Assembly: GCF_014653785.1 (NCBI RefSeq) | Contig: NZ_BNAS01000007.1 | Span: forward strand, 1 to 64,000 | Direction of reading: 5' to 3' | From: Promicromonospora soli | GTDB lineage: Bacteria > Actinomycetota > Actinomycetes > Actinomycetales > Cellulomonadaceae | Length of the DNA: 64,000 nucleotides | Part shown: positions 1 through 64,000 of the stretch, piece after piece | Position numbering within the stretch: the first letter of the stretch is position 1 | How the letters are laid out: each line of letters starts with the position of its first letter | Made by a program: the position numbers and the translations under genes | Notes under the pieces: model-generated | Told to the model about the DNA's origin: nothing | The model's database searches: none | Seen by the model: the letters and a program-made list of their open reading frames with translations, nothing else

Positions 1-585
1 ACGCACACCGTCAGAGCCGCAATCTTCCCGATCACTTCCCTGCCCGGGGCAGTTCCTCAAACTTACCAGATTCTTTCGGCCGATCAAATTCGCTTCCGTT
101 CTCAGAACTGGAAGGAATTGCAACCCGCCTGCCGAATTCGGCAACCCCACCAATTCCGGGGAACACAAAGTTCCTCGATCTTGCGATGTGGGTTCCAGCC
201 CCGGCACGGCCACCCTGCCGTTTCCGGCTGGTGTCCGTCTGCCCGTCGGGCTGACCTGGAGAACATTACACACGTTCCGGCGTACGCGCCAACTCAGCCG
301 AGGTGGCCTGCGGCACACCACGTTTCCGCAGGTCAGGTGTGTTTTGAACATGCCATGGCACCCACTCGAACAGCGCTTGTGACGGCGGACACGCCAGCTG
401 GTCTCCCGCACCCGTGTCCAGCACCCGACCGACCCACCGTTGCCCCGCCGCGCACCGACATTTTCCGTTCGGGCGTCCCGTTCACCTCCGCGACCCCCGT
501 ACTACGTTCGGGGCAGGTGACATCCGAGCCTGGGGCGGCGTCCCCCGCCCCCACCGAGACTTCCCCCGCAAGGACCGAGACCCCC
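1..585. other. no gene recognised at left edge
   Basis: This stretch holds overlapping open frames on both strands, but their translations are Pro/Ser/Arg-rich, match no family I know and lack a convincing ribosome site. Base composition is less GC-rich in roughly the first 150 bases than in the genes that follow, as expected of an intergenic or upstream region. A leader of a gene lying left of the window is possible but cannot be judged. Confidence 0.4.
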
Positions 586-648
586 CAGAGGTGATCGGGA
601 AGCGCACCTCTGTGGTGGGTGGCCTGGAGCACGACGACGTGGTGCTCC
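586..648. repeat. two consecutive short inverted repeats
   Basis: CAGAGGTG (586-593) pairs with CACCTCTG (605-612), and GGAGCAC (626-632) pairs with GTGCTCC (642-648). They stand directly before the larger hairpin at 688-733, giving three stem-loops in 150 bases. Function is unknown. They may be part of a compound terminator region beyond the end of the minus-strand sugar operon. Confidence 0.5.
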
Positions 649-687
649 TCCGCGCCCGGTAGCCGGTAGGCGCCGCCGTCGGACGGC

Positions 688-733
688 GTGAGGGGTGTGG
701 CCGACGCCGGACGGCGTCGACCACACCCCTCAC
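688..733. terminator. long hairpin, probable terminator of the sugar operon
   Basis: GTGAGGGGTGTGG (688-700) is perfectly complementary to CCACACCCCTCAC (721-733). Inside it GACGCCG and CGGCGTC form a second stem with a 2-nt loop. It lies 16 bases past the stop of the minus-strand TIM-barrel gene, where termination is expected. There is no U-run, which is common in high-GC actinobacteria. Confidence 0.65.
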
Positions 734-749
734 TCACCCGCTCACGCGC

Positions 750-1745
750 TCAGGAGCGCCGCAGCGACCGGATCTCGACGTAGGAACGCTGGGCGTTCCC
801 GAACGAGTCGACCGGGAAGCCCGGTGCCGGCTTCGACGCGGCGTTGTCCTGCTCCCAGATGCCGTGCCGCTTGCCGCCGCCCGCGAGCGCCGACAGGAAC
901 TCGGTGAACGGCAGGTCGCCGGCCCCGAACTCCACGATGTCGTAGCCAGCGGTGCTCTCCGGGTTCACCTCCCCGTCCTTGAGGTGCAGGAGCGGGTACC
1001 GCTGGGGGTTGCGCTTGATGTAGTCCACCGGCTCGAAGCCCGGGTACCGGTGCTGGCCCACGAACGCCCAGTAGACGTCCATCTCGAGGAACACCGTCGC
1101 GGGGTCGGTGTTGTCGTAGAAGACGTCGTAGAGGCGCACGTCCGGGTTGTCCGTGGCGAAGCTGAACTCCCCGTCGTGGTTGTGCTGGTAGAACTTCAGG
1201 CCGCGGGCGGCCGCTGCCGCCCCGAACCCGTTGAACTGCTCGGCCGCGGCGAGATAGCCGGCGATCGTGCGGTCCGCGGTGGGCGCGTTGGCCGTACCCA
1301 CGTGCTCCATGCCCAGGATCTGGGCGATGTCGAGCTCCAGCTCGATGTTGTTCACGAAGTCCCCGATGCCGCGGTGCGAGCCGACGGCGTGCAGGCCGTT
1401 GTCGTCCAGCAGCTGCCGGATCTCCTGCGGCGTGATGGGTCCGACCTGGTTCTGCGTGTACCCGGCGAACTCGACCTCCGCGTAGCCCATGGCCGAGAGC
1501 CGCTCGAACACTGCGCGGAAGCCGAGCGAGGACACCTTGTCCCGGATCGAGTACAGCTGGATGCCGATCTGTCCCGGCGGTACGAGCACCCGGCCCGTGG
1601 CGGCGGCCGTCGTCGCCGGGGCGAGGGTGGAAGCTGCGGCGCTGCCCGCGAGGGCGGCGCCGGCGAGAGACGCCGCGCCTACGGCTACGGTGCCGCCCGC
1701 CAGCCTCAGGAAGTTCCTGCGGTCGACGTCAGTGCGTGGTTCCAT
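750..1745 (-). CDS. Tat-exported TIM-barrel sugar isomerase/epimerase
   Basis: This 331-residue protein belongs to the xylose isomerase-like TIM-barrel (AP endonuclease 2) superfamily. The N-terminus has a twin-arginine signal (RRNFLRL near residue 9, then an Ala-rich hydrophobic stretch to about residue 38), so it is probably exported folded. Family features are the GIQLYSIRD opening strand, an HNHDGEF metal-ligand segment, and later Asp and His/Lys motifs (MDVYW, HLKDG). The ATG shares one base with the TGA of the upstream dehydrogenase gene (TGATG), which indicates translational coupling. It is the last gene of the operon. Related proteins act on keto-sugars or 3-oxo-glycosides, but the substrate is not known here. 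Confidence 0.85.
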   Translation of the reverse strand: MEPRTDVDRRNFLRLAGGTVAVGAASLAGAALAGSAAASTLAPATTAAATGRVLVPPGQIGIQLYSIRDKVSSLGFRAVFERLSAMGYAEVEFAGYTQNQVGPITPQEIRQLLDDNGLHAVGSHRGIGDFVNNIELELDIAQILGMEHVGTANAPTADRTIAGYLAAAEQFNGFGAAAAARGLKFYQHNHDGEFSFATDNPDVRLYDVFYDNTDPATVFLEMDVYWAFVGQHRYPGFEPVDYIKRNPQRYPLLHLKDGEVNPESTAGYDIVEFGAGDLPFTEFLSALAGGGKRHGIWEQDNAASKPAPGFPVDSFGNAQRSYVEIRSLRRS

Positions 1746-4396
1746 CACTGCTCTCCTTCTGTCCGAGCGGCCCCGGACGGGCCGGTCGAGTCCTGTGCGG
1801 CCGCTGGGGGCGTCCCGACGCCCGCGCCGACCATGGTCACCGCATCGACGGCGAGATCGCCGGCCGCCGTGATGTAGAGCGTTCCGGTGCCCTCGGGGGC
1901 GTCGAACGCGAGGTCGAGCTCCTGCCACGTGCGCGAGCTCAGCTTCGCCGTCGCGAACGGCTTGGCCGTGGGCGAGTCCCAGCGCAGCTGGAGCTTGCCC
2001 TTGCCGCGCACCGTCGCGGTGGCGCCGTCGATGCCGAGGAGGCTCACCCGCTGCAGGGCGAGCGAGTCGCCCTCGCCGAGGCCCGTCAGGTACGCGCCGG
2101 CCGAGGCCGCCTCGTCCTGGACCAGCTCGGTGGTGCCCTCGGCGTTCATGTGCTCGGCCTGCTGCAGCTTGGGGTTCAGGCGCAGCGTCGCCTCGCCGGC
2201 GGCGGACGGCAGGCCGTTGGCCCCGTTGTCGGTGTAGGTGACGACCACCGCGCCGTACAGGTGCGCGTCGGCGCCGTGCTCCGGGGAGTTGGGGTCGGTC
2301 GGGAGGACACCCGTGCAGCCCGTGCCGGACACCTCCGGGTGGGCGTGCTCGTCGTGACCGAGCCCGTAGGACCACGCCACCCGGCTGCAGACGGTCTCGG
2401 TGCCGTCCTCGGCGTCCTGCGTGGTCACCTGGAACGGCACCGCGTCGCCCCAGTCGAAGAACCCGCCGTCGGCCGGGAAGTCGACGGTGACCTCGGGTGC
2501 CTGGTTACCGACGCTGATCTCCTGCGAGGTCAGCGAGAACTTGGCGCGTGCGTCGGTGACCCGAAGTCTGGCCGTGTACAGGTCGAGCTCGGTGTAGGTG
2601 TGGGTGGCCTGGACGCCGCTGGCGTCGAACGTGCCGTCGCCGTCGAAGTCCCACTCGTACGTCAGCGCGTCACCGTCGGGGTCGCTCGAGGCGGACGCGT
2701 CGAACGAGACCTCCACCGGTGCGGACGACGACGACGAGGGCGTGGCCGTGAACTGCGCCTGAGGCGCCTTGTTGCCCTCCGCGTAGTCGATCCGGTACAG
2801 CCCGGAGTCCGGGTTCTGCCGGAAGAAGCCGTCGCCGTACTCCAGCACGTACAGGGAACCGTCCGGGCCGAACTCGAGGTCGATCGGGTTGTCGTTGCGG
2901 AACATGCCCGCCGCCTCCAGCGCCGTGTTCGGGAAGAAGTCCTCGATCTCCCCGACCTCGAACGTGGACCAGTCCACGCTGAACGCCGCGTAGTAGTCCT
3001 GGGAGAACTCGCCGAAGAACGCCTTGCCGTCCCAGACCTCAGGGAACTTGCCCGGCGCCGTCTCGTCCGCGTCGTAGTGGTAGACCGGGCCGCCCATGGG
3101 CCCCTGCCCGGTGCCGGAGCCGAAGTTCACGAGCTCGTCACGCGGCTGCTGCCCCGGCTGGTCGCCGTAGTACAGGGTCGCCGTGCGGGCCGGCGGGAGG
3201 TCGGTCAGACCGGTGTTCCAGCGGGAGTTGTTCTGCAGCGCGGCGCAGTCGAAGAACTCGCCCGGCGTGGCGGTCTCGAAGTTCCACTCGTTGTAGGCCG
3301 CGTTCGGTCCGTGGCAGTACGGCCACCCGGAGTTGTGCGGGTCGTCGAGCCCCACGGCGTTCCACTCCACGTAGCCCATCGGCCCCCGGTCGGGGTTCGC
3401 CGCGCTGGCGTCGGGCCCGTAGTCGGCCCAGGTCAGCGAGCTGGTCTCCGGGTCCACATCGATGCGGAACGGGTTGCGCACGCCCATCACGAAGATCTCG
3501 GGGCGCGTGCCCTCGGCGCCCGGGGCGAACAGGTTGCCCGCGGGGATGTCGTAAGTGCTGCCCTGGCCCGGCGGCGTACCGGCCGCGATGTCGTCCTTCA
3601 CGTCGATCCGCAGGATCTTGCCCCGCAGGTCGTTGGTGTTCCCTGCACCGCGACGGGCGTCGAAGCCCGGGTTCATGTTCGGGGCGTCGTTGTTCGGGGC
3701 GTACCCGTTGGCGCCCGGCGTGCCGGCGGGGGTGTTGTCGCCAGTGGAGAGGTAGAGGTTGCCGTCGCCGTCGAAGTCGATGTCCGCGCCGACGTGGCAG
3801 CACTGGCCGCGCTGCACCTCGACGTCGAGGATCGGCTGCTCCGAGGCCGGGTCCAGCGCGTCGCCGGTCCAGGTGAACCTCGACAGGCGGTTCACGCCCA
3901 CCCACCGGTCCCAGTAGCTCTCGTCCTCACCCGCGGGCAGCGTGTTGGGCGCGTTGCCCGACGGCGTGTCCGCCACGCCGTCGCCGTCGGCGTCCCGCGG
4001 CGCGTACACGAGGTAGACCTCGTTGCTCGTCTCGAAGTCCGGCGCCAGGGCGATGCCCTGCAGGCCGTCCTCCGAGTTGGCGTACACGTCGAGGGTGTTG
4101 ACCAGCCTGGTGACCCCGGTGGCCGGGTCGGTCACCCGCACGTCGCCGTTGCGGGCCGTGTGCAGCACCCTCCGGTCGGGGAGCACAGCCATGTCGATGG
4201 GCTCACCGACGTCCTTGGTGAGCAGGATCTTCTCGTAGTTGCCCCAGTCGGTGGCGGCAGCGGCCGCTCCGTCGAGGGTCTCCTGGGCAGTCGCCGACGG
4301 CGTGGCCACGAGCGCCACCCCGACCAGCGCGGTCGCGGCGAGCGCCGCGAACGTCTTGCTCTGCCGCGCGCGGGCGCGAACCTGGATAGTCTTCAT
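1745..4396 (-). CDS. secreted PQQ-type sugar dehydrogenase with PKD domain
   Basis: This 883-residue exported protein starts with a Sec-type signal peptide (about residues 1-37, ending near SATAQE). A six-bladed beta-propeller of the glucose/sorbosone dehydrogenase family follows (about 50-520, with family segments such as RNPFRIDVDP). Next comes a PKD domain (about 540-620, with PDGDALTYEWDFDGDG) and a C-terminal beta-sandwich resembling carbohydrate-binding modules (about 745-865). Such propellers oxidise sugars using PQQ or act as carbohydrate binders; PQQ dependence is assumed. GAGGAG lies 11 bases before the ATG, a long spacing. Its stop overlaps the start of the Tat-exported isomerase, linking two extracellular proteins. 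The 173-base gap upstream has no gene. Confidence 0.85.
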   Translation of the reverse strand: MKTIQVRARARQSKTFAALAATALVGVALVATPSATAQETLDGAAAAATDWGNYEKILLTKDVGEPIDMAVLPDRRVLHTARNGDVRVTDPATGVTRLVNTLDVYANSEDGLQGIALAPDFETSNEVYLVYAPRDADGDGVADTPSGNAPNTLPAGEDESYWDRWVGVNRLSRFTWTGDALDPASEQPILDVEVQRGQCCHVGADIDFDGDGNLYLSTGDNTPAGTPGANGYAPNNDAPNMNPGFDARRGAGNTNDLRGKILRIDVKDDIAAGTPPGQGSTYDIPAGNLFAPGAEGTRPEIFVMGVRNPFRIDVDPETSSLTWADYGPDASAANPDRGPMGYVEWNAVGLDDPHNSGWPYCHGPNAAYNEWNFETATPGEFFDCAALQNNSRWNTGLTDLPPARTATLYYGDQPGQQPRDELVNFGSGTGQGPMGGPVYHYDADETAPGKFPEVWDGKAFFGEFSQDYYAAFSVDWSTFEVGEIEDFFPNTALEAAGMFRNDNPIDLEFGPDGSLYVLEYGDGFFRQNPDSGLYRIDYAEGNKAPQAQFTATPSSSSSAPVEVSFDASASSDPDGDALTYEWDFDGDGTFDASGVQATHTYTELDLYTARLRVTDARAKFSLTSQEISVGNQAPEVTVDFPADGGFFDWGDAVPFQVTTQDAEDGTETVCSRVAWSYGLGHDEHAHPEVSGTGCTGVLPTDPNSPEHGADAHLYGAVVVTYTDNGANGLPSAAGEATLRLNPKLQQAEHMNAEGTTELVQDEAASAGAYLTGLGEGDSLALQRVSLLGIDGATATVRGKGKLQLRWDSPTAKPFATAKLSSRTWQELDLAFDAPEGTGTLYITAAGDLAVDAVTMVGAGVGTPPAAAQDSTGPSGAARTEGEQ

Positions 4397-4569
4397 ACGT
4401 GATGCAGCTCCTCGTCGAGTTCGTCACGCCGGCCGGGCCTCGTTCGCATCCCATTCGTCCGGGGCCCGGTCTTCCTGCTTCTCCCGCGTCGTGCTAGCGA
4501 CGCCGGGTGGTACCTGTTCGCTCCTGGTCGTACCTCCCTGTCAGACCTGTCGGCACGTCGTCGACGGCG

Positions 4570-5571
4570 TCAGCGGGTCGAGAACGCGGCGTCGAACGCC
4601 GAGTCGGGTGCGTCGAACGCGTGCGAGCGCACGAACTCGAGTGCCTCCGGCGCGCCGACGAGCCGGTCCATGCCGGCGTCCTCCCACTCGACGGAGATCG
4701 GGCCGTCGTAGCCGATCGTGTTGAGCATCCGGAACGCGTCCTCCCACGGGACGTCGCCGTGCCCGGTCGACACGAAGTCCCAGCCGCGGCGGGGATCCGC
4801 CCACGGCAGGTGCGAGCTCATCCGGCCGTTGCGGCCGTTCGTCATGCGCTTCTTCGTGTCCTTGCAGTCCACGTGGTAGATCCGGTCCTTGAAGTCCCAC
4901 AGGAAGCTGACCGGGTCCAGGTCCTGCCACACCATGTGGCTCGGGTCCCAGTTCAGGCCGAACGCCTCGCGGTGGCCGATCGCCTCCAGGGTCCGCACGG
5001 TTGTCCAGTAGTCGTAGGCGATCTCGCTCGGGTGCACCTCGTGGGCGAACCGGACGCCGACCTCGTCGAACACGTCGAGGATCGGGTTCCAGCGGTCCGC
5101 GAAGTCCTGGTACCCGGCCTCGATCGCGGCGTCGGACACCGGCGGGAACATCGCCACGTACTTCCAGATCGCGGAGCCGGTGAACCCGATGACGGTCTTG
5201 ACGCCGAGCTTCGCGGCGAGACGGGCGGTGTTCTTCATCTCCTCCGCGGCGCGCCGCCGCACGCCCTCGGGGTCGCCGTCGCCCCACACCCGGTCCGACA
5301 CGATGTCGCGGTGCCGCTGGTCGATCGGGTCGTCACAGACGGCCTGGCCCTTGAGGTGGTTGGAGATCGCCCACACCTTCAGGCCGTGCCGCTCCAGCAG
5401 CTCCAGGCGCCCGGCGACGTACTCGTCGTCGTCCCAGCGCCAGGGGTCGAGGTGGTCACCCCAGCAGGCCAGCTCCAGACCGTCGTAGCCCCAGGACGAG
5501 GCGAGGCGTGCCACCTCCTCCAGCGGCAGGTCGGCCCACTGGCCGGTGAACAGGGTGATCGGTCGTGCCAT
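4570..5571 (-). CDS. cytoplasmic TIM-barrel sugar isomerase/epimerase
   Basis: A 333-residue xylose isomerase-like TIM-barrel protein without a signal peptide. It has an ELACWGDH segment after strand 2, [21 protein letters not shown] and HVDCKDTK, which fit the metal and substrate ligands of the superfamily, and [10 protein letters not shown] near the end. The start is fixed by GAGGAAAAC directly before ATG. It lies between the thuA-like gene and the sugar dehydrogenase. As a cytosolic counterpart of the exported isomerase, it may process a keto-sugar delivered by the ABC importer. This TIM-barrel type is commonly found beside ThuA and Gfo/Idh/MocA genes in actinobacteria. Confidence 0.85.
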
Positions 5572-5603
5572 GTTTTCCTCCGTCGTAGGTGCGCAGGTCC
5601 TGC

Positions 5604-5637
5604 GGTGCGGGGCGGGCGTGCTGCCCGCCCCCGCACC
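5604..5637. terminator. GC-rich hairpin between thuA-like and isomerase genes
   Basis: GGTGCGGGGCGGGC (5604-5617) pairs with 5623-5637, with one bulged C and a 5-nt loop. It lies between the stop of the ThuA gene and the start of the next isomerase. It could attenuate transcription so that the last three genes are less expressed, or protect an mRNA end. Confidence 0.5.
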
Positions 5638-5644
5638 ACGCGTA

Positions 5645-6496
5645 TCAGGTGCAGTCCGAGTCGACGACGCCGGAGGCGGTCCGGATGCCGCCCAAGAGGT
5701 GCTGCAGGAACGCCGGCTCCGCGTACGACTCGTTCGTGTGCCCGCCGCCCGTGTACCAGGAGCGGCCGCCGTCGTACACGTGGCACCACGCCGTCGGGTG
5801 GTCGTCCCCCATCGCCCCGGACCCGGGGTCGTAGCTGTCCTCGTCGAGACTGGCCAGGACGTGCACGTCATCCCGCGGGTTGGAGCGGAAGTTGTACCAC
5901 TCGTCGCGCCGTTCCCAGCGGTCCGGCAGGTGCGCCGTGGAAGCGTGCGTGTGGTCCTCGACGTCGATCGTCGCGTCCTGGATCGCCGGGTGGCCGCTGA
6001 AGTAGGCACCCACAAGCTCGCCGTACCAGGGCCAGTCGTACTCCGTGTCCGACGCCGCGTGAATGCCCGCGTAGCCACCGCCACGCTGGATGTACCGCTC
6101 GAACGCCGCCTGCTGCCTGGCGTTCAGCACGTCACCCGTGGTGGACAGGAAGACGACCACCTCGTAGCGGGCGAGCCCGCGCTGGGAGAAGACGCGTGCG
6201 TCCTCGGTGGCGGTGACCGTGAAGCCGTTCTCCGCACCGAGCTGGGAGATCGCCTCGATACCGACGGGGATCGAGCCGTGCCGGAAGGCCGCCGTCTTCG
6301 AGAAGACGAGCGCGTCGAAGGGTTCGGCCGCGGTGTCGCCTGCCGAGCCGGCGGCCGCACCGTCCGGCGCCCCCTGGACCGCCGACGCCGGTGGTTCGAC
6401 GGCGGCCGCCAGCGCGGCCGGGATACCGAGAGCGGTCACGGCTGCTGCCGCGATCACCGACCGCAGCATGCGGCGGGTTCGTTGCACGTTTCTCAC
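5645..6496 (-). CDS. secreted ThuA-domain protein
   Basis: A 283-residue ThuA-family protein with a class I amidotransferase-like fold. The GTG at 6496 is chosen because GAGGAG lies six bases upstream; it gives an N-terminus with basic residues, a hydrophobic stretch and an Ala-rich cleavage region, that is, a signal peptide. Conserved ThuA pieces are [11 protein letters not shown], a [11 protein letters not shown] loop, [19 protein letters not shown] and the terminal GGHTNESY. ThuA of Sinorhizobium works in trehalose utilisation with the Gfo/Idh/MocA enzyme ThuB, and an enzyme of that family is the next gene upstream here. The secreted location suggests action on extracellular 3-keto-sugars (inference). 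Confidence 0.85.
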
Positions 6497-6557
6497 CTGG
6501 AGCTCCTCATCGAGACGGGTCAGTCCTAGTGCGGTGCGGTACGGCAAACGCTCTCGC

Positions 6558-7739
6558 TCACGGCAGGGGAACCCACCCCCCTCCGGCGGCCGCGCTGCGC
6601 TCGACGGCGTCCAGCACCCGCTGGACCTCCAGGCCGTCGCGGAACGACGGCGTCGGCTGCCGTCCGGCGGCCAGGTCCCCCATCAGGTCGACCACCTGGT
6701 GCGTGAACGCGTGCTCATAACCGAGCCCATGCCCCGGCGGCCACCAGTGGCCGCCGTACGGGTGCTCCGGCTCGGTGACGACTATCCGGCGGAAGCCCGC
6801 CGTCGCCGCCTCCTCCGTCGCGTCGAAGAAGTGCAGCAGGTTCATGTCCTCGAAGTCGAAGGCCAGCGAGCCCTTCGAGCCGTTGACCTCGAGCCGGATC
6901 GCGTTCTTGCGGCCCCACGCGAAGCGTGTCGCCTCGAAGCTCGCCAGCCCACCGCCGGACAGCCGGCCGAGGAACACCGCGGCGTCGTCCACCGTCACCC
7001 GGGCCGTGCGGCCGGCGTCAGCCACACCCGACAGACCCGAGGACGACGCCGCCTCCGGGCGCTCGTGCACGAAGGTCTCGAGCAGGCCGCTCACCCCCGT
7101 GAGCGACTCGCCCGTGACGTACTGCGCCAGGTCGACGACGTGGGCGCCGATGTCGCCCAGCGCCCCCGAACCCGCCTTCTGCTTGTCGAGGCGCCACGAC
7201 ATCGGTGCCTGCGGGTCCGCTATCCAGTCCTGCAGGTACTGCGCGCGCACGTGGCGCACCTGGCCGATCCGCCCCTGCTCGACCAGCTGCCGGGCCAGAG
7301 CGATCGCAGGCACGCGGCGGTAGGTGAACCCCACCATCGCGCGCACCCCCCGCGCCGCGGCCGCCTCGGCTGCGGCGACCATCGTCTCCGCCTCGGCCAC
7401 GCTGTTGGCCAGCGGCTTCTCGCACATCACGTGCTTGCCCGACTCCAGCGCGGCGACCGCGATCTCGGCGTGCGCGTCGCCGGGCGTGCAGACATCGACC
7501 AGGCCGACGTCGTCCCGGGTCAGCAGGTCACGCCACCCCACGACGGCGTCGTCCCAGCCCAGGCGTTCGGCAGCCGCACGGACCGCCGAAGCGTCCCGCC
7601 CCGCGACCGCGCGCATGCGCGGCACCAGCGGCAGGTCGAAGAACCGCGGCGCCGTGCGCCAGGCCTGCGAGTGCGCCGCCCCCATGAACGCGTAGCCGAC
7701 CATGCCGACCCCGAGCTCGTTGCTCTTACCGGTACTCAT
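6558..7739 (-). CDS. Gfo/Idh/MocA family NAD(P)-dependent sugar oxidoreductase
   Basis: This 393-residue protein has the Rossmann opening VGMVGYAFMGAAHS, the family signature EKPLAN and a C-terminal mixed-sheet domain, as in ThuB, IolG and 3-oxo-glucoside dehydrogenases. No signal peptide is present. The start at 7739 is supported by GGGGGAGG six bases upstream; an in-frame GTG nine codons earlier has no such site. The gene lies between the ABC importer lipoprotein and ThuA. It probably oxidises or reduces a hydroxyl (often C3) of the imported sugar. The exact substrate cannot be read from the sequence. Confidence 0.88.
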   Translation of the reverse strand: MSTGKSNELGVGMVGYAFMGAAHSQAWRTAPRFFDLPLVPRMRAVAGRDASAVRAAAERLGWDDAVVGWRDLLTRDDVGLVDVCTPGDAHAEIAVAALESGKHVMCEKPLANSVAEAETMVAAAEAAAARGVRAMVGFTYRRVPAIALARQLVEQGRIGQVRHVRAQYLQDWIADPQAPMSWRLDKQKAGSGALGDIGAHVVDLAQYVTGESLTGVSGLLETFVHERPEAASSSGLSGVADAGRTARVTVDDAAVFLGRLSGGGLASFEATRFAWGRKNAIRLEVNGSKGSLAFDFEDMNLLHFFDATEEAATAGFRRIVVTEPEHPYGGHWWPPGHGLGYEHAFTHQVVDLMGDLAAGRQPTPSFRDGLEVQRVLDAVERSAAAGGGWVPLP

Positions 7740-7813
7740 ACCGCGCCTCCCCCGCCGTTGGCTCACCCGCTGTGTCGCACGCCCGAGAGGGCGTCGTCCT
7801 GGACGTCACTGCG

Positions 7814-8869
7814 TCAGGACTCGAAGCCGACCGACAGGTACTCCTCGACGTTGTCCGCCGTCACGACGGGCGCGTGGAGCTGGACGGTGCGCGGCACGCC
7901 GATCGACGCGAGGTCGCCCACCGTCTTGTTCTGCGCGATCAGGCGGGCGAGCTTGACGCCGTCGGCGGCCTGGGTGGACGGGTAGATGACGGTCGCCTCG
8001 ACGACGCTCTCCCCGGACTGGATCTCTTCCATCATGTTGATGGACCCCGCACCGCCGACCATGAAGAACTCGTCGCGGCCGGCGTTCTCGATGGCGGCGA
8101 GCACGCCGACGCCCTGGTCGTCGTCGTGGTTCCAGATGGCATCGATCTGCGGCTCCGCCGACAGCAGGTTCGCCGTCTGCTCCTCGCCGCCCTCGACCGT
8201 GAAGTCGGCGGCGACGCGCGCGTCGACGTCCAGGCCGCAGTCGTCGAGGGCGTCCTTGAAGCCGTCGCTGCGGTCCTGCGTCAGCGGCAGGGAGTCGATG
8301 CCGGCGATCTCCGCGACCACCGCGTCCGGGTTGTCACCCAGCCGCTCGCAGATGTAGGTGCCGGCGCTCACGCCCATCCCGTAGTTGTCGCCCAGCACGG
8401 TGGTGCGGGCGGCGAACGGGCTGGTGAACTCGCGGTCCACGTTGATGACCGGGATGCCAGCCTCCATGGCCTCGAGCGCCACCTCGGTGAGTGCGGCGCC
8501 GTCGAACGGCAGCAGCACGATGGCGTCGACACCCTCGTTGATGAACCCCTCGACCTGGCTGATCTGCACGTTGACGTCGTTGGTGCCCTCGGCAACCTGG
8601 AGAGTGACGTCCTCGTACTTGTCGGCCTCGGCCTGGGCGGCGCTGGTGATCGCGCCCATCCAGCCGTGGTCGGCGGCCGGGGCGGAGAACCCGATGACCA
8701 CTTCGTCGCCGGGCTCGTCGTTCTCCGTCACCGTGACTGGACCGGTGGCGGTGTCTTCGGTCTCGCGGGGTTCGTTGCTGGTGCAGCCGGCGACGACGAG
8801 CGCGGCGCAGGCAGCGGCCACGAGGGCGCCGGAGGCCCGGCGCGTGCGTACTGCTCGGACAGAAGTCAT
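7814..8869 (-). CDS. sugar ABC transporter substrate-binding lipoprotein
   Basis: A 351-residue type-1 periplasmic-binding-protein fold of the ribose/xylose group. The N-terminus is a lipoprotein signal with the lipobox VVAGC (lipidated Cys 29). Family segments are VIGFSAPAADHGWM, the VDAIVLLPFDG hinge region and IPVINVDREF. GGGAGATCACC precedes the ATG. With the permease and double ATPase immediately upstream it forms a complete CUT2-type importer. The neighbours (dehydrogenase, ThuA, isomerases) suggest a modified monosaccharide or small glycoside as ligand. Confidence 0.9.
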   Translation of the reverse strand: MTSVRAVRTRRASGALVAAACAALVVAGCTSNEPRETEDTATGPVTVTENDEPGDEVVIGFSAPAADHGWMGAITSAAQAEADKYEDVTLQVAEGTNDVNVQISQVEGFINEGVDAIVLLPFDGAALTEVALEAMEAGIPVINVDREFTSPFAARTTVLGDNYGMGVSAGTYICERLGDNPDAVVAEIAGIDSLPLTQDRSDGFKDALDDCGLDVDARVAADFTVEGGEEQTANLLSAEPQIDAIWNHDDDQGVGVLAAIENAGRDEFFMVGGAGSINMMEEIQSGESVVEATVIYPSTQAADGVKLARLIAQNKTVGDLASIGVPRTVQLHAPVVTADNVEEYLSVGFES

Positions 8870-8927
8870 GGTGATCTCCCTTGATCCGGGGTGGAGCTGC
8901 TGGGTTGGCTGGTGCACGAACTCGGTT

Positions 8928-8945
8928 GCGCGCTCGGAGGCGCGC
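8928..8945. repeat. small inverted repeat between permease and lipoprotein genes
   Basis: GCGCGC at 8928-8933 and 8940-8945 flank a 6-nt loop, in the 95-base gap separating the permease stop from the binding-protein start. It may stabilise the more abundant binding-protein mRNA; this is inference. Confidence 0.35.
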
Positions 8946-8964
8946 GGACGGGGTGACGACGGGC

Positions 8965-9942
8965 TCACGTGCTCGTCGCCCTCTCGCGCGAGGCGAACCA
9001 CTGCTGGAGCAGCACGGCGGCCACGATGATCGCGCCCTTGGCAATCGCCTGGACCGAGCTGTCGAGGTTGTTGAGGACGAAGACGTTCGTCAGCGTCGCG
9101 AAGATCAGGACGCCCAGGACGGTGCCCGTGATGGTGCCGCGGCCGCCGGCCAGCAGCGTGCCACCGACGACCACCGCAGCGATGGCGTCCAGCTCGTAGA
9201 GCGTGCCGTGGGTCGAGGAGCCCGCAGTCGTGCGGGCCAGCATCATCACGGCGCCGATCCCCGCCGTCAGGCCGGTGAGCCCGTACAGGTACAGGGTGTG
9301 CCGCTTGATCTTGATGCCCGCCAGACGGGCCGCCTCCGGGTTGCCGCCCACCGCGATGGTGCGCCGGCCGAACGTGGTGCGGTTCAGCAGGAACCATCCG
9401 GCGGCGGCGACCACGACGAAGATCCACACGATCATCGGCAGGCCGAGGAGATCGCCGCGGAAGACGTCGAGGAACGGATCCACGTCGACGATCTGGGTGC
9501 GCCGCCCCGCGATGATCTCCGCCAGACCGCGGGCCGCGGCCAGCATCGCAAGGGTGGCGATGAACGCGGGCACCCTGCCGTAAGCGACGAGGGCGCCGTT
9601 CACCAGCCCCGCGCAGAGCCCGACCACGAGCGCGGTCAGGACGATGACCCACCAGCCGTAGTCCTCGGCCATGTACTGGGTGGACAGGGTGGACGCCCAC
9701 ACCGTCGCCAGGCCGAGCACCGAGCCGACCGACAGGTCGATGCCGCCGCCGGTGATGACGAACGTCATGCCGATGCTCACCACGCCGATCGTCGCGGCGA
9801 GGCTCAGGATCGTGGTGATGTTGCCGATGCTGGCGAACCGCCCGTCGGTGGTGGCGATCCCAACAACACACAGCAGGACCAGGGCGAGCACGAGGCCGCC
9901 CATTCGCAGTGCCGGCCCTGACAGGGCCGATCGTGTGCTCAC
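8965..9942 (-). CDS. sugar ABC transporter permease, RbsC-like
   Basis: A 325-residue hydrophobic protein with about eight to ten membrane segments and the RbsC-family motif GGGIDLSVGS. It forms the membrane channel of the CUT2 importer. Its GTG start overlaps the TGA of the ATPase gene by four bases (GTGA), with GGAAG about seven bases upstream, indicating translational coupling. The frame stays open far upstream, but that part lies within the ATPase gene in another frame and does not look like protein. Confidence 0.9.
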   Translation of the reverse strand: MSTRSALSGPALRMGGLVLALVLLCVVGIATTDGRFASIGNITTILSLAATIGVVSIGMTFVITGGGIDLSVGSVLGLATVWASTLSTQYMAEDYGWWVIVLTALVVGLCAGLVNGALVAYGRVPAFIATLAMLAAARGLAEIIAGRRTQIVDVDPFLDVFRGDLLGLPMIVWIFVVVAAAGWFLLNRTTFGRRTIAVGGNPEAARLAGIKIKRHTLYLYGLTGLTAGIGAVMMLARTTAGSSTHGTLYELDAIAAVVVGGTLLAGGRGTITGTVLGVLIFATLTNVFVLNNLDSSVQAIAKGAIIVAAVLLQQWFASRERATST

Positions 9943-11477
9943 GCGACACTTCCTTCCATGACCAGGTCGAGCACGGCGTGCTCGTCGATTTCGTCGGCCG
10001 GGCCCTCGTGGACCGCGCGGCCGTCGGAGATGACCAGAACCCGGTCCGCCAGGCCGAGCACCTCCGGGATCTCGCTGGAGACGACGAGCACGGCTGTACC
10101 CGCGTCGGCCAGCCGCCGGATCAGGCCGTAGATCTCGGCGCGCGCGCCGACGTCGACGCCCCGGGTGGGTTCGTCGAGCAGGAGTACGCGGCAGCCGTGC
10201 ACGAGCCAGCGCGCCAGCAGCGCCTTCTGCTGGTTGCCGCCGGACAGGGTGCGCGCGTCGCGGTCCACCGAGGCGGGCCGCAGGTCGAGGGCCTCGACCT
10301 GCTCGCGCGCCGCCGCACGCTCGGCCCCCTCGTCGAGGAGTCCCCCGCGGCCCAGGCGCGCGAAGGTGGAGAGAGTGATGTTCCGGTACACAGGCTCGTC
10401 CAGGAGCAGGCCCTGGCTCTTGCGCTCCTCCGGGCACAGCCCCATGCCCGCGGCGACTGCAACGTCCACACCCGCGCGCAGGCGCTTGCCGCCCACGCGC
10501 ACGCTGCCCGACGTCGCGCGCCGGGCCCCGTAGATCGTCTCCAGGATCTCGGAGCGGCCCGAGCCCACCAGGCCCGCCAGGCCGACGATCTCGCCGGCGC
10601 GGACCGTGAGGGAGACGTCCTCGAAGACTGCTCCGAGCCCGAGGCCCTCGACATCGAGCACCGGTGCCGCGTCCTCCGGGACGCCGGGACGGTCGGGGAA
10701 CGCGTACTCGACCGACCGGCCGGTCATCAGCCGGATCAGCTCCTTGGTCGGCGTGTCCGCGACGGGCAGGCCCGTCGCGACGGTACGACCGTCCTTGAGC
10801 ACGGTGATGCGGTCGCCGAGCTGCCGGATCTCCTCCAGGCGGTGCGAGATGTAGACGACGGCCACGCCCTCGGCCGTGAGCTCGCGCACGATGCGGTGCA
10901 GGTTCCCGACCTCCTCGGAGTCCAGCACCGCGGACGGCTCGTCCATGACCACGACACGCGCCTCGCGGGACAGCGCGCGGGCCAGCTGCACGATCTGCTT
11001 GCCTGCCGCGGGCAGGCGGCCCACCTCGCGATGCGGCGAGATCTCGGGGTGGCCGAGGCGCTGCATGACCTCGCGGGTACGCCGGGCGGCGTCGGACCGG
11101 CGGGTGACGCCGCCCCGCGCCAGCTCGTGCCCGAGGTAGATGTTCTCGGCGACGGTCAGGCCGTCGACGACGTCGAGCTCCTGGTAGATCGTCGCGATGC
11201 CGAGACGCAGGGCCGCCACCGGGTCCGGGATGGTGACCGGTGCCTCGTCGAGCAGGACCTCGCCCGCCGTGGGCTGGTGTGCCCCGGCCAGGATCTTGAT
11301 CAGGGTGGACTTGCCCGCCCCGTTCTGGCCCAGCAGGCAGTGCACCTCGCCGGGACGGACCTCGAGGTCCACACCGTCGAGCGCTCGCGCGCCGGGAAAC
11401 TCCTTCACGATGCCACGCATCCGCAGCAGGGGCTGCGGCGCCGGCTGCTCTGTCGGTTCTGGGTCCACGTCGACCAT
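9939..11477 (-). CDS. sugar ABC transporter ATP-binding protein, RbsA-like
   Basis: A 512-residue protein with two fused ABC domains. The first has a canonical Walker A (GQNGAGKST), signature LPAAGKQ and Walker B VVMDEPS. The second has the degenerate nucleotide loop GLVGSGRSE, a proper signature LSGGNQQ and LLLDEPTRGVDVG, the pattern typical of RbsA/MglA. No ribosome site precedes the ATG at 11477. A good promoter (TTGACG, 17 nt, TACGTT) puts the transcript start on the A of the ATG, so the mRNA is probably leaderless. It is the first gene of the sugar operon. Confidence 0.9.
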   Translation of the reverse strand: MVDVDPEPTEQPAPQPLLRMRGIVKEFPGARALDGVDLEVRPGEVHCLLGQNGAGKSTLIKILAGAHQPTAGEVLLDEAPVTIPDPVAALRLGIATIYQELDVVDGLTVAENIYLGHELARGGVTRRSDAARRTREVMQRLGHPEISPHREVGRLPAAGKQIVQLARALSREARVVVMDEPSAVLDSEEVGNLHRIVRELTAEGVAVVYISHRLEEIRQLGDRITVLKDGRTVATGLPVADTPTKELIRLMTGRSVEYAFPDRPGVPEDAAPVLDVEGLGLGAVFEDVSLTVRAGEIVGLAGLVGSGRSEILETIYGARRATSGSVRVGGKRLRAGVDVAVAAGMGLCPEERKSQGLLLDEPVYRNITLSTFARLGRGGLLDEGAERAAAREQVEALDLRPASVDRDARTLSGGNQQKALLARWLVHGCRVLLLDEPTRGVDVGARAEIYGLIRRLADAGTAVLVVSSEIPEVLGLADRVLVISDGRAVHEGPADEIDEHAVLDLVMEGSVA

Positions 11478-11483
11478 GTATCG

Positions 11484-11521
11484 AACGTAGATGGACTTTT
11501 GGCGACCGTCAAGCAAAAGTC
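11484..11521 (-). promoter_or_regulatory. sugar operon promoter with inverted-repeat operator
   Basis: On the minus strand TTGACG (11507-11512) and TACGTT (11484-11489) are separated by 17 bases, followed by six bases and the ATG of the ATPase gene. A perfect inverted repeat, GACTTTTG (11494-11501) and CAAAAGTC (11514-11521), lies over the spacer and the far side of the -35 box. The arm centres are 20 bases apart, two helical turns, which suits a dimeric ROK repressor. The divergent ROK gene is the obvious candidate regulator. Confidence 0.7.
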
Positions 11522-11533
11522 GCAACTATGTTG

Positions 11534-11557
11534 ACCATGATTGACTAGAGTCATGGT
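11534..11557. promoter_or_regulatory. second inverted repeat overlapping the ROK gene start
   Basis: ACCATGA (11534-11540) and TCATGGT (11551-11557) form a perfect 7-bp inverted repeat that includes the ATG of the ROK gene. It differs in sequence from the operator at 11494-11521. It could be an autoregulatory site or an RNA stem at the start codon. Confidence 0.4.
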
Positions 11558-12734
11558 GGAAGTGGGACGGGCCGCGGTTCAGCAGGCACCCAAGGTCTCT
11601 GGAGCAGGAGACATGTTTCAGCTCCTGCGTGATGGACGGCCCCGCACGCGGGCCGATCTCGCGGCTGTGACGGGGCAGGCCCGGTCGACGGTCGCGGCGC
11701 GCATCGACCTGCTCATGGCGGCCGGGCTCATCGCACCGGCGGGCGAGGCGACGTCGACCGGCGGCAGGCCGCCCGCGACCTTCGCGTTCGCGCCGTCCGC
11801 GCGGGTGGTCCTGGGTGTCGACCTCGGGGCGACGCATGCCCGGCTCGCCGTGACCGATCTCGCCTCCACCATCCTGGCGCAGCGCGAGCTGCCGCTGCTG
11901 ATCACCGACGGACCGGACCTCGTGCTCGACCGCGTGGCCGAGACCGGCGCCGAGCTGCTGCGCGAGGCCGGACGGTCCACCAGCGAGCTCGCCGGGGTCG
12001 GCGTCGGCCTGCCGGGGCCCGTGGAGCACGCCACCGGCAAGCCGAACAACCCGCCGATCATGCCCGGCTGGGACAACGCCGACGTGCCCGCCATCCTCGG
12101 CGACCGGTTCCACGCACCCGTGCTCGTGGACAACGACGTCAACATCATGGCCCTCGGCGAGCACCGCACCGCCTGGCCCGGCGTGGCCGACCTGCTGTTC
12201 GTCAAGGTCGCCACCGGCATCGGCGCCGGCATCATCGCCGACGGCGCGCTACGGCGCGGCGCGCAGGGCTCGGCGGGCGACATCGGGCACGTCGCCGTGC
12301 CGGGCGTCACCGACGTCGTGTGCCGGTGCGGCAACATCGGCTGCCTGGAGGCCATCGCCAGCGGGCTGGCCGTCGCGAACAAGCTGGAGGGCGCGAAGAC
12401 GCCCGCCGACGTGGTCGCGCTGGTGCGCTCGGGTGACGTCGCCGCGAGCCAGGCCGTGCGCCAGGCCGGGCGGGACATCGGCGCGGTGCTCGCCACGAGC
12501 GTCAGCCTGCTCAACCCGTCGATGATCGTGATCGGCGGCATCCTGGCCGACGCCGGGGAGCACATCGTGGCCGGCATCCGCGAGGTGGTCTACCAGCGAT
12601 CGCTGCCGCTGGCGACCCAGCACCTGCGCATCGTCACGGCGCGGACCGGCACGCAGGCCGGCGTGCTGGGCGCGAGCGCCATGGCGGTCGACCAGGCCCT
12701 CTCCTCGGAGGCGGTGGACCGCCTGGTGGCCTAG
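11553..12734 (+). CDS. ROK-family transcriptional repressor
   Basis: A 393-residue ROK protein. The N-terminus holds a winged helix (about 20-75, with DMFQLLRDGRPRTRADL and RSTVAARIDLL). The sugar-kinase-like domain follows, with the ATP-loop segment GVDLGATHARLA, and the zinc motif is complete (GH, then CRCGNIGCLE). Such proteins repress sugar operons and release DNA on binding sugar. It is divergent from the sugar ABC operon. The start is uncertain: ATG 11553 keeps the conserved GAGD segment before the helix and is preferred, whereas ATG 11613 has a GGAG eight bases upstream. Confidence 0.9.
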   Translation: MVEVGRAAVQQAPKVSGAGDMFQLLRDGRPRTRADLAAVTGQARSTVAARIDLLMAAGLIAPAGEATSTGGRPPATFAFAPSARVVLGVDLGATHARLAVTDLASTILAQRELPLLITDGPDLVLDRVAETGAELLREAGRSTSELAGVGVGLPGPVEHATGKPNNPPIMPGWDNADVPAILGDRFHAPVLVDNDVNIMALGEHRTAWPGVADLLFVKVATGIGAGIIADGALRRGAQGSAGDIGHVAVPGVTDVVCRCGNIGCLEAIASGLAVANKLEGAKTPADVVALVRSGDVAASQAVRQAGRDIGAVLATSVSLLNPSMIVIGGILADAGEHIVAGIREVVYQRSLPLATQHLRIVTARTGTQAGVLGASAMAVDQALSSEAVDRLVA

Positions 12735-12783
12735 GCCTCCCGGGTGACGGCGGTGGTGACGAAGGTGAGGTAGGCGCGGTGGC

Positions 12784-12846
12784 GCCGGGGCTTGCGCCGG
12801 CCCGGACCGGTCAGGGCCGGGGCTTGCGCCGGCCCGGACCGGTCAG
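12784..12846. repeat. 31-nt perfect tandem duplication between convergent genes
   Basis: A 31-base unit at 12784-12814 recurs at 12816-12846, separated by one base. Each unit contains GGCGC/GCGCC-type self-complementary words, so both copies can form stem-loops. The repeat lies between the convergent ROK and short-chain dehydrogenase genes, where a bidirectional terminator is expected. Confidence 0.7.
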
Positions 12847-12888
12847 CTGGGCATGCCGGCCCGCCAGAACCGGTATGGGCGTGGCTTG

Positions 12889-13689
12889 TCAGGCAGTACG
12901 GGTGAGGTAGCGATCGGCCGGGACCCTTAGCGACAGGTTCGGGACGAGCGCCTGACGCGCCTTCTCGAACGACTCCCAGTCGCTGATGTCCGGCAGCGAC
13001 AAGATCGTGACGGGCTCCCCGGCGTCGAGGCCGGCGAACGCCGCGTCGACGGCGTCGTCCACGTTCATGACCATCTCCTCGGGAAGAGCCGCGAGGTCGA
13101 CACCGGAACCGTCCCAGAGATCCGTGCGGACAGCGCCCGGCAGCACGGCCTGCACCGTGACGGGGCTCTCGGCGAGCTCCTGCTGCAGGGCCTGGGTGAA
13201 CGTCAGCACGTAGCTCTTGGTGCCGCTGTAGACGGCGCTGAAGGGCATGACGTTGAGAGCCATGGCAGAGGAGATGTTCACGACGGTTCCGTGCCCGCGG
13301 GCCGTCAGGCCCGGCAGGACGGCGATGGTCAGCCTGGTCAGCGATGTCACATTGAGGTTGATCAGCGCCTCATAGGCCGCCGCGTCGGAGGCTGCCAGCG
13401 GCGTGAGCAGCGCAGCGCCGGCGTTGTTGATCAGCACCTCGATGCTCTCGTCGGTCCGAAGACGCTCCTCGACCACGGAGATCTGCGCCGCATCGGTGAG
13501 ATCGGCGGGGACGACGTCCACCGCACGGCCGGTGCGGCTGCGGATGTCCGACGCCAGCGATTCCAGCCGCGCGGTGTTCCGGGCCACCAGGATCAGGTCG
13601 TAGCCCCGGTCGGCGAGCCGCTGCGCGTAGGCGGTGCCCAGGCCGGCGGATGCGCCGGTGACGACGGCGGTCTTGTTCTGCGTGGTCAT
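12889..13689 (-). CDS. short-chain dehydrogenase/reductase
   Basis: A 266-residue classical SDR with the cofactor motif TGASAGLG, NNAG, the catalytic Ser in NISSAM and the YSGTK (YxxxK) pair. The Arg (ARN) after the second strand suggests NADP preference. It is probably a cytoplasmic oxidoreductase of unknown substrate. It is transcribed away from a TetR gene whose matching operator overlaps this gene's promoter, so it is most likely the repressor's target. The ribosome site is weak. Confidence 0.9.
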   Translation of the reverse strand: MTTQNKTAVVTGASAGLGTAYAQRLADRGYDLILVARNTARLESLASDIRSRTGRAVDVVPADLTDAAQISVVEERLRTDESIEVLINNAGAALLTPLAASDAAAYEALINLNVTSLTRLTIAVLPGLTARGHGTVVNISSAMALNVMPFSAVYSGTKSYVLTFTQALQQELAESPVTVQAVLPGAVRTDLWDGSGVDLAALPEEMVMNVDDAVDAAFAGLDAGEPVTILSLPDISDWESFEKARQALVPNLSLRVPADRYLTRTA

Positions 13690-13741
13690 GGGGTTGTCTC
13701 ATTTCTGGTCCGGTGGACGAACGGGCCGAATGTCGGCCCTG

Positions 13742-13779
13742 CGTTAGATGACGATAGGTATCTAACGTCGCCCCGTCAA
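13742..13779 (-). promoter_or_regulatory. SDR promoter overlapped by TetR operator 1
   Basis: On the minus strand TTGACG (13774-13779), 17 bases and TATCGT (13751-13756) form a good promoter. The inverted repeat CGTTAGAT (13742-13749), ten bases, ATCTAACG (13760-13767) covers its spacer and -10 box. The same core, TAGAT-N10-ATCTA, recurs at the TetR promoter, which strongly suggests one repressor for both. Confidence 0.75.
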
Positions 13780-13830
13780 CCGCGCGGATGCCGCCGGCCA
13801 CCGCCCAGGCGTGCCGCACGGGACGTCGCG

Positions 13831-13855
13831 TATGATAGATGCGGATTACTATCTA
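13831..13855 (+). promoter_or_regulatory. TetR promoter -10 box and operator 2
   Basis: TATGAT (13831-13836) is a near-consensus -10 box for the plus-strand TetR gene; no clear -35 box is seen. TAGAT (13836-13840), ten bases, ATCTA (13851-13855) repeats the core of operator 1 and overlaps the -10 and transcript start, as expected for autorepression. Confidence 0.7.
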
Positions 13856-13876
13856 ACCTTGGCAGGCAGGTGGCTG

Positions 13877-14443
13877 ATGAGTCGCGTTTCGCAGGCGCAA
13901 GCGATCGAGAACCGCAGGCGCGCGGTCGCCGCGGCGTCCCGGCTCTTCCGGGAGCGCGGGGTGAACGGCATCAGCGTCGCCGATCTGATGAAGTCCATCG
14001 GACTGACCACGGGTGGCTTCTACAAGCAGTTCTCCTCCAAGGAGGCCTTGGTCGTCGAGGCGACTCGAGCCGGCTTCGAGGACCTTGACCTGCTCCTGGC
14101 CGAGTTCGATACCACCCACGGCGATCACGACAGCGCGCGCGGCGCCCTCGTCGACTTCTACCTGTCGGCCGAGCACCGTGACCAGCCCGGCACCGGCTGC
14201 CCGACCGCGGGATTCGCAGGCGACGTGGCTCGCGAGCCGACGGCTGGGGAGGTGCGTGAGACCTACGCAGCCGGAGTCGAGGACTTCGCCGCGTGGCTGT
14301 CTACCGACGGCGACGACGGGCTTCCCATGGTGGCCACTCTGGTCGGCGCGCTCCTGCTTGCCCGGGCCACGGCGGGCACGGAGCTGTCGGAGAGGATCCT
14401 GGAGTCGACCCACAAGGTCGTGGCCGCACCACACCGGCCGTGA
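13877..14443 (+). CDS. TetR-family repressor
   Basis: A 188-residue TetR protein. The helix-turn-helix lies at about residues 10-55 (SRLFRERGVNGISVADLMKS, then GLTTGGFYKQFSSKEAL). The C-terminal ligand domain is of the type often seen beside SDR genes. The start at ATG 13877 follows AGGTGG; in-frame codons further upstream lie in the operator. It ends nine bases from the convergent ligase gene. It probably represses itself and the divergent short-chain dehydrogenase, releasing DNA on binding a reactive or aromatic small molecule (inference). Confidence 0.9.
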   Translation: MSRVSQAQAIENRRRAVAAASRLFRERGVNGISVADLMKSIGLTTGGFYKQFSSKEALVVEATRAGFEDLDLLLAEFDTTHGDHDSARGALVDFYLSAEHRDQPGTGCPTAGFAGDVAREPTAGEVRETYAAGVEDFAAWLSTDGDDGLPMVATLVGALLLARATAGTELSERILESTHKVVAAPHRP

Positions 14444-14452
14444 CCCGCCGGT

Positions 14453-18091
<3,639 letters not shown>

Positions 18092-18095
<4 letters not shown>

Positions 18096-18703
18096 GCGTT
18101 GACCTTCTGGAAGACGGGGAAGGTCATGGCGTGCTCGACCAGGGTGATGAGGGTCAGGACGGCGGACTGCCGGTCGCGGGCGTCGCACTCCACGATCGGC
18201 GTCTCGGGCAGCAGGTCCAGCGCCGCACGGACCCGCTCCAGCGGGTAGTCCGGCGAGTCCGGGAAGTGGTTGACGACCACCGCGAACGGGATCTTGGTCC
18301 GCAGCTCCAGCTGGTCCAGGACCTCGAAGCTGTCCTCCAGGTGCCGCGTGTCGATCATGACCAGCGCGCCGACGGCGCCGTCGGCCAGGCCTGCCCACAG
18401 GTCCCAGAAACGGCGCTGGCCCGGGGTGCCGAACAGGTACAGGGCGATGTCTTCGGTCACGGTGATGCGACCGAAGTCCATCGCGACCGTCGTCGTCTCC
18501 TTGTTCGGCAGCCCCGGGTCGATGCCCACGCTCGCCGTGGTGATGCGCTCCTCGGTACGTAGCGGGTCGATCTCGCTGACGGCACCGATCAGCGTCGTCT
18601 TGCCCACCCCGAAGGCGCCCACGACCAGGACCTTCACCGACCGTGCAACGGTCGGTGCCAGGTGCGGTCCGGGCGCGGTGCGGTCAGAGCTTGCGGAGTC
18701 CAT
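18092..18703 (-). CDS. cvnD: conservon small GTPase (CvnD-like ATP/GTP-binding protein)
   Basis: A 203-residue Ras-like/MglA-type GTPase. The P-loop is GAFGVGKTT (about residue 26-34), the switch II region LFGTPGQRRFW, and NHFPDS stands in place of the NKxD base-recognition motif. In conservons the protein works with the Roadblock protein and the kinase-like sensor as a membrane-associated complex resembling eukaryotic G-protein modules. It overlaps the DUF742 gene by 20 bases upstream and the P450 gene by four downstream. Confidence 0.92.
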
Positions 18704-19037
18704 CGAGAATCTTCTCCAGGATGTCCTTGCCGGGCAGGACGTGCGATTGGTGGTTGGAACGAATCGTCAGGTGTCCCGCGTCGACCAGGTCCGAGACCAT
18801 GACCGCCACGAGGCTTACCGGTAGCTGCAGGTAAGCCGCCACCTCCGCGAGCGCGAGCGTGCCGCGGCACAGCTGCGCCAGCTCGCGCTCCAGCCGGCCC
18901 GCCGTCGAGAGCAGAGGCCTGCTCTCGACGGCGCGCACAAGAGTCTCCGGTCGCAGAGTGTTCCGCGACGGGTGCGCACGCCCCGAGGTGAGTACGTACG
19001 AGCGCACCGGGTGGTCGCGGTATTCCTCGGTGTCCAT
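18684..19037 (-). CDS. cvnC: conservon DUF742 protein (CvnC-like)
   Basis: A 117-residue DUF742 protein with the typical HPVRSYVLTSGRA opening and a winged-helix-like body (TLALAEVAAYLQLPVSLV, then VSDLVDAGHL). It begins at ATG 19037 after a G-rich ribosome site. DUF742 proteins occur almost only between Roadblock and GTPase genes of conservons. Codons further upstream are open but lie over the Roadblock gene and do not look like protein. Confidence 0.92.
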   Translation of the reverse strand: MDTEEYRDHPVRSYVLTSGRAHPSRNTLRPETLVRAVESRPLLSTAGRLERELAQLCRGTLALAEVAAYLQLPVSLVAVMVSDLVDAGHLTIRSNHQSHVLPGKDILEKILDGLRKL

Positions 19038-19147
19038 CCCCTCGCCCCCTGTCGGTCGGTCAGGTATCCGTCGAGCTGGTGGTGCCTGAAACACGCGAGC
19101 CGCGCTGGGCCCGAATAGTGCTTTCCCGTATGGCGGCCGAGGCGGGA

Positions 19148-19561
19148 TCAGCTGGAGATCCGCTCCGTGCCCAGGGTGCGCTCCCCAATCATGAGGACCT
19201 GGGCCTGCATCTGCTGGGCGATCAACGCCGGGTCGATCACCGTCTCTGTGACGACCGCGAGGCGGGAGCCGTCGCCGGCCCCCCGGACGAAGAGGAATCC
19301 GCCGTCGAACTCCACCATCACCTGGCGGATCGTCTCGCTGTGCCCGAACTCCCTGCTCATTCCCATTCCCAGCGCCACAAGTCCGGCACATGCCGCGGCC
19401 ACCTTGTCGGCCACGTCGAGCGGGGTCTGGTCTGTCCGAACCTTCATCAGCCCGTCCGAGGTGAGCACCACAACATGCTTGACCCCTCGCACTCCACTGA
19501 TGAGCTCGAGCATCCAGCTGTTGCCGTCGGTGCTCGTCATGCCGTCGGCCTGCGTAGTCAT
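19148..19561 (-). CDS. cvnB: conservon Roadblock/LC7 protein (CvnB-like)
   Basis: A 137-residue Roadblock/LC7 protein: WMLELISGVRGVKHVVVLTSDG, then DQTPLDVADKVAAACAGL and the VEFDGGFLFVRGAG strand pair. In the MglB-like role it would regulate the GTPase. GGAGG precedes the ATG, which overlaps the sensor gene's TGA by four bases (ATGA). Confidence 0.92.
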   Translation of the reverse strand: MTTQADGMTSTDGNSWMLELISGVRGVKHVVVLTSDGLMKVRTDQTPLDVADKVAAACAGLVALGMGMSREFGHSETIRQVMVEFDGGFLFVRGAGDGSRLAVVTETVIDPALIAQQMQAQVLMIGERTLGTERISS

Positions 19562-21240
19562 CGGTCCTCCGAAATTCCGCCGGCTCCAGCCGACGGTTCG
19601 CTGCTGTCTGGTGAGTCCCCGAACCGCGCCTCGCTCGAACTGAAGAAGGCGCCCATCCACTCACCGGCCTCCTCGGCCGTCTGAGCGGGACGAGGAGCTT
19701 CGGTACGGAGCTCCTGGGACTTGGTCCGGTCGTCGGGCACGTCCACCTCTCCACGGCGCGATCGCCGTTGCGGAAGCGCACCCGGCTCGGGGAACTCATC
19801 ACCCTCAGGGCGGGCTCGCCCAGGGCGCAGGGGCAGCTCGCCAGGGGCCGTCACCGGGGCACCGGCCACAGGCGTCTCCTCCTCGTCGTCGACCACGTCG
19901 TCGGGCGCGCTCAGCGGCTCGACGGAAACCACGGTCGCGGCGTCGGGCGCCGCGGGAGCCGGCCACTCGTCGTCGGCGGCGGGCTTCGCGGTGGACAGCT
20001 CGGGTGCGAGCGGCGCCTCGACGACGGCGGTGGCAGTGCGGCTCGATGCCAGCGCGGCGACACCCGTGGACCGGGCGCCGGCGCTCGGCAGGTTCGCAGC
20101 CGGCGTGAGCATGCCCGACGGCACCACTGCCTCGGTGAGCTCGGCCGGAATCATGACGATGGCGCGGAGCCCGCCGTACACCGACTCGGTGACGTCCACG
20201 CGGAAGCCGTGGCGGCGAGCGTAGGTGCCGACCACTGCCAGGCCAGTCTGCGGGATCTCGCCCAGCTCGGTGATGCTGATCTCGCGCTTGCCGGAGGCGA
20301 TGTCGCGCGCCTGCTCGAGCTGCTTGAGGTCGAGGCCGACGCCGCAGTCGTCGATCTCGACGACGGCACCGCGCTGCACCTGGCGCAGCGCGACGAGCAC
20401 CTGCGTGGTGGGCGGCGAGGACTGCGTGGCGTTGGACAGCAGCTCTGCCACGAGGTGGATGAGCGGCTCGACGATGCGGGCCGAGACGGCGACGCCGGGG
20501 TCGCCCGACACCTCGACCCGGTGGAACGCTGTGATGCGGCTGGCGGCGCCCTTGACGACGTCGGGCAGCGGGAGCGGCTCGCTCCACTGCTGGCCCGGCC
20601 ACTCGCCGCACAGGGCCGCGAGGCTCTGCGCCTGGCGGGCCTGCTGGGCCGCCGCGTGGTCGACGCGCATGGAGGTCTGCAGGATGTCCGGGTCGGCGGG
20701 GTGGCGCTGCACCATGCGCGCCGCCTCCTCCTGGATGCGGTGTGCGGCCGCCTGGACCTTGCGGCTCAGGGCGACGACGGCCACCTGGACGGCGTCGCGG
20801 CGGGCTACGCGCTCCTCCTGCACCCGGGCGAGCATGGCGGCGGCCTCGTCGAGCCGGGCCTGCGCGTGGGCGTCGCCGGGGAGATGCGGCAGGGGCGGGG
20901 CCGGCTCGCTGGCGAGGAACGCGGGCAGCTGCTCCTTCGCCAGCGCGTCGAGCGCGGCCGAGGCCGCCTCGGCGCGCTCCTCGGCACGACGGTGCGCGAG
21001 GATCAGGTCGTCGTGCGCGGCAAGGTCGTCCCGCGAGGACCGCGCGGCGATCAGCGCGGCCGCCACGGCGAGCCCGACGGCGGCGATGCCGACGAGCCAG
21101 GCGGGCCACAAGGAGCTGGCGCCGGTAGCAGTGAACAGGACGGGCGCTACGAGTACGTAGGCAAGCACGCCGGCGACGCACACCCAGGGTGCAACCTGGC
21201 GCAGCCTGCTGGGCGGAGGAGAAGAAGACATCGAGCTCAC
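19558..21240 (-). CDS. cvnA: conservon sensor, histidine kinase-like (CvnA-like)
   Basis: A 560-residue membrane protein. Two N-terminal transmembrane helices (about 15-60) are followed by a coiled linker, a HATPase domain with N box ELLSNAT and G1 box DDCGVGL (about 290-400), and a long acidic Pro/Ala-rich C-terminal tail. A clear HisKA phospho-acceptor helix is not evident, as in other CvnA proteins. GTG 21240 is chosen because GGGGA lies eight bases upstream. It is the first gene of the five-gene conservon. Confidence 0.9.
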   Translation of the reverse strand: MSSMSSSPPPSRLRQVAPWVCVAGVLAYVLVAPVLFTATGASSLWPAWLVGIAAVGLAVAAALIAARSSRDDLAAHDDLILAHRRAEERAEAASAALDALAKEQLPAFLASEPAPPLPHLPGDAHAQARLDEAAAMLARVQEERVARRDAVQVAVVALSRKVQAAAHRIQEEAARMVQRHPADPDILQTSMRVDHAAAQQARQAQSLAALCGEWPGQQWSEPLPLPDVVKGAASRITAFHRVEVSGDPGVAVSARIVEPLIHLVAELLSNATQSSPPTTQVLVALRQVQRGAVVEIDDCGVGLDLKQLEQARDIASGKREISITELGEIPQTGLAVVGTYARRHGFRVDVTESVYGGLRAIVMIPAELTEAVVPSGMLTPAANLPSAGARSTGVAALASSRTATAVVEAPLAPELSTAKPAADDEWPAPAAPDAATVVSVEPLSAPDDVVDDEEETPVAGAPVTAPGELPLRPGRARPEGDEFPEPGALPQRRSRRGEVDVPDDRTKSQELRTEAPRPAQTAEEAGEWMGAFFSSSEARFGDSPDSSEPSAGAGGISEDR

Positions 21241-21552
21241 CGAGCCGATCCCCTTAATAGTTGTCTCGTCTTAAGTTCGGACGACCGGACACGGCGAATA
21301 CCGCGACCCGCTCCACGAACTCGGCTGGAGGAGGCGAACAACCCCCTGGACTGCAGTTTCTACCACAGGGCGTCCCAGGCGTGGAAGGGCAGGCCGTGGT
21401 GCGACCTGCGAAAATAAGTGCCACTGACGAATACGGAAGGCCGGAGGCCCGGTATCACCCCAAAATAGCAAAAGTCGGGCGATTCTGTTCAGGAGGCCGG
21501 CTAGTGGCCGGATGACGGCGGACGCCGCGGCGAGCCGCGTAGGGTGCTCCCC
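21241..21552. promoter_or_regulatory. divergent promoter region, conservon / S9 peptidase
   Basis: These 312 bases contain no gene I accept. On the plus strand TAGGGT (21540-21545) lies seven bases before the ATG of the S9 peptidase, the spacing of an actinobacterial leaderless promoter. Less GC-rich words (CCTTAATAGTTGTCTC near 21253, and AAAATAAG and CAAAATAGC near 21411-21471) lie in the conservon leader. No operator could be defined. Confidence 0.45.
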
Positions 21553-23784
21553 ATGAGCGTCGAGCACACCCAGACCGCCACCCGATCCGCTCTCCCGGCG
21601 ACCCCCCTCGACCCCACCGCGGCCGACCCGTTCGGCTGGCTCGAGGACGTCGAGGGCGACACCGCGCTGGACTGGGTGCGTGAGCGCAACGCGCACAGCG
21701 CGGCGGCCCTCGGCGGCCCGGCCTTCGCCGAGACCCAGCGGGCGGTGCGCGAGGTGCTCGACTCGGACGACAAGATCCCGCACGTCTCCAAGGTGGGGAG
21801 GCACTACTACAACTTCTGGCAGGACGCCGAGCACCAGCGCGGCCTGTGGCGCCGCACCACGCTCGACTCCTACCGGACCGACGACCCCGAGTGGGAGATC
21901 GTCCTCGACCTCGACGAGCTCGCGGCGCAGGAGGGCGAGAGCTGGGTCTGGCACGGCGCGAGCGTCCTGCGCCCGACGCCGGAGCAGCTCGCGGCGGGCG
22001 AGCCCCGCCGGCACGCGCTCGTCGACCTCTCGCCGGGCGGCTCCGACTCCGACGTGACGCGCGAGTTCGACCTGGTCACCAAGCAGTTCGTGCCCGAGGG
22101 CGAGGGCGGGTTCGTCCGGGCCCAGGCCAAGGGCGGGCTGGCCTGGGTCGACGCCGACACGGTCTACGTGTACACGGACTTCGGCGACGGCACGTTGACG
22201 CCGGCGGGCTACCCGCGGCAGGTGAAGCGGTGGCGGCGCGGCACTCCCCTGGCCGAGGCGACCCTCGTCTACGAGGGCACCGAGCAGGACATGTACATCA
22301 GCGCGTCCCGCTCGCACACCCCGGGCTTCGAGCGCGACCTGGTGCACCGCGCGCTGCGTTTCTACGCCAACGAGACGTACCTGGCCACGGGCGTGGGCAC
22401 GCCCGGCCAGACGCTCACGAAGATCGACGTGCCGGACTCGGCGAACGTCGGGCTGCACCGCGAGTGGATGCTGGTGCGGCTGCGCGACGACTGGGCGCTC
22501 GGTGGCACGACCTACCGCGCCGGGTCCCTGCTCGCCGCCCTGTTCGACGACTTCATGGCCGGGTCCCGCGACCTGACGGTCCTGTTCGAGCCGACGCCGA
22601 CGACATCGCTCTCGGGGACCACCTGGACGCGGAACCGCCTCGTGCTCAACGTGCTCGACGACGTGAAGAACCTCCTGTACGTGCTGACGCCGCCCGCTCC
22701 GGTGGTCGAGCCGGTCGAGACCCAGGTTTCGACAAGCTCGACCAGCGCTGGGGCAGGATCGACCAGCGAACGGGCGTGGGTCCGCTCCGAGCTACCCGTG
22801 GGCGGCGAGCTGCTCACCGTCGGCGTCGGCGCGGTGGACGTCGTCGACTCGGACGACGTCTGGGTTGTCACCACCGGGTACCTGACGCCGTCGACGCTGG
22901 CGCGCACCGGCGTCGTCGGCCCCGGCGAGGAGCCGGAGGCGCCCGAGGTGCTCAAGTCCGCGCCCTCCTACTTCGAGACCGCGGGCCTGGAGGTCCGCCA
23001 GCTGTTCACGGAGTCGGACGACGGGACGCGCGTCCCCTACTTCGTCGTCGGCCGCGCGGACCTCGTCTCCGGGGAGGCGGGCCCCGCACCCACCCTCCTG
23101 TGGGGGTACGGCGGGTTCGAGCACGCGATCCTGCCCGGGTACTCGGGCACGGTCGGGCGCGCGTGGCTGGACCGCGGCGGGGTGTACGCCGTGGCGAACA
23201 TCCGCGGTGGCGGCGAGTACGGGCCGGCCTGGCACCAGGCTGCGCTGAAGGAGCACCGGCACCGCGCGTACGAGGACTTCGCGGCCGTGGCACGCGACCT
23301 CGTCGCCCGGGGCATCACCGTGCCCGCGCAGCTCGGCATGGAGGGCCGCTCGAACGGCGGGCTGCTCGCCGGCAACATGCTGACGCAGTACCCGGAGCTG
23401 TTCGGGGCGATCATCGTGGGTGTCCCGCTGCTGGACATGAAGCGGTACTCGCACCTGCTCGCGGGGGCTTCCTGGATGGCGGAGTACGGCGACCCGGACA
23501 CCGACGACTGGGAGTTCCTCCAGAAGTTCTCGCCGTACCACCTGTTCGACGCAGCCCGGGACTACCCGCCGGTGCTGTTCACGACGTCGACCAAGGACGA
23601 CCGCGTGCACCCCGGCCACGCCCGCAAGATGGCGGCGCTCATGCTGGCCGCGGACAAGGACGTGACGTACTACGAGAACATCGAGGGCGGCCACGGAGGG
23701 GCGGCGAACAACGCACAGGCGGCGTACATGGCGGCCACGCACTGGACGTTCCTGTGGAACCGCCTGACAGACCAGACCCCATAG
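21553..23784 (+). CDS. S9 family prolyl oligopeptidase-like serine peptidase
   Basis: A 743-residue S9 peptidase: N-terminal seven-bladed propeller (about 60-480) and C-terminal alpha/beta hydrolase domain. The nucleophile lies in GMEGRSNGG (about residue 599), the Asp in KDDRVHPGH (about 684) and the His in EGGHGG (about 714). It has no signal peptide, so it probably cleaves short peptides in the cytoplasm. Residues about 384-397 are encoded by a REP-like palindrome inserted in frame in the propeller domain. The start has no ribosome site but a TAGGGT -10 box seven bases upstream, so the mRNA is probably leaderless. Confidence 0.92.
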   Translation: MSVEHTQTATRSALPATPLDPTAADPFGWLEDVEGDTALDWVRERNAHSAAALGGPAFAETQRAVREVLDSDDKIPHVSKVGRHYYNFWQDAEHQRGLWRRTTLDSYRTDDPEWEIVLDLDELAAQEGESWVWHGASVLRPTPEQLAAGEPRRHALVDLSPGGSDSDVTREFDLVTKQFVPEGEGGFVRAQAKGGLAWVDADTVYVYTDFGDGTLTPAGYPRQVKRWRRGTPLAEATLVYEGTEQDMYISASRSHTPGFERDLVHRALRFYANETYLATGVGTPGQTLTKIDVPDSANVGLHREWMLVRLRDDWALGGTTYRAGSLLAALFDDFMAGSRDLTVLFEPTPTTSLSGTTWTRNRLVLNVLDDVKNLLYVLTPPAPVVEPVETQVSTSSTSAGAGSTSERAWVRSELPVGGELLTVGVGAVDVVDSDDVWVVTTGYLTPSTLARTGVVGPGEEPEAPEVLKSAPSYFETAGLEVRQLFTESDDGTRVPYFVVGRADLVSGEAGPAPTLLWGYGGFEHAILPGYSGTVGRAWLDRGGVYAVANIRGGGEYGPAWHQAALKEHRHRAYEDFAAVARDLVARGITVPAQLGMEGRSNGGLLAGNMLTQYPELFGAIIVGVPLLDMKRYSHLLAGASWMAEYGDPDTDDWEFLQKFSPYHLFDAARDYPPVLFTTSTKDDRVHPGHARKMAALMLAADKDVTYYENIEGGHGGAANNAQAAYMAATHWTFLWNRLTDQTP
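22704..22743. repeat. REP-like palindrome inside the S9 coding sequence
   Basis: Two 19-base arms (22704-22722 and 22725-22743) around a CA loop pair at 16 of 19 positions. The words TCGACAAGCTCGACC and GGTCGAGACC resemble the short dispersed palindromes common in actinobacterial genomes. The element is translated as VEPVET and VSTSSTS in the propeller domain. Confidence 0.65.
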
Positions 23785-23800
23785 CCCCGCCCACCTTTGT

Positions 23801-23857
23801 TGTGGGCGTGATCGTTGCGCCTAAAGCGGGCACATAGTCGCAACGATCACGCCCACA
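23801..23857. terminator. 19-bp perfect inverted repeat between convergent genes
   Basis: The arms at 23801-23819 and 23839-23857 are exact reverse complements of 19 bases, with a 19-base loop. It is placed 16 bases after the S9 stop and four bases after the end of the MetE-like gene on the other strand, as for a bidirectional terminator. No U-run is present. Confidence 0.75.
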
Positions 23858-23861
23858 GCAA

Positions 23862-24899
23862 TCACGCCTCCGCGCGTTCCGCCAGGGCTTCCGCTACTCG
23901 GCCCAGGTTGGCCAGCTCCGCTCGGTGCTCGTCGGTCGAGCCGAACGACTTCCGGGGCGCGGCCAGCAGCGTCACGTCCGCCAGCTGCGCGGCGGGCAGG
24001 CCTACCCGCCGCCACGGCACCCCGACGAGGTCGGCGAGCTCGCCGAGCGCCGGCCCCGCGCACTGCGAGATCTGCGCGGGCGGCAGCCCTGCCCACAGTC
24101 CCGTGCCGCGTTCCATGGCGCGGGCGATCAGCTCCCAGGCCTGCGCGTTCCAGCCGCCCGGCCCGACTTCGGCCAGGTTCAGGCCCAGCGCGTCCGCGCC
24201 GGCGAGCACCACCGGCGGCACTCCCACCCACGTGCTCCCGAGGTGCACCACGGAGCGCGCACCCGCGTCCCGCACCGCCGCGAGCACCGGCTCCAGGCCC
24301 TCGACGATCTCCGGCCCGGCCACCGCCCGCAGCCGGGAGAACCCGGAGAACGTCGGCAGCACGCCCGCGTGCACCTGACCGAGCAGCGGCTCCGCGAGCT
24401 GCACCGTCACCTCGGCACCGGGAACCTGGGCCACGATGTCCGCCACCAGCGTGCGCAGGCCGTCGGCGAGCGCGCCGGCCAGGGCGTTGCGGGCGCCGGC
24501 GTCGGCCAGGACGCGGTCCCCGCGGGCCGACCACAGCTGGGCCGCCAGCGTCCACGGCCCCAGTACCTCCACGGTGAGCGGGCCCGCGTGGCCGTGCGCC
24601 GCGATGGCGAGCGCGCCGAGGTCCTCGCGCCAGAACGTCTCCGCCCGCCGCGCGTCGACGCCGGGGCGCTCGGTCAGCTTCCAGCCGTGCGGGCCCAGCT
24701 CGACGGGCATCTCGGTGAGCCGCGCCGCCGTCCGCCCGAGGGCGTCCGCGCCCGGACCACGCTGGGCCAGCTGCGTCAGGAACGGCACCGCGTAGACGCC
24801 GGTCGGCAGCTCCGCGAGCTCGCCCAGCGCCAGCTGCTGCGCCTCGAGCACGTCGCGCTCGCCCCCGGGCCACGGCCCGTGTCCGCTCACAGCAGTCAT
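23862..24899 (-). CDS. MetE-like (cobalamin-independent methionine synthase C-terminal fold) protein
   Basis: A 345-residue TIM-barrel protein of the UROD/MetE superfamily, corresponding to the short conserved protein found near mnmA and ligA in mycobacteria (Rv3015c position). It opens with LPTGVYAVPFLTQLAQRGP and contains LGPWTLAAQLW and VHLGSTWVGVPP. The zinc-binding His/Cys/Cys set of true MetE is not visible (only one Cys, in QCAGP), and the length is half that of MetE, so methionine synthesis is doubtful. GAGGAG lies five bases before the ATG. It follows iscS and mnmA, suggesting a link to sulfur or one-carbon metabolism. Confidence 0.75.
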   Translation of the reverse strand: MTAVSGHGPWPGGERDVLEAQQLALGELAELPTGVYAVPFLTQLAQRGPGADALGRTAARLTEMPVELGPHGWKLTERPGVDARRAETFWREDLGALAIAAHGHAGPLTVEVLGPWTLAAQLWSARGDRVLADAGARNALAGALADGLRTLVADIVAQVPGAEVTVQLAEPLLGQVHAGVLPTFSGFSRLRAVAGPEIVEGLEPVLAAVRDAGARSVVHLGSTWVGVPPVVLAGADALGLNLAEVGPGGWNAQAWELIARAMERGTGLWAGLPPAQISQCAGPALGELADLVGVPWRRVGLPAAQLADVTLLAAPRKSFGSTDEHRAELANLGRVAEALAERAEA

Positions 24900-24955
24900 C
24901 AGCTCTCCTCGTTCGGCAGGTTCAGGCGGGCCCTCACGCGTGAGATCGGTCGGTC

Positions 24956-24993
24956 GGGACCGGATCGGTCGATCAATCGACCGATCTCGTCCC
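24956..24993. repeat. hairpin between mnmA and the MetE-like gene
   Basis: GGGAC (24956-24960) with GTCCC (24989-24993) enclose an 11-bp perfect stem GATCGGTCGAT/ATCGACCGATC with a CA loop, with a 2-nt internal mismatch between the two stems. It lies within the 126-base gap after mnmA and could terminate or attenuate transcription into the MetE-like gene. Confidence 0.6.
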
Positions 24994-25025
24994 GAGGGAC
25001 CGAGGCCAGCGAGTCCGGTCGGTTG

Positions 25026-26309
25026 CTACCGCGGCGCGGGAGCCCGCCAGGCCCGGGACACCGTCGCCTGGCCCAGCACGCGCGTACCGCTGTACACCAC
25101 CACCGACTGGCCCGGCGCGACCCCGCGCAGGGGTGCCCCGGTCAGCTCGATCTCCATCGCGGGAGCGGACGGGTCCGACCCGTCAGCGGCCGACGCCGGT
25201 CGCTCGCCGTCCGGTATGCCGTCACCATACGCGCCGGCGGGCCGGGCGATTGACCGCACCCGCGCCGGGACGGGCGCCCCGTGCGCGCGGACCTGCACCT
25301 CGGCGTCGAACCACTCGTCAGCGGAGGGGACGACGGCGGCGGGGGTCTCGACAGGCTCGACCAGCGGGTTCGGCAGCGACGGGCTCGGCTCGACCGGCGG
25401 AAGCACGCCGTCGAACCACAGCGCCTTCTCCCCCGCGATCCGGTCCACGCTCAGCAGCTCGGCGGGACCGACCACCACGGTGTTCGTCGCGGGCTGCACG
25501 TCCACCACGTACCGCGCCTTGCCGTCGGCGGCCGGGCGTCCGAGGGCAAGCCCCCGGCGCTGGCCGACGGTGAACGCGTAGGCGCCGTCGTGCTCGCCCA
25601 CCACCGCGCCGGAGACGTCCACCACGGAACCCGGGCGGGAGCCCAGCCGGGACTGCAGGAACCCGCGGGTGTCGCCGTCGGCCACGAAGCAGATGTCGTA
25701 GGAGTCGGGTTTCGCGGACACCGACAGCCCGCGCCGCGCGGCCTCGGCGCGCACCTCGTCCTTGGACGCGAACCCGCCCAGCGGGAACATCGCGCGAGCG
25801 AGCCGCTCGGGCCCGGCGACGGCCAGCACGTACGACTGGTCCTTGGCGTCGTTCGGCGAGCGGTGCAGCTCGCGCACGGTGCGCCGCCCGCCGCCCGGTA
25901 GCGCGACCTCGCGGCTCTCGATCTGCGCGTAGTGGCCCGTCGCGACAGCGTCGAACCCGAGGGCCGTCGCCTTGTCGAGCAGGGCCTCGAACTTGATGTG
26001 CTCGTTGCAGCGCACGCACGGGTTGGGGGTGCGGCCGGCCTCGTACTCTGACAGGAAGTCGGCCACGACGGTGTCCTCGAACCGCTCGGACAGGTCCCAC
26101 ACGTAGTACGGGATGCCGAGCACGTCGGCGGCGCGGCGGGCGTCGCCCGCGTCCTCGATGGAGCAGCAGCCGCGCGACCCCGTGCGGAACTGGTCCCGGT
26201 TCCGGGACAGCGCCATGTGCACGCCCACGACGTCGTGCCCCGCCTCGACGGCGAGCGCGGCCGCCACCGCTGAGTCGACGCCGCCCGACATGGCGGCGAG
26301 CACCCTCAT
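25026..26309 (-). CDS. mnmA: tRNA-specific 2-thiouridylase MnmA
   Basis: A 427-residue MnmA that thiolates U34 of Lys, Glu and Gln tRNAs using sulfur from a cysteine desulfurase. Visible features are the PP-loop SGGVDS (residues 8-13), the first catalytic Cys in NPCVRCN (about 98) and the second in [10 protein letters not shown] (about 206). It is longer than usual (about 360-370) because of two insertions in the C-terminal barrel, near 310-335 and 370-395; the first carries the VEPVET repeat word. The ATG overlaps the desulfurase stop by four bases (ATGA), so sulfur donor and acceptor enzymes are coupled. Confidence 0.93.
25344..25362. repeat. half-copy of the REP-like palindrome inside mnmA
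   Basis: This 19-base word differs at only two positions from the right arm of the palindrome in the S9 gene and, on the minus strand, encodes VEPVET. It lies in a non-conserved insertion of MnmA. Confidence 0.6.
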
Positions 26310-27592
26310 GCCATGCCGCCCATCGCCCGGCCGGACACCAGGCCTGCGGCCTGCGCCCGCGCCACTACCTGCGGCAGGGCAGCCACGAGCCGGTCGACGT
26401 CGGCCTCGGTGGACGTCGCCCCGAGCGTGAAGCGCAGGGCGCCGCGGGCCTCCGTCTCCGGGACCCCCATCGCCAGCAGCACGTGCGACGGCTGCGGCAC
26501 GCCCGCCTGGCAGGCCGACCCGGTGGACGCCTGCACGCCCGCGGAGTCCAGCAGGTACAGCAGGGAGTCCCCTTCGGCGCCCGGGAAGGTGAAGTGCGCG
26601 TTGCCGGGCAGCCGGTCGTCCGACGCCGGGTCGGCGCCGCGCAGCACCGCGGAGGGCGCGACGGCACGCACCCGGGCGACGAGGTCGTCGCGCAGGGCGG
26701 ACAGCCGGGCGGCGCGGTCGGGCACGCAGTCGACGGCGTGGCGCACGGCGACGCCGAAGGCCGCGATCGAGGCGACGTCGAGCGTCCCGGAGCGCACCCC
26801 GCGCTCCTGGCCGCCGCCGTGGATCACCGCGTCGAGCGCCAGGTCGCGCTTGGCCAGCAGGGCGCCGACGCCGACCGGGCCGCCGAGCTTGTGGCCGGTG
26901 ATGGTCATGGCGTCCACGCCGGACTCTGTGAAGTCCACCTCGGCCTGGCCCACGGCCTGCACGGCGTCGGTGTGCACGGGGATGCCGTACGGGCGCGCCG
27001 CACGCACCACGTCGCGAACGGGCTGGAGCGTGCCGACCTCGTTGTTGGCCCACATGACGCTGATCAGCGCCGTCTCGGCGGCATGGGCGGCGAGCTCGGC
27101 GCGCAGGGCGGCGAGGTCGAGCCGGCCCTCCCTGTCGACGGGCAGGAGCACTATGTCGGCGCCCGCGTGGCCCGCGAGCCAGAACGCCGGGTCGAGCACG
27201 GCGTGGTGCTCCACCGCGGAGACCAGGATCCGGGTGCGGCGCGGGTCCTGGGCGCGGCGCCCCCAGAAGATGCCCTTGATCGCCAGGTTGTCCGACTCCG
27301 TGCCGCCCGACGTGAAGATGACCTCGCTGGGCCGCGCGCCCAGCGACTTCGCGAGCGTCTCGCGCGCTTCCTCGACGGCCCGCCGCGACGTCCGGCCCGC
27401 GGAGTGCAGCGACGACGCGTTGCCGGTCCGCTGCGCCTCGGCCACGAACGCGGCGAGCGCCGCGGCCGACATCGGCGTGGTCGCGGCGTGGTCGAGGTAC
27501 GCGCCGTCGGGCTCGCGGCGCGGCTCACCGTGCGCGCCGCTCGCCGTCAGCGGCGTGCGCGCAGGGTCAGGGGGCGGGGTGGTCACGGTCAT
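26306..27592 (-). CDS. iscS: cysteine desulfurase
   Basis: A 428-residue class V aminotransferase-fold cysteine desulfurase. It has YLDHAATTP near the N-terminus, the His in AVEHHAV, the PLP Lys in TGHKLGG (about 232) and the persulfide Cys in STGSACQAG (about 357). It supplies sulfur to MnmA and probably other acceptors. There is no ribosome site at ATG 27592. A TAGACT box at 27595-27600 just upstream suggests a leaderless start at this ATG or at GTG 27586. It is the first gene of the iscS-mnmA-MetE-like unit. Confidence 0.92.
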
Positions 27593-27650
27593 CAAGTCTA
27601 CGAACGCCGCGGAGCCCCGATCGCATCCCGCGGTGTGAGCCGCGCGACGG

Positions 27651-29231
27651 TCACTCGCGGGAGAACACGTGGGAGAAGTCCATGTCCCATCGCGCCAGGT
27701 CGCCGGCGGGCAGCTGCCACACGTACTCGTTCTTGAGCTTGCCGCCGTCCGTGGCGAACGGCCCGGAGTGGTGGCCGTAGAAGGCGATGGTGGGCAGCGT
27801 GCCGTCCGGCGCGGTGAGCACACCGTTGTGGAAGTCCGCGTTACGACGGCGGAGCTCGTCGGCGACGAATGCCCGGAACCGCTCCTGCTCCAGGCCTGCC
27901 GCGGCCGTCGCGCTCTCGGTCAGCTGGAGTGCGATGTGCAGCTGCCGGTCGCCGCGCTCGTCCTCGAAGCTGATCAGCCGGTGGTTCTCGACGGCCTCCA
28001 GCAGCTCGGTGCTGCTGTGGATGACGTCGCGGAGTGCGTCGGGCCCGACGACGGCGCCGTTGTAGTCGACGGACAGGTCGGACCGCCCGTAGTGGAACAG
28101 CAGCGGGAGGTCGAGGAACTTCTCGTCGACGACGGAGTCGTGGCCGAGCTCCTTCAGGACCGGCAGGACGTCGCGCATGCGCAGCACGTGACCGCGGTCG
28201 TGGATGTTGTACCGGATGCGAGGGTTGATGTTCCTGTCCCGGGCGATGGTGACGATCAGCTCGCCGGCGTCGTTCGTCTCGATCAGGTAGTCGAACGGGT
28301 TGAACTGGAAGATCATCGGCAGCACGCCGTACTCACCGGTCCTCGTCAGTCGCTCGGACAGGCGCGGGTCACCGGCGATCGCGCGGCGCAGGGCGACGGT
28401 GAAGTCGGTCTCGATACTGAGGTTGATCTCCAGGTCGCTCGCCCCGTACGAGCCGAACGCACTGTGGGCGAAACGAAGGATGTGCGAGCGCATGTTCTCG
28501 CTGATTCCCTCGCCGCCGAACGCGGCGACTATGTCGTAGTCCTCCCAGCGCAGGCGGTCGTCCTCGAACAGGGACTTCAGGAAGGGCGGATAGCTGGTGA
28601 TGATGTAGGTGTACTCGGTCCCGAACTCCTGCATCGTGCTGATGATCTTGTCCTTGTCGGGCCCGCAGGACTTGATCATCGTGACCTCGGTGAGCGAGGC
28701 CGAGACGTTCATGCCGGTGGCCCAGGCACCGAGGGAGAACGCGTTCAGGACGAACGGCTTCTTGCGCAGGGTCGAAGCGGTGCGTGCGAAACCCACCTGA
28801 AGCAGCTGGCGGGTGGCGGCGCGTTCCTCCTGTCCGCGGACCCAGCTCGTGGGCGTCCCCGAGCTTCCCGAGGACTCGTCGACGACGACGCCGCGGCGGG
28901 GCAGCCGTCCTCCGATGCAGCGCTCGGGGATGCTCCAGCGCTTGATGTAGGACGACTTGTCCATCTCCGGGATCCCCTGGAAGGCCTCGGCGAGGGAGCC
29001 GGTGAAGCCGAGCCGCCCGTCGCGGCCGCGTTCCGCGAGGAAGGCACGGTAGGCGGGAACCTCCCGCGCCGCCAGGTCGAAGGTGCGCCACGCGCGCAGG
29101 CGGCCCAGCCACCAGCGCACCGGCTCGATGCCCGGCCCGAGGAGCAGCTTGTGGGTGTTGACGCTGCGGGTGAGCGGGCGGACGACGGCGTCCACGAGGC
29201 CCACCAGGGCGAACGCGAGGATGCGCTTCAT
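27651..29231 (-). CDS. PaaK-like adenylate-forming enzyme, unknown substrate
   Basis: A 526-residue member of the phenylacetate-CoA ligase/CapK branch of adenylate-forming enzymes. It shows the P-loop SSGSSGTP (about 120), the PaaK-type AAFGGEG segment (about 237) and a YGRSDLSVDYNG hinge (about 380). The N-terminus has a hydrophobic patch (ILAFALVGLVDAVV). Such enzymes activate a carboxylic acid with ATP; the substrate cannot be told. The ATG overlaps the stop of the nitroreductase-fold gene by four bases, so the two act as a pair. The family link is clear, the function is not. Confidence 0.75.
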   Translation of the reverse strand: MKRILAFALVGLVDAVVRPLTRSVNTHKLLLGPGIEPVRWWLGRLRAWRTFDLAAREVPAYRAFLAERGRDGRLGFTGSLAEAFQGIPEMDKSSYIKRWSIPERCIGGRLPRRGVVVDESSGSSGTPTSWVRGQEERAATRQLLQVGFARTASTLRKKPFVLNAFSLGAWATGMNVSASLTEVTMIKSCGPDKDKIISTMQEFGTEYTYIITSYPPFLKSLFEDDRLRWEDYDIVAAFGGEGISENMRSHILRFAHSAFGSYGASDLEINLSIETDFTVALRRAIAGDPRLSERLTRTGEYGVLPMIFQFNPFDYLIETNDAGELIVTIARDRNINPRIRYNIHDRGHVLRMRDVLPVLKELGHDSVVDEKFLDLPLLFHYGRSDLSVDYNGAVVGPDALRDVIHSSTELLEAVENHRLISFEDERGDRQLHIALQLTESATAAAGLEQERFRAFVADELRRRNADFHNGVLTAPDGTLPTIAFYGHHSGPFATDGGKLKNEYVWQLPAGDLARWDMDFSHVFSRE

Positions 29232-30256
29232 GCGCCTGCTCCGATCAGCATCGACGTGGCGGGGCGGCGGTGTGCCTCGGGCGGCGTCTTGCTGTACCCG
29301 AAGCGGAACAGCATCCAGGCCATCCGGTCCTGGCTCTCGTCGGCGGCGACCGCCTCGACGAACGCCCGGTGCGAGCCGGGGTTGGTGATCACCGTCCCGA
29401 ACGGGTGGAGCCGGACGTCGAAGGCGGTGAGCTCGAGCCAGAGCCGCATGAACGTGCGGCCGGCCTCGATGTAGTCGGCAGGCTTCGCGAACGGGCCCTC
29501 CAGCCGGCCGAGCTGGCGCACCCCGCGCATGGTGTTCAGGTAGATGCCGCGGATCGCCGCGCCGATGACCGGCGCGTCCCACAGGTCGCGGTGCGACATC
29601 ACGAACCTGAGCAGGGGGCCGGGCATGAGCATGGCCTCGGCGCTCAGGCCGTCCGCCCGGACGCGCGCGTCGTCCTTGCTGAACCGCAGCCAGGTCATGA
29701 TCTCGTCGTACACCGCGTCGTTGCGCAGGTCCGAGAACAGGGTCGCCTGGTTGATGTGCACCAGCCTGCGCACGGTCCGGCGGTCCGCGGTCGTGCGGAA
29801 CGTGTGCCCCGCCGAGCTCGCCACACCGGCGGCGGCCGCAAGTACCTCGTCGGGCACGAGCCGTGTGTCGTAGGGGCGACGGGACGTGCGGCGGGACCGG
29901 AACAGCTCCAGCCGTGCCCGTTCGTCCCACGATACGGGCCGGGGCGTGAGGGTCACCGTGCCCAGGGCGTGCAGCCGGTCGGTGCTCGCGAAGTCCATCT
30001 CGCCGTGGTCGAGGCTCTCCGCCACCCCGTACCCGAGCCCTTCGGCCACGGTGCGGAGCGACTCCAGGAAGACGCCCGCGCAGACGTGCCCGAAAGGAAT
30101 GCCGAACGACTCCGCCGGGAGCCCCAGGTCGAGGTCGTAGTAGAGCTGCGCGGTCCGGTCGTCGACGGGCCGGAGCTTGATGGGCTGCGAGTTGTGCGGG
30201 GACGGGTAGTGGCGAGCATCCTCGACGATGCGGAGCCACGGCTCGGAATGCGACAC
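29228..30256 (-). CDS. nitroreductase-fold (Acg-like) protein
   Basis: A 342-residue protein with a nitroreductase-like fold: PSPHNSQPIKLRPV near the N-terminus (flavin-phosphate region), RSRRTSRRPYD in the middle, and TWLRFSK with a NTMRGVRQLGRLEGPF segment. The closest general type is the Acg/nitroreductase group, in which some members bind flavin without typical reductase activity. GGAGAAG lies seven bases before the GTG. It is the first gene of a two-gene unit with the adenylating enzyme. The substrate is unknown. Confidence 0.7.
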   Translation of the reverse strand: MSHSEPWLRIVEDARHYPSPHNSQPIKLRPVDDRTAQLYYDLDLGLPAESFGIPFGHVCAGVFLESLRTVAEGLGYGVAESLDHGEMDFASTDRLHALGTVTLTPRPVSWDERARLELFRSRRTSRRPYDTRLVPDEVLAAAAGVASSAGHTFRTTADRRTVRRLVHINQATLFSDLRNDAVYDEIMTWLRFSKDDARVRADGLSAEAMLMPGPLLRFVMSHRDLWDAPVIGAAIRGIYLNTMRGVRQLGRLEGPFAKPADYIEAGRTFMRLWLELTAFDVRLHPFGTVITNPGSHRAFVEAVAADESQDRMAWMLFRFGYSKTPPEAHRRPATSMLIGAGA

Positions 30257-30426
30257 CAGATATCTTCTCCGTTCGGCACACCCTGCGGCTCGCCACGAGC
30301 TGGACGCCGCTGAAGGATCCGATCATGACCTGGACAGATGTGCTGTCTCACCGATCATCGCCGCAACCTAGCGCAGCCGCCCGGTGCACCGCCCGGAAAG
30401 TGCGGAAGCGTCATGGACCGGCAAGA

Positions 30427-30467
30427 GGCCGGGTGGCCGACAGCTGAGTGCTGCCGGCCACCCGGCC
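30427..30467. terminator. strong hairpin downstream of phoX
   Basis: A 13-base arm (30427-30439) is perfectly complementary to 30455-30467, and inside it CAGC/GCTG can extend the stem after one mismatch. It begins 20 bases past the phoX stop on the minus strand and separates it from the nitroreductase promoter. It is a likely factor-independent terminator. Confidence 0.7.
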
Positions 30468-30486
30468 GTCTGGTCGCTCCGGGAGG

Positions 30487-32652
30487 TCAGCGGGTGCGGT
30501 AGACCTGCACCACCGTCGGACGCGGGCCGCGGAAGTCGCCGGCCTCCGGGGTGGCGCCGTCGGCGACGTAGTCCGGGAAGAAGGACTGCGGCGCGGCGTA
30601 CGTGCCGTCCTCGCCCGGGTGCTGCACGTTCACGTAGACCATGCCGTCCCGGGAGTCGATGATCGGGCCGCAGGTCTCGGCGCCGGCCGGCACCGAGAGG
30701 AACTGCTGCACGTGCCCGCGCTCCGGGCCCACGACCGGCACCTTGAACAGGCCGTCGCACTTGGCGATCGAGCTGGAGCTGGGCTGGCCGTCGGTCGAGA
30801 TCCAGAGGTTGCCCTCGGCGTCGAACGCGAGGTTGTCCGGGCATGAGATGGGCGACACGCGCTCGCGCGGGTAGCCCGAGAAGTACGTGCCCTCGACGGC
30901 GGGGTCGCCCGCGACGAGCAGCAGGTTCCACGTGAAGCGGGTGGAGGTCTGGTCGCCCGACGGGATGATCTCGACCACGTGGCCGTCCCGGTTGCCGTTG
31001 ACGGTGGCGCCGCCCACGACCTTGCGGTTGCGCGGGTTGGGCTCCGTGGGGCCCTCGACGGTGTTGGTCGGGGTGCGGCCCGAGTTGTTGGTGCACGCCA
31101 CGTAGATGCGGCCCGTGACCGGGCTGATCTCGACGTCCTCCGGGCGGTCCATCTTGGTGGCGCCGACCTTGTCCGCGGCGAGGCGCGTGTAGACCAGCAC
31201 CTCCTCGACGGACATGCCGGCCACCTTGCTGGCACCGCCGACCACGAGGGGCAGCCACTCGCCGGAGCCGTCGAAGGCGCCGTCGGACGGGACCGCGCCC
31301 GAGCCGTCGATCTCGGCGGCCGGGGAGTCACCGGTGAACTTCGCGACGTACAGGTCGCCCTCGGAGAGCAGCGTCTTGTTGTGGGCACGGGCCCACTGCG
31401 AGTAGCCCGGGGCCACGCGGCGGGAGGAGACGAACTTGTAGACGTAGTCGAATGCCTGGTCGTCGCCCATGTACGCGACCGCGTGGCCGCGGCGGGACAG
31501 GGTGACGTTCGCGCCCTCGTGCTTGAACCGGCCCATGGCGGTGTGCTTCACGGGCGGTGCGGACGGGTCGTGCGGGTCGAGCTCCACGATCCAGCCGAAG
31601 CGGTTGGCCTCGTTCTCGTACCCGGCGCCGCCGCCGAAGCGGGGGTCGTCGGCCTCCCAGCCGTAGCTGGTGGTCGCGGCGATGCCGTAGCGGGCGTCGG
31701 CGGTCGGGTTGGCCCCCGCACGCACGAAGTAGCCGTTGAAGTTCTCCTCGCCCGACAGGACGGTGCCCCACGGCGTGGTGCCGCCGGCGCAGTTGTTCAT
31801 GGTGCCGAGCACGCGGGTGCCGGTCGGGTCCGCCGTCGTCTTGAGCAGGTCGGAGCCGGCTGCCGGGCCGTCGATGACGAACTCGGTGTCCATGTCGATG
31901 CGGCGGTTGACCGGGCTGATCCGCTGGTAGGACCAGGGCTTGCCCGGCGCCGGGCGCCGGACCTCAACGACCGCCATGCCGTGCGCGGCGCGCTCGATGG
32001 CGCGGGCGTACGCGTTCTTCTTGGTGGTGACGTTGCCTGCGGCGTCCGTCTCCCAGTACTTGGCGGTGGGCGGGAACATGACCGCCGCGTTCGTGTACTC
32101 GTGGTTCGAGACGAGCAGGCCGCGGGTGCCGCGGGTGTAGGCGCCGGCGTCGAACGGCAGGATGTCGAGGTAGTCGCAGTTGTAGCCGAACTGCTTGGCC
32201 TGCTGCTCCGGCGTCTGGTTGTCCGGGTCGAAGGTGCGCGCACCCGGGAGGATCGGGTCACCCCAGCGGATGATCGGGTCCCAGGTGTAGCCCTCGGGCA
32301 CCACCAGCGCGTCGACGTCGACGGGCTGCGGGTCGATCGCGCCGAAGGCCAGGCCGCGGCCGGCGTGGCCGGGGAAGCGCCCCTCGGGCAGGGTCACGGC
32401 ATCGGCCGACGGCGCACCGACGCCCTGTGCGCCGATCACCACGGCACCGGCGGCGACCGCCAGCGTGCCGAGCACGGCACGGCGCGACAGCACCGAGCTC
32501 ACGACATCCTTGAAGTACTCGTTGGCGCTCTCGTTGGGAGCGGGGTGAAGGCACGCGTCATTGCACTTGAGGCGGCAGGTGACGGCACTGCGCTTACCGC
32601 GCGCGTGCGTGTTCACCATCAGCAGCGGGCGGTTTTCAGGGGCGATCGTCAT
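30487..32652 (-). CDS. phoX: PhoX-family alkaline phosphatase, Tat-exported
   Basis: A 721-residue PhoX/DUF839 protein with a beta-propeller that binds Fe and Ca and releases phosphate outside the cell. A long N-terminus precedes the twin-arginine signal (SRRAVLGTLAVAAGAVV, about 56-72). Family words include LVSNHEY, GTMNNCAGGTTPWGT followed by SGEENF, and DRPEDVE. The GGAG ribosome site lies in a small perfect stem (CGGAG-3 nt-CTCCG, 32653-32665) directly before the ATG, so translation may be restrained. No convincing series of Pho boxes was found upstream. Confidence 0.9.
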   Translation of the reverse strand: MTIAPENRPLLMVNTHARGKRSAVTCRLKCNDACLHPAPNESANEYFKDVVSSVLSRRAVLGTLAVAAGAVVIGAQGVGAPSADAVTLPEGRFPGHAGRGLAFGAIDPQPVDVDALVVPEGYTWDPIIRWGDPILPGARTFDPDNQTPEQQAKQFGYNCDYLDILPFDAGAYTRGTRGLLVSNHEYTNAAVMFPPTAKYWETDAAGNVTTKKNAYARAIERAAHGMAVVEVRRPAPGKPWSYQRISPVNRRIDMDTEFVIDGPAAGSDLLKTTADPTGTRVLGTMNNCAGGTTPWGTVLSGEENFNGYFVRAGANPTADARYGIAATTSYGWEADDPRFGGGAGYENEANRFGWIVELDPHDPSAPPVKHTAMGRFKHEGANVTLSRRGHAVAYMGDDQAFDYVYKFVSSRRVAPGYSQWARAHNKTLLSEGDLYVAKFTGDSPAAEIDGSGAVPSDGAFDGSGEWLPLVVGGASKVAGMSVEEVLVYTRLAADKVGATKMDRPEDVEISPVTGRIYVACTNNSGRTPTNTVEGPTEPNPRNRKVVGGATVNGNRDGHVVEIIPSGDQTSTRFTWNLLLVAGDPAVEGTYFSGYPRERVSPISCPDNLAFDAEGNLWISTDGQPSSSSIAKCDGLFKVPVVGPERGHVQQFLSVPAGAETCGPIIDSRDGMVYVNVQHPGEDGTYAAPQSFFPDYVADGATPEAGDFRGPRPTVVQVYRTR

Positions 32653-32779
32653 CGGAGACTCTCCGGTCCGAACTTGGGGGGTGGGTCGACGTCAACCTAG
32701 GAGCAGGCGGTGTCTCACCCGCGAAAGGTCCGGTACGTCCAGGTGAACGGGACGTGTCCAGGAAGTAGGTCCACGCACT

Positions 32780-33904
32780 TCACCCGAGGAGCGCGCGGCT
32801 CGTCACGTCGCGCCAGCCCTCGGCGCGCAGCAGCTCCTCCGCGCCGCGCGACCGCAGTCCTCGCTCGCACACCACGAGCACCGGCCCGTCGACCGGGTGG
32901 TCCAGCAGCTCGGGCGGGAAGTTCCCCGCCGCCAGATCCTCGAGGCGCGCGAACACGGCCCCGGGCACGGCGCCCGGCCGCAGCCCGACGTCGAGCAGCA
33001 GCACACCGGGCGCCGCGAGCCGCGTCGCCGGTCTCGCGACCGTGCCGGTCGAGGCTGCGGCCGTGCCGGACCCGGCCGGGACCGGCGTCGCTGCCAGGCC
33101 CGCACCTTCCGCACCCGGGGCCACAGCGCCGCCCGGGGGGCCCGGCGGCGGTGGCGCCAGCACGATCGTGTCCCACGCGGAGGTGCGCGCGTCGTAGGCC
33201 AGCAGACGGCCCAGCGCCGGCTCGCCCGTCCCGGTCAGGACCTTCACGGCCTCGACCGCCATCGTCGAGCCCACGACGCCGCACGCCGGGCTCAGCACGC
33301 CCACCGTCGCGCACGACTCCCCCTCGGGAGGCTGCGGGCCGAACACGTCCGGGTAGGTGATCGCACGCCCGTCCGGCGCCGCCGACCAGAAGACGCTCAC
33401 CTGACCGTCCCAGCCCAGCACCGTGCCCCAGACGACGGGCAGGCCGAGGCTCGCGGCGGCGTCGGACACGGCGTAGCGCGTCTCGAACGTGTCCGACCCG
33501 TCGACCACCAGGTGGTACCCGCCGAGGATCGCCCTGGCGTTGTCGCGGGTCAGCCGGTCGCGGTGCGCGACCACCTCGACGTCGGGGGCCAGCCCGCGCA
33601 GCACGTCGGCGGCCGACGTCGTCTTCGCGCGCCCGACGTCGGCCACCGAGTGCAGCACCTGGCGCTGCAGGTTGGAGGCGTCGACGACGTCGTCGTCCAC
33701 GATGCCGAGCGTGCCCACGCCGGCAGCTGCGAGGTACTGGAGCACCGGCGACCCGAGGCCGCCTGCGCCCACCACGACCACCTTCGACGCGGCGAGGCGC
33801 TCCTGCGCGGCCACGCCGAACCCGTCCAGCAGGAGGTGCCGCGCGGCCCGACGCCGCTCGGCGGGACCGAGCGACGGCACAGCTGGCACCTCCCGGTCCT
33901 GCAT
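32780..33904 (-). CDS. moeB: MoeB/ThiF-type adenylyltransferase with rhodanese domain
   Basis: A 374-residue E1-like enzyme that adenylates the C-terminus of sulfur-carrier proteins (MoaD, ThiS or CysO-like). The nucleotide loop is GAGGLGSPVLQYLAAAG (about 47) and DDVVDASNLQRQ follows. The usual first CxxC zinc pair is absent, but the Cys of GESCATVGVL is present. After a Pro/Ala-rich linker a rhodanese domain (about 280-370) has the active loop CERGLR. It starts six bases after the etfA stop, so it probably belongs to the etfBA operon. Confidence 0.88.
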   Translation of the reverse strand: MQDREVPAVPSLGPAERRRAARHLLLDGFGVAAQERLAASKVVVVGAGGLGSPVLQYLAAAGVGTLGIVDDDVVDASNLQRQVLHSVADVGRAKTTSAADVLRGLAPDVEVVAHRDRLTRDNARAILGGYHLVVDGSDTFETRYAVSDAAASLGLPVVWGTVLGWDGQVSVFWSAAPDGRAITYPDVFGPQPPEGESCATVGVLSPACGVVGSTMAVEAVKVLTGTGEPALGRLLAYDARTSAWDTIVLAPPPPGPPGGAVAPGAEGAGLAATPVPAGSGTAAASTGTVARPATRLAAPGVLLLDVGLRPGAVPGAVFARLEDLAAGNFPPELLDHPVDGPVLVVCERGLRSRGAEELLRAEGWRDVTSRALLG

Positions 33905-33909
33905 CGTGC

Positions 33910-34887
33910 TCAGCCCTTGTGCTTGCGGATCTCTGCCGCGGCCTGCGGGAGCACATCGGCCAGCCGGCCCACGACGGCGAAGTCGCAGATCTCGAAGATC
34001 GGCGCCTCGGGGTCGCTGTTCACCGCGATGATCACCTGGGACGCCTGCATGCCTCCGCGGTGGTGCGGCGCGCCCGAGATGCCCGCGCCGATGTAGACGC
34101 GCGGGGCGACCGTGACGCCGGTCTGCCCCACGTACGTGTCCCACCAGCCCTCGAACGCGGCGTCGCGGGATGCGCCGACTGCCGCGCCGAGGGCGTCCGC
34201 GAGGTCCTCGACGGGTCCGAAGTCGCCGTCGGTGCCGCGCCCGCCGGCCACCACGACCGCCGCCTGGTCCAGGGGCGGCCGGCCGCTCGTGTCGGACTTG
34301 ACCTCGCGGGACAGCAGCTTCACCGGGGACGGGGCCACCTCGACGGCGAAGCCCTCGGTCACGGGCTCGACGGCGGCCGCAGCGGGCTGCGCGACGGCGG
34401 AGTTGGCGCGAACGGTCACCACCGCGACGTCGGTGGTCACGGCGCACTCGGTGTCCCACGAGCCGGCGAAGACCCGCTTGCCGGCCACGATCCGGCCGCC
34501 CTGCTCGCGGACGGAGGCGGCGTCGATGACGAGGCCTGCGCCCAGCTCGTGCGCGGCGAGCGCCGCGGCCTCCTTCGCGGCGAACGACGTGGGCAGCAGC
34601 ACCACGTCCGCGTCGGTGAGGCGCACCGCGGCGGCCAGCCCGGCGGCGACGACGGCGGGCAGGTGCCGCTCGTCGCCGCTCACGGAGGCGCCGTCGCGGG
34701 CGGGCTGCGCCTGGCGGACGGTCTCGACGCCGTAGGCACCGAGCTGCGCCAGCACCTCGACGGTGGGCGCCTCCAGGGCGACTGCCTCGACCCGGCCGAG
34801 GCCGCGCGCGATGGTGAGCAGCTCGAGCACGCTGGTGCGGACCTCGGTCGCGGGGTCGAGCAGTACCAGAACGGTGCGGTTGGTCAT
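33910..34887 (-). CDS. etfA: electron transfer flavoprotein alpha subunit
   Basis: A 325-residue EtfA. The C-terminal FAD domain carries the family pattern: VVAGGRGT, GASRDAAFEG, VGQTGVTVAPRVYIGAGISG, APHHRGGM and APIFEICDFAVVGR. With EtfB it passes electrons from dehydrogenases to the respiratory chain. ATG 34887 is preferred to GTG 34890 because AAAGG is spaced six bases from it. Its gene follows etfB after 14 bases. Confidence 0.95.
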   Translation of the reverse strand: MTNRTVLVLLDPATEVRTSVLELLTIARGLGRVEAVALEAPTVEVLAQLGAYGVETVRQAQPARDGASVSGDERHLPAVVAAGLAAAVRLTDADVVLLPTSFAAKEAAALAAHELGAGLVIDAASVREQGGRIVAGKRVFAGSWDTECAVTTDVAVVTVRANSAVAQPAAAAVEPVTEGFAVEVAPSPVKLLSREVKSDTSGRPPLDQAAVVVAGGRGTDGDFGPVEDLADALGAAVGASRDAAFEGWWDTYVGQTGVTVAPRVYIGAGISGAPHHRGGMQASQVIIAVNSDPEAPIFEICDFAVVGRLADVLPQAAAEIRKHKG

Positions 34888-34901
34888 CACGTGCCTTTCA
34901 C

Positions 34902-35714
34902 TCAGACCAGGTCGTTGCGGATCAGGAAGTCGGCGAGCGCCACGCCGCCCTCACCCTTGTCGGTGACGATCTCGGGCTCGGCGCGCTCCGGGCGCGGGGC
35001 CGCCGACAGCGTCTCCGTGCGCGCACCGGCGGTGCCCGCCACGGCCGGGTCGATCCCGATGTCGGCCGGGGACCACACCTCGATCGCCTTGCTGCGGGCC
35101 GCCATGATGAGCTTGAAGCCCGGGAAGCGCGGCTGGTTGGCCGTGTCCGTCACGGACAGGACGGCGGGCAGCGGGCCCGACAGCTGCTCGGTGACGTCGC
35201 CGAGCTCGCGGGTGATGGTGAGCACGCGACCCGCCAGCTCGACCTTCTTGGCGAGGTTCAGGGTGGGCAGGCCGAGCTCGGCTCCCAGCAGGGTCGGGAT
35301 CACGGAGCCCAGGCCGTCGAGGGCCGCCATGCCGGTCACCACGAGGTCCACCGGGGACTCCTCGCCGAGCTTGCGGACGGCCGCGGCGAGCACCGCGGCG
35401 GTGCCGAAGTAGTCGGAGCCGGCCAGGGCGTCGTCGGACACGCGGATGCCGCGGTCCACGCCCAGCTGGAACGCCTTGCGGAGCGCGACGTCGCCGTCGG
35501 GCCCGGCCATGGTGATGACGACCACCTCGCCCTCCTGGGGCCCGATGCTGCCCGACTCGCGCTCGGCCTCTACCAGCCGCAGGGCGGCCTCGATCGCGTT
35601 CTCGTCCAGCTCGTTGAGGGTGCCGTCTCCGGCGTTGCGCACGACCCGACGGTCCTCGAAACCACGCTCGGTGTTGATGTCGGGGACGTACTTGGCGGTG
35701 ACCACGATGCGCAT
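34902..35714 (-). CDS. etfB: electron transfer flavoprotein beta subunit
   Basis: A 270-residue EtfB: MRIVVTAKYVPD start, LNELDENAIEAALRL, an AGSDYFGTAAVLAAA segment and the AMP-site region VVTGMAALDGLGSVIP. No ribosome site is present. TACCGT six bases before the ATG suggests a leaderless transcript. It is the first gene of the etfBA-moeB unit, divergent from glgX. Confidence 0.95.
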   Translation of the reverse strand: MRIVVTAKYVPDINTERGFEDRRVVRNAGDGTLNELDENAIEAALRLVEAERESGSIGPQEGEVVVITMAGPDGDVALRKAFQLGVDRGIRVSDDALAGSDYFGTAAVLAAAVRKLGEESPVDLVVTGMAALDGLGSVIPTLLGAELGLPTLNLAKKVELAGRVLTITRELGDVTEQLSGPLPAVLSVTDTANQPRFPGFKLIMAARSKAIEVWSPADIGIDPAVAGTAGARTETLSAAPRPERAEPEIVTDKGEGGVALADFLIRNDLV

Positions 35715-35788
35715 GGGGTAACGGTACGACGTCGGGCGGCGTGGGACGGATCGGCGTCCACCATCGCGTCTCTGCCACGATTGGGCAC

Positions 35789-38110
35789 ATGGTGCAGTCC
35801 AAAAGAGCAAGACCGCAGCGGGCGCCGGGCGACCCGGCGCCGCGTCCGGTCGTCCGGCCGCTGATCCGGCCTTCGGCCCGCCGCAGCCACGTTCCACCGC
35901 TGGGCGTGTACGTCACGCCCGACGGCGGGATCGACGCCGCCGTCCTCGCATCCCACGCGACCGCCGTCGACCTGTGCCTCATCGACGTCACGGACCCGGC
36001 CCTGGACGAGCACGACCCGAACCGGTACGCCGAGCGTCGGTTCGAGATGGTGGGCCCGGTGTACGGCGTCTGGCACACGCACGTCCCGGAAGTCGCGCCG
36101 GGCCAGCGCTACGGCTTCAGGGTGTACGGGCCGTGGGACCCGCGCGCGGGACTGCGGCACAACCCGAACAAGCTGCTGGTCGACCCGTACGCGCGCGGGT
36201 TCGCGGGCGAGCTGCGGTACGGGCCGGAGATCGTGGGCTCGGTGGCCACACGGCGGGACGAGGGGCCGGGACCGGGCTGGTGGCTGGGCGACCGCTACGG
36301 CGCCGCGGACGACCGGGACTCCCTGGCGTACGTGCCGCACTCCGTGGTCGTCGGGCCGCTGCCGCCGCCGGCTCCCCTGTCCCGGCCGCGCGTGCCGTGG
36401 GCCGACACGGTGATCTACGAGGCGCACGTGCGCGGCCTGACGATGCTCCGTGAGGACATCCCGGCAGAGCTGCGGGGCACCTACGCGGGGGCGGCGCACC
36501 CGGCCGTCGTCGAGCACCTGAAGAGCCTGGGGGTGACCACGCTCGAGCTGCTGCCGATCCACCAGAGCGTGGCCGAGCCACGGCTCGCCGCCGACGGGCT
36601 GCCGAACTACTGGGGCTACAACACGCTCGGGTTCTTCGCGCCCAATGCCGCCTACGCGACCCAGGCCGCCCAGGACCGGGGCGCCGAGGCCGTGCTCGAC
36701 GAGGTGCGCGGCATGGTGTACCTGCTGCACAAGGCGGGCATCGAGGTGCTGCTCGACGTGGTCTACAACCACACCTGCGAGGGCGGCGACGACAGCCTGC
36801 ACCTGTCCTGGCGCGGCCTCGACAACCCGGTCTACTACCTGCACGACGGCGCCTCGCCGGCCGCCCTCGCGGACGTCACGGGCACGGGCAACTCGCTGGA
36901 CTTCCGGCGGCCCCGCGTGATCCAGATGGCCCTGGACTCCCTGCGGTACTGGGCCGAGACCGTCGGCGTCGACGGGTACCGGTTCGACCTCGCGGTGACG
37001 CTCGGCCGGGGCAACGTCGGGTTCGACCCGGACCACCCGTTGCTGGTGGCGCTGCAGACGGACCCGGTGCTGTCCGGCCTCAAGCTCGTGGCGGAGCCCT
37101 GGGACGTGGGGCCCGGCGGCTGGCAGACCGGGTCGTTCCCGCCGCCCATGGCGGAGTGGAACGACCGGTTCCGCGACGCCGCCCGCCAGTTCTGGCTGGA
37201 TGCGCCCCGGCAGGGTGCGCACGGGCTGGAGATGGTCGGCCTGCGCGACCTCGCCACCCGCCTGGCCGGGAGCGCCGACCTGTTCGGGCCGGGTGACCCG
37301 CCGCTGGTGCGCGGACCTGTGGCGTCGGTCAACTACGTGACGGCGCACGACGGCTTCACGCTCGCCGACCTCGTGGCCTACGACCACAAGCACAACGAGG
37401 CCAACGGCGAGGACAACCGCGACGGGTCGGACAACAACCTGTCGTGGAACCACGGGATCGAGGGCCACACCCTGTCCGGCGACGACGCCACCACGGAGCC
37501 CTGGCAGGCGATCGTGCCGCCCCGCCGCAGGTCGCAGCGCAACCTGCTGGGCACCCTCCTGCTCGCGGCCGGCACGCCGATGCTGACCGCGGGGGACGAG
37601 TTCGGCCGCACGCAGGGCGGCAACAACAACGCGTACGTCCAGGACAACGAGGTCTCCTGGCTGCGGTGGCCCAAGGACTACGCCGCCACCGACCTGCTGG
37701 AGACGACCCGCTATCTGCTGCGGCTGCGACGGGAGCACCCGGCGCTGCGCCCCGACTCGTTCTACCTCGGCGCACCCAGGCCGGGCGAGTCCGACCCGGA
37801 CCTGCTCTGGTTCTCCGGGGCAGGGGCGCCGATGGAGCCCGCCACCTGGAACAACCCCTCCCGGCGAGTGCTGCAGATGCTCCGGCCCGGACCGGCCGTG
37901 GGCGACGCCGACGTGCTGCTGGTCATCAACGGCGGCCTGGACGACGCCTACGTGACGCTGCCGCCGACCCAGCCCGGCAGCGCACCGTGGGAGCTGGTGT
38001 GGGACTCCGCGTGGGACGCCCCCGAGCTGCCCGAGGACGAGGCCGGCCCCCGCACGTCGGTGACCATGAACGCGCTCAGCATGCACGTTCTGCTCTCCGC
38101 GGGCACGTGA
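35789..38110 (+). CDS. glgX: glycogen debranching enzyme GlgX
   Basis: A 773-residue GH13 enzyme of the GlgX/isoamylase group. It has an N-terminal CBM48-type domain (YGFRVYGPWDP), NYWGYNT, DVVYNHT (about 323), the nucleophile in GYRFDLA (about 398), the acid in AEPWD (about 437) and NYVTAHDGF. It hydrolyses alpha-1,6 branches of limit dextrin during glycogen breakdown. A basic, poorly conserved N-terminal tail of about 45 residues precedes the core. ATG 35789 has no good ribosome site. Confidence 0.93.
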   Translation: MVQSKRARPQRAPGDPAPRPVVRPLIRPSARRSHVPPLGVYVTPDGGIDAAVLASHATAVDLCLIDVTDPALDEHDPNRYAERRFEMVGPVYGVWHTHVPEVAPGQRYGFRVYGPWDPRAGLRHNPNKLLVDPYARGFAGELRYGPEIVGSVATRRDEGPGPGWWLGDRYGAADDRDSLAYVPHSVVVGPLPPPAPLSRPRVPWADTVIYEAHVRGLTMLREDIPAELRGTYAGAAHPAVVEHLKSLGVTTLELLPIHQSVAEPRLAADGLPNYWGYNTLGFFAPNAAYATQAAQDRGAEAVLDEVRGMVYLLHKAGIEVLLDVVYNHTCEGGDDSLHLSWRGLDNPVYYLHDGASPAALADVTGTGNSLDFRRPRVIQMALDSLRYWAETVGVDGYRFDLAVTLGRGNVGFDPDHPLLVALQTDPVLSGLKLVAEPWDVGPGGWQTGSFPPPMAEWNDRFRDAARQFWLDAPRQGAHGLEMVGLRDLATRLAGSADLFGPGDPPLVRGPVASVNYVTAHDGFTLADLVAYDHKHNEANGEDNRDGSDNNLSWNHGIEGHTLSGDDATTEPWQAIVPPRRRSQRNLLGTLLLAAGTPMLTAGDEFGRTQGGNNNAYVQDNEVSWLRWPKDYAATDLLETTRYLLRLRREHPALRPDSFYLGAPRPGESDPDLLWFSGAGAPMEPATWNNPSRRVLQMLRPGPAVGDADVLLVINGGLDDAYVTLPPTQPGSAPWELVWDSAWDAPELPEDEAGPRTSVTMNALSMHVLLSAGT

Positions 38111-38117
38111 CCGGCGA

Positions 38118-38147
38118 GTGGCCTGGGCGCGCTGGCGCCCAGGCCAC
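38118..38147. terminator. GC-rich terminator hairpin after glgX
   Basis: A perfect 13-base stem (38118-38130 with 38135-38147) and a 4-nt loop lie eight bases after the glgX stop. Confidence 0.8.
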
Positions 38148-38208
38148 CTCACCCCCCAAATGACCGCCGATGGCACCACGAGGGGTGAGACATCGTTAGG
38201 GTGCGCTC

Positions 38209-39924
38209 ATGACTGACTCCGTCCACAACAACGACGTTGCCGCAGCGGGGAACACCGACGTCATAGTCATCGGCGCGGGGCTCTCCGGGCTCGTCACCGC
38301 CACCGAGCTGACGGCGGCGGGCAAGCGGGTGGTCCTGCTCGACCAGGAGCCGGCCGCATCGCTGGGCGGGCAGGCCTGGTGGTCGTTCGGCGGGCTGTTC
38401 CTCGTGGACTCCCCCGAGCAGCGCCGCCTGAAGGTGAAGGACTCGTTCGACCTCGCGTTCGCCGACTGGCTCGGCTCCGCCCAGTTCACGCCGGGCGCCG
38501 AGCACGGCGAGGGCCCCGACCGGTTCGGGTACCGATGGGCCAAGGGGTTCGTCGAGTTCGCAGCCGGCGACATGCGGTCGTGGATGCACGCCAAGGGCGT
38601 GCGCTGGTTCCCGCTGGTGCAGTGGGCGGAGCGCGGCGGGTATCCCGCGGGCGGGCACGGGAACTCAGTGCCCCGCTTCCACGTCACGTGGGGCACCGGC
38701 CCCGCCGTCGTCGAGCCGTTCGTCGCGGCCGCGCACGAGGCCAACCGGGCCGGGCTGCTCGACCTGCGCTTCCGGCACCGGGTCACGTCCCTCGTCGTCA
38801 CGGACGGCCGGGTCACCGGGGTCCGTGCGGAGGTCCTGTCCGACGACGGCGCAGGCCGCGGCGAGCCCTCCAGCCGCACCGTGACGGGCGAGGTCGAGCT
38901 GTCCGCGCAGGCCGTCGTCGTCGCGAGCGGCGGCATCGGCGCGAACCACGACCTGGCGCGCGCCCGCTGGTCCGCGGAGGCGGGGCGCCTCCCCGCGCGG
39001 ATGCTCTCGGGCGTGCCGGACTCGACGGACGGGCTCATGCTCGGCGTCGCCGCGGCGTCGGGCGCCACGCTGGTGCACGAGGACCGCATGTGGCACTACC
39101 CCGAGGGCATCGCCAACCACTCGCCGGTCTGGTCGAAGCACGGGATCCGGATCCTGCCCGGGCCGTCATCGCTGTGGCTGGACGCCGACGGCGGCCGCCT
39201 GCCCGGCCCGCTGTTCCCCGGTTTCGACGCCCTCGGCGCGCTGCAGCACGTGACCACCCGCGGCGACGACCACTCCTGGTTCGTGCTGAACAAGACGATC
39301 ATGGAGAAGGAGTTCGCACTGTCGGGCTCCGAGCAGAACCCCGACCTGACCGGGAAGTCGATCCCGCTGCTCCTGGAGCGCGTGCGCGGGAGGTCGGTGC
39401 CGGTGCGCACCTTCGCGGAGCAGTCGGAGGAGTTCCTCTGGGCGGACACCCCCGCCGAGCTCGCCGCCAAGATGAACGCCCTCACCGAAGCCACGCCCGG
39501 GTCTTCCGGGCACGTGGACGGGGCTGCGCTGGCCGCTCTGATGACGGCCCGGGACGCGCAGGTCGCCACCGGGCTGGGCAAGGACCCGCAGGTCGTGGCG
39601 ACCGCGGCCGCACGGCACTTCATCGTGGACAAGGCCATCCGCGTGGCGCCGCCGCGCTCCCTCAGCGACCCGAAGGACGGGCCGCTGCTCGCCGTCCGCC
39701 TGTCGGTGCTGACCCGCAAGACGCTCGGCGGCCTCTGGTGCGACGAGACGGGCCGCGCCCTGACTCCGGCGGGCGACGTGCTGGAGGGACTGTGGGCCGT
39801 GGGTGAGGCGGCCGGCTTCGGCGGCGGCGGCGCACACGGCCACCGGGCCTTGGAGGGCACGTTCCTCGGCGGCTGCCTCTTCACGGGCCGGACGACGGGC
39901 CGGGCCCTGGCGGAATCGCTGTAG
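38209..39924 (+). CDS. FAD-binding dehydrogenase (fumarate reductase/3-ketosteroid dehydrogenase-like)
   Basis: A 571-residue flavoprotein with the dinucleotide motif VIVIGAGLSGLVTATELTAA (about 17-36), an LDQEPAASLGGQAWWS segment and a C-terminal FAD motif near GLWAVGEAAGFGGGG. It resembles the conserved group of FAD-binding dehydrogenases related to KstD. The electron acceptor and substrate are unknown. TAGGGT (38197-38202) lies six bases before the ATG, a good -10 box for a leaderless mRNA. It stands alone, after the glgX terminator. Confidence 0.85.
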   Translation: MTDSVHNNDVAAAGNTDVIVIGAGLSGLVTATELTAAGKRVVLLDQEPAASLGGQAWWSFGGLFLVDSPEQRRLKVKDSFDLAFADWLGSAQFTPGAEHGEGPDRFGYRWAKGFVEFAAGDMRSWMHAKGVRWFPLVQWAERGGYPAGGHGNSVPRFHVTWGTGPAVVEPFVAAAHEANRAGLLDLRFRHRVTSLVVTDGRVTGVRAEVLSDDGAGRGEPSSRTVTGEVELSAQAVVVASGGIGANHDLARARWSAEAGRLPARMLSGVPDSTDGLMLGVAAASGATLVHEDRMWHYPEGIANHSPVWSKHGIRILPGPSSLWLDADGGRLPGPLFPGFDALGALQHVTTRGDDHSWFVLNKTIMEKEFALSGSEQNPDLTGKSIPLLLERVRGRSVPVRTFAEQSEEFLWADTPAELAAKMNALTEATPGSSGHVDGAALAALMTARDAQVATGLGKDPQVVATAAARHFIVDKAIRVAPPRSLSDPKDGPLLAVRLSVLTRKTLGGLWCDETGRALTPAGDVLEGLWAVGEAAGFGGGGAHGHRALEGTFLGGCLFTGRTTGRALAESL

Positions 39925-39962
39925 GCCCCGGCGACGCCGTCGCCGACCGCCACCACCGACCG

Positions 39963-41018
39963 CTACTGCAGGAGTGCCTGGCCGTCCTTCAGAGCGATCA
40001 CCACCGCGCCACGCGCGCACCGGGCCACCAGCTCCGCCGGCCAGTCGCCCGTCAGCGGCACTACCTGAACGTCCGAGCCCGAGTCCGCACCGCCCGAGCC
40101 GTCACCCGGGCGAAGACCAGTCACGCGTGTACCGCCCGAGCGGACGAGCCGCTCGCGGACCGGGTCGGGGCGATCGAAGAACCAGTGCGTCGGCGCGTTG
40201 GAGTCCAGCGCGTCAGCGAGCCGCTCCAGGTCCCGGGCCGCGAGCCGCAGCGCGGGGGCCACCCAGGCGGCGTTCTCGGTCACCATCGCCTCGGTCCGGC
40301 GCGGGTCGGTCAGGCCTACCCGCGTCCCGTCGCGGAACGAGCCGGCGGCCAGCCGCAGCGCGAGATCGCGCACCGGCGCACTCGCCACAGCTCCGAGCAG
40401 CTGGTTGGCCAGGACGTGGGGCACATGCGAGACGAGGGCGGCGGCCTCGTCGTGCAGGTCGTCAGTGAGCACCGCGGCCGTCCCGCCCAGCGGGCCGGTG
40501 ACCAGGCGCAGCACCTGCTCCAGGCGGGCAGGGTCGGTCGCCCCGGCTCCCCCGGCGGCGTTGCCCGCCGCGCAGGTCACCGCCCAGGGGATGCCCTGCA
40601 TCAGCCCCGCCGACGACGCCTCGAAACCGCTCCGCTCCGTCCCCGACATCGGATGTGCTCCGACGTAGCGGTCGCCGAGCCCGGCGTCGACAACCGCCTC
40701 CCGCACCGGTGCCTTCACCGAGCCGACGTCGGTCACCGTCGGGTCCCAGCCCTCCTCGGCGGCCAGCGCCTCGGCGAGCTCGCCCGCGACGGAACGCATG
40801 GCGCGCAGGGGCGCGGCGAGCACCACTGTCCCCGGCCGCTGCAGAGCGAGCCCGCGGACGTCGTCGGCCACGGTGATGCCCGCCGCCCGGGCCTCCTCGG
40901 CCGAGAACGGGTCGGTGGCGACCACCGGCACGCCCGCCGCCTGCAGGGCGCGGGCCAGGGAGCCGCCGATCAGGCCGAGGCCCACGATGCCGACCGACCC
41001 GGTCTGCGTGCCGCTCAC
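39963..41018 (-). CDS. tyrA: prephenate dehydrogenase
   Basis: A 351-residue TyrA that oxidises and decarboxylates prephenate for tyrosine synthesis. The Rossmann motif is GLGLIGGS (about residue 9-16), followed by TDVGSVK and the HPMSGTERSG motif with its conserved His. No ACT domain is evident, but a short Gly/Ser-rich tail with a conserved-looking VVIALKDGQ end follows. The GTG start overlaps the pheA stop by four bases (GTGA). Confidence 0.92.
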   Translation of the reverse strand: MSGTQTGSVGIVGLGLIGGSLARALQAAGVPVVATDPFSAEEARAAGITVADDVRGLALQRPGTVVLAAPLRAMRSVAGELAEALAAEEGWDPTVTDVGSVKAPVREAVVDAGLGDRYVGAHPMSGTERSGFEASSAGLMQGIPWAVTCAAGNAAGGAGATDPARLEQVLRLVTGPLGGTAAVLTDDLHDEAAALVSHVPHVLANQLLGAVASAPVRDLALRLAAGSFRDGTRVGLTDPRRTEAMVTENAAWVAPALRLAARDLERLADALDSNAPTHWFFDRPDPVRERLVRSGGTRVTGLRPGDGSGGADSGSDVQVVPLTGDWPAELVARCARGAVVIALKDGQALLQ

Positions 41019-42016
41019 CACAGCAGCCCCCGGGCGCGTGCCTCCGCCGAGTCCTTGGCCGACACCGACCCGACCGGGACGTGGTCCGGGTCGAGCACGC
41101 CGTCGAGCGCCCGGAAGCCGGCGCCGGCGGGGAACAGGCCGAGCGTCTTGAGGGAGTCTCCGGCTGCGAGCAGGTCGCTCACCACCTCGCGGGCTCCTTG
41201 GTCCCATGGCGCCTCGTCGAACGTCACCACGAACACGTACTTGCTCTCCTGAGCCTTGAGCGGCCGGGTGATCAGGCTCGACATGTTCACGCCCCGGTCC
41301 CCGAACGCGGCGGTGATCCGCGCCAGCACGCCTGGCCCGGTCACCGCGGGGGTGATCGCCAGCATCGTCTTCCACGCCGTCGCGCCGGCGGCGCGCGACC
41401 GCGCCAGGTGGGCGTCGGCCGCGCTCCGCCTGGTCAGGACCAGGAACCGCGTGCGGCCGCCACGGAAGTCCTCCACCGCCTTCGCGTACGTCTCCAGCCC
41501 GTACAGCTCACCGCAGATCGTGGGCCCCAGCGCGATGGTCCCCGGCCCGGCGTCCCGGCACGCCGCCGCGTTGGACGACGCCGGTACGGTCGCCAGCCCG
41601 GTGCGCGTCACGAACTCCGCGCACTGCGCCAGCCCGTGCGGGTGCGCGGACACCTCGGTCAGCTCGCCGTGACCGGGCCGTACGAACGCGTCGAACGACA
41701 CGTCCAGCGCCACCTCGTCCACGGCTACGACGTCAGGGCTGGACAGCAGCGCGTCCAGGGACGGCACCACGTAGCCCTCGACGGACGACTCGATGGCCAC
41801 CACGCCGACGTCGGCGCGTCCGGCCGCCACGACGTCGTGCACGTCCTTGACCGTGTCCAGCGGCTCGGCTGTCACGTCGTCGGCGGAACCCTTCGAACCC
41901 TCTGACGCGGCTGTGTGCAGGCGCGCCCACTCCAGTGCCGCCTGGTGGGTGAACGTGCCCTCAGGACCCAGGTACGCGACCCGGGTGCCGTGCCCGGGGC
42001 CGCCCGGCACCGTCAT
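41015..42016 (-). CDS. pheA: prephenate dehydratase
   Basis: A 333-residue PheA for phenylalanine synthesis. It has YLGPEGTFTHQAA (about 14-26), ESSVEGYV, the catalytic TRF motif in GGRTRFLVL (about 190) and a C-terminal ACT domain (about 228-300, PGVLARITAAFGDRGVNMSS) in which the usual ESRP word reads TRPLK. The ATG at 42016 overlaps the stop of the ACT-like gene by four bases; ATG 42022 is a close alternative. Confidence 0.93.
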   Translation of the reverse strand: MTVPGGPGHGTRVAYLGPEGTFTHQAALEWARLHTAASEGSKGSADDVTAEPLDTVKDVHDVVAAGRADVGVVAIESSVEGYVVPSLDALLSSPDVVAVDEVALDVSFDAFVRPGHGELTEVSAHPHGLAQCAEFVTRTGLATVPASSNAAACRDAGPGTIALGPTICGELYGLETYAKAVEDFRGGRTRFLVLTRRSAADAHLARSRAAGATAWKTMLAITPAVTGPGVLARITAAFGDRGVNMSSLITRPLKAQESKYVFVVTFDEAPWDQGAREVVSDLLAAGDSLKTLGLFPAGAGFRALDGVLDPDHVPVGSVSAKDSAEARARGLLW

Positions 42017-42852
42017 GCCCATCGCGGCGTCACGGCGTCCGGGCCGGGCACGAACGCCTCGCCCGGCAGCACGGCCAGCGTGCGGTGCTCGACGCCGCGC
42101 TCGGTGAGCGCGTCGACCAGGTTGCTCAGCGTGTCCGACGTCGGGCAGGAGAACGACGAGAAGAACACGTGCGGCCCGGCCGAGGACGGCTGGCTGCGCA
42201 GGTGGTCCAGGTCGAGCCCGGCGTCCGCGATGACCGCGAGAGTGGGCTGCAGGGAGCCGAGGTGCTCGTCGGCGGGGCCGAACGCGAGCCACACCTGCGC
42301 GGGCCTGGTGAAGACGGGCCAGGCGTCGCGGGACTCGAGCAGCCCGTACCAGACGGGGCCGCCCTCGGCGAGAGCCGCGCTGTCCGGGAGCTCCGCGAAG
42401 CCCGCCGGCACCCGGGACCGCTCGATCACCAGCGACCCGCCCTCGCCCGCCAGGGCTATCCGCTCCTCGACGGGCGCGCGCGTCGGCACCAGGCGGGGGC
42501 TCACACCCAGACCGCGCAGCACGCCCGCGCAGTCGCGCATGCCCGCCTCGTCGATCACTACCTGGCCCACCGTGGCGCCCGCACCGACCCACACCCACTG
42601 GCCGGGCACGGCCACCGCCCCCGTCACGATGAGCGAGGAGGCGCCCTCCAGCAGGGCGCGTTCGAGGCCCGGCGCCGGGTGCTCCGGGTGTCCCAGGTGC
42701 ACCACGGCCGCCAGACCCTCGATGTTCGCGACCGTGGCAAGCGTGTCCGCCGTGGTGCCGAGGTCCAGCAGCTCGACCGCGTCGTTCCAGCCCGCCATTC
42801 GCGCGGCAAGCACCGCGTGCGCGGGAGACTCCCGCTCGCTACGTCCTAGCAT
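42013..42852 (-). CDS. ACT-like protein coupled to pheA
   Basis: A 279-residue protein without recognised catalytic motifs. Its C-terminal third (about 190-265) reads like a divergent prephenate-dehydratase ACT domain: VWLAFGP at the strand, LDHLRSQPSS where PheA has an IESRP word, HVFFSSFSC for YVFFvD, then a helix and LAVLPG. The N-terminal two thirds could be a decayed or specialised domain of the same family. TAGGTT (42859-42864 on the minus strand) six bases before the ATG suggests a leaderless promoter for this gene, pheA and tyrA. A regulatory subunit role is inferred. Confidence 0.6.
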   Translation of the reverse strand: MLGRSERESPAHAVLAARMAGWNDAVELLDLGTTADTLATVANIEGLAAVVHLGHPEHPAPGLERALLEGASSLIVTGAVAVPGQWVWVGAGATVGQVVIDEAGMRDCAGVLRGLGVSPRLVPTRAPVEERIALAGEGGSLVIERSRVPAGFAELPDSAALAEGGPVWYGLLESRDAWPVFTRPAQVWLAFGPADEHLGSLQPTLAVIADAGLDLDHLRSQPSSAGPHVFFSSFSCPTSDTLSNLVDALTERGVEHRTLAVLPGEAFVPGPDAVTPRWA

Positions 42853-42871
42853 GTGCGCAACCTACCGCCGG

Positions 42872-45800
42872 TCAGCCGTTGGAGCCTCGCGGCTTGTCGC
42901 ACACCACCGGGTTGTCCGGGTTGTAGGAGTGGCTGAACGAGTTCTCCTTGACCAGCTCGCCGTTCCGGAGAACCGCACGGGTGATGGTGACGGAGAAACC
43001 GTCCTCGCCACCGGGGTACGGCTCGCAGTCCCCCGAGGAGTCGTGGATCACGGTCTTCGGCACGATGTTCCGCTTCTCGCTGGTGCTCTCCTGAACGGTG
43101 TAGTACTTGGTGCTCCAGATCCGGACCGTGAGCTGACCGCCCGACACGAACGCCTGCATCACCGCGCCGTACGGGGTGTCGTTGGTGAACTTCATGTCCT
43201 TGGCGCCCACGTAGATCGTGGCCTCGCGCCCCGCCGGGTAGCGCGGGAACCAGTACGAGTGCGCGTGGTGCTCGACGTCGTCGTACCCGGCGAAGAAGCC
43301 CGCGTTGAACGAGGTGGTGGCCATCTGCGAGAGGCCGCCCCCCACTGCCTCCACGTGCTCGCCGTTCTCGACGACGCCCGCGTCGAAGTACCCGTTCTCG
43401 AGAGTGATCGGCGCGAGCGCCTCCAGCAGGGAGAACGTCTCGCCCGGCTTGATGAGGTTGCCCGTGACCATCTCCGCGCCGCGAATCAGGTTCTGGGTCC
43501 GCACGGGCTCCGGTGTCAGCGGCGTGCTGAACTCGGAGATGATCTCCTTGACGCCCAGGGCCTCGAGCGACTCGACGGTCTCCTTCGGGTCCTGCTCGAC
43601 CAGCTTGACCGACGTCTCGCGGTCGTCGCTCGTCGCGGCGATCCGCACAGCCTTGGCCGCCTGGGCGGGATCGAGCGTGGTGCCGGTCTTCCCCGCGACG
43701 ACGGTCGGCTTGCCGCCGGCGAACTCGAAGTGCGCGTCGTCCGGGAGCTCCAGCAGATCGGTGGTGCCGTCGACGATGGCCGCGACCGTCGCCTCCCGGT
43801 CCACGATGGTGACGAGCTGGTCGCCCTTCTGCTCGAACCGGATCAGCCCGGCCAGCACCTCCGGGGTCAGCACGGGCTCCTGACCGCCCACGGACACCGT
43901 GACCGGCGCCGAGACGACCTTCTGCGCTACTGCGTAGCCCTCGTCGGTCTGCTCCTGCGTGATCGTCGGCTGGACCGGCTCGACCGGCAGGTCGAACGGG
44001 CTGTCCGCGTTCATCCAGCTCTCCTGGATGATGCGCGACGTCTCGCTCGCGACGATCCGCGAGCCCACCTTGGGATCCGTCTTGACCGCCTGCCCGTCGA
44101 CGAGCGCGATCGCGCCGTCCACGGGCTCCACGGCAAGCGACTCCTCGAGGCCCGCCACCGCGGCGTCGAACTTCTTGGTGTCGATGTCCAGGACCAGCTC
44201 CTGCTCGGAGCCGCCGAACATGTGCGCCCACATCCGCACCGGGCTCAGCGAGAATTCGGTGAGCTCCGACGCGGTCGCCTCGGCGTCGATCGCCAGGCCG
44301 CTCGGCTTAGGCGAGAGCTGGGCCTTGCCGTCGCCCGCGGTGAGCTCGATCGGCTCCTTGACCCGCGGGCCGAGCTGCTCCGTCAGCGCGGACGCCGCCT
44401 CGGCCCGCGTCATGCCGCCGACGTCGACGCCGGCCACCGTGGTCTCGGGCGGTGCCGTGTCGCTCAGGCTCCACGCTGCCAGGGCGTAGATCCCGAACAG
44501 CAGGACGGCGCCGAGTACCGAGAAGAGCGCGATCTTGGGACCCCGGCTCGGGGCGCCGTCGCCGGCGAGGCCGAAGAAACCGCCCTGACCTGGCGCGCTC
44601 GGGCCGGTCGGCCCGCCGGGACCGGCCGGGCCGCCTGGCCCCGCAGGGCCGCTGGGACCGGCCGGGCCGCCAGGTCCGACGGGGACGCCGGATCCACCGG
44701 GACCACCGTGGCCGGTCGGGGAGGCCGACTGAGGCGACGACTCGGAGCGCATGGGGGCCCAGCTGGTCAGCGGGCGGGCCACGCGCTGGATCGCGCCGGT
44801 CAGCGGCTTCAGGAACGGAATCTGGCCGGCGTCCGGCGGGGGCACGGCTCCCGGGTCCGACGGCGAGGCGGTCGGCATCGCGCCTGGAGCCGGCGGCACA
44901 ACGCCCGACGGCGGGGAGAGCGGCGACGGCCGGACGAACTGCGGAGGCGGAACGGACGCAGCCGCGACGCCGGCCGCTGCTGCGGTGCCGGGCGCTGCGG
45001 TGCCGGGTGCTTTGGTGCCCGGTGCTGCGTTCGCGGGCGCTCCGGTCACGGGCGCTGCGGTGCCGGGCGCTGCGGTCGCGGGCGCTCCGGTCGCGGGCGC
45101 TCCGGTGCCCGATGCGGTCGAGCCTGCTGCCGCCGCCGTTGCCCCGGCAGTAGCCGCTGCTGCGGGAGTTGCCGACGCGGGGGTCGTCGGCGCGTCCGGA
45201 GCAGTCGAACCCGCTCCGGCGTCGGACGAGCTCGCTGCCTGGGCGGCGGATGCCGCGGAAGGCGCCGCCGCTGCTGCGACGTGGGGCAGCGCGGGAGCAG
45301 CGTTCGCAGCCTCGTCGCGGGTCTTGCGTGGGCCTGTCGCGCCTGGTGCCTGTCCCGCCGCCGAGGTGACCGGCGCCGTACGCGGCGTCGCCGTGTCCTG
45401 CGGCCGCGTGCTCTGATTCCCGGTGCCGCTCGACCCCGGGGCGGTCTTGGGCGGACGGTCGAACGCGAAGACGCGCGGGGTGTACCCGCTCTTGGGCGCG
45501 GCCGCCTTGGTCGCCGGCTTCGCGAGCGTCTCGACGACGGTCTGCAGCACGGCGACCGGGTCCTGGTCGGCCGCACCCGGCTCGGCAGGCTTGCTCGGGA
45601 CCTCCGGCTTCTGTGAGGGTTCGGGCTTGCTCGCGGGCTCGGGCGTGCTCGAGGACTTCGGCGTGCTCGCGGGCTTGGGCGTGCTTGAGGACTCCGGCGT
45701 GCTCGCGGACTCCGGCGTGCTCGCGGGCTTGGGCGTGCTTGAGGACTCCGGCGTGCTCGCGGGCACTGGCCTGCTGCTTGCCGGCTCCGGCGTGCTCGCG

Positions 45801-46309
45801 GGCACTGGCCTGCTGCTTGCCGGCTCCGGCGTGCTCGCGGGCACTGGCTTGCTCGCCGGCTCCGGCTTGCTCTCGGACTTGGGCATGCTCGCCGGCTCCG
45901 GCTTGCTCGCGGTCGGCTTGCCCGCCGGCTCCGGCTTGCTCGGGGCGGCGGCGGGCGTCTCCGCGCCCGGTCCTGCGCTGCCGGGGACGCTCTCGGGCGC
46001 GGTCGGCGCTGCCGCGGACGGCACGACGGGGCGCGGGGTCTTCGGGGCCTCGGACTGCTCCGGAGGGGTCACGGGCTGGGCCTTCTCTGGGGATCGGGGG
46101 GCCGGCTGAGCGGTCGGACGACCGGCCGGTACTGGGTGCTGCGCGGGTCCGGGGTCAGTCGGCCGCACCGAGGGCTGCGCCGCTTGGCGCGGCATACTGC
46201 CGGGGCGTGTCTGGGACAAGCGAGGAGGTATCGCCGGGGCAGGCTCGGTCCCGGATTTCTCGTCTGATGTCGGCGCGAGCGGTTCGTCACGCTCGGTCGG
46301 CTGACCCAT
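42872..46309 (-). CDS. long VanW-domain membrane protein with disordered N-terminus
   Basis: A 1145-residue protein. Residues 1-570 are low complexity: a Pro/Glu/Ser/Lys minisatellite (about 126-236), an Ala/Thr/Gly-rich stretch and a collagen-like GPGGPAG run (about 534-572). One transmembrane helix follows (about 590-613, LFSVLGAVLLFGIYALAAW). The outer part has peptidoglycan-binding-4-type repeats (TTVAGVDVGGMTRAEA, LTPEVLAGLI) and a VanW domain (about 936-1120, KPGETFSLLE, GGGLSQMATTSFNAGFFAG). It is probably a cell-wall-associated protein of unknown role. The start uses ATG 46309 with GGAG seven bases upstream. Confidence 0.85.
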   Translation of the reverse strand: MGQPTERDEPLAPTSDEKSGTEPAPAIPPRLSQTRPGSMPRQAAQPSVRPTDPGPAQHPVPAGRPTAQPAPRSPEKAQPVTPPEQSEAPKTPRPVVPSAAAPTAPESVPGSAGPGAETPAAAPSKPEPAGKPTASKPEPASMPKSESKPEPASKPVPASTPEPASSRPVPASTPEPASSRPVPASTPESSSTPKPASTPESASTPESSSTPKPASTPKSSSTPEPASKPEPSQKPEVPSKPAEPGAADQDPVAVLQTVVETLAKPATKAAAPKSGYTPRVFAFDRPPKTAPGSSGTGNQSTRPQDTATPRTAPVTSAAGQAPGATGPRKTRDEAANAAPALPHVAAAAAPSAASAAQAASSSDAGAGSTAPDAPTTPASATPAAAATAGATAAAAGSTASGTGAPATGAPATAAPGTAAPVTGAPANAAPGTKAPGTAAPGTAAAAGVAAASVPPPQFVRPSPLSPPSGVVPPAPGAMPTASPSDPGAVPPPDAGQIPFLKPLTGAIQRVARPLTSWAPMRSESSPQSASPTGHGGPGGSGVPVGPGGPAGPSGPAGPGGPAGPGGPTGPSAPGQGGFFGLAGDGAPSRGPKIALFSVLGAVLLFGIYALAAWSLSDTAPPETTVAGVDVGGMTRAEAASALTEQLGPRVKEPIELTAGDGKAQLSPKPSGLAIDAEATASELTEFSLSPVRMWAHMFGGSEQELVLDIDTKKFDAAVAGLEESLAVEPVDGAIALVDGQAVKTDPKVGSRIVASETSRIIQESWMNADSPFDLPVEPVQPTITQEQTDEGYAVAQKVVSAPVTVSVGGQEPVLTPEVLAGLIRFEQKGDQLVTIVDREATVAAIVDGTTDLLELPDDAHFEFAGGKPTVVAGKTGTTLDPAQAAKAVRIAATSDDRETSVKLVEQDPKETVESLEALGVKEIISEFSTPLTPEPVRTQNLIRGAEMVTGNLIKPGETFSLLEALAPITLENGYFDAGVVENGEHVEAVGGGLSQMATTSFNAGFFAGYDDVEHHAHSYWFPRYPAGREATIYVGAKDMKFTNDTPYGAVMQAFVSGGQLTVRIWSTKYYTVQESTSEKRNIVPKTVIHDSSGDCEPYPGGEDGFSVTITRAVLRNGELVKENSFSHSYNPDNPVVCDKPRGSNG
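45751..45828. repeat. two identical 39-nt units of a minisatellite
   Basis: A 39-base unit at 45751-45789 is repeated exactly at 45790-45828 and followed by degenerate copies; it encodes 13 residues of the type PVPASTPEPASSR. The wider region 45600-45930 consists of variants of the same TPE/PAS words. Copy number probably varies between strains. Confidence 0.75.
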
Positions 46310-46521
46310 CGGCACGCTCCGTGCAACTACCCGAGACGCGGGCTCTCCGCGTCCCCCAAGGGCGCACCGGACCCGCGGCGAATCCGCTGGACGGGGCCGC
46401 CCTGCCGCGCATCTTATCCAGCGCGAATCCTGCCCAAGGCCCCGTAGCGGACGCCCCGACGTGGAGGTTCTGTATCAATCCTGCCCACCATCCTGAACCA
46501 CTCTGCGGAGAACCCCAGACC
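46310..46521. other. leader of the VanW-domain gene, no gene
   Basis: These 212 bases hold no accepted gene. On the minus strand the word GGGCAGGATT occurs twice about 50 bases apart, and GATAAGAT near 46418 could be part of a -10 box after TTGGGC, but spacing is poor. Confidence 0.3.
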
Positions 46522-46920
46522 TCAGGCAACAGGCCGATCTCGGCGCGCCGGGACCTCCGCGAACCACGACGCCGGGAGGAACGCGACGACCGCCAGGACC
46601 GCCACTCCCGCGTACGACCAGACCATGCCGAGCGTGCCCGCCGGGACCACGACGTCGCCCCCTGAACCCGGCAGCGACAGGGCCTGCACGATGGCGACCC
46701 AGCCCACGCCGAACCCGAGCAGCGCGCCGTAGCCGGCCCAGGCGCGCGCGAGCACTGCCCCTGCCGCCGTCAGCGCGAACGCGAGCAACAGCCCGAGGTA
46801 CCAGGACTCGTCGCCGTAGCGGTGGACCACCGTCCCGAGGCCGCCCATGACGACGCCGAGCGCCACGGCCAGAAGGGTGCGCACGATCGTTCGTCCGAGG
46901 GGGCGTCCGGGAGAGTTCAC
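46522..46920 (-). CDS. small four-helix membrane protein
   Basis: A 132-residue hydrophobic protein with about four transmembrane helices (TLLAVALGVVMGGLG, YLGLLLAFALTAAGAV, YGALLGFGVGWVAIV and YAGVAVLAVVAFLP) and a short basic C-terminus. GTG 46920 is chosen because GGAG lies nine bases upstream; ATG 46938 in frame is an alternative. It resembles small DUF membrane proteins found near mshB-type genes in actinobacteria, possibly DUF6113, but I am not sure. Function is unknown. Confidence 0.7.
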   Translation of the reverse strand: MNSPGRPLGRTIVRTLLAVALGVVMGGLGTVVHRYGDESWYLGLLLAFALTAAGAVLARAWAGYGALLGFGVGWVAIVQALSLPGSGGDVVVPAGTLGMVWSYAGVAVLAVVAFLPASWFAEVPARRDRPVA

Positions 46921-46978
46921 CCAGACATTCTCCAGCATCCATCTGGGAGGACGCTGCAAGTGTGGAACACTCCGGCGG

Positions 46979-47548
46979 GTGAAGACCCTCCAGGCACAGA
47001 CGCAGCTCATCGTTCGACAGCGCATCCGCATGTTGGTGAACCAGTACGAGGTCCGCGGCGCGCAGCCGGACGGCTCCGAGGGCGACCTGTACGCGTTCGC
47101 CCAGCAGAAGCGCATGGCGTTCCGCGAGCAGGTCACGCTCTACACGGACGAGACCAAGCAGGAGGCCGTGCTCGGGTTCAAGGCCCGCCAGGTGATGGAC
47201 CTCGGCGCCACGTATGACGTGGTCGACGCGGGCGGTACGCCGATCGGCTCGTTCCGCAAGGACTTCGCCAAGTCGCTGCTGCGCAGCACCTGGCTCGTCG
47301 ACCAGCCCGATCTCGGCACCGTCACCGGGTCCGAGCGGAGCATGGCGGTCGCCGTGATCCGACGGCTCATCGACGTGGCCTGGCTTCCGTACCACTTCGA
47401 CTTCACGATCGACGGCCGCCCGGCCTTCACCGTGGAGAAGAAGTTCGGCCTGCGCGACCGGTACATCGTGAACATCCAGGACCCTGCGCTCGACCGCCGG
47501 CTCGTCGCCACCATGGCCATCGCCCTGGACGCGCTGCAGGCGCGCTGA
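46979..47548 (+). CDS. LURP-one-related (YxjI-like) protein
   Basis: A 189-residue protein of the LURP-one-related/scramblase-like beta-barrel fold: an N-terminal LIVRQRIRMLVNQYEVRG strand region, AFAQQKRMAFREQVTLYTDE, and repeated strand pairs such as VVDAGGTPIGSFRKDF and FTIDGRPAFTVEKKFGLRDRY. The biochemical role of bacterial members is unclear. GTG 46979 is used because the family motif starts a few residues later; no good ribosome site is seen. The gene is divergent from the small membrane protein, with 58 bases between them. Confidence 0.8.
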   Translation: MKTLQAQTQLIVRQRIRMLVNQYEVRGAQPDGSEGDLYAFAQQKRMAFREQVTLYTDETKQEAVLGFKARQVMDLGATYDVVDAGGTPIGSFRKDFAKSLLRSTWLVDQPDLGTVTGSERSMAVAVIRRLIDVAWLPYHFDFTIDGRPAFTVEKKFGLRDRYIVNIQDPALDRRLVATMAIALDALQAR

Positions 47549-47555
47549 CCCCCCG

Positions 47556-47619
47556 CCCCGCCGAGATAGAACCCCGCCGAGCTGCGGTTCTATCTCGCCA
47601 CAGTTCTATCTCGGCGGGG
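47556..47619. terminator. 17-bp perfect palindrome with a nested third arm
   Basis: The arms 47556-47572 and 47603-47619 are exact reverse complements, and a third copy of the word GTTCTATCTCG in the loop (47587-47597) can pair alternatively with the left arm. The element terminates the plus-strand LURP-like gene and also covers the last codons and the TAG of the minus-strand deacetylase gene. Confidence 0.75.
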
Positions 47620-48715
47620 TGACGAGGTAGGTCTCGTGGGTGAGGACAGGGGCCAGCACGTTGTTCGACAGGGCGTACCACCCTGCGACCGGCCCCACGG
47701 GACTCACCAGGGCGGTCGCGTGCTGCACCTGTGTGGCATGGGCCCGCATAGCGCCCACCACGCGCCCGACCACGGTCCGCACATCCACCCGCACGACGCC
47801 GTCGGCCCGGGTGATCGGCTGGGCGTCAGGAGATCGATAGTCCGAGCTGCCGATCTCCTGACGTCCTGCCGACCACGCGGCCAGGTCCCCCCGGGCCAGT
47901 GGCGGGAGGGGCTCGTGGGCGGGTGCGAAAGTGAGGGCCTCGGTCGCGGCCAAAATGCGAGCGGCCGGGTGGGCCGCGAGCGTCGCCCGCGCCTCCCGTA
48001 CCTCGGCGGCCGGGGCCACGGCCTGCCACAGCTCGGCCCCGGCCCACGGCTCCGGCCGGGCCTGGTCCGCCGCGAGCTCCAGCGCACGGACCGTCAACTC
48101 GTGCGCCCGCACGTGGTCGGGGTGCCCGTAGCCCCCGCTGGGCTCGTACGTCACGACGACGGCAGGACGCCGCGCACGGATCAGCGCCGCGAGCCGGCCC
48201 GCGGACTCGTCGAGCGGCACCCGCGCGAACGCCGTCGGCGGGGAGTCCGGGGCGGGTCCGGCGACGCCGGGCGCGACCCACGACATCCCCGAGTCCTCGT
48301 ACCGCACGCCGTCGGACGTGTCAGGCGCATGGGGCACCGCGGTGACCTGAGGGTCGGGCAGGGGGAGGGCGTCGAGGAACGTCTGCTTTATCGTGCCGAC
48401 GTCGCCGCCGCCCAGCTCCGCCAGTGCGCGGGCCAGCTCGGTCTCCCGGTAGGCGCCCAGCGCGGGCCCGTCGCCCTCGAGGTGAGCCTGCCCCTCCGAC
48501 GTCGTGCCCGGTAGGGCGATGACCTCGCCGCGCTCCCCGCGCGTGCACGTCACCAGGCAGACCGGCTGCCCGGCCGCCGCCCAGGTGGCCAGCAGGCCCC
48601 CGGTCGACAGCGTCTCGTCGTCGGGGTGCGCATGCACCGCCAGCAGCCCTCCGAAAGCCGCCGGTCCCGAGAAAGCACTGAGTGCTGGATCCTCGCCCGG
48701 AAGACGGATCGTCAT
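47606..48715 (-). CDS. mshB: MshB-like GlcNAc deacetylase (PIG-L family)
   Basis: A 369-residue PIG-L/LmbE deacetylase with the zinc motif HAHPDDE near residue 33 and YGHPDHVRAHELT in the middle, both typical of MshB, which deacetylates GlcNAc-inositol in mycothiol synthesis. The C-terminal part is long and less conserved, so a related deacetylase role remains possible. ATG 48715 gives a natural N-terminus; ATG 48733 is an alternative, and neither has a clear ribosome site. The stop codon lies inside a palindromic repeat. It follows typA after a short gap. Confidence 0.82.
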   Translation of the reverse strand: MTIRLPGEDPALSAFSGPAAFGGLLAVHAHPDDETLSTGGLLATWAAAGQPVCLVTCTRGERGEVIALPGTTSEGQAHLEGDGPALGAYRETELARALAELGGGDVGTIKQTFLDALPLPDPQVTAVPHAPDTSDGVRYEDSGMSWVAPGVAGPAPDSPPTAFARVPLDESAGRLAALIRARRPAVVVTYEPSGGYGHPDHVRAHELTVRALELAADQARPEPWAGAELWQAVAPAAEVREARATLAAHPAARILAATEALTFAPAHEPLPPLARGDLAAWSAGRQEIGSSDYRSPDAQPITRADGVVRVDVRTVVGRVVGAMRAHATQVQHATALVSPVGPVAGWYALSNNVLAPVLTHETYLVTPPR

Positions 48716-48737
48716 CAGGCGAACATCCAGCACTCAG
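48678..48737. repeat. 13-bp inverted repeat spanning the deacetylase start
   Basis: CTGAGTGCTGGAT (48678-48690) and ATCCAGCACTCAG (48725-48737) are exact reverse complements 34 bases apart. They flank both possible start codons of the deacetylase gene, so the mRNA can fold a stem around the translation start. Confidence 0.6.
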
Positions 48738-48749
48738 CGAAGGGGAAGG

Positions 48750-50693
<1,944 letters not shown>

Positions 50694-50768
50694 GGAGCAC
50701 TCATTTCCAGAAGGGAGGTCAGGGGCGCGGACTCTGGTCCGAAGTGGACCGGTCTCGCAGCACCACCC

Positions 50769-50774
50769 ATTCTA
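50769..50774 (-). promoter_or_regulatory. possible typA -10 box
   Basis: On the minus strand TAGAAT lies about 75 bases before the typA GTG, in the gap after the oligopeptide operon. The matching -35 box is weak. A small stem (GGTCC/GGACC, 50736-50750) lies in the resulting leader. Confidence 0.35.
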
Positions 50775-50830
50775 CCTGCGAATCGAAATCACCAGGTGTC
50801 GACCGTGTCACTGTTCCGAGAACAACCCGC

Positions 50831-50929
50831 GCCGAAGTAGAACCAGGGCGAAGTAGAACCAGGGCGAAGTAGAACTGCGCTCTGGTTCTACTTCGCTGCA
50901 GTTCTACTTCGCCCTGGTTCTACTTCGGC
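50831..50929. terminator. 29-bp perfect palindrome made of six 11-mers
   Basis: The arms 50831-50859 and 50901-50929 are exact 29-base reverse complements. Within the 99 bases the word CGAAGTAGAAC occurs three times in direct orientation and three times inverted, so the whole element folds into one long nearly perfect stem or several alternative ones. It lies 15 bases past the stop of the oligopeptide ATPase gene and before the typA promoter. Confidence 0.8.
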
Positions 50930-50944
50930 GGTAGTGGCAGGAGG

Positions 50945-52690
50945 TCAGCCGCCGATCTCCAGGCTCGCGCCCGGGATGGCCGCCAGCAGGTCCCGCGTGT
51001 ACTCCTGCTGCGGGTTGTCGAACACCTCGTCGGTGGACGCGTGCTCGACGATGCTGCCGTCCTTCATCACGGCGACGAGGTCGGCGATCTGCCGCACGAC
51101 CGCAAGGTCGTGCGTGATGAACAGGTAGGACAGCCCCAGCTCGGCCTGCAGGTCGTTGAGCAGCGTCAGGATCTGCGCCTGGACCAGCACGTCGAGCGCC
51201 GAGACGGCCTCGTCGAGCACGAGCACCTCGGGCTTGAGCGCCAGCGCACGCGCGATCGCGATGCGCTGCCGCTGCCCGCCCGACAGCTCGTTCGGGAACC
51301 GGCGCATGGTCGCCTGCGGCAGCGACACCATGTCGAGCAGCTCGCGGACCCGCGCCTCGCGGGACTTCCGGTCTCCCACCCGGTGCAGGACGAGCGGCTC
51401 CTCGATCGAGCGGAAGACGGAGAACTGCGGGTCGAGCGAGCCGTAGGGGTTCTGGAACACCGGCTGCACCCGACGGCGCAGTGCGAACTGCTCCTTCGGG
51501 GACATCTTCGCGACGTCCCTTCCGTCGAACATGACGGTGCCCGCCGTCGGCTCCAACAGTCCCAGGACCATGTTGGCTGCCGTGGACTTGCCGGAGCCCG
51601 ACTCCCCCACCAGCGCCAGGGTGCGGCCCTTGGGCAGCGCGAAGTCGACGCTGTCCACCGCCGTGAAGTCGGTGGACGCGCCGGGCCGGGAACCACGGAT
51701 GTGGAACACCTTGGTCAGGTCCTTCGCGACGACGACCTCGGGCGCCGCGGTCGCCGATGCGTCCGGATGGTCGGCGAGCAGCTCGTCCGCCTCCTGGCCG
51801 CGCTCGTGCGCCGACTGGATGCGCCGCGACGCCAGCGACGGGGCCGAGGCCACGAGCCGCTTGGTGTACTCGTGCTGCGGGTCCTTGAGGATCTGCGCCG
51901 CCGGACCGGACTCCACGACCTTGCCCTTGTACATCACCACGAGGTGCTCGGCGCGCTCGGCGGCCAGGCCCAGGTCGTGCGTGATGAACAGGACCGCAAT
52001 GCCGAGCTCGGCAGTGAGGTCGTCCAGGTGGTCGAGGATCCTCTTCTGCACCGTGACGTCGAGAGCTGAAGTCGGCTCGTCCGCGATGAGCAGCTTGGGC
52101 CGCGAGGCCAGGCCGATGGCGATGAGCGCACGCTGGCGCATGCCGCCCGAGAACTCGTGCGGGTACTGGCGGGCGCGACGCGCGGCATCGGGCAGGCCTG
52201 CCTCGCCGAGCAGCTCGGCGACGCGCGCGGTGCGTTCCGCTCTGCTGCCCTGGAAGCCGTTGGCGACCAAGGCCTCGTCGATCTGCGTCCCGATGCGCCA
52301 CACCGGGTTCAGGTTGGACATCGGGTCCTGCGGCACAAGGCCGATCTCGCGGCCACGCAGGTCCTCGGTCTGCTTGCGCTTCAAGCCGACGAGCTCACGC
52401 CCGCCGAACGTGATGGACCCGCCGGTCACCCTGCCGGTGCCGGGCAGCAGGTCGATGATCGCGTGTGCCGTGGTCGACTTGCCGGAGCCCGACTCCCCCA
52501 CGATCGCCACGGACTGGCCCGGGTAGACCGTCAGGTCCACGCCGCGCACGGCGTCGATGGTGCCGGTGGCCGTGGTGAAGGAGATCTGCAGGTCCTTGAC
52601 CTCCAGCAGCGGGACGTTGGCGTCGGGCCTCGGCTCCACCACCGGAACGTCCTCTGTGGCGCCGTCAGTGATAGTGATCGTCGTCGTCAT
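50945..52690 (-). CDS. oligopeptide ABC transporter ATPase, DppD-DppF fusion
   Basis: A 581-residue protein with two complete ABC domains fused, doing the work of DppD and DppF (OppD/OppF). Walker A motifs are GESGSGKST (about 63 and 360), signatures are FSGGMRQ and LSGGQRQ, and Walker B motifs are LLIADEPTSALD and VLVLDEAVSALD. It powers peptide import with the two permeases encoded upstream. The ATG overlaps the permease stop (ATGA). A 99-base palindrome lies after its stop. Confidence 0.93.
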   Translation of the reverse strand: MTTTITITDGATEDVPVVEPRPDANVPLLEVKDLQISFTTATGTIDAVRGVDLTVYPGQSVAIVGESGSGKSTTAHAIIDLLPGTGRVTGGSITFGGRELVGLKRKQTEDLRGREIGLVPQDPMSNLNPVWRIGTQIDEALVANGFQGSRAERTARVAELLGEAGLPDAARRARQYPHEFSGGMRQRALIAIGLASRPKLLIADEPTSALDVTVQKRILDHLDDLTAELGIAVLFITHDLGLAAERAEHLVVMYKGKVVESGPAAQILKDPQHEYTKRLVASAPSLASRRIQSAHERGQEADELLADHPDASATAAPEVVVAKDLTKVFHIRGSRPGASTDFTAVDSVDFALPKGRTLALVGESGSGKSTAANMVLGLLEPTAGTVMFDGRDVAKMSPKEQFALRRRVQPVFQNPYGSLDPQFSVFRSIEEPLVLHRVGDRKSREARVRELLDMVSLPQATMRRFPNELSGGQRQRIAIARALALKPEVLVLDEAVSALDVLVQAQILTLLNDLQAELGLSYLFITHDLAVVRQIADLVAVMKDGSIVEHASTDEVFDNPQQEYTRDLLAAIPGASLEIGG

Positions 52691-53643
52691 CGCTTCCGGG
52701 CCTTCGGGTCGAGGGCGTCGCGAACGACGTCGCCCAGCATGATGAAGCCGAGGACGGTGAGCGCGAGCGCGGTGGCGGGGTAGATCATGATCTCGGGAGC
52801 CACGCGGATCGAGGCCTGGGCCTTCGACAGGTCACCGCCCCACGAGACCGTGGACAGCGGCAGACCGATGCCAAGGAAGCTCAGCGTGGCCTCGGCGACG
52901 ATGAACGTCCCCAGGGACACGGTGGCGTACACGATGATCGGCGCGGAGGAGTTGGGCAACACGTGCTTGAGCAGGATCGCACCGCGCCCCATGCCAAGTG
53001 CCTTGGCCGCCGTGACGAACTCGTTGTTCTTCACGCTGAGCACGGCACCGCGGGTGATGCGGGCGATCGACGTCCACCCGAACAGTGCCAACACCGTCGC
53101 CACGACGAGCGACGTGCGGGTCGCCGCGAGGCTCATGATCACGATGGCCGCGAGCACCAGGGGAACGGCGAAGAAGATGTCGGTGATCCGCGACAGGATC
53201 GTGTCGAACCAGCCACCGTAGTAGCCGGCTACTGCGCCGACCAGCGTGCCGAGCACCACCACGAAGATGGTGGCCAGCACACCGACGACCACCGAAGCGC
53301 GGGCGCCATAGATCGTGCGGGCGTAGATGTCGCAACCCTGCTTGTCGAAGCCGAAGATGTGCCCCGCCGAAGGGTCCCCGAGGGAGTCCTCGAGGTCGCA
53401 CGACCCAGGATCGACCGACGTGAACAGACTGGGCACGATCGTTGCCGTCAAAACGACGGCGATCAGCACGGCTGAGGCCCAGAACAGCGGGCGGCGGCGC
53501 ATCTCACGCCACGCGTCCTTCCACATGCTGGACGGCGCCTCCGACGCGTCGAGGGCGTCGACGACGTCGACCTTCACGTCCTCCGGCGGAGCCACGTAGT
53601 GGCGCTGGCCGGGACGCGGCATGGCATTCGCGTTGTCAGGCAT
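52687..53643 (-). CDS. oligopeptide ABC transporter permease, DppC/OppC-like
   Basis: A 318-residue inner-membrane protein with an N-terminal OppC-type cytoplasmic tail (DAWREMRRRPLFWASAV), about six membrane segments and the EAA-loop region AAKALGMGRGAILLKHVLPN. It overlaps the upstream permease gene by eight bases and the ATPase gene by four. Confidence 0.93.
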   Translation of the reverse strand: MPDNANAMPRPGQRHYVAPPEDVKVDVVDALDASEAPSSMWKDAWREMRRRPLFWASAVLIAVVLTATIVPSLFTSVDPGSCDLEDSLGDPSAGHIFGFDKQGCDIYARTIYGARASVVVGVLATIFVVVLGTLVGAVAGYYGGWFDTILSRITDIFFAVPLVLAAIVIMSLAATRTSLVVATVLALFGWTSIARITRGAVLSVKNNEFVTAAKALGMGRGAILLKHVLPNSSAPIIVYATVSLGTFIVAEATLSFLGIGLPLSTVSWGGDLSKAQASIRVAPEIMIYPATALALTVLGFIMLGDVVRDALDPKARKR

Positions 53644-54562
53644 AACGGATCCTCGGGTCCAGGACGGCGTACAGCAGGTCCACGAGCAGGTTGGCGACGA
53701 TATAGATGACCACGAGCACGGTGGTCAGCGAGACCACAGTGACGTTCTCGCCGCGGATGATCGCGTTGTAGAGGGTCCCGCCCACACCGTTGATGTTGAA
53801 GATGCCCTCCGTCACGATCGAGCCCGCCATCAGGTTTCCCAGGTCGGCGCCCACGAATGTGACAACGGGGATGAGCGAGTTGCGCAGCACGTGCCTCGAG
53901 ACAACCTTGTCGCGGGGCAGGCCCTTGGCTCGCGCGGTCCGTACGAAGTCGGCGGTGACGTTCTCCACCACCGAGGTGCGCGTGAGTCGCAGGATGTAGG
54001 CGAACGAGACGGTCGCCAGCACGATAGCCGGCATGAGCAGGCTGACGAAGTCGGGATCTCGGCCGGCGGTGACCGGCAGCCACCCGAGCTGCACGCCCAC
54101 CACGATCTGGAGCACGAAGCCGATGACAAAGGTCGGCAGTGCGATGAGGAGCAGGCTCCACACGAGCACGGCAGAGTCGAAGAACTTGCCCTTGCGCAAA
54201 CCGGCGAACAGGCCGAATCCGATACCGAAGACGGTCTCGAAGATGATCGCCATCATGGCGAGCTGGAACGTGACCGGCAGCGCCTGCGTGATCACGTCGA
54301 CGACGGGGCGACCTGTGAAGGTCACGCCCATGTCGAAGGTGAAGATCCCCTTCAGGTAGTACAGGTACTGCACGATGAAGGGTTCGTTCAGGTGGTAGGC
54401 CTCGCGGATGGCCGCCTCCGCCGCTGGAGGCAGGCCGCGGTCGCCGCCGAGCGCGGCCACGGGGTCGCCGGGGCGCAGGAACACCATGGCGTAGAGCAGC
54501 AGTGTGGCGCCGAGGAACACAGGGATCACCTGCAGCATCCGGCGTCCGATGTACCAGAGCAT
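53636..54562 (-). CDS. oligopeptide ABC transporter permease, DppB/OppB-like
   Basis: A 308-residue permease starting MLWYIGRRMLQVIPVFLGAT, with about six membrane segments and the EAA-loop ARAKGLPRDKVVSRHVLRN. AAGGAGA seven bases before ATG 54562 fixes the start. It pairs with the DppC-like protein to form the channel. Confidence 0.93.
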   Translation of the reverse strand: MLWYIGRRMLQVIPVFLGATLLLYAMVFLRPGDPVAALGGDRGLPPAAEAAIREAYHLNEPFIVQYLYYLKGIFTFDMGVTFTGRPVVDVITQALPVTFQLAMMAIIFETVFGIGFGLFAGLRKGKFFDSAVLVWSLLLIALPTFVIGFVLQIVVGVQLGWLPVTAGRDPDFVSLLMPAIVLATVSFAYILRLTRTSVVENVTADFVRTARAKGLPRDKVVSRHVLRNSLIPVVTFVGADLGNLMAGSIVTEGIFNINGVGGTLYNAIIRGENVTVVSLTTVLVVIYIVANLLVDLLYAVLDPRIRYA

Positions 54563-54638
54563 CGATTGGTCTCCTTGGTCGATTACCGCGGACCATTCTC
54601 TCGGATTCCCCCGAGGGTTAGGGCCACAGCACATGGGA

Positions 54639-54669
54639 AGGCGGGGCACGCACGGTGCGCGCCCCGCCT
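54639..54669. repeat. hairpin between binding-protein and permease genes
   Basis: AGGCGGGGC (54639-54647) and GCCCCGCCT (54661-54669) form a perfect 9-bp stem in the 155-base gap. Hairpins in this position commonly let the binding-protein mRNA accumulate above the permease part. Confidence 0.55.
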
Positions 54670-54717
54670 CTCACCTGGAGTGACGGACCTCGTCCGCTGA
54701 GCCGGACGTGATCACGC

Positions 54718-56403
54718 TCACTCCGTCTTGGTCACCTGGTACAGCAGCGGAGCGTCGTCCCAGCCGAACTGGGCGTTCTCCACGAGCTCGGAGTAGCCAG
54801 CGGTGGTGTTGTAGTACCACAGCGGGATCCCGGGCATGTCCTGGAACAGGATCTCCTGGGCCTCGTTGTAGAGCGCGTTGGCCTCTTCCGTGGTGGCGGC
54901 ACCGGCCGCCTCCGTCAGCTTGGCCTCGAACTCTTCGTTCACGTACTTGGAGTCGTTCGAGCCCGCGAGCGCCGCCTTGGTGTAGATCGGGCCAAGGTAG
55001 TTCTGCAGCGACGGGTAGTCAGCAGCCCAGCCGGCGCGGAACAGGCCGTCGATCTTGCCGCCCTTGCCCTTGTCACGCTCGTTGAGGAACTCGTCGAACG
55101 TCGGGTAGCCGACCATCTCGCACTGGATGCCGAGGTCGTTCTCGTACCCGTTGCAGGCTGCCTCAACCCACTCCTGGTGGTCGGAGTCCGTGTTGGTGTG
55201 GATCTCGAGCACCTTGTCGCCCCACGGCTCCATCTGCTCGGCTTCGTCCCAAAGCGCCTTCGCCTCTTCGGGGTTGTAGTCGAGGACCTCGTTGCCGGGG
55301 ATCGAGTCGCTCCAGCCGTCGATGACCGGAGAGGTGAAATCCCTCGCCGGGGTGCGCGCACCGGCGTAGAGCGTCTCGGTGATCTCCTCACGGTTGATCG
55401 CCATCGAGAGGGCCTTGCGACGCATCAGGCCTGCCTCACCGGAGAACTCCTCGACCCACTCAGGCACCGACATGGCCCCGAGGGTGGCGGCCGGCTGGTT
55501 GACAGCACGCTCGCCCAGCTCCTCCTCGAACGTGGCGAAGGCCGACGCCGGCACGTTCTGGACGATGTCCAGGTTGCCGGACAGCAGGTCGTTGTACTGC
55601 GCGTCCTCGTCGGTGTAGGCGATCAGCTCGATGCCGCCGTTCTGCGCCGCCCGGTCGCCCTGGTAGGACTCGTTGGGCAGCAGGGTGATGGCCGAATCGT
55701 GCTCCCAGCTGTCCAGCACGTACGGTCCGTTGCCGATCGGAGCCTCGCCGAACGCCTCAGGGTCGTCGAAGAACACCTCAGGCAGCGGGTAGTACGCGGC
55801 GTAGCCGAGACGGATCGGGAAGTCGGACTCCGGCTGGGACAGCTTGATCGTGAACTCGGTGTCGCTCACGACCTCGAGGCCGGACATCGTCTCGGTCTCG
55901 GGCTCGGTGATGACCTTGACGTTGCCCTCGTCGTCGATCTCGTACTCACCCTGGGCCTCGGTGAAGCCTTCGATGGACGAGAAGAAGGAAGCCAGGTTGG
56001 CGCCGTTGGGGCCGTAGGCCGCCCAGTTCCAGGCGTCGACGAAGCTCTTGGCCGTGACCGGCGTGCCGTCGGAGAACTCCCAGCCATCCTGGAGCGTCAC
56101 GTTCCAGGTCTGGTTGTCGTCGGACTCGATCGACTCGGCGACGTCGTTGTGGACTGCGCCCTCGGCGTCGTAGTAGCTGAGGCCGGCGAAGATGTTCGTG
56201 ACGACGAGGCCACCGAAGACCTCGTTCGTCCTTGCCGGGATCAGCGGGTTCTGGGGCTCACCGTTGCCGACAGTAACGATGCCGGTCGACTCGCCCTCAG
56301 CGGGAGGTTCTTCGCCGCCGCCGCCACCGCCGCAAGCGGTCAGCACGAGCGACGCGGCCAGCGCGAATGCGCCGAACCCTACAAGTCGCTTTCGAGGTGT
56401 CAC
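54718..56403 (-). CDS. oligopeptide-binding lipoprotein (SBP family 5)
   Basis: A 561-residue family 5 solute-binding protein. The lipoprotein signal has lipobox LTAC (Cys 24) followed by a Gly-rich spacer. Family segments are DGWEFSDGTPVTAKSFVDAW (about 110-130), APIGNGPYVL and RRKALSMAINREEI. AGGAGG four bases before GTG 56403 fixes the start. It is the first gene of the importer operon. The mature protein is acidic and would sit on the outer face of the membrane. Confidence 0.93.
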   Translation of the reverse strand: MTPRKRLVGFGAFALAASLVLTACGGGGGGEEPPAEGESTGIVTVGNGEPQNPLIPARTNEVFGGLVVTNIFAGLSYYDAEGAVHNDVAESIESDDNQTWNVTLQDGWEFSDGTPVTAKSFVDAWNWAAYGPNGANLASFFSSIEGFTEAQGEYEIDDEGNVKVITEPETETMSGLEVVSDTEFTIKLSQPESDFPIRLGYAAYYPLPEVFFDDPEAFGEAPIGNGPYVLDSWEHDSAITLLPNESYQGDRAAQNGGIELIAYTDEDAQYNDLLSGNLDIVQNVPASAFATFEEELGERAVNQPAATLGAMSVPEWVEEFSGEAGLMRRKALSMAINREEITETLYAGARTPARDFTSPVIDGWSDSIPGNEVLDYNPEEAKALWDEAEQMEPWGDKVLEIHTNTDSDHQEWVEAACNGYENDLGIQCEMVGYPTFDEFLNERDKGKGGKIDGLFRAGWAADYPSLQNYLGPIYTKAALAGSNDSKYVNEEFEAKLTEAAGAATTEEANALYNEAQEILFQDMPGIPLWYYNTTAGYSELVENAQFGWDDAPLLYQVTKTE

Positions 56404-56758
56404 ATGTCCTCCTGGGTAGCTGGTCACTCCGGCCCGGTCGCCGTCCGGAGCGATGCGGGCGCTTCCTTGCGCCCAGTGATAACAGCCCTAACGTAACCTC
56501 TGCGCACAGGACCTGATGACCACTATGCGAGAAACGCCACCGAGTTGTGACCATCTCGGTATACGCGGGTAACACGGGGTAACAGTTCCGACCAGGTGGT
56601 TCTCACGGCCGTAACGCAAGTGTCATGGGGGCCTTCACCAGGAAATCCACCCGTTGGGACGAGACGATGCCCGACCGCACTGTGCGGTCGGGCATCGCCC
56701 CGTCCCATGTCGAGCCGGCCGCCGGGTCGGTTCCGGCTCACCCGATCAATTCACCCGA
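56404..56758. promoter_or_regulatory. leader of the oligopeptide operon, no gene
   Basis: These 355 bases hold no accepted gene. They contain a 10-base near-tandem repeat GCGGGTAACA/CGGGGTAACA (56565-56584), about 160 bases before the binding-protein start, which could be a regulator site, and the strong hairpin at 56666-56696. The base composition falls near 56480-56600, as expected of a promoter region. Confidence 0.4.
56666..56696. terminator. 14-bp perfect terminator hairpin
   Basis: The arms 56666-56679 and 56683-56696 are exact reverse complements with a 3-nt loop; GGGAC/GTCCC at 56657-56661 and 56701-56705 can extend it. It lies on the 3' side of the truncated XRE gene on the minus strand. 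Confidence 0.75.
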
Positions 56759-57196
56759 TCAGGTCCCCAGGCCGGTGATCAGCGCTCGTAGGCGGCAGTA
56801 GTGCTGCCACCCAGGAAGGTGTCGGAGATCCGTGGCTCGATCCGGAACATGTGATCCGTCCTGTTGTTGCGGAACGTGCGGTTCACCGTGGGCGAAGATC
56901 CCGTCGACCTGGCGTTCTCGGCCGACGAACACAGCCGGCGTTCGCGGCAGCTCGCGAGGAACTGGCAGGTTGCTATCCGGGAAGGAGCCCAGCGGCGCAC
57001 GATCATCCCCAGCCAGACCCAGCGCGTCCAGGAGAAGACGGAGTGTCTTCGGTTGAGGTCGCGCCTTCCCCGCCTCGATGTCCCGGATCGTTCGCGTCCC
57101 GACGCCGGCCTTGTTCGCGAGCTCCTCCTGCGTCAGCATCGCCCGTAGCCGAAGCCGCCGCAGGTCGACGCTGCCGTCGGATCGTAAATCGGGCAT
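56759..57196 (-). pseudogene. truncated XRE/NB-ARC regulator remnant
   Basis: The 145-codon frame begins with a clear XRE helix-turn-helix (about 10-65: LRLRAMLTQEELANKAG, then TRTIRDIEAGKARPQPKTL). At about 80-98 it reads VPRELPRTPAVFVGRERQV, the linker and first strand that open the NB-ARC ATPase domain of much larger AfsR-like regulators. From there the sequence turns into unrelated residues. In the -1/+1 frame, a stretch ending at 56779 (FRIEPRISDTFLGG) has coding-like codon use, as if the 3' tail of another gene were joined here. It is probably a deletion remnant, though a small DNA-binding protein may still be made. Confidence 0.6.
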
Positions 57197-57228
57197 CTCG
57201 CAAGGATAAGTGGTGGTCAGGGAGCCGG

Positions 57229-57921
57229 TCAGCCCACCACCCGGCCGTCGTGCAGCTCGACCACGCGGTCGGCACGGGCCATCAGCTCAGGGTCGTGCGT
57301 GGAGACGACGGCGGCCACGCCGCGCGCGTGCGTGACCTCCCGCAGCAGGTCCATCACCACCGCGGCGGTACCCGAGTCGAGCTGCCCGGTGGGCTCGTCC
57401 GCGAGCAGCACCTCGGGGTCGGCCACGAGCGCCCGGGCGATGCCCACCCGCTGCTGCTGCCCGCCCGACAGCTCGTACGGCCGCTGCTTCGCGTGACCGG
57501 CCAGCCCGACGGCGGCCAGCGCAGCCGCCACCCGCTCCGCCCGCTCGGCCGGCGGGGTGCGCCGCAGCCGCAGCGGGACCTCCACGTTCTCCGCCGCCGA
57601 GAGCACGGGCACCAGTCCGAACGACTGGAACACGTAGCCGATCCGCTCGCGCCGGGCGGTGAGCACCGCCTTCTCCCCCAGCGCGGTCAGCTCGGCGTCG
57701 CCCAGCCACACGCTGCCCGACGTCGGACGGTCCAGCCCGCCCAGCAGGTTCAGGAGCGTCGTCTTGCCCGAGCCGGACGGGCCGCGCACCACGAGCAGCT
57801 CGCCCGCGGCCACCTCCAGCGAGGCGTCCGCCAGGGCGCGCACCTCGCCGGCGCCGGTCCCGAACACCCGGGTGAGGCCCTGGGCGCGCAGCACGGTGCG
57901 CGCCTGTGTCGTGGTCGTCAT
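57229..57921 (-). CDS. ABC exporter ATPase, MacB/LolD-like
   Basis: A 230-residue ABC ATPase of the MacB/LolD/FtsE group: Walker [10 protein letters not shown], signature LSGGQQQR, Walker [13 protein letters not shown] and the switch His in STHDPE. GAGGAGG lies four bases before ATG 57921, which overlaps the stop of the other ATPase gene (ATGA). It serves the two FtsX-type permeases upstream. Confidence 0.92.
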
Positions 57922-58871
57922 CGGTCCTCCTCGGACTTCCGCTGGTCGGGCGCGGCCGGCCACACACCCACGTGGTCCGGCTCCAGGGCCAGCCGCACGC
58001 GGTCGCGCAGCTCGAGCGCGTGCACGAAGTCCTGCGGCAGCTGCAGGCGGCCCACCCGGTCGAGCACCGCGAACTCCTCGGCGACGTGCCGCTCGGCCCC
58101 GTGCTCATCGACCTCGGTGCGCCGCAGCGTCTCCGTGGAGGTGCGGCCGTCGCGGATCTGGACGGTGCGCGCGACATGCTCGGACACCGTCGGGTCGTGC
58201 GTCACGATCAGGGTGGTCACGCCCGTCTCCCGGTTCACGCCGCGCAGGGCCTCCAGCACCTCCACCGAGGTGGCCTGGTCGAGCTCGCCGGTCGGCTCGT
58301 CGGCCAGCAGCACCCGCGGGTTGTTCGCCACGGCGACCGCGATCGCCGTGCGCTGCTGCTCGCCGCCGGACATCTCGCCCGGCCGCCGTCCGGCCACGTG
58401 GCCGACCTCCAGCAGCTCCAGCAGCGCCTCGACGCGACGCGAGCGCTCGCGTCGCGGCAGCGTGCCCGCCAGCTCCAGCGGGAGCCGCACGTTCTCGCTC
58501 GCCGTGAGGTAGGGCAGCAGGTTGCGCGACGTCTGCTGCCACACGAAGCCGACGGTGGATCGCTGGTACCGCACCCGCTCGGCATGTCCCATGGTCAGCA
58601 GGTCGGTGCCCGCCACCACCGCGGACCCACCCGTTGGCGTGTCCAGGCCGGAGAGGATGGTCAGCAGCGTGGACTTCCCGGAGCCCGAGGCGCCCACGAC
58701 GGCGACGATCTCCCCGGGGTCGACGGTGAGCGTGAGGCCCTGCAGGGCCTGCACCTCCACGCCGTCCGTGGCGAAGATCCGCACGAGGTCGCCGCACCGG
58801 ATCTCGCCGCCGCCCGTCGGCTCGGCCGACGTCGGCGCGCCGCCGCCCGTCAGCTCGATGGTCGTGCTCAT
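57918..58871 (-). CDS. ABC exporter ATPase with C-terminal AbrB-like segment
   Basis: A 317-residue protein. Residues about 30-245 form a MacB/LolD-type ATPase ([35 protein letters not shown]). The last 70 residues include [16 protein letters not shown] and [13 protein letters not shown], which look like a SpoVT/AbrB swapped-hairpin domain (D-x-x-GRxxLP, then a hydrophobic, acidic strand). Such a domain could dimerise the ATPase or bind DNA; this is inference. AGGGAG precedes ATG 58871. Confidence 0.85.
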
Positions 58872-58908
58872 CGGGTCTCCCTTCGAACGCCTGGGTCCGG
58901 TAGTCATG

Positions 58909-61764
58909 TCAGTCGTTGCCGCCCATCCGGAGCTGCGCGGCGACCTCGCCGCGCCGGCTCAGTGCCGCGGCGACGCCCACCGCGGCCAGCACCACCGCGA
59001 CGAACCCGGCGGCGGCCGCGCCCAGCAGCAGCGGGTCGTACTGCGGGCCGGGCTGGGTGGCTCCGCCGGTCAGCGCCGTGACGTCCACCGCTGCCAGCAC
59101 CAGCGAGGGCACGGCCACGCCGAGCGCGGCGCCCACCACGAGCGCCACCACCGCCCACGGCCCGATCTCCCAGCCGACCAGCCCGCGCCCCTGGCGCGGT
59201 GAGAGGCCAAGCGTCTGGAGGACGGCGAGCAGCCGGGCCCGCGCGGGGGCGGCGAGCATCAGCGTCATCACCACGGCCGCCGCGCACAGCAGCCCCGCGA
59301 GCAGCACCGCCAGCACGAAGGCGATCGCGAGCCCGCCGGAGACTGGCGCCGCCAGCACGGCGTCGGCCTCCTGGTCCGGATCCTCCACCACCGACGTCGG
59401 CAGGAGCCGCGAGATCTCGGCCTTCACCGCTGCCCGGTCGGCGCCGTCGGCCAGGCCGACGAGTGCGAGCCGCGCGAAGCTGCTGCCGTCCGTGCTCGCG
59501 GCGAGGCGCTCGGCGTCGGCGAGGACGAGCGCGCGGTCGGCGGGCAGGCCGGGCAGCTCGTCGACCACGTCGACGACACGGACGGGCACGCTGCCCTCCC
59601 GCGTCGCGAGGGTGATGCCCGCGCTCCCCGGGCCGACGCCGAGGCCTGCCGCCGCGCGGGTGAGGATCACCGGTACTGCGTCGTCCGCGCCGTCGTCCAA
59701 GCCGCCGCCCGGCCCGACCAGCCCGTCGAGCGTCTCGGGGGCGCCGGCCACGTCCTCCTGCACGACGGCCAGCGCCGCCGCGTCCACCGTGTACACCTCG
59801 GCGCGCAGCGACGACGCCGCGCCCTGCACCACGCTGTCGCCCACCTCGTCGACCGGCGTGACCGCGTCCACCCCGTGGAGCGCGGCGATCTGCGCGGCCA
59901 CGGGCTCGTCGACGATCGGGCCGGAGACGCGCAGGTCCGCGCCGGTGGCACGCCACGCCTCGCGGACCACACCACCCGAGACGGTGGAGTACAGCACCGC
60001 CGAGGTTGCCGCGACGGCCACGGCCAGCACGAGCGCAACCGCCGGGACGGGGCCACCCGCGGGGTCGCGCGTGGCGCGAGCGGCGCCGAGGAACGGGACC
60101 AGGTCACGCCGCGGCGCGAGCGCCCGCTCCACCGCGAGCGCGAGCCACGGGTAGGCGCGCACCGCGAGCAGGGTGAACGCGAGCGAGACCAGCAGCGGCG
60201 CGGCGGCCACCAACGGGTCGACGCCGGAGCCGGATCGGGCGCCCGATCCCGCCACCACCCCGCGCGAGAGCAGCAGCCAGGTCGCGAGCGCCGCGCCCGC
60301 GACGACGAGCACCTCCAGCACCCAGCGCACGCGGCTGCGCGAGCGGGGCGCGAGGTCGGACCGGGTGGTCCGCAGGCCTGCGGGCGACGTGGCGAGCGCG
60401 AGGGCTACCGCCGGTGCGAGGCCCGCGGCGAGCGCGAGCCCCACCTGGCTCGCGGTGACCGGCGCATCGATGCCGAGGTCGGCGCAGAGCGCGAGCCCGG
60501 CGGCGAACCCGGCCGCCGCCGACCCGAGACCGACGACGAGGCCCTCACCGCCCATGAGCAGCCGTAGCTGCGGGCCGGACGCCCCGCGGGCGCGCAGGAG
60601 GGCGAGCGCCGAGCGCCGTCGGTCGACGACGAGCCGCGCGCCCAGGACCAGGACGGCCACGGTGGCGCCGAGCGGCCCGACGGCGAGGACGGCGACTATC
60701 GCGTCGACGCCGGTGCGCTGCGCGAGCAGGGTCTCCAGGATCTCGCCGAGGCGGGTGCTGGGCCGCAGCTGGATCGGTACGGGGTCGTCGGGCCCGGCCG
60801 CGACAGGGAAGGTCTTGGCGGACTGGCCGTTGACCTGAGACAGGAGCAGCGGCACGTCGGCGGCGGTCACGCCGCCGGTGTTCACCGGGTACCAGACGCG
60901 GGTCTCGGCCATCCCGAGCGTCAGCGGCGTGATCATCGCGGGATTGAGGTAGACGGAGGCGGTGCCCAGGAGGCCCTGATTTGGGTCGGCGATCACCGAG
61001 GCCCGGGCCGCCAGGCCGTGGTGCAGCCAGTAGTCGGCGTCCGGGTCGCCGGTCTCGAAGATGCCGGTCACGACGAGGGCCGGATACCGGTCGGCCAGGG
61101 CGACCACGCCCGAGCCGGAGAGGTTGGCGTACCGGCCGCCGAGCTCCCAGCCGTACGTGTCCGCGACGGCGCGCGAGACGGCTACCTCGAACGGCGGGGC
61201 CTGCTCTGCCGGCCGTCCCAGGAACTGCTGCTCGTCCGCGAAAACGGGCGCGGCCGTCGCGGTGGGCCAGCGTCCCTCGACGAGCTCGGCGTGCTCGCTC
61301 AGGTCGGTGGCCGAGCGGAGGAAGACCTTGGCCTCGGCCAGCTGGGAGCTGGGCACCGGGTCGGTGTACGCGGTCTCGGTAGAGGTCACGTGGAAGTGCG
61401 GGGCGCGCATCACCGAGCGCAGCGGCTCAGGAGTCTCGGCGCGCACGGCGTCCAGGTTCGCGAGGAACGGCGACCAGTCCGGCTCGGCCGGCACGCCGGT
61501 CCCGACAGCGCCCCAGTCGTAGAACCTGCCACCCGGCGGGTGCCCCGGAACCGCCCCGACCACCGAGATCACGTCGCGCGCCGGCCCCGAGGCCGTCTCC
61601 GTCTCGTAGGCCACCTGGTCGGCGTGCATGGTCGCCACGGCGCGCGGCGCTGTCGACAGCACCCCGGCCGCGAGGAACGCGACCACGCCGAGCGTCGCCG
61701 TCGCACCCCAGGACGTACGCAGCTGCCGCCGCGCGAGCAGGCCCAGCCCGGACAGTGCCCCCAT
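58909..61764 (-). CDS. FtsX-family ABC permease
   Basis: A 951-residue permease with an N-terminal membrane helix, a large extracellular domain, and two FtsX-type membrane blocks (about 330-480 and 790-940) separated by further helices and a second outer domain. The start ATG 61764 follows GAGGAGG by eight bases and shares one base with the stop of the upstream permease (TGATG). With the partner permease and two ATPases it would form a MacB-like exporter or mechanotransmission complex. The frame remains open far upstream, but that part overlaps the other permease gene. Confidence 0.88.
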   Translation of the reverse strand: MGALSGLGLLARRQLRTSWGATATLGVVAFLAAGVLSTAPRAVATMHADQVAYETETASGPARDVISVVGAVPGHPPGGRFYDWGAVGTGVPAEPDWSPFLANLDAVRAETPEPLRSVMRAPHFHVTSTETAYTDPVPSSQLAEAKVFLRSATDLSEHAELVEGRWPTATAAPVFADEQQFLGRPAEQAPPFEVAVSRAVADTYGWELGGRYANLSGSGVVALADRYPALVVTGIFETGDPDADYWLHHGLAARASVIADPNQGLLGTASVYLNPAMITPLTLGMAETRVWYPVNTGGVTAADVPLLLSQVNGQSAKTFPVAAGPDDPVPIQLRPSTRLGEILETLLAQRTGVDAIVAVLAVGPLGATVAVLVLGARLVVDRRRSALALLRARGASGPQLRLLMGGEGLVVGLGSAAAGFAAGLALCADLGIDAPVTASQVGLALAAGLAPAVALALATSPAGLRTTRSDLAPRSRSRVRWVLEVLVVAGAALATWLLLSRGVVAGSGARSGSGVDPLVAAAPLLVSLAFTLLAVRAYPWLALAVERALAPRRDLVPFLGAARATRDPAGGPVPAVALVLAVAVAATSAVLYSTVSGGVVREAWRATGADLRVSGPIVDEPVAAQIAALHGVDAVTPVDEVGDSVVQGAASSLRAEVYTVDAAALAVVQEDVAGAPETLDGLVGPGGGLDDGADDAVPVILTRAAAGLGVGPGSAGITLATREGSVPVRVVDVVDELPGLPADRALVLADAERLAASTDGSSFARLALVGLADGADRAAVKAEISRLLPTSVVEDPDQEADAVLAAPVSGGLAIAFVLAVLLAGLLCAAAVVMTLMLAAPARARLLAVLQTLGLSPRQGRGLVGWEIGPWAVVALVVGAALGVAVPSLVLAAVDVTALTGGATQPGPQYDPLLLGAAAAGFVAVVLAAVGVAAALSRRGEVAAQLRMGGND

Positions 61765-64000
61765 CAGCGGACCTCCTCGCGGTAGGTGGTGTCGCGGGCC
61801 TGCGCGGCCACGCGCCCGCCCACTCCGATCGCGACCAGGACGAGCCCGGCGAGGGCAGCGGCGACCACCAGGCCGGTGCCCGCGGTCTCGACGACGAACT
61901 GGGCGGGTGGGGCCGCGTCGATGCCCGTGAGGGTCGCGGCGGAGAGGCCGCCAACGGTGAACCGTGCGACGGCCCACCCGGCGACGGCGCCCACGGCGAG
62001 CGCCACGACGCCGACGGCGATCAGCTCGGCGGCCCGGGCCCGGCCCTGCGCCACGGGTCCAAGACCCACGGCGCGGAGCACGATCACCTCGCCGCGCCGC
62101 TCGCGCAGCGTCGCGACGGCTACCGCGAGCACGCCCGCCAGCGCGAGCACCGTCGCGCCGGCCGCGGCGAGCCAGAACGAGACGCGCACCGGCACGGCGG
62201 TGTCGGTCGAGCCGTAGCCGGGGGTGGTGACGTCCGGCCGCTCCCGGCTGCTCTCGCCCGCCGCCTCGGCAACGGCCGTCGCCTCCTGGGCGAGGCGCGT
62301 CACGTCCGCGGCGGGCGCGGTGGCACCCGGCGGGCCTGCCGCGAGCCAGACCTCGTTCGTCAGCACCGGGTCGCTCACCTCGCGCACGAGGGCGGCAGCG
62401 AGCGCTCCGCGGTCCAGCAGCGCGGCGTACGGCTCGAGCGCACCGGGCACCGTGCCCGACGACGCCACGGCGACCACCGGCAGCCGCGTCCCGCCGAGGG
62501 TCAGCTCGAACTGGTCGCCCGTGGCGATGTCCAGCGCGCCGACCAGCGACGACGAGGCCAGCAGCGGGACGGGGGCGGGGTCGGGGGTGGTCAGGAGCCG
62601 CAGCCTGCTGGCGCCGGCCGCGGCGTTGCCGAGCGGCATCGTGAGCTCGGCCCGGCCCGGCGTCAGCTCGATGCCCTCGGCGCCGTCGAACGTCTCCGAC
62701 GGTGTCCACTCCGGCTGCTCCAAGAGCTCCCTGCCCGCGGTCAGGCCCTCCACGGAGAGCGTCACCTCCGCCATCGACCACCCGGGCCGCGTGTCGACGT
62801 CGAGGGCGGCCACCCGCCACGTCTGGCCCTGCGGAGGCGGCGGCACGTCGCCGGACAGCTCGTGCGTGGTCGTGTCCGCGCCGAGGGTGGTGCCGGTCCC
62901 GTCGCCCTCCGCGAGCTGTCCGAGACCCACCCGGGCGAGCGTCCCGTCGGGCGCCGCGAGCAGGAGCGACACGTCCAGCTCGTGCGGGGGCACCCCGGCG
63001 GGCAGGTGCATCTCGACGGTCTCCCGGATCCGGCCGCTCAGGGTGAGCACGACGTCGCGGGCGCCGTCGGGCAGCGCGGGGGCCTCGGCGAGGGCGTCGC
63101 TCGTCAGGTCGTCGGCAAGCTGCCCGACGTCGAGCACCTCAGCCGGCGCGCGCACCACTTGAGGCACGGCCGCGGCGGGCAGCGCCAGCACCGTGACCGG
63201 ACGGCCGTCGGAGTAGGCAGTGCCGGACAGCACCGGCGCGGCCGCGACGGCGGCGCTGCCCGTGCCCGAGCCGCCCGCCAGGTACGGCGCCGGGTCGAGG
63301 CGTCCGGTCTCCGGGGCCGTGACGCGCACGTCCGCGCCGTTGGCGAGCACGTCGACGTCGGCTCGCAGGCGCTCCGCGGTGCCCGTGTACCCGCCGGCCA
63401 GCGTCGCGGCGCCGCCGGCGAGCACGAGCAGGACCACCGGCACCACGTACACGACGATCCGCCGGGCCACCTGCCGCGCCGCCAGCGGCCCGACGACGCC
63501 CCGTGACCGCCCCGCCAGCCCCGCCCACAGGCGTGTGGCCGGGCCGAGCACCGCCATCGCCGCCACGGCGAGCGCGGCCAGCACGAGGGCGGGCGCCACG
63601 GCCGCCGTCGGGTCGGTGCGCGGGCCGTCGGGCGTCGTCAGCAGCGGCGAGCCGTAGCGCAACAGCTGGGTGGCGCTCACCCCGGCGGCGGCCACCGTCA
63701 GCACCACCGTGCCGAGTGCGGCGACCTGGCGCAGGCGCCCCGAACGGTCGGTCACCTGCCGTCGCACCGCCGTCTGGGCCTGCAGCGCCGCGACCACGAC
63801 GAGCGTCGTGGTCGCCACCACGCCGACCGCCAGGGCCACGGCCAGGGGCGTCACCGCGGGGACCGCCGCACCGGCGTCCGCCCGCGCGACGATCCGCAGC
63901 GCCGCCCACGCGGCAGCCCCGCCCGCCGCCGCCGCGGTCAGCGCCAGCAGCGCGCCCTCCACGACGGCCGCCGCCGTCACCGTTCCCGGGGCGGCCCCGC
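61764..64000 (-). CDS. FtsX-family ABC permease, cut by the window edge
   Basis: The reading frame runs off the right edge, so the N-terminus is missing; at least 740 residues are seen. It has several membrane helices near the cut end, an outer domain and a C-terminal FtsX block with the LRERRGEVIVLRAVGLGP loop typical of the family. It is translationally coupled to the next permease. Partner of the two ATPases in the same operon. Confidence 0.85.
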   Translation of the reverse strand, partial: GAAPGTVTAAAVVEGALLALTAAAAGGAAAWAALRIVARADAGAAVPAVTPLAVALAVGVVATTTLVVVAALQAQTAVRRQVTDRSGRLRQVAALGTVVLTVAAAGVSATQLLRYGSPLLTTPDGPRTDPTAAVAPALVLAALAVAAMAVLGPATRLWAGLAGRSRGVVGPLAARQVARRIVVYVVPVVLLVLAGGAATLAGGYTGTAERLRADVDVLANGADVRVTAPETGRLDPAPYLAGGSGTGSAAVAAAPVLSGTAYSDGRPVTVLALPAAAVPQVVRAPAEVLDVGQLADDLTSDALAEAPALPDGARDVVLTLSGRIRETVEMHLPAGVPPHELDVSLLLAAPDGTLARVGLGQLAEGDGTGTTLGADTTTHELSGDVPPPPQGQTWRVAALDVDTRPGWSMAEVTLSVEGLTAGRELLEQPEWTPSETFDGAEGIELTPGRAELTMPLGNAAAGASRLRLLTTPDPAPVPLLASSSLVGALDIATGDQFELTLGGTRLPVVAVASSGTVPGALEPYAALLDRGALAAALVREVSDPVLTNEVWLAAGPPGATAPAADVTRLAQEATAVAEAAGESSRERPDVTTPGYGSTDTAVPVRVSFWLAAAGATVLALAGVLAVAVATLRERRGEVIVLRAVGLGPVAQGRARAAELIAVGVVALAVGAVAGWAVARFTVGGLSAATLTGIDAAPPAQFVVETAGTGLVVAAALAGLVLVAIGVGGRVAAQARDTTYREEVR

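Follow-up and report, generated by a model that had tools for sequence, protein, structure and literature searches.

The window studied here, a stretch of 64,000 nucleotides of Promicromonospora soli that begins at base 1 of its contig, carries nine genes and a putative operator at positions 750-12734. Pfam matches and the codon-position GC pattern showed that the gene set named there by a first-pass annotation is present in full, and the features are listed here with the main evidence for each.

750..1745, minus strand: g1, TIM barrel with a Tat-type export signal, predicted 3-keto-glycoside 1,2-lyase (beta-eliminase); PDB sequence matches, Foldseek, residue conservation
1745..4396, minus strand: g2, secreted propeller protein of GSDH fold that also carries PKD and CBM6 modules, candidate sugar 3-oxidase; Pfam, AlphaFold model, Foldseek, family alignment
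4570..5571, minus strand: g3, cytoplasmic TIM barrel, predicted 2-hydroxy-3-keto-glycal hydratase; PDB matches 2zds and 8ro4
5645..6496, minus strand: g4, secreted ThuA-domain protein; Pfam 275 bits, gene order in relatives
6558..7739, minus strand: g5, cytoplasmic Gfo/Idh/MocA oxidoreductase, candidate 3-keto-sugar reductase; PDB and NCBIfam matches
7814..8869, minus strand: g6, CUT2 sugar-binding lipoprotein of the ribose-binding-protein family; Pfam PF13407
8965..9942, minus strand: g7, CUT2 permease; Pfam PF02653 (BPD_transp_2)
9939..11477, minus strand: g8, CUT2 ATPase; two ABC_tran stretches
11496..11519, minus-strand reading: putative operator palindrome CTTTTGCTTGACGGTCGCCAAAAG, overlapping a -35-like TTGACG that lies 17 bp before TACGTT
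11541..12734, plus strand: g9, predicted ROK-family repressor; Pfam PF00480 at 199.9 bits and a winged helix below cut-off

Third-position GC amounts to 0.91-0.96 in all nine genes, with the codon-position pattern of real genes after their starts were trimmed; five of the nine passed the coding filter untrimmed, because the longest open reading frames of the other four begin too early. The eight minus-strand genes g1-g8 are spaced by -4 to 173 bp and the ROK gene g9 diverges from them across 63 bp, which points to one likely operon, predicted from gene spacing, plus its regulator, as had been proposed before. As no ORF lying wholly in bases 1-749 passed the coding filter, the operon probably ends at position 750. 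Also the signal peptides had been read correctly: g1 carries a Tat-type signal, the GSDH protein g2 and the ThuA protein g4 carry Sec-type signals, and the Gfo enzyme g5 and the barrel g3 carry none. The importer is recognized as CUT2 type by its double-cassette ATPase, BPD_transp_2 permease and Peripla_BP_4 protein in Pfam. The first-pass annotation had said nothing of the CBM6 module, of the operator (11496-11519) or of what the two barrels are. A scan of ten further large proteins of the window for carbohydrate functions revealed a CBM48/alpha-amylase-type protein at 35741-38110; the others were a DNA ligase, PhoX, BipA, a peptidase, an ATPase of histidine-kinase type, an FAD protein and parts of a peptide transporter, and no link of any of the ten to the operon was apparent.

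Both barrels, g1 and g3, are AP_endonuc_2/xylose-isomerase-like in Pfam, and they could be placed more closely, g1 with 1,2-lyases and AtOGE (by sequence and Foldseek) and g3 with 2zds and AtHYD (by sequence). The sequence of g1 matches 8tcs/8tcd in the PDB with E 1.2e-26 and 8bvk (AtOGE) with E 2.5e-5. A Foldseek search with g1 returned the 3-keto-beta-glucopyranoside-1,2-lyases AL1 and BT1 at the top; lyases or eliminase occupy ranks 1-4, 8 and 10, with AtOGE at ranks 8 and 10, and the three entries between (ranks 5-7) come from Parabacteroides and bear the title sugar phosphate isomerase/epimerase. In the TIM barrel of AtOGE, the residues H132, D163, H189 and E233 bind the metal and H134 is catalytic (PMC10628242). 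The g1 residues H188-N-H190, D223, H254 and E298 match this active-site set, with the equivalence resting on order and homology, and H188, H190, D223, H254 and E298 are invariant in 17 of 17 family members. This strong homology predicts that g1 is a 3-keto-glycoside 1,2-lyase, i.e. a beta-eliminase. For g3, the nearest PDB sequence is 2zds, an uncharacterised Streptomyces protein (E 1e-168), and AtHYD (8ro4), deposited as a hydratase, is matched over nearly the full length (residues 16-328, E 2.4e-34), so that g3 is predicted from AtHYD homology to be a 2-hydroxy-3-keto-glycal hydratase.

The oxidoreductase g5 matches 4h3v (E 2.6e-185) and, among levoglucosan dehydrogenases, the group 6a3f/6a3i (E 4.2e-90). 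Of the NCBIfam models, LevoglcsnDh (NF052479) fits it best with 370.1 bits, under the cut-off of 650. From its family and its position in the operon we infer that g5 reduces a 3-keto-sugar; it could equally work in the other direction and oxidise an imported glycoside. The label of a levoglucosan operon was rejected because g5 lies under the LevoglcsnDh cut-off and a cytoplasmic eliminase is missing from the operon.

The first-pass annotation had called g2 a PQQ-type sugar dehydrogenase, of which the fold stands and the cofactor is doubtful. Pfam recognizes GSDH, PKD and CBM6 domains, the 85.5 bits for GSDH indicating the propeller fold, and the best Foldseek matches of the AlphaFold model are 3a9g, 2ism and 2g8s (TM 0.78-0.80 by target, 0.52-0.56 by query). 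HHIP, which is not a dehydrogenase, also scores. In PQQ-dependent soluble sugar dehydrogenases, a catalytic His and a PQQ-contacting Arg-Asn are expected, and an R-x-R pair clamps PQQ. The His and the Arg-Asn, as aligned with 2g8s, are invariant in 23 of 23 g2 family members; the second clamp Arg is present in none of the 23 and the first in 5, with positions counted back from the common G-x-D-G-x-x-Y motif, before which the alignment is poor. A g2 paralogue on contig C5 of the same genome carries R-L-R at the clamp position. Thus the PQQ ligands are only partly conserved, and pqqC (TIGR02111) was not found in this genome; it occurs in 4 of 27 g2-positive genomes, all of one genus. Synthesis of PQQ by the host would add support for a PQQ enzyme but is no requirement. 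Known GSDH enzymes oxidise C1, and an assayed case in which a GSDH protein attacks C3 did not come to light. Since no other protein exported from this operon has a dehydrogenase fold, we infer that g2 oxidises C3 of a glycoside.

We know of no settled reaction for ThuA. The protein g4 stands where 12 close relatives encode a ThuA-GSDH megaprotein, and this secreted ThuA is probably an accessory, shortened form of that protein. Half of the loci around g5 relatives (40 of 80) contain a ThuA domain, and in 20 neighbourhoods of g2 relatives no g4-like ThuA match (E 1e-8) was found, which does not bear out the idea that ThuA constantly accompanies GSDH and eliminase. Of the earlier proposal on ThuA, the secretion holds, and a function in the pathway is the weaker part.

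The division into compartments recurs in the relatives. Export was called in the window and the loci L085-L164 by a home-made rule rather than by SignalP, setting aside L065-L084 and any frame truncated where its contig begins, and the lipobox of the binding protein g6 was judged by eye. An export signal is present in 16 of 17 eliminases, always of Tat type (15 of the 16 relatives besides g1), and in 39 of 41 GSDH proteins, compared with a single hydratase out of 73 and none of the 81 Gfo proteins. For the binding proteins, whose profile starts within the signal peptide, the unshifted rule therefore gave 0 of 71, and a shifted start gave 71 of 72; the like shift yields false export calls in 23 of 81 Gfo proteins and 1 of 73 hydratases. 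As the rule reads only the 160 residues before the domain, it misses DUF1080 proteins with the domain far down: those of L085, L086, L087 and L090 were scored negative, and that of L085 nevertheless has a signal-like start.

Related clusters were found in other actinobacteria, and in these the outer enzymes are partly fused. Of the 20 neighbourhoods fetched, four (L075, L081, L082 and L083) encode GSDH and eliminase in a single open frame, in three of them together with importer, Gfo and hydratase. In 11 of 80 loci ThuA is fused to a 3-keto-disaccharide hydrolase of DUF1080 type, some of these fusions including GSDH as well; they lie near genes for a related importer and g5 and, for the most part, g3. 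Among the 80 loci with a g5 relative, 64 possess Gfo, the CUT2 trio and the hydratase; GSDH is found in 31 of these 64, GSDH with eliminase or DUF1080 in 20, and at least one of GSDH, ThuA, eliminase and DUF1080 in 39, where some of the ThuA proteins look cytoplasmic. In 198 sampled genomes of the order, relatives of g2, g1 and g3 were present in 27, 16 and 109, respectively. All g2-positive genomes have g3 (27/27, p 1.9e-8), as have all g1-positive ones (16/16, p 4e-5), in a test that ignores phylogeny; at genus level the counts are 13/13 (p 4e-5) and 9/9 (p 1.3e-3). The inner half can, however, occur independently of this outer half, since 28 of the 80 loci show no GSDH, ThuA, eliminase or DUF1080 within the stretch examined, and g2 is missing, at the chosen threshold, from 82 of the 109 genomes with g3.

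Sites resembling the operator recur elsewhere. We counted 57 operator-like sites in 101 sequences, compared with 6 in the reversed sequences, and 49 of the 57 fall into zones upstream of profiled genes, which make up 24% of the sequence; such sites also precede GSDH genes set apart from an importer. This genome contains one further perfect match to the refined pattern, unlinked to the window operon and about 200 bp before a locus of multicopper oxidase, ThuA-GSDH-DUF1080 protein and cupredoxin-like protein. The backward pattern used as control gave two matches in the genome at up to 2 mismatches, versus three for the real one. A third operator-like site at C1:1231320, with one mismatch, was dropped in view of this control and because the ORF that begins there is of a different kind. 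We suppose that the ROK protein g9 keeps the operon repressed via the 24-bp operator until a sugar of the pathway relieves the repression.

With both barrels placed, and with the GSDH and Gfo proteins, all four steps of a known route are present and divided by the membrane. Outside, the secreted g2, perhaps anchored on polysaccharide through its CBM6/PKD modules, would oxidise C3 of a glycoside, and the Tat-exported g1 would split the 3-keto-glycoside into aglycone and 2-hydroxy-3-keto-glycal. The CUT2 transporter g6-g8 would take up the keto-glycal or a 3-keto-sugar, after which g3 would add water to give the 3-keto-aldose and g5 would reduce it with NAD(P)H to an ordinary hexose. Most likely, the cluster thus serves to release sugars from larger molecules outside the cell by oxidation and elimination rather than by ordinary hydrolysis, and then to import and repair the keto-sugar. 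We consider such a two-compartment sequence of oxidation, elimination, hydration and reduction probable, and the earlier view of a chemistry begun outside and finished inside after import is supported by homology, the fusions of exported enzymes, the common operator and co-occurrence.

An outer hydrolysis of ThuA or DUF1080 type could instead free a 3-keto-monosaccharide, with g3 acting as isomerase/epimerase before g5 reduces the product. The ThuA+DUF1080 fusions, which adjoin related importer and g5 genes and in most cases g3, would fit this, as would the second ThuA-GSDH-DUF1080 locus with the same operator, but the window operon has an eliminase and no DUF1080, and one solved relative of g3 was deposited as a hydratase, so we think this course unlikely. 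Quite unlikely is a wholly cytoplasmic keto chemistry, in which g5 would oxidise C3 of a small glycoside or anhydrosugar imported by CUT2, similar to levoglucosan use with its cytoplasmic Lgd enzymes, and the exported proteins would do something else. The kinship of g5 with levoglucosan dehydrogenase, both by PDB match and best NCBIfam model, and the 28 of 80 loci without the four outer families nearby speak for it. However, g5 stays under the curated cut-off (370 versus 650), the only eliminase of the operon has a Tat-type signal, as in 15 of 16 relatives, and fusion and operator tie GSDH, ThuA, DUF1080 and eliminase to such operons. ABC importers and ROK regulators in LgdA neighbourhoods (PMC10066097) would also agree with the cytoplasmic course. 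Ordinary uptake of a sugar or polyol of inositol type, with g3 as inosose dehydratase, g5 as inositol dehydrogenase and GSDH as aldose C1 oxidase, is highly improbable and the inositol-operon label was rejected, as the family-level matches to IolE (TIGR04379; g3, 44.4 bits versus 290) and IolG (104 versus 355) stay below cut-off and the exported eliminase and the fusions are left unexplained.

Several known systems resemble the pathway that we favour. In the gut-bacterial AL1/BT1 systems, oxidation is reportedly performed by Gfo/Idh/MocA enzymes. AL1 and BT1 (PDB 8tcr, 8tcd, 8tct) are the closest solved folds to g1; they come from Bacteroidota, whereas a GSDH protein is the candidate oxidase here. 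In Agrobacterium tumefaciens, AtOGE and AtHYD belong to a four-enzyme operon with an oxidase (GlycDH) and a Gfo reductase, in which the hydratase step is called preliminary (PMC10628242). The present operon likewise combines one oxidase, an eliminase barrel and a hydratase barrel related to AtOGE and AtHYD, and a Gfo reductase, but has a secreted GSDH candidate oxidase, a Tat-exported eliminase, a CUT2 importer between the steps and an added ThuA. The levoglucosan pathway LgdA-LgdB1-LgdB2-LgdC (PMC7676230, PMC10066097) shares the reaction logic, the relationship of g5 to LgdA, and an ABC importer with ROK regulators; it differs by two Gfo enzymes instead of one, by an LgdA cut-off that g5 does not reach and by the export of the eliminase here. 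For Caulobacter, a periplasmic lactose pathway of LacABC and DUF1080 has been described (PMC9007349), in a Gram-negative organism with a membrane LacABC oxidase, in contrast to the Gram-positive group, GSDH-type protein and ABC importer considered here. We found no published account of the actinobacterial arrangement in open-licence PMC, which is weak evidence, as subscription literature lay largely outside that search.

Cleavage of keto-glycosides has already been described in gut bacteria, agrobacteria and users of levoglucosan. More tentatively, and with some doubt, we can envisage in many actinobacteria a saccharification independent of glycoside hydrolases on or outside the cell wall, in which a new class of GSDH-fold C3 oxidases would not use PQQ in the usual way and would perhaps pass electrons to secreted copper proteins. 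These oxidases would be joined, by fusion or by common regulation, to eliminases and hydrolases of 3-keto-glycosides and would supply an ABC importer dedicated to keto-glycals or keto-sugars. If cleavage of this kind does take place outside the wall of soil actinobacteria, part of their carbohydrate use would escape glycoside-hydrolase annotation, and many proteins labelled "ThuA", "PQQ sugar dehydrogenase" or "sugar phosphate isomerase" would gain a pathway. An importer for a reactive keto-glycal would then become testable, and ThuA would be given a concrete chemical setting.

The genes considered here lie in the 5.38 Mb genome of Promicromonospora soli, in a window that forms the beginning of contig C7 and has a GC content of about 70% or higher across most of its length:

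750-11477, minus strand: eight genes (g1-g8) spaced -4 to 173 bp apart, encoding a Tat-exported barrel (g1), a GSDH/PKD protein (g2), an inner barrel (g3), a ThuA protein (g4), a Gfo/Idh/MocA enzyme (g5) and a CUT2 importer of binding protein, permease and ATPase (g6-g8)
plus strand, divergent from g8 with 63 bp between: ROK regulator (g9)

All nine genes have a coding-type codon pattern, and the families named for them in the first-pass annotation are those assigned by Pfam, which adds a CBM6 module on g2.

The predicted role of g1 is that of a 3-keto-glycoside 1,2-lyase (eliminase). Its best solved relatives by sequence are 8tcs, 8tcd and 8tct (E 1e-26 to 3e-19), and the same kind of search matched 8bvk (E 2.5e-5), the O-glycoside beta-eliminase AtOGE (PMC10628242). 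The AlphaFold model (mean pLDDT 83.5) is closest to structures titled 3-keto-beta-glucopyranoside-1,2-lyase AL1 and BT1, followed by Parabacteroides proteins titled merely sugar phosphate isomerase/epimerase and then by AtOGE. Residues H188, H190, D223, H254 and E298 are invariant in 17 aligned sequences and have the order and a similar spacing of the metal ligands and catalytic His described in the accessible text on AtOGE (PMC10628242), a match made by order and homology. The predicted hydratase g3 is nearest to 2zds (E 1e-168), the uncharacterised SCO6571 of Streptomyces coelicolor, and then to 8ro4 (E 2.4e-34), deposited as the 2-hydroxy-3-keto-glucal hydratase AtHYD; an assignment as IolE was rejected at a score far under that family's cut-off. 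The nearest solved relative of g5, 4h3v, is listed without assigned activity, and next comes the levoglucosan dehydrogenase group (6a3f/6a3i, E 4.2e-90); as LevoglcsnDh itself g5 was rejected, with 370 bits against a cut-off of 650. As g5 is the single Gfo protein in the operon and the other dehydrogenase-fold protein is outside, we read it as the reductase that would act at the pathway end.

The first-pass annotation had suggested oxidation outside the cell, followed by import of the product. A simple signal-peptide rule, applied to the window and the best 80 of 561 g5 loci, agrees with such a division: 16 of 17 eliminases (all 16 with a twin-arginine motif) and 39 of 41 GSDH proteins look exported, whereas one of 73 hydratases and none of 81 Gfo proteins have an export signal by this rule. 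In the same set, binding proteins carry the signal in 71 of 72 cases after a domain-start shift, and DUF1080 proteins in 10 of 16, under a rule that misses long proteins; the start of the DUF1080 protein of locus L085 is signal-like. ThuA proteins (29 of 51 exported-looking) mix exported and apparently cytoplasmic forms, the latter for example beside a second Gfo gene in Arthrobacter-like loci. Five Micrococcaceae loci (L118, L127, L136, L144, L147) combine Gfo with a ThuA protein that looks cytoplasmic and with another Gfo of weak match; four of them have the hydratase, and all five lack CUT2 genes of the g6-g8 type. They may represent a variant of the pathway confined to one compartment. An Arthrobacter-like Gfo-hydratase-ThuA-Gfo set also occurs on a contig labelled Vibrio cholerae 35D (L151; GC 68.6%), a record that is probably mislabelled or contaminated.

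The gene set recurs in relatives. Among 198 genomes of the order, g2 (E <= 1e-60) has relatives in 27, g3 (E <= 1e-100) in 109 and g1 (E <= 1e-30) in 16. With phylogeny ignored, g3 accompanies g2 in 27/27 genomes (p 1.9e-8; genus level 4e-5) and g1 in 16/16 (p 4e-5; genus level 1.3e-3); of the 109 genomes with g3, 82 lack g2 at its threshold, as do 3 of the 16 with g1. Neighbourhoods were fetched for 20 of the 27 g2-positive genomes, and g2 stands together with importer, Gfo, hydratase and ROK in eight (L070-L073, L075, L080, L082, L083; L071, a Kineosporia stretch, appears again as L157). Most of the remaining 12 have GSDH and a g1-like barrel away from the importer. A profile search of the best 80 of 561 confirmed g5 stretches, in which the nearest named relatives belong to Promicromonospora (92, 90 and 90% for g5), found hydratase in 72, binding protein in 71, permease in 70, ATPase in 69 and ROK in 61, together with GSDH in 37, ThuA in 40, eliminase in 16 and DUF1080 in 16; 28 have none of these last four within the fetched stretch. 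These counts are lower bounds, since contig ends or the 10-kb flank shorten some loci. Given the copies in the P. soli genome (GSDH at 3 sites, 5 ThuA genes, DUF1080 at 3 sites, 2 above cut-off), we estimate from this one genome a chance expectation of about 0.01-0.02 for each family per 21 kb.

By its place in the pathway, g2 would oxidise C3 of the sugar. The earlier label of a PQQ-type dehydrogenase holds for the fold: the GSDH domain (model pLDDT 89.6) is a sugar-dehydrogenase propeller by structure search. Cys-Cys-His and Arg-Asn are invariant in 23/23 family members, and the His aligns to a His of 2g8s that we take to be catalytic. The R-x-R pair, presumably the PQQ-holding residues, is not kept (second Arg 0/23, first Arg 5/23, in a region where the alignment directly before the motif is poor); a GSDH paralogue on contig C5 has R-L-R at this position. 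The gene pqqC was not found in the P. soli genome and occurs in 4 of the 27 g2-positive genomes, all of one genus. Because R-x-R is lost and pqqC mostly missing, PQQ use by g2 is doubtful. In many GSDH proteins the predicted signal-peptide cleavage leaves histidine as the first residue of the mature form (types HPGHxH and HDGVDHG; L065, L068, L070, L073, L076, L085-L087, L160 and others; strict A-x-A-HxGH form in 14 of 61 frames), a feature that looks like a metal-binding N-terminus and is absent from g2.

Several outer functions are fused in relatives. Locus L082 encodes a 1915-residue protein of GSDH, PKD and two eliminase-like barrels, with a CBM6-like stretch under cut-off and a weak S-layer-homology match, and its gene adjoins hydratase, Gfo, importer and ROK; the L083 fusion resembles it by profile, and those of L075 and L081 have one barrel. 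In L067 (14406-19391) the eliminase gene is tandemly duplicated together with the next gene, for a 422-aa secreted-looking protein with no Pfam match. Among the best 80 of 561 g5 loci, GSDH, ThuA and DUF1080 share one open frame in L133, L134, L140, L150, L155 and L156 (Streptomyces, Saccharomonospora, Amycolatopsis, Saccharothrix), and L124, L145, L149, L158 and L163 carry a ThuA-DUF1080 fusion; Pfam confirmation covers L150, the others resting on profiles. Pfam names DUF1080 a 3-keto-disaccharide hydrolase family, a function discussed for BT2157 and in a Caulobacter proposal (PMC9007349). In the same 80 loci, 12 close relatives (L085-L091, L094, L096-L098, L105) have a ThuA-GSDH frame of 1745-2139 residues between Gfo and hydratase, with PKD, CBM6 and DUF1349 in that of L085 by Pfam; other relatives, such as L092, L093, L099, L102 and L107, have nothing there. 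At this position the window has the 283-residue g4, whose gene ends 73 bp before g3 (5571-5645), where the frame of the relatives continues into GSDH. The g4 protein is probably a form shortened in this lineage.

A shared operator would connect these parts:

between the ROK and ATPase genes: palindrome CTTTTGCTTGACGGTCGCCAAAAG
L028, 5692-12705 (contig C1 of the same genome, ~332.7-339.7 kb): second locus, with multicopper oxidase, ThuA-F5/8-GSDH-PKD-DUF1080 protein and cupredoxin-like protein

TACGTT follows the TTGACG of the palindrome after 17 bp; the ATPase start is only six bases further on, which suggests a leaderless transcript. When up to one mismatch is allowed in the arms, the window plus 100 loci contain 57 such sites against 6 in reversed sequences, and 49 of the 57 fall upstream of profiled genes, in zones covering 24% of the sequence. 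Sites precede GSDH genes remote from the importer in L067, L068, L074 and L076-L079 (weaker in L069), with ROK adjoining GSDH in L074, L076 and L078, and DUF1080 genes in Promicromonospora L085-L087. In the P. soli genome the strict pattern matches the window site only; a refined pattern has one further perfect match, about 200 bp before the L028 locus and with identical -35/-10 layout, where about 0.003 would be expected from base count alone by our estimate. A backward-pattern control with at most two mismatches gave two matches in this genome versus three forward. The L028 GSDH protein has 1359 aa (open frame 1422), the multicopper oxidase has, by eye, a Tat-like start, and the cupredoxin-like protein looks secreted. 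A locus of this make-up hints that GSDH proteins pass their electrons to copper proteins.

In the accessible text of the respective reports, four-enzyme operons of Agrobacterium (PMC10628242) and Bacillus smithii (PMC7676230) have the chemistry proposed here, and the periplasmic lactose pathway proposed for Caulobacter (PMC9007349) resembles our proposal in the location of the steps. The levoglucosan network study lists ABC transporters and ROK regulators as LgdA neighbours, along with unassigned LgdB3/LgdB4 barrels; its accessible text does not describe exported GSDH or eliminases (PMC10066097). What looks new, judged from sequence, is a predicted pathway split over a Gram-positive envelope, with a GSDH-type candidate oxidase, fusions, and an operator linking both halves.
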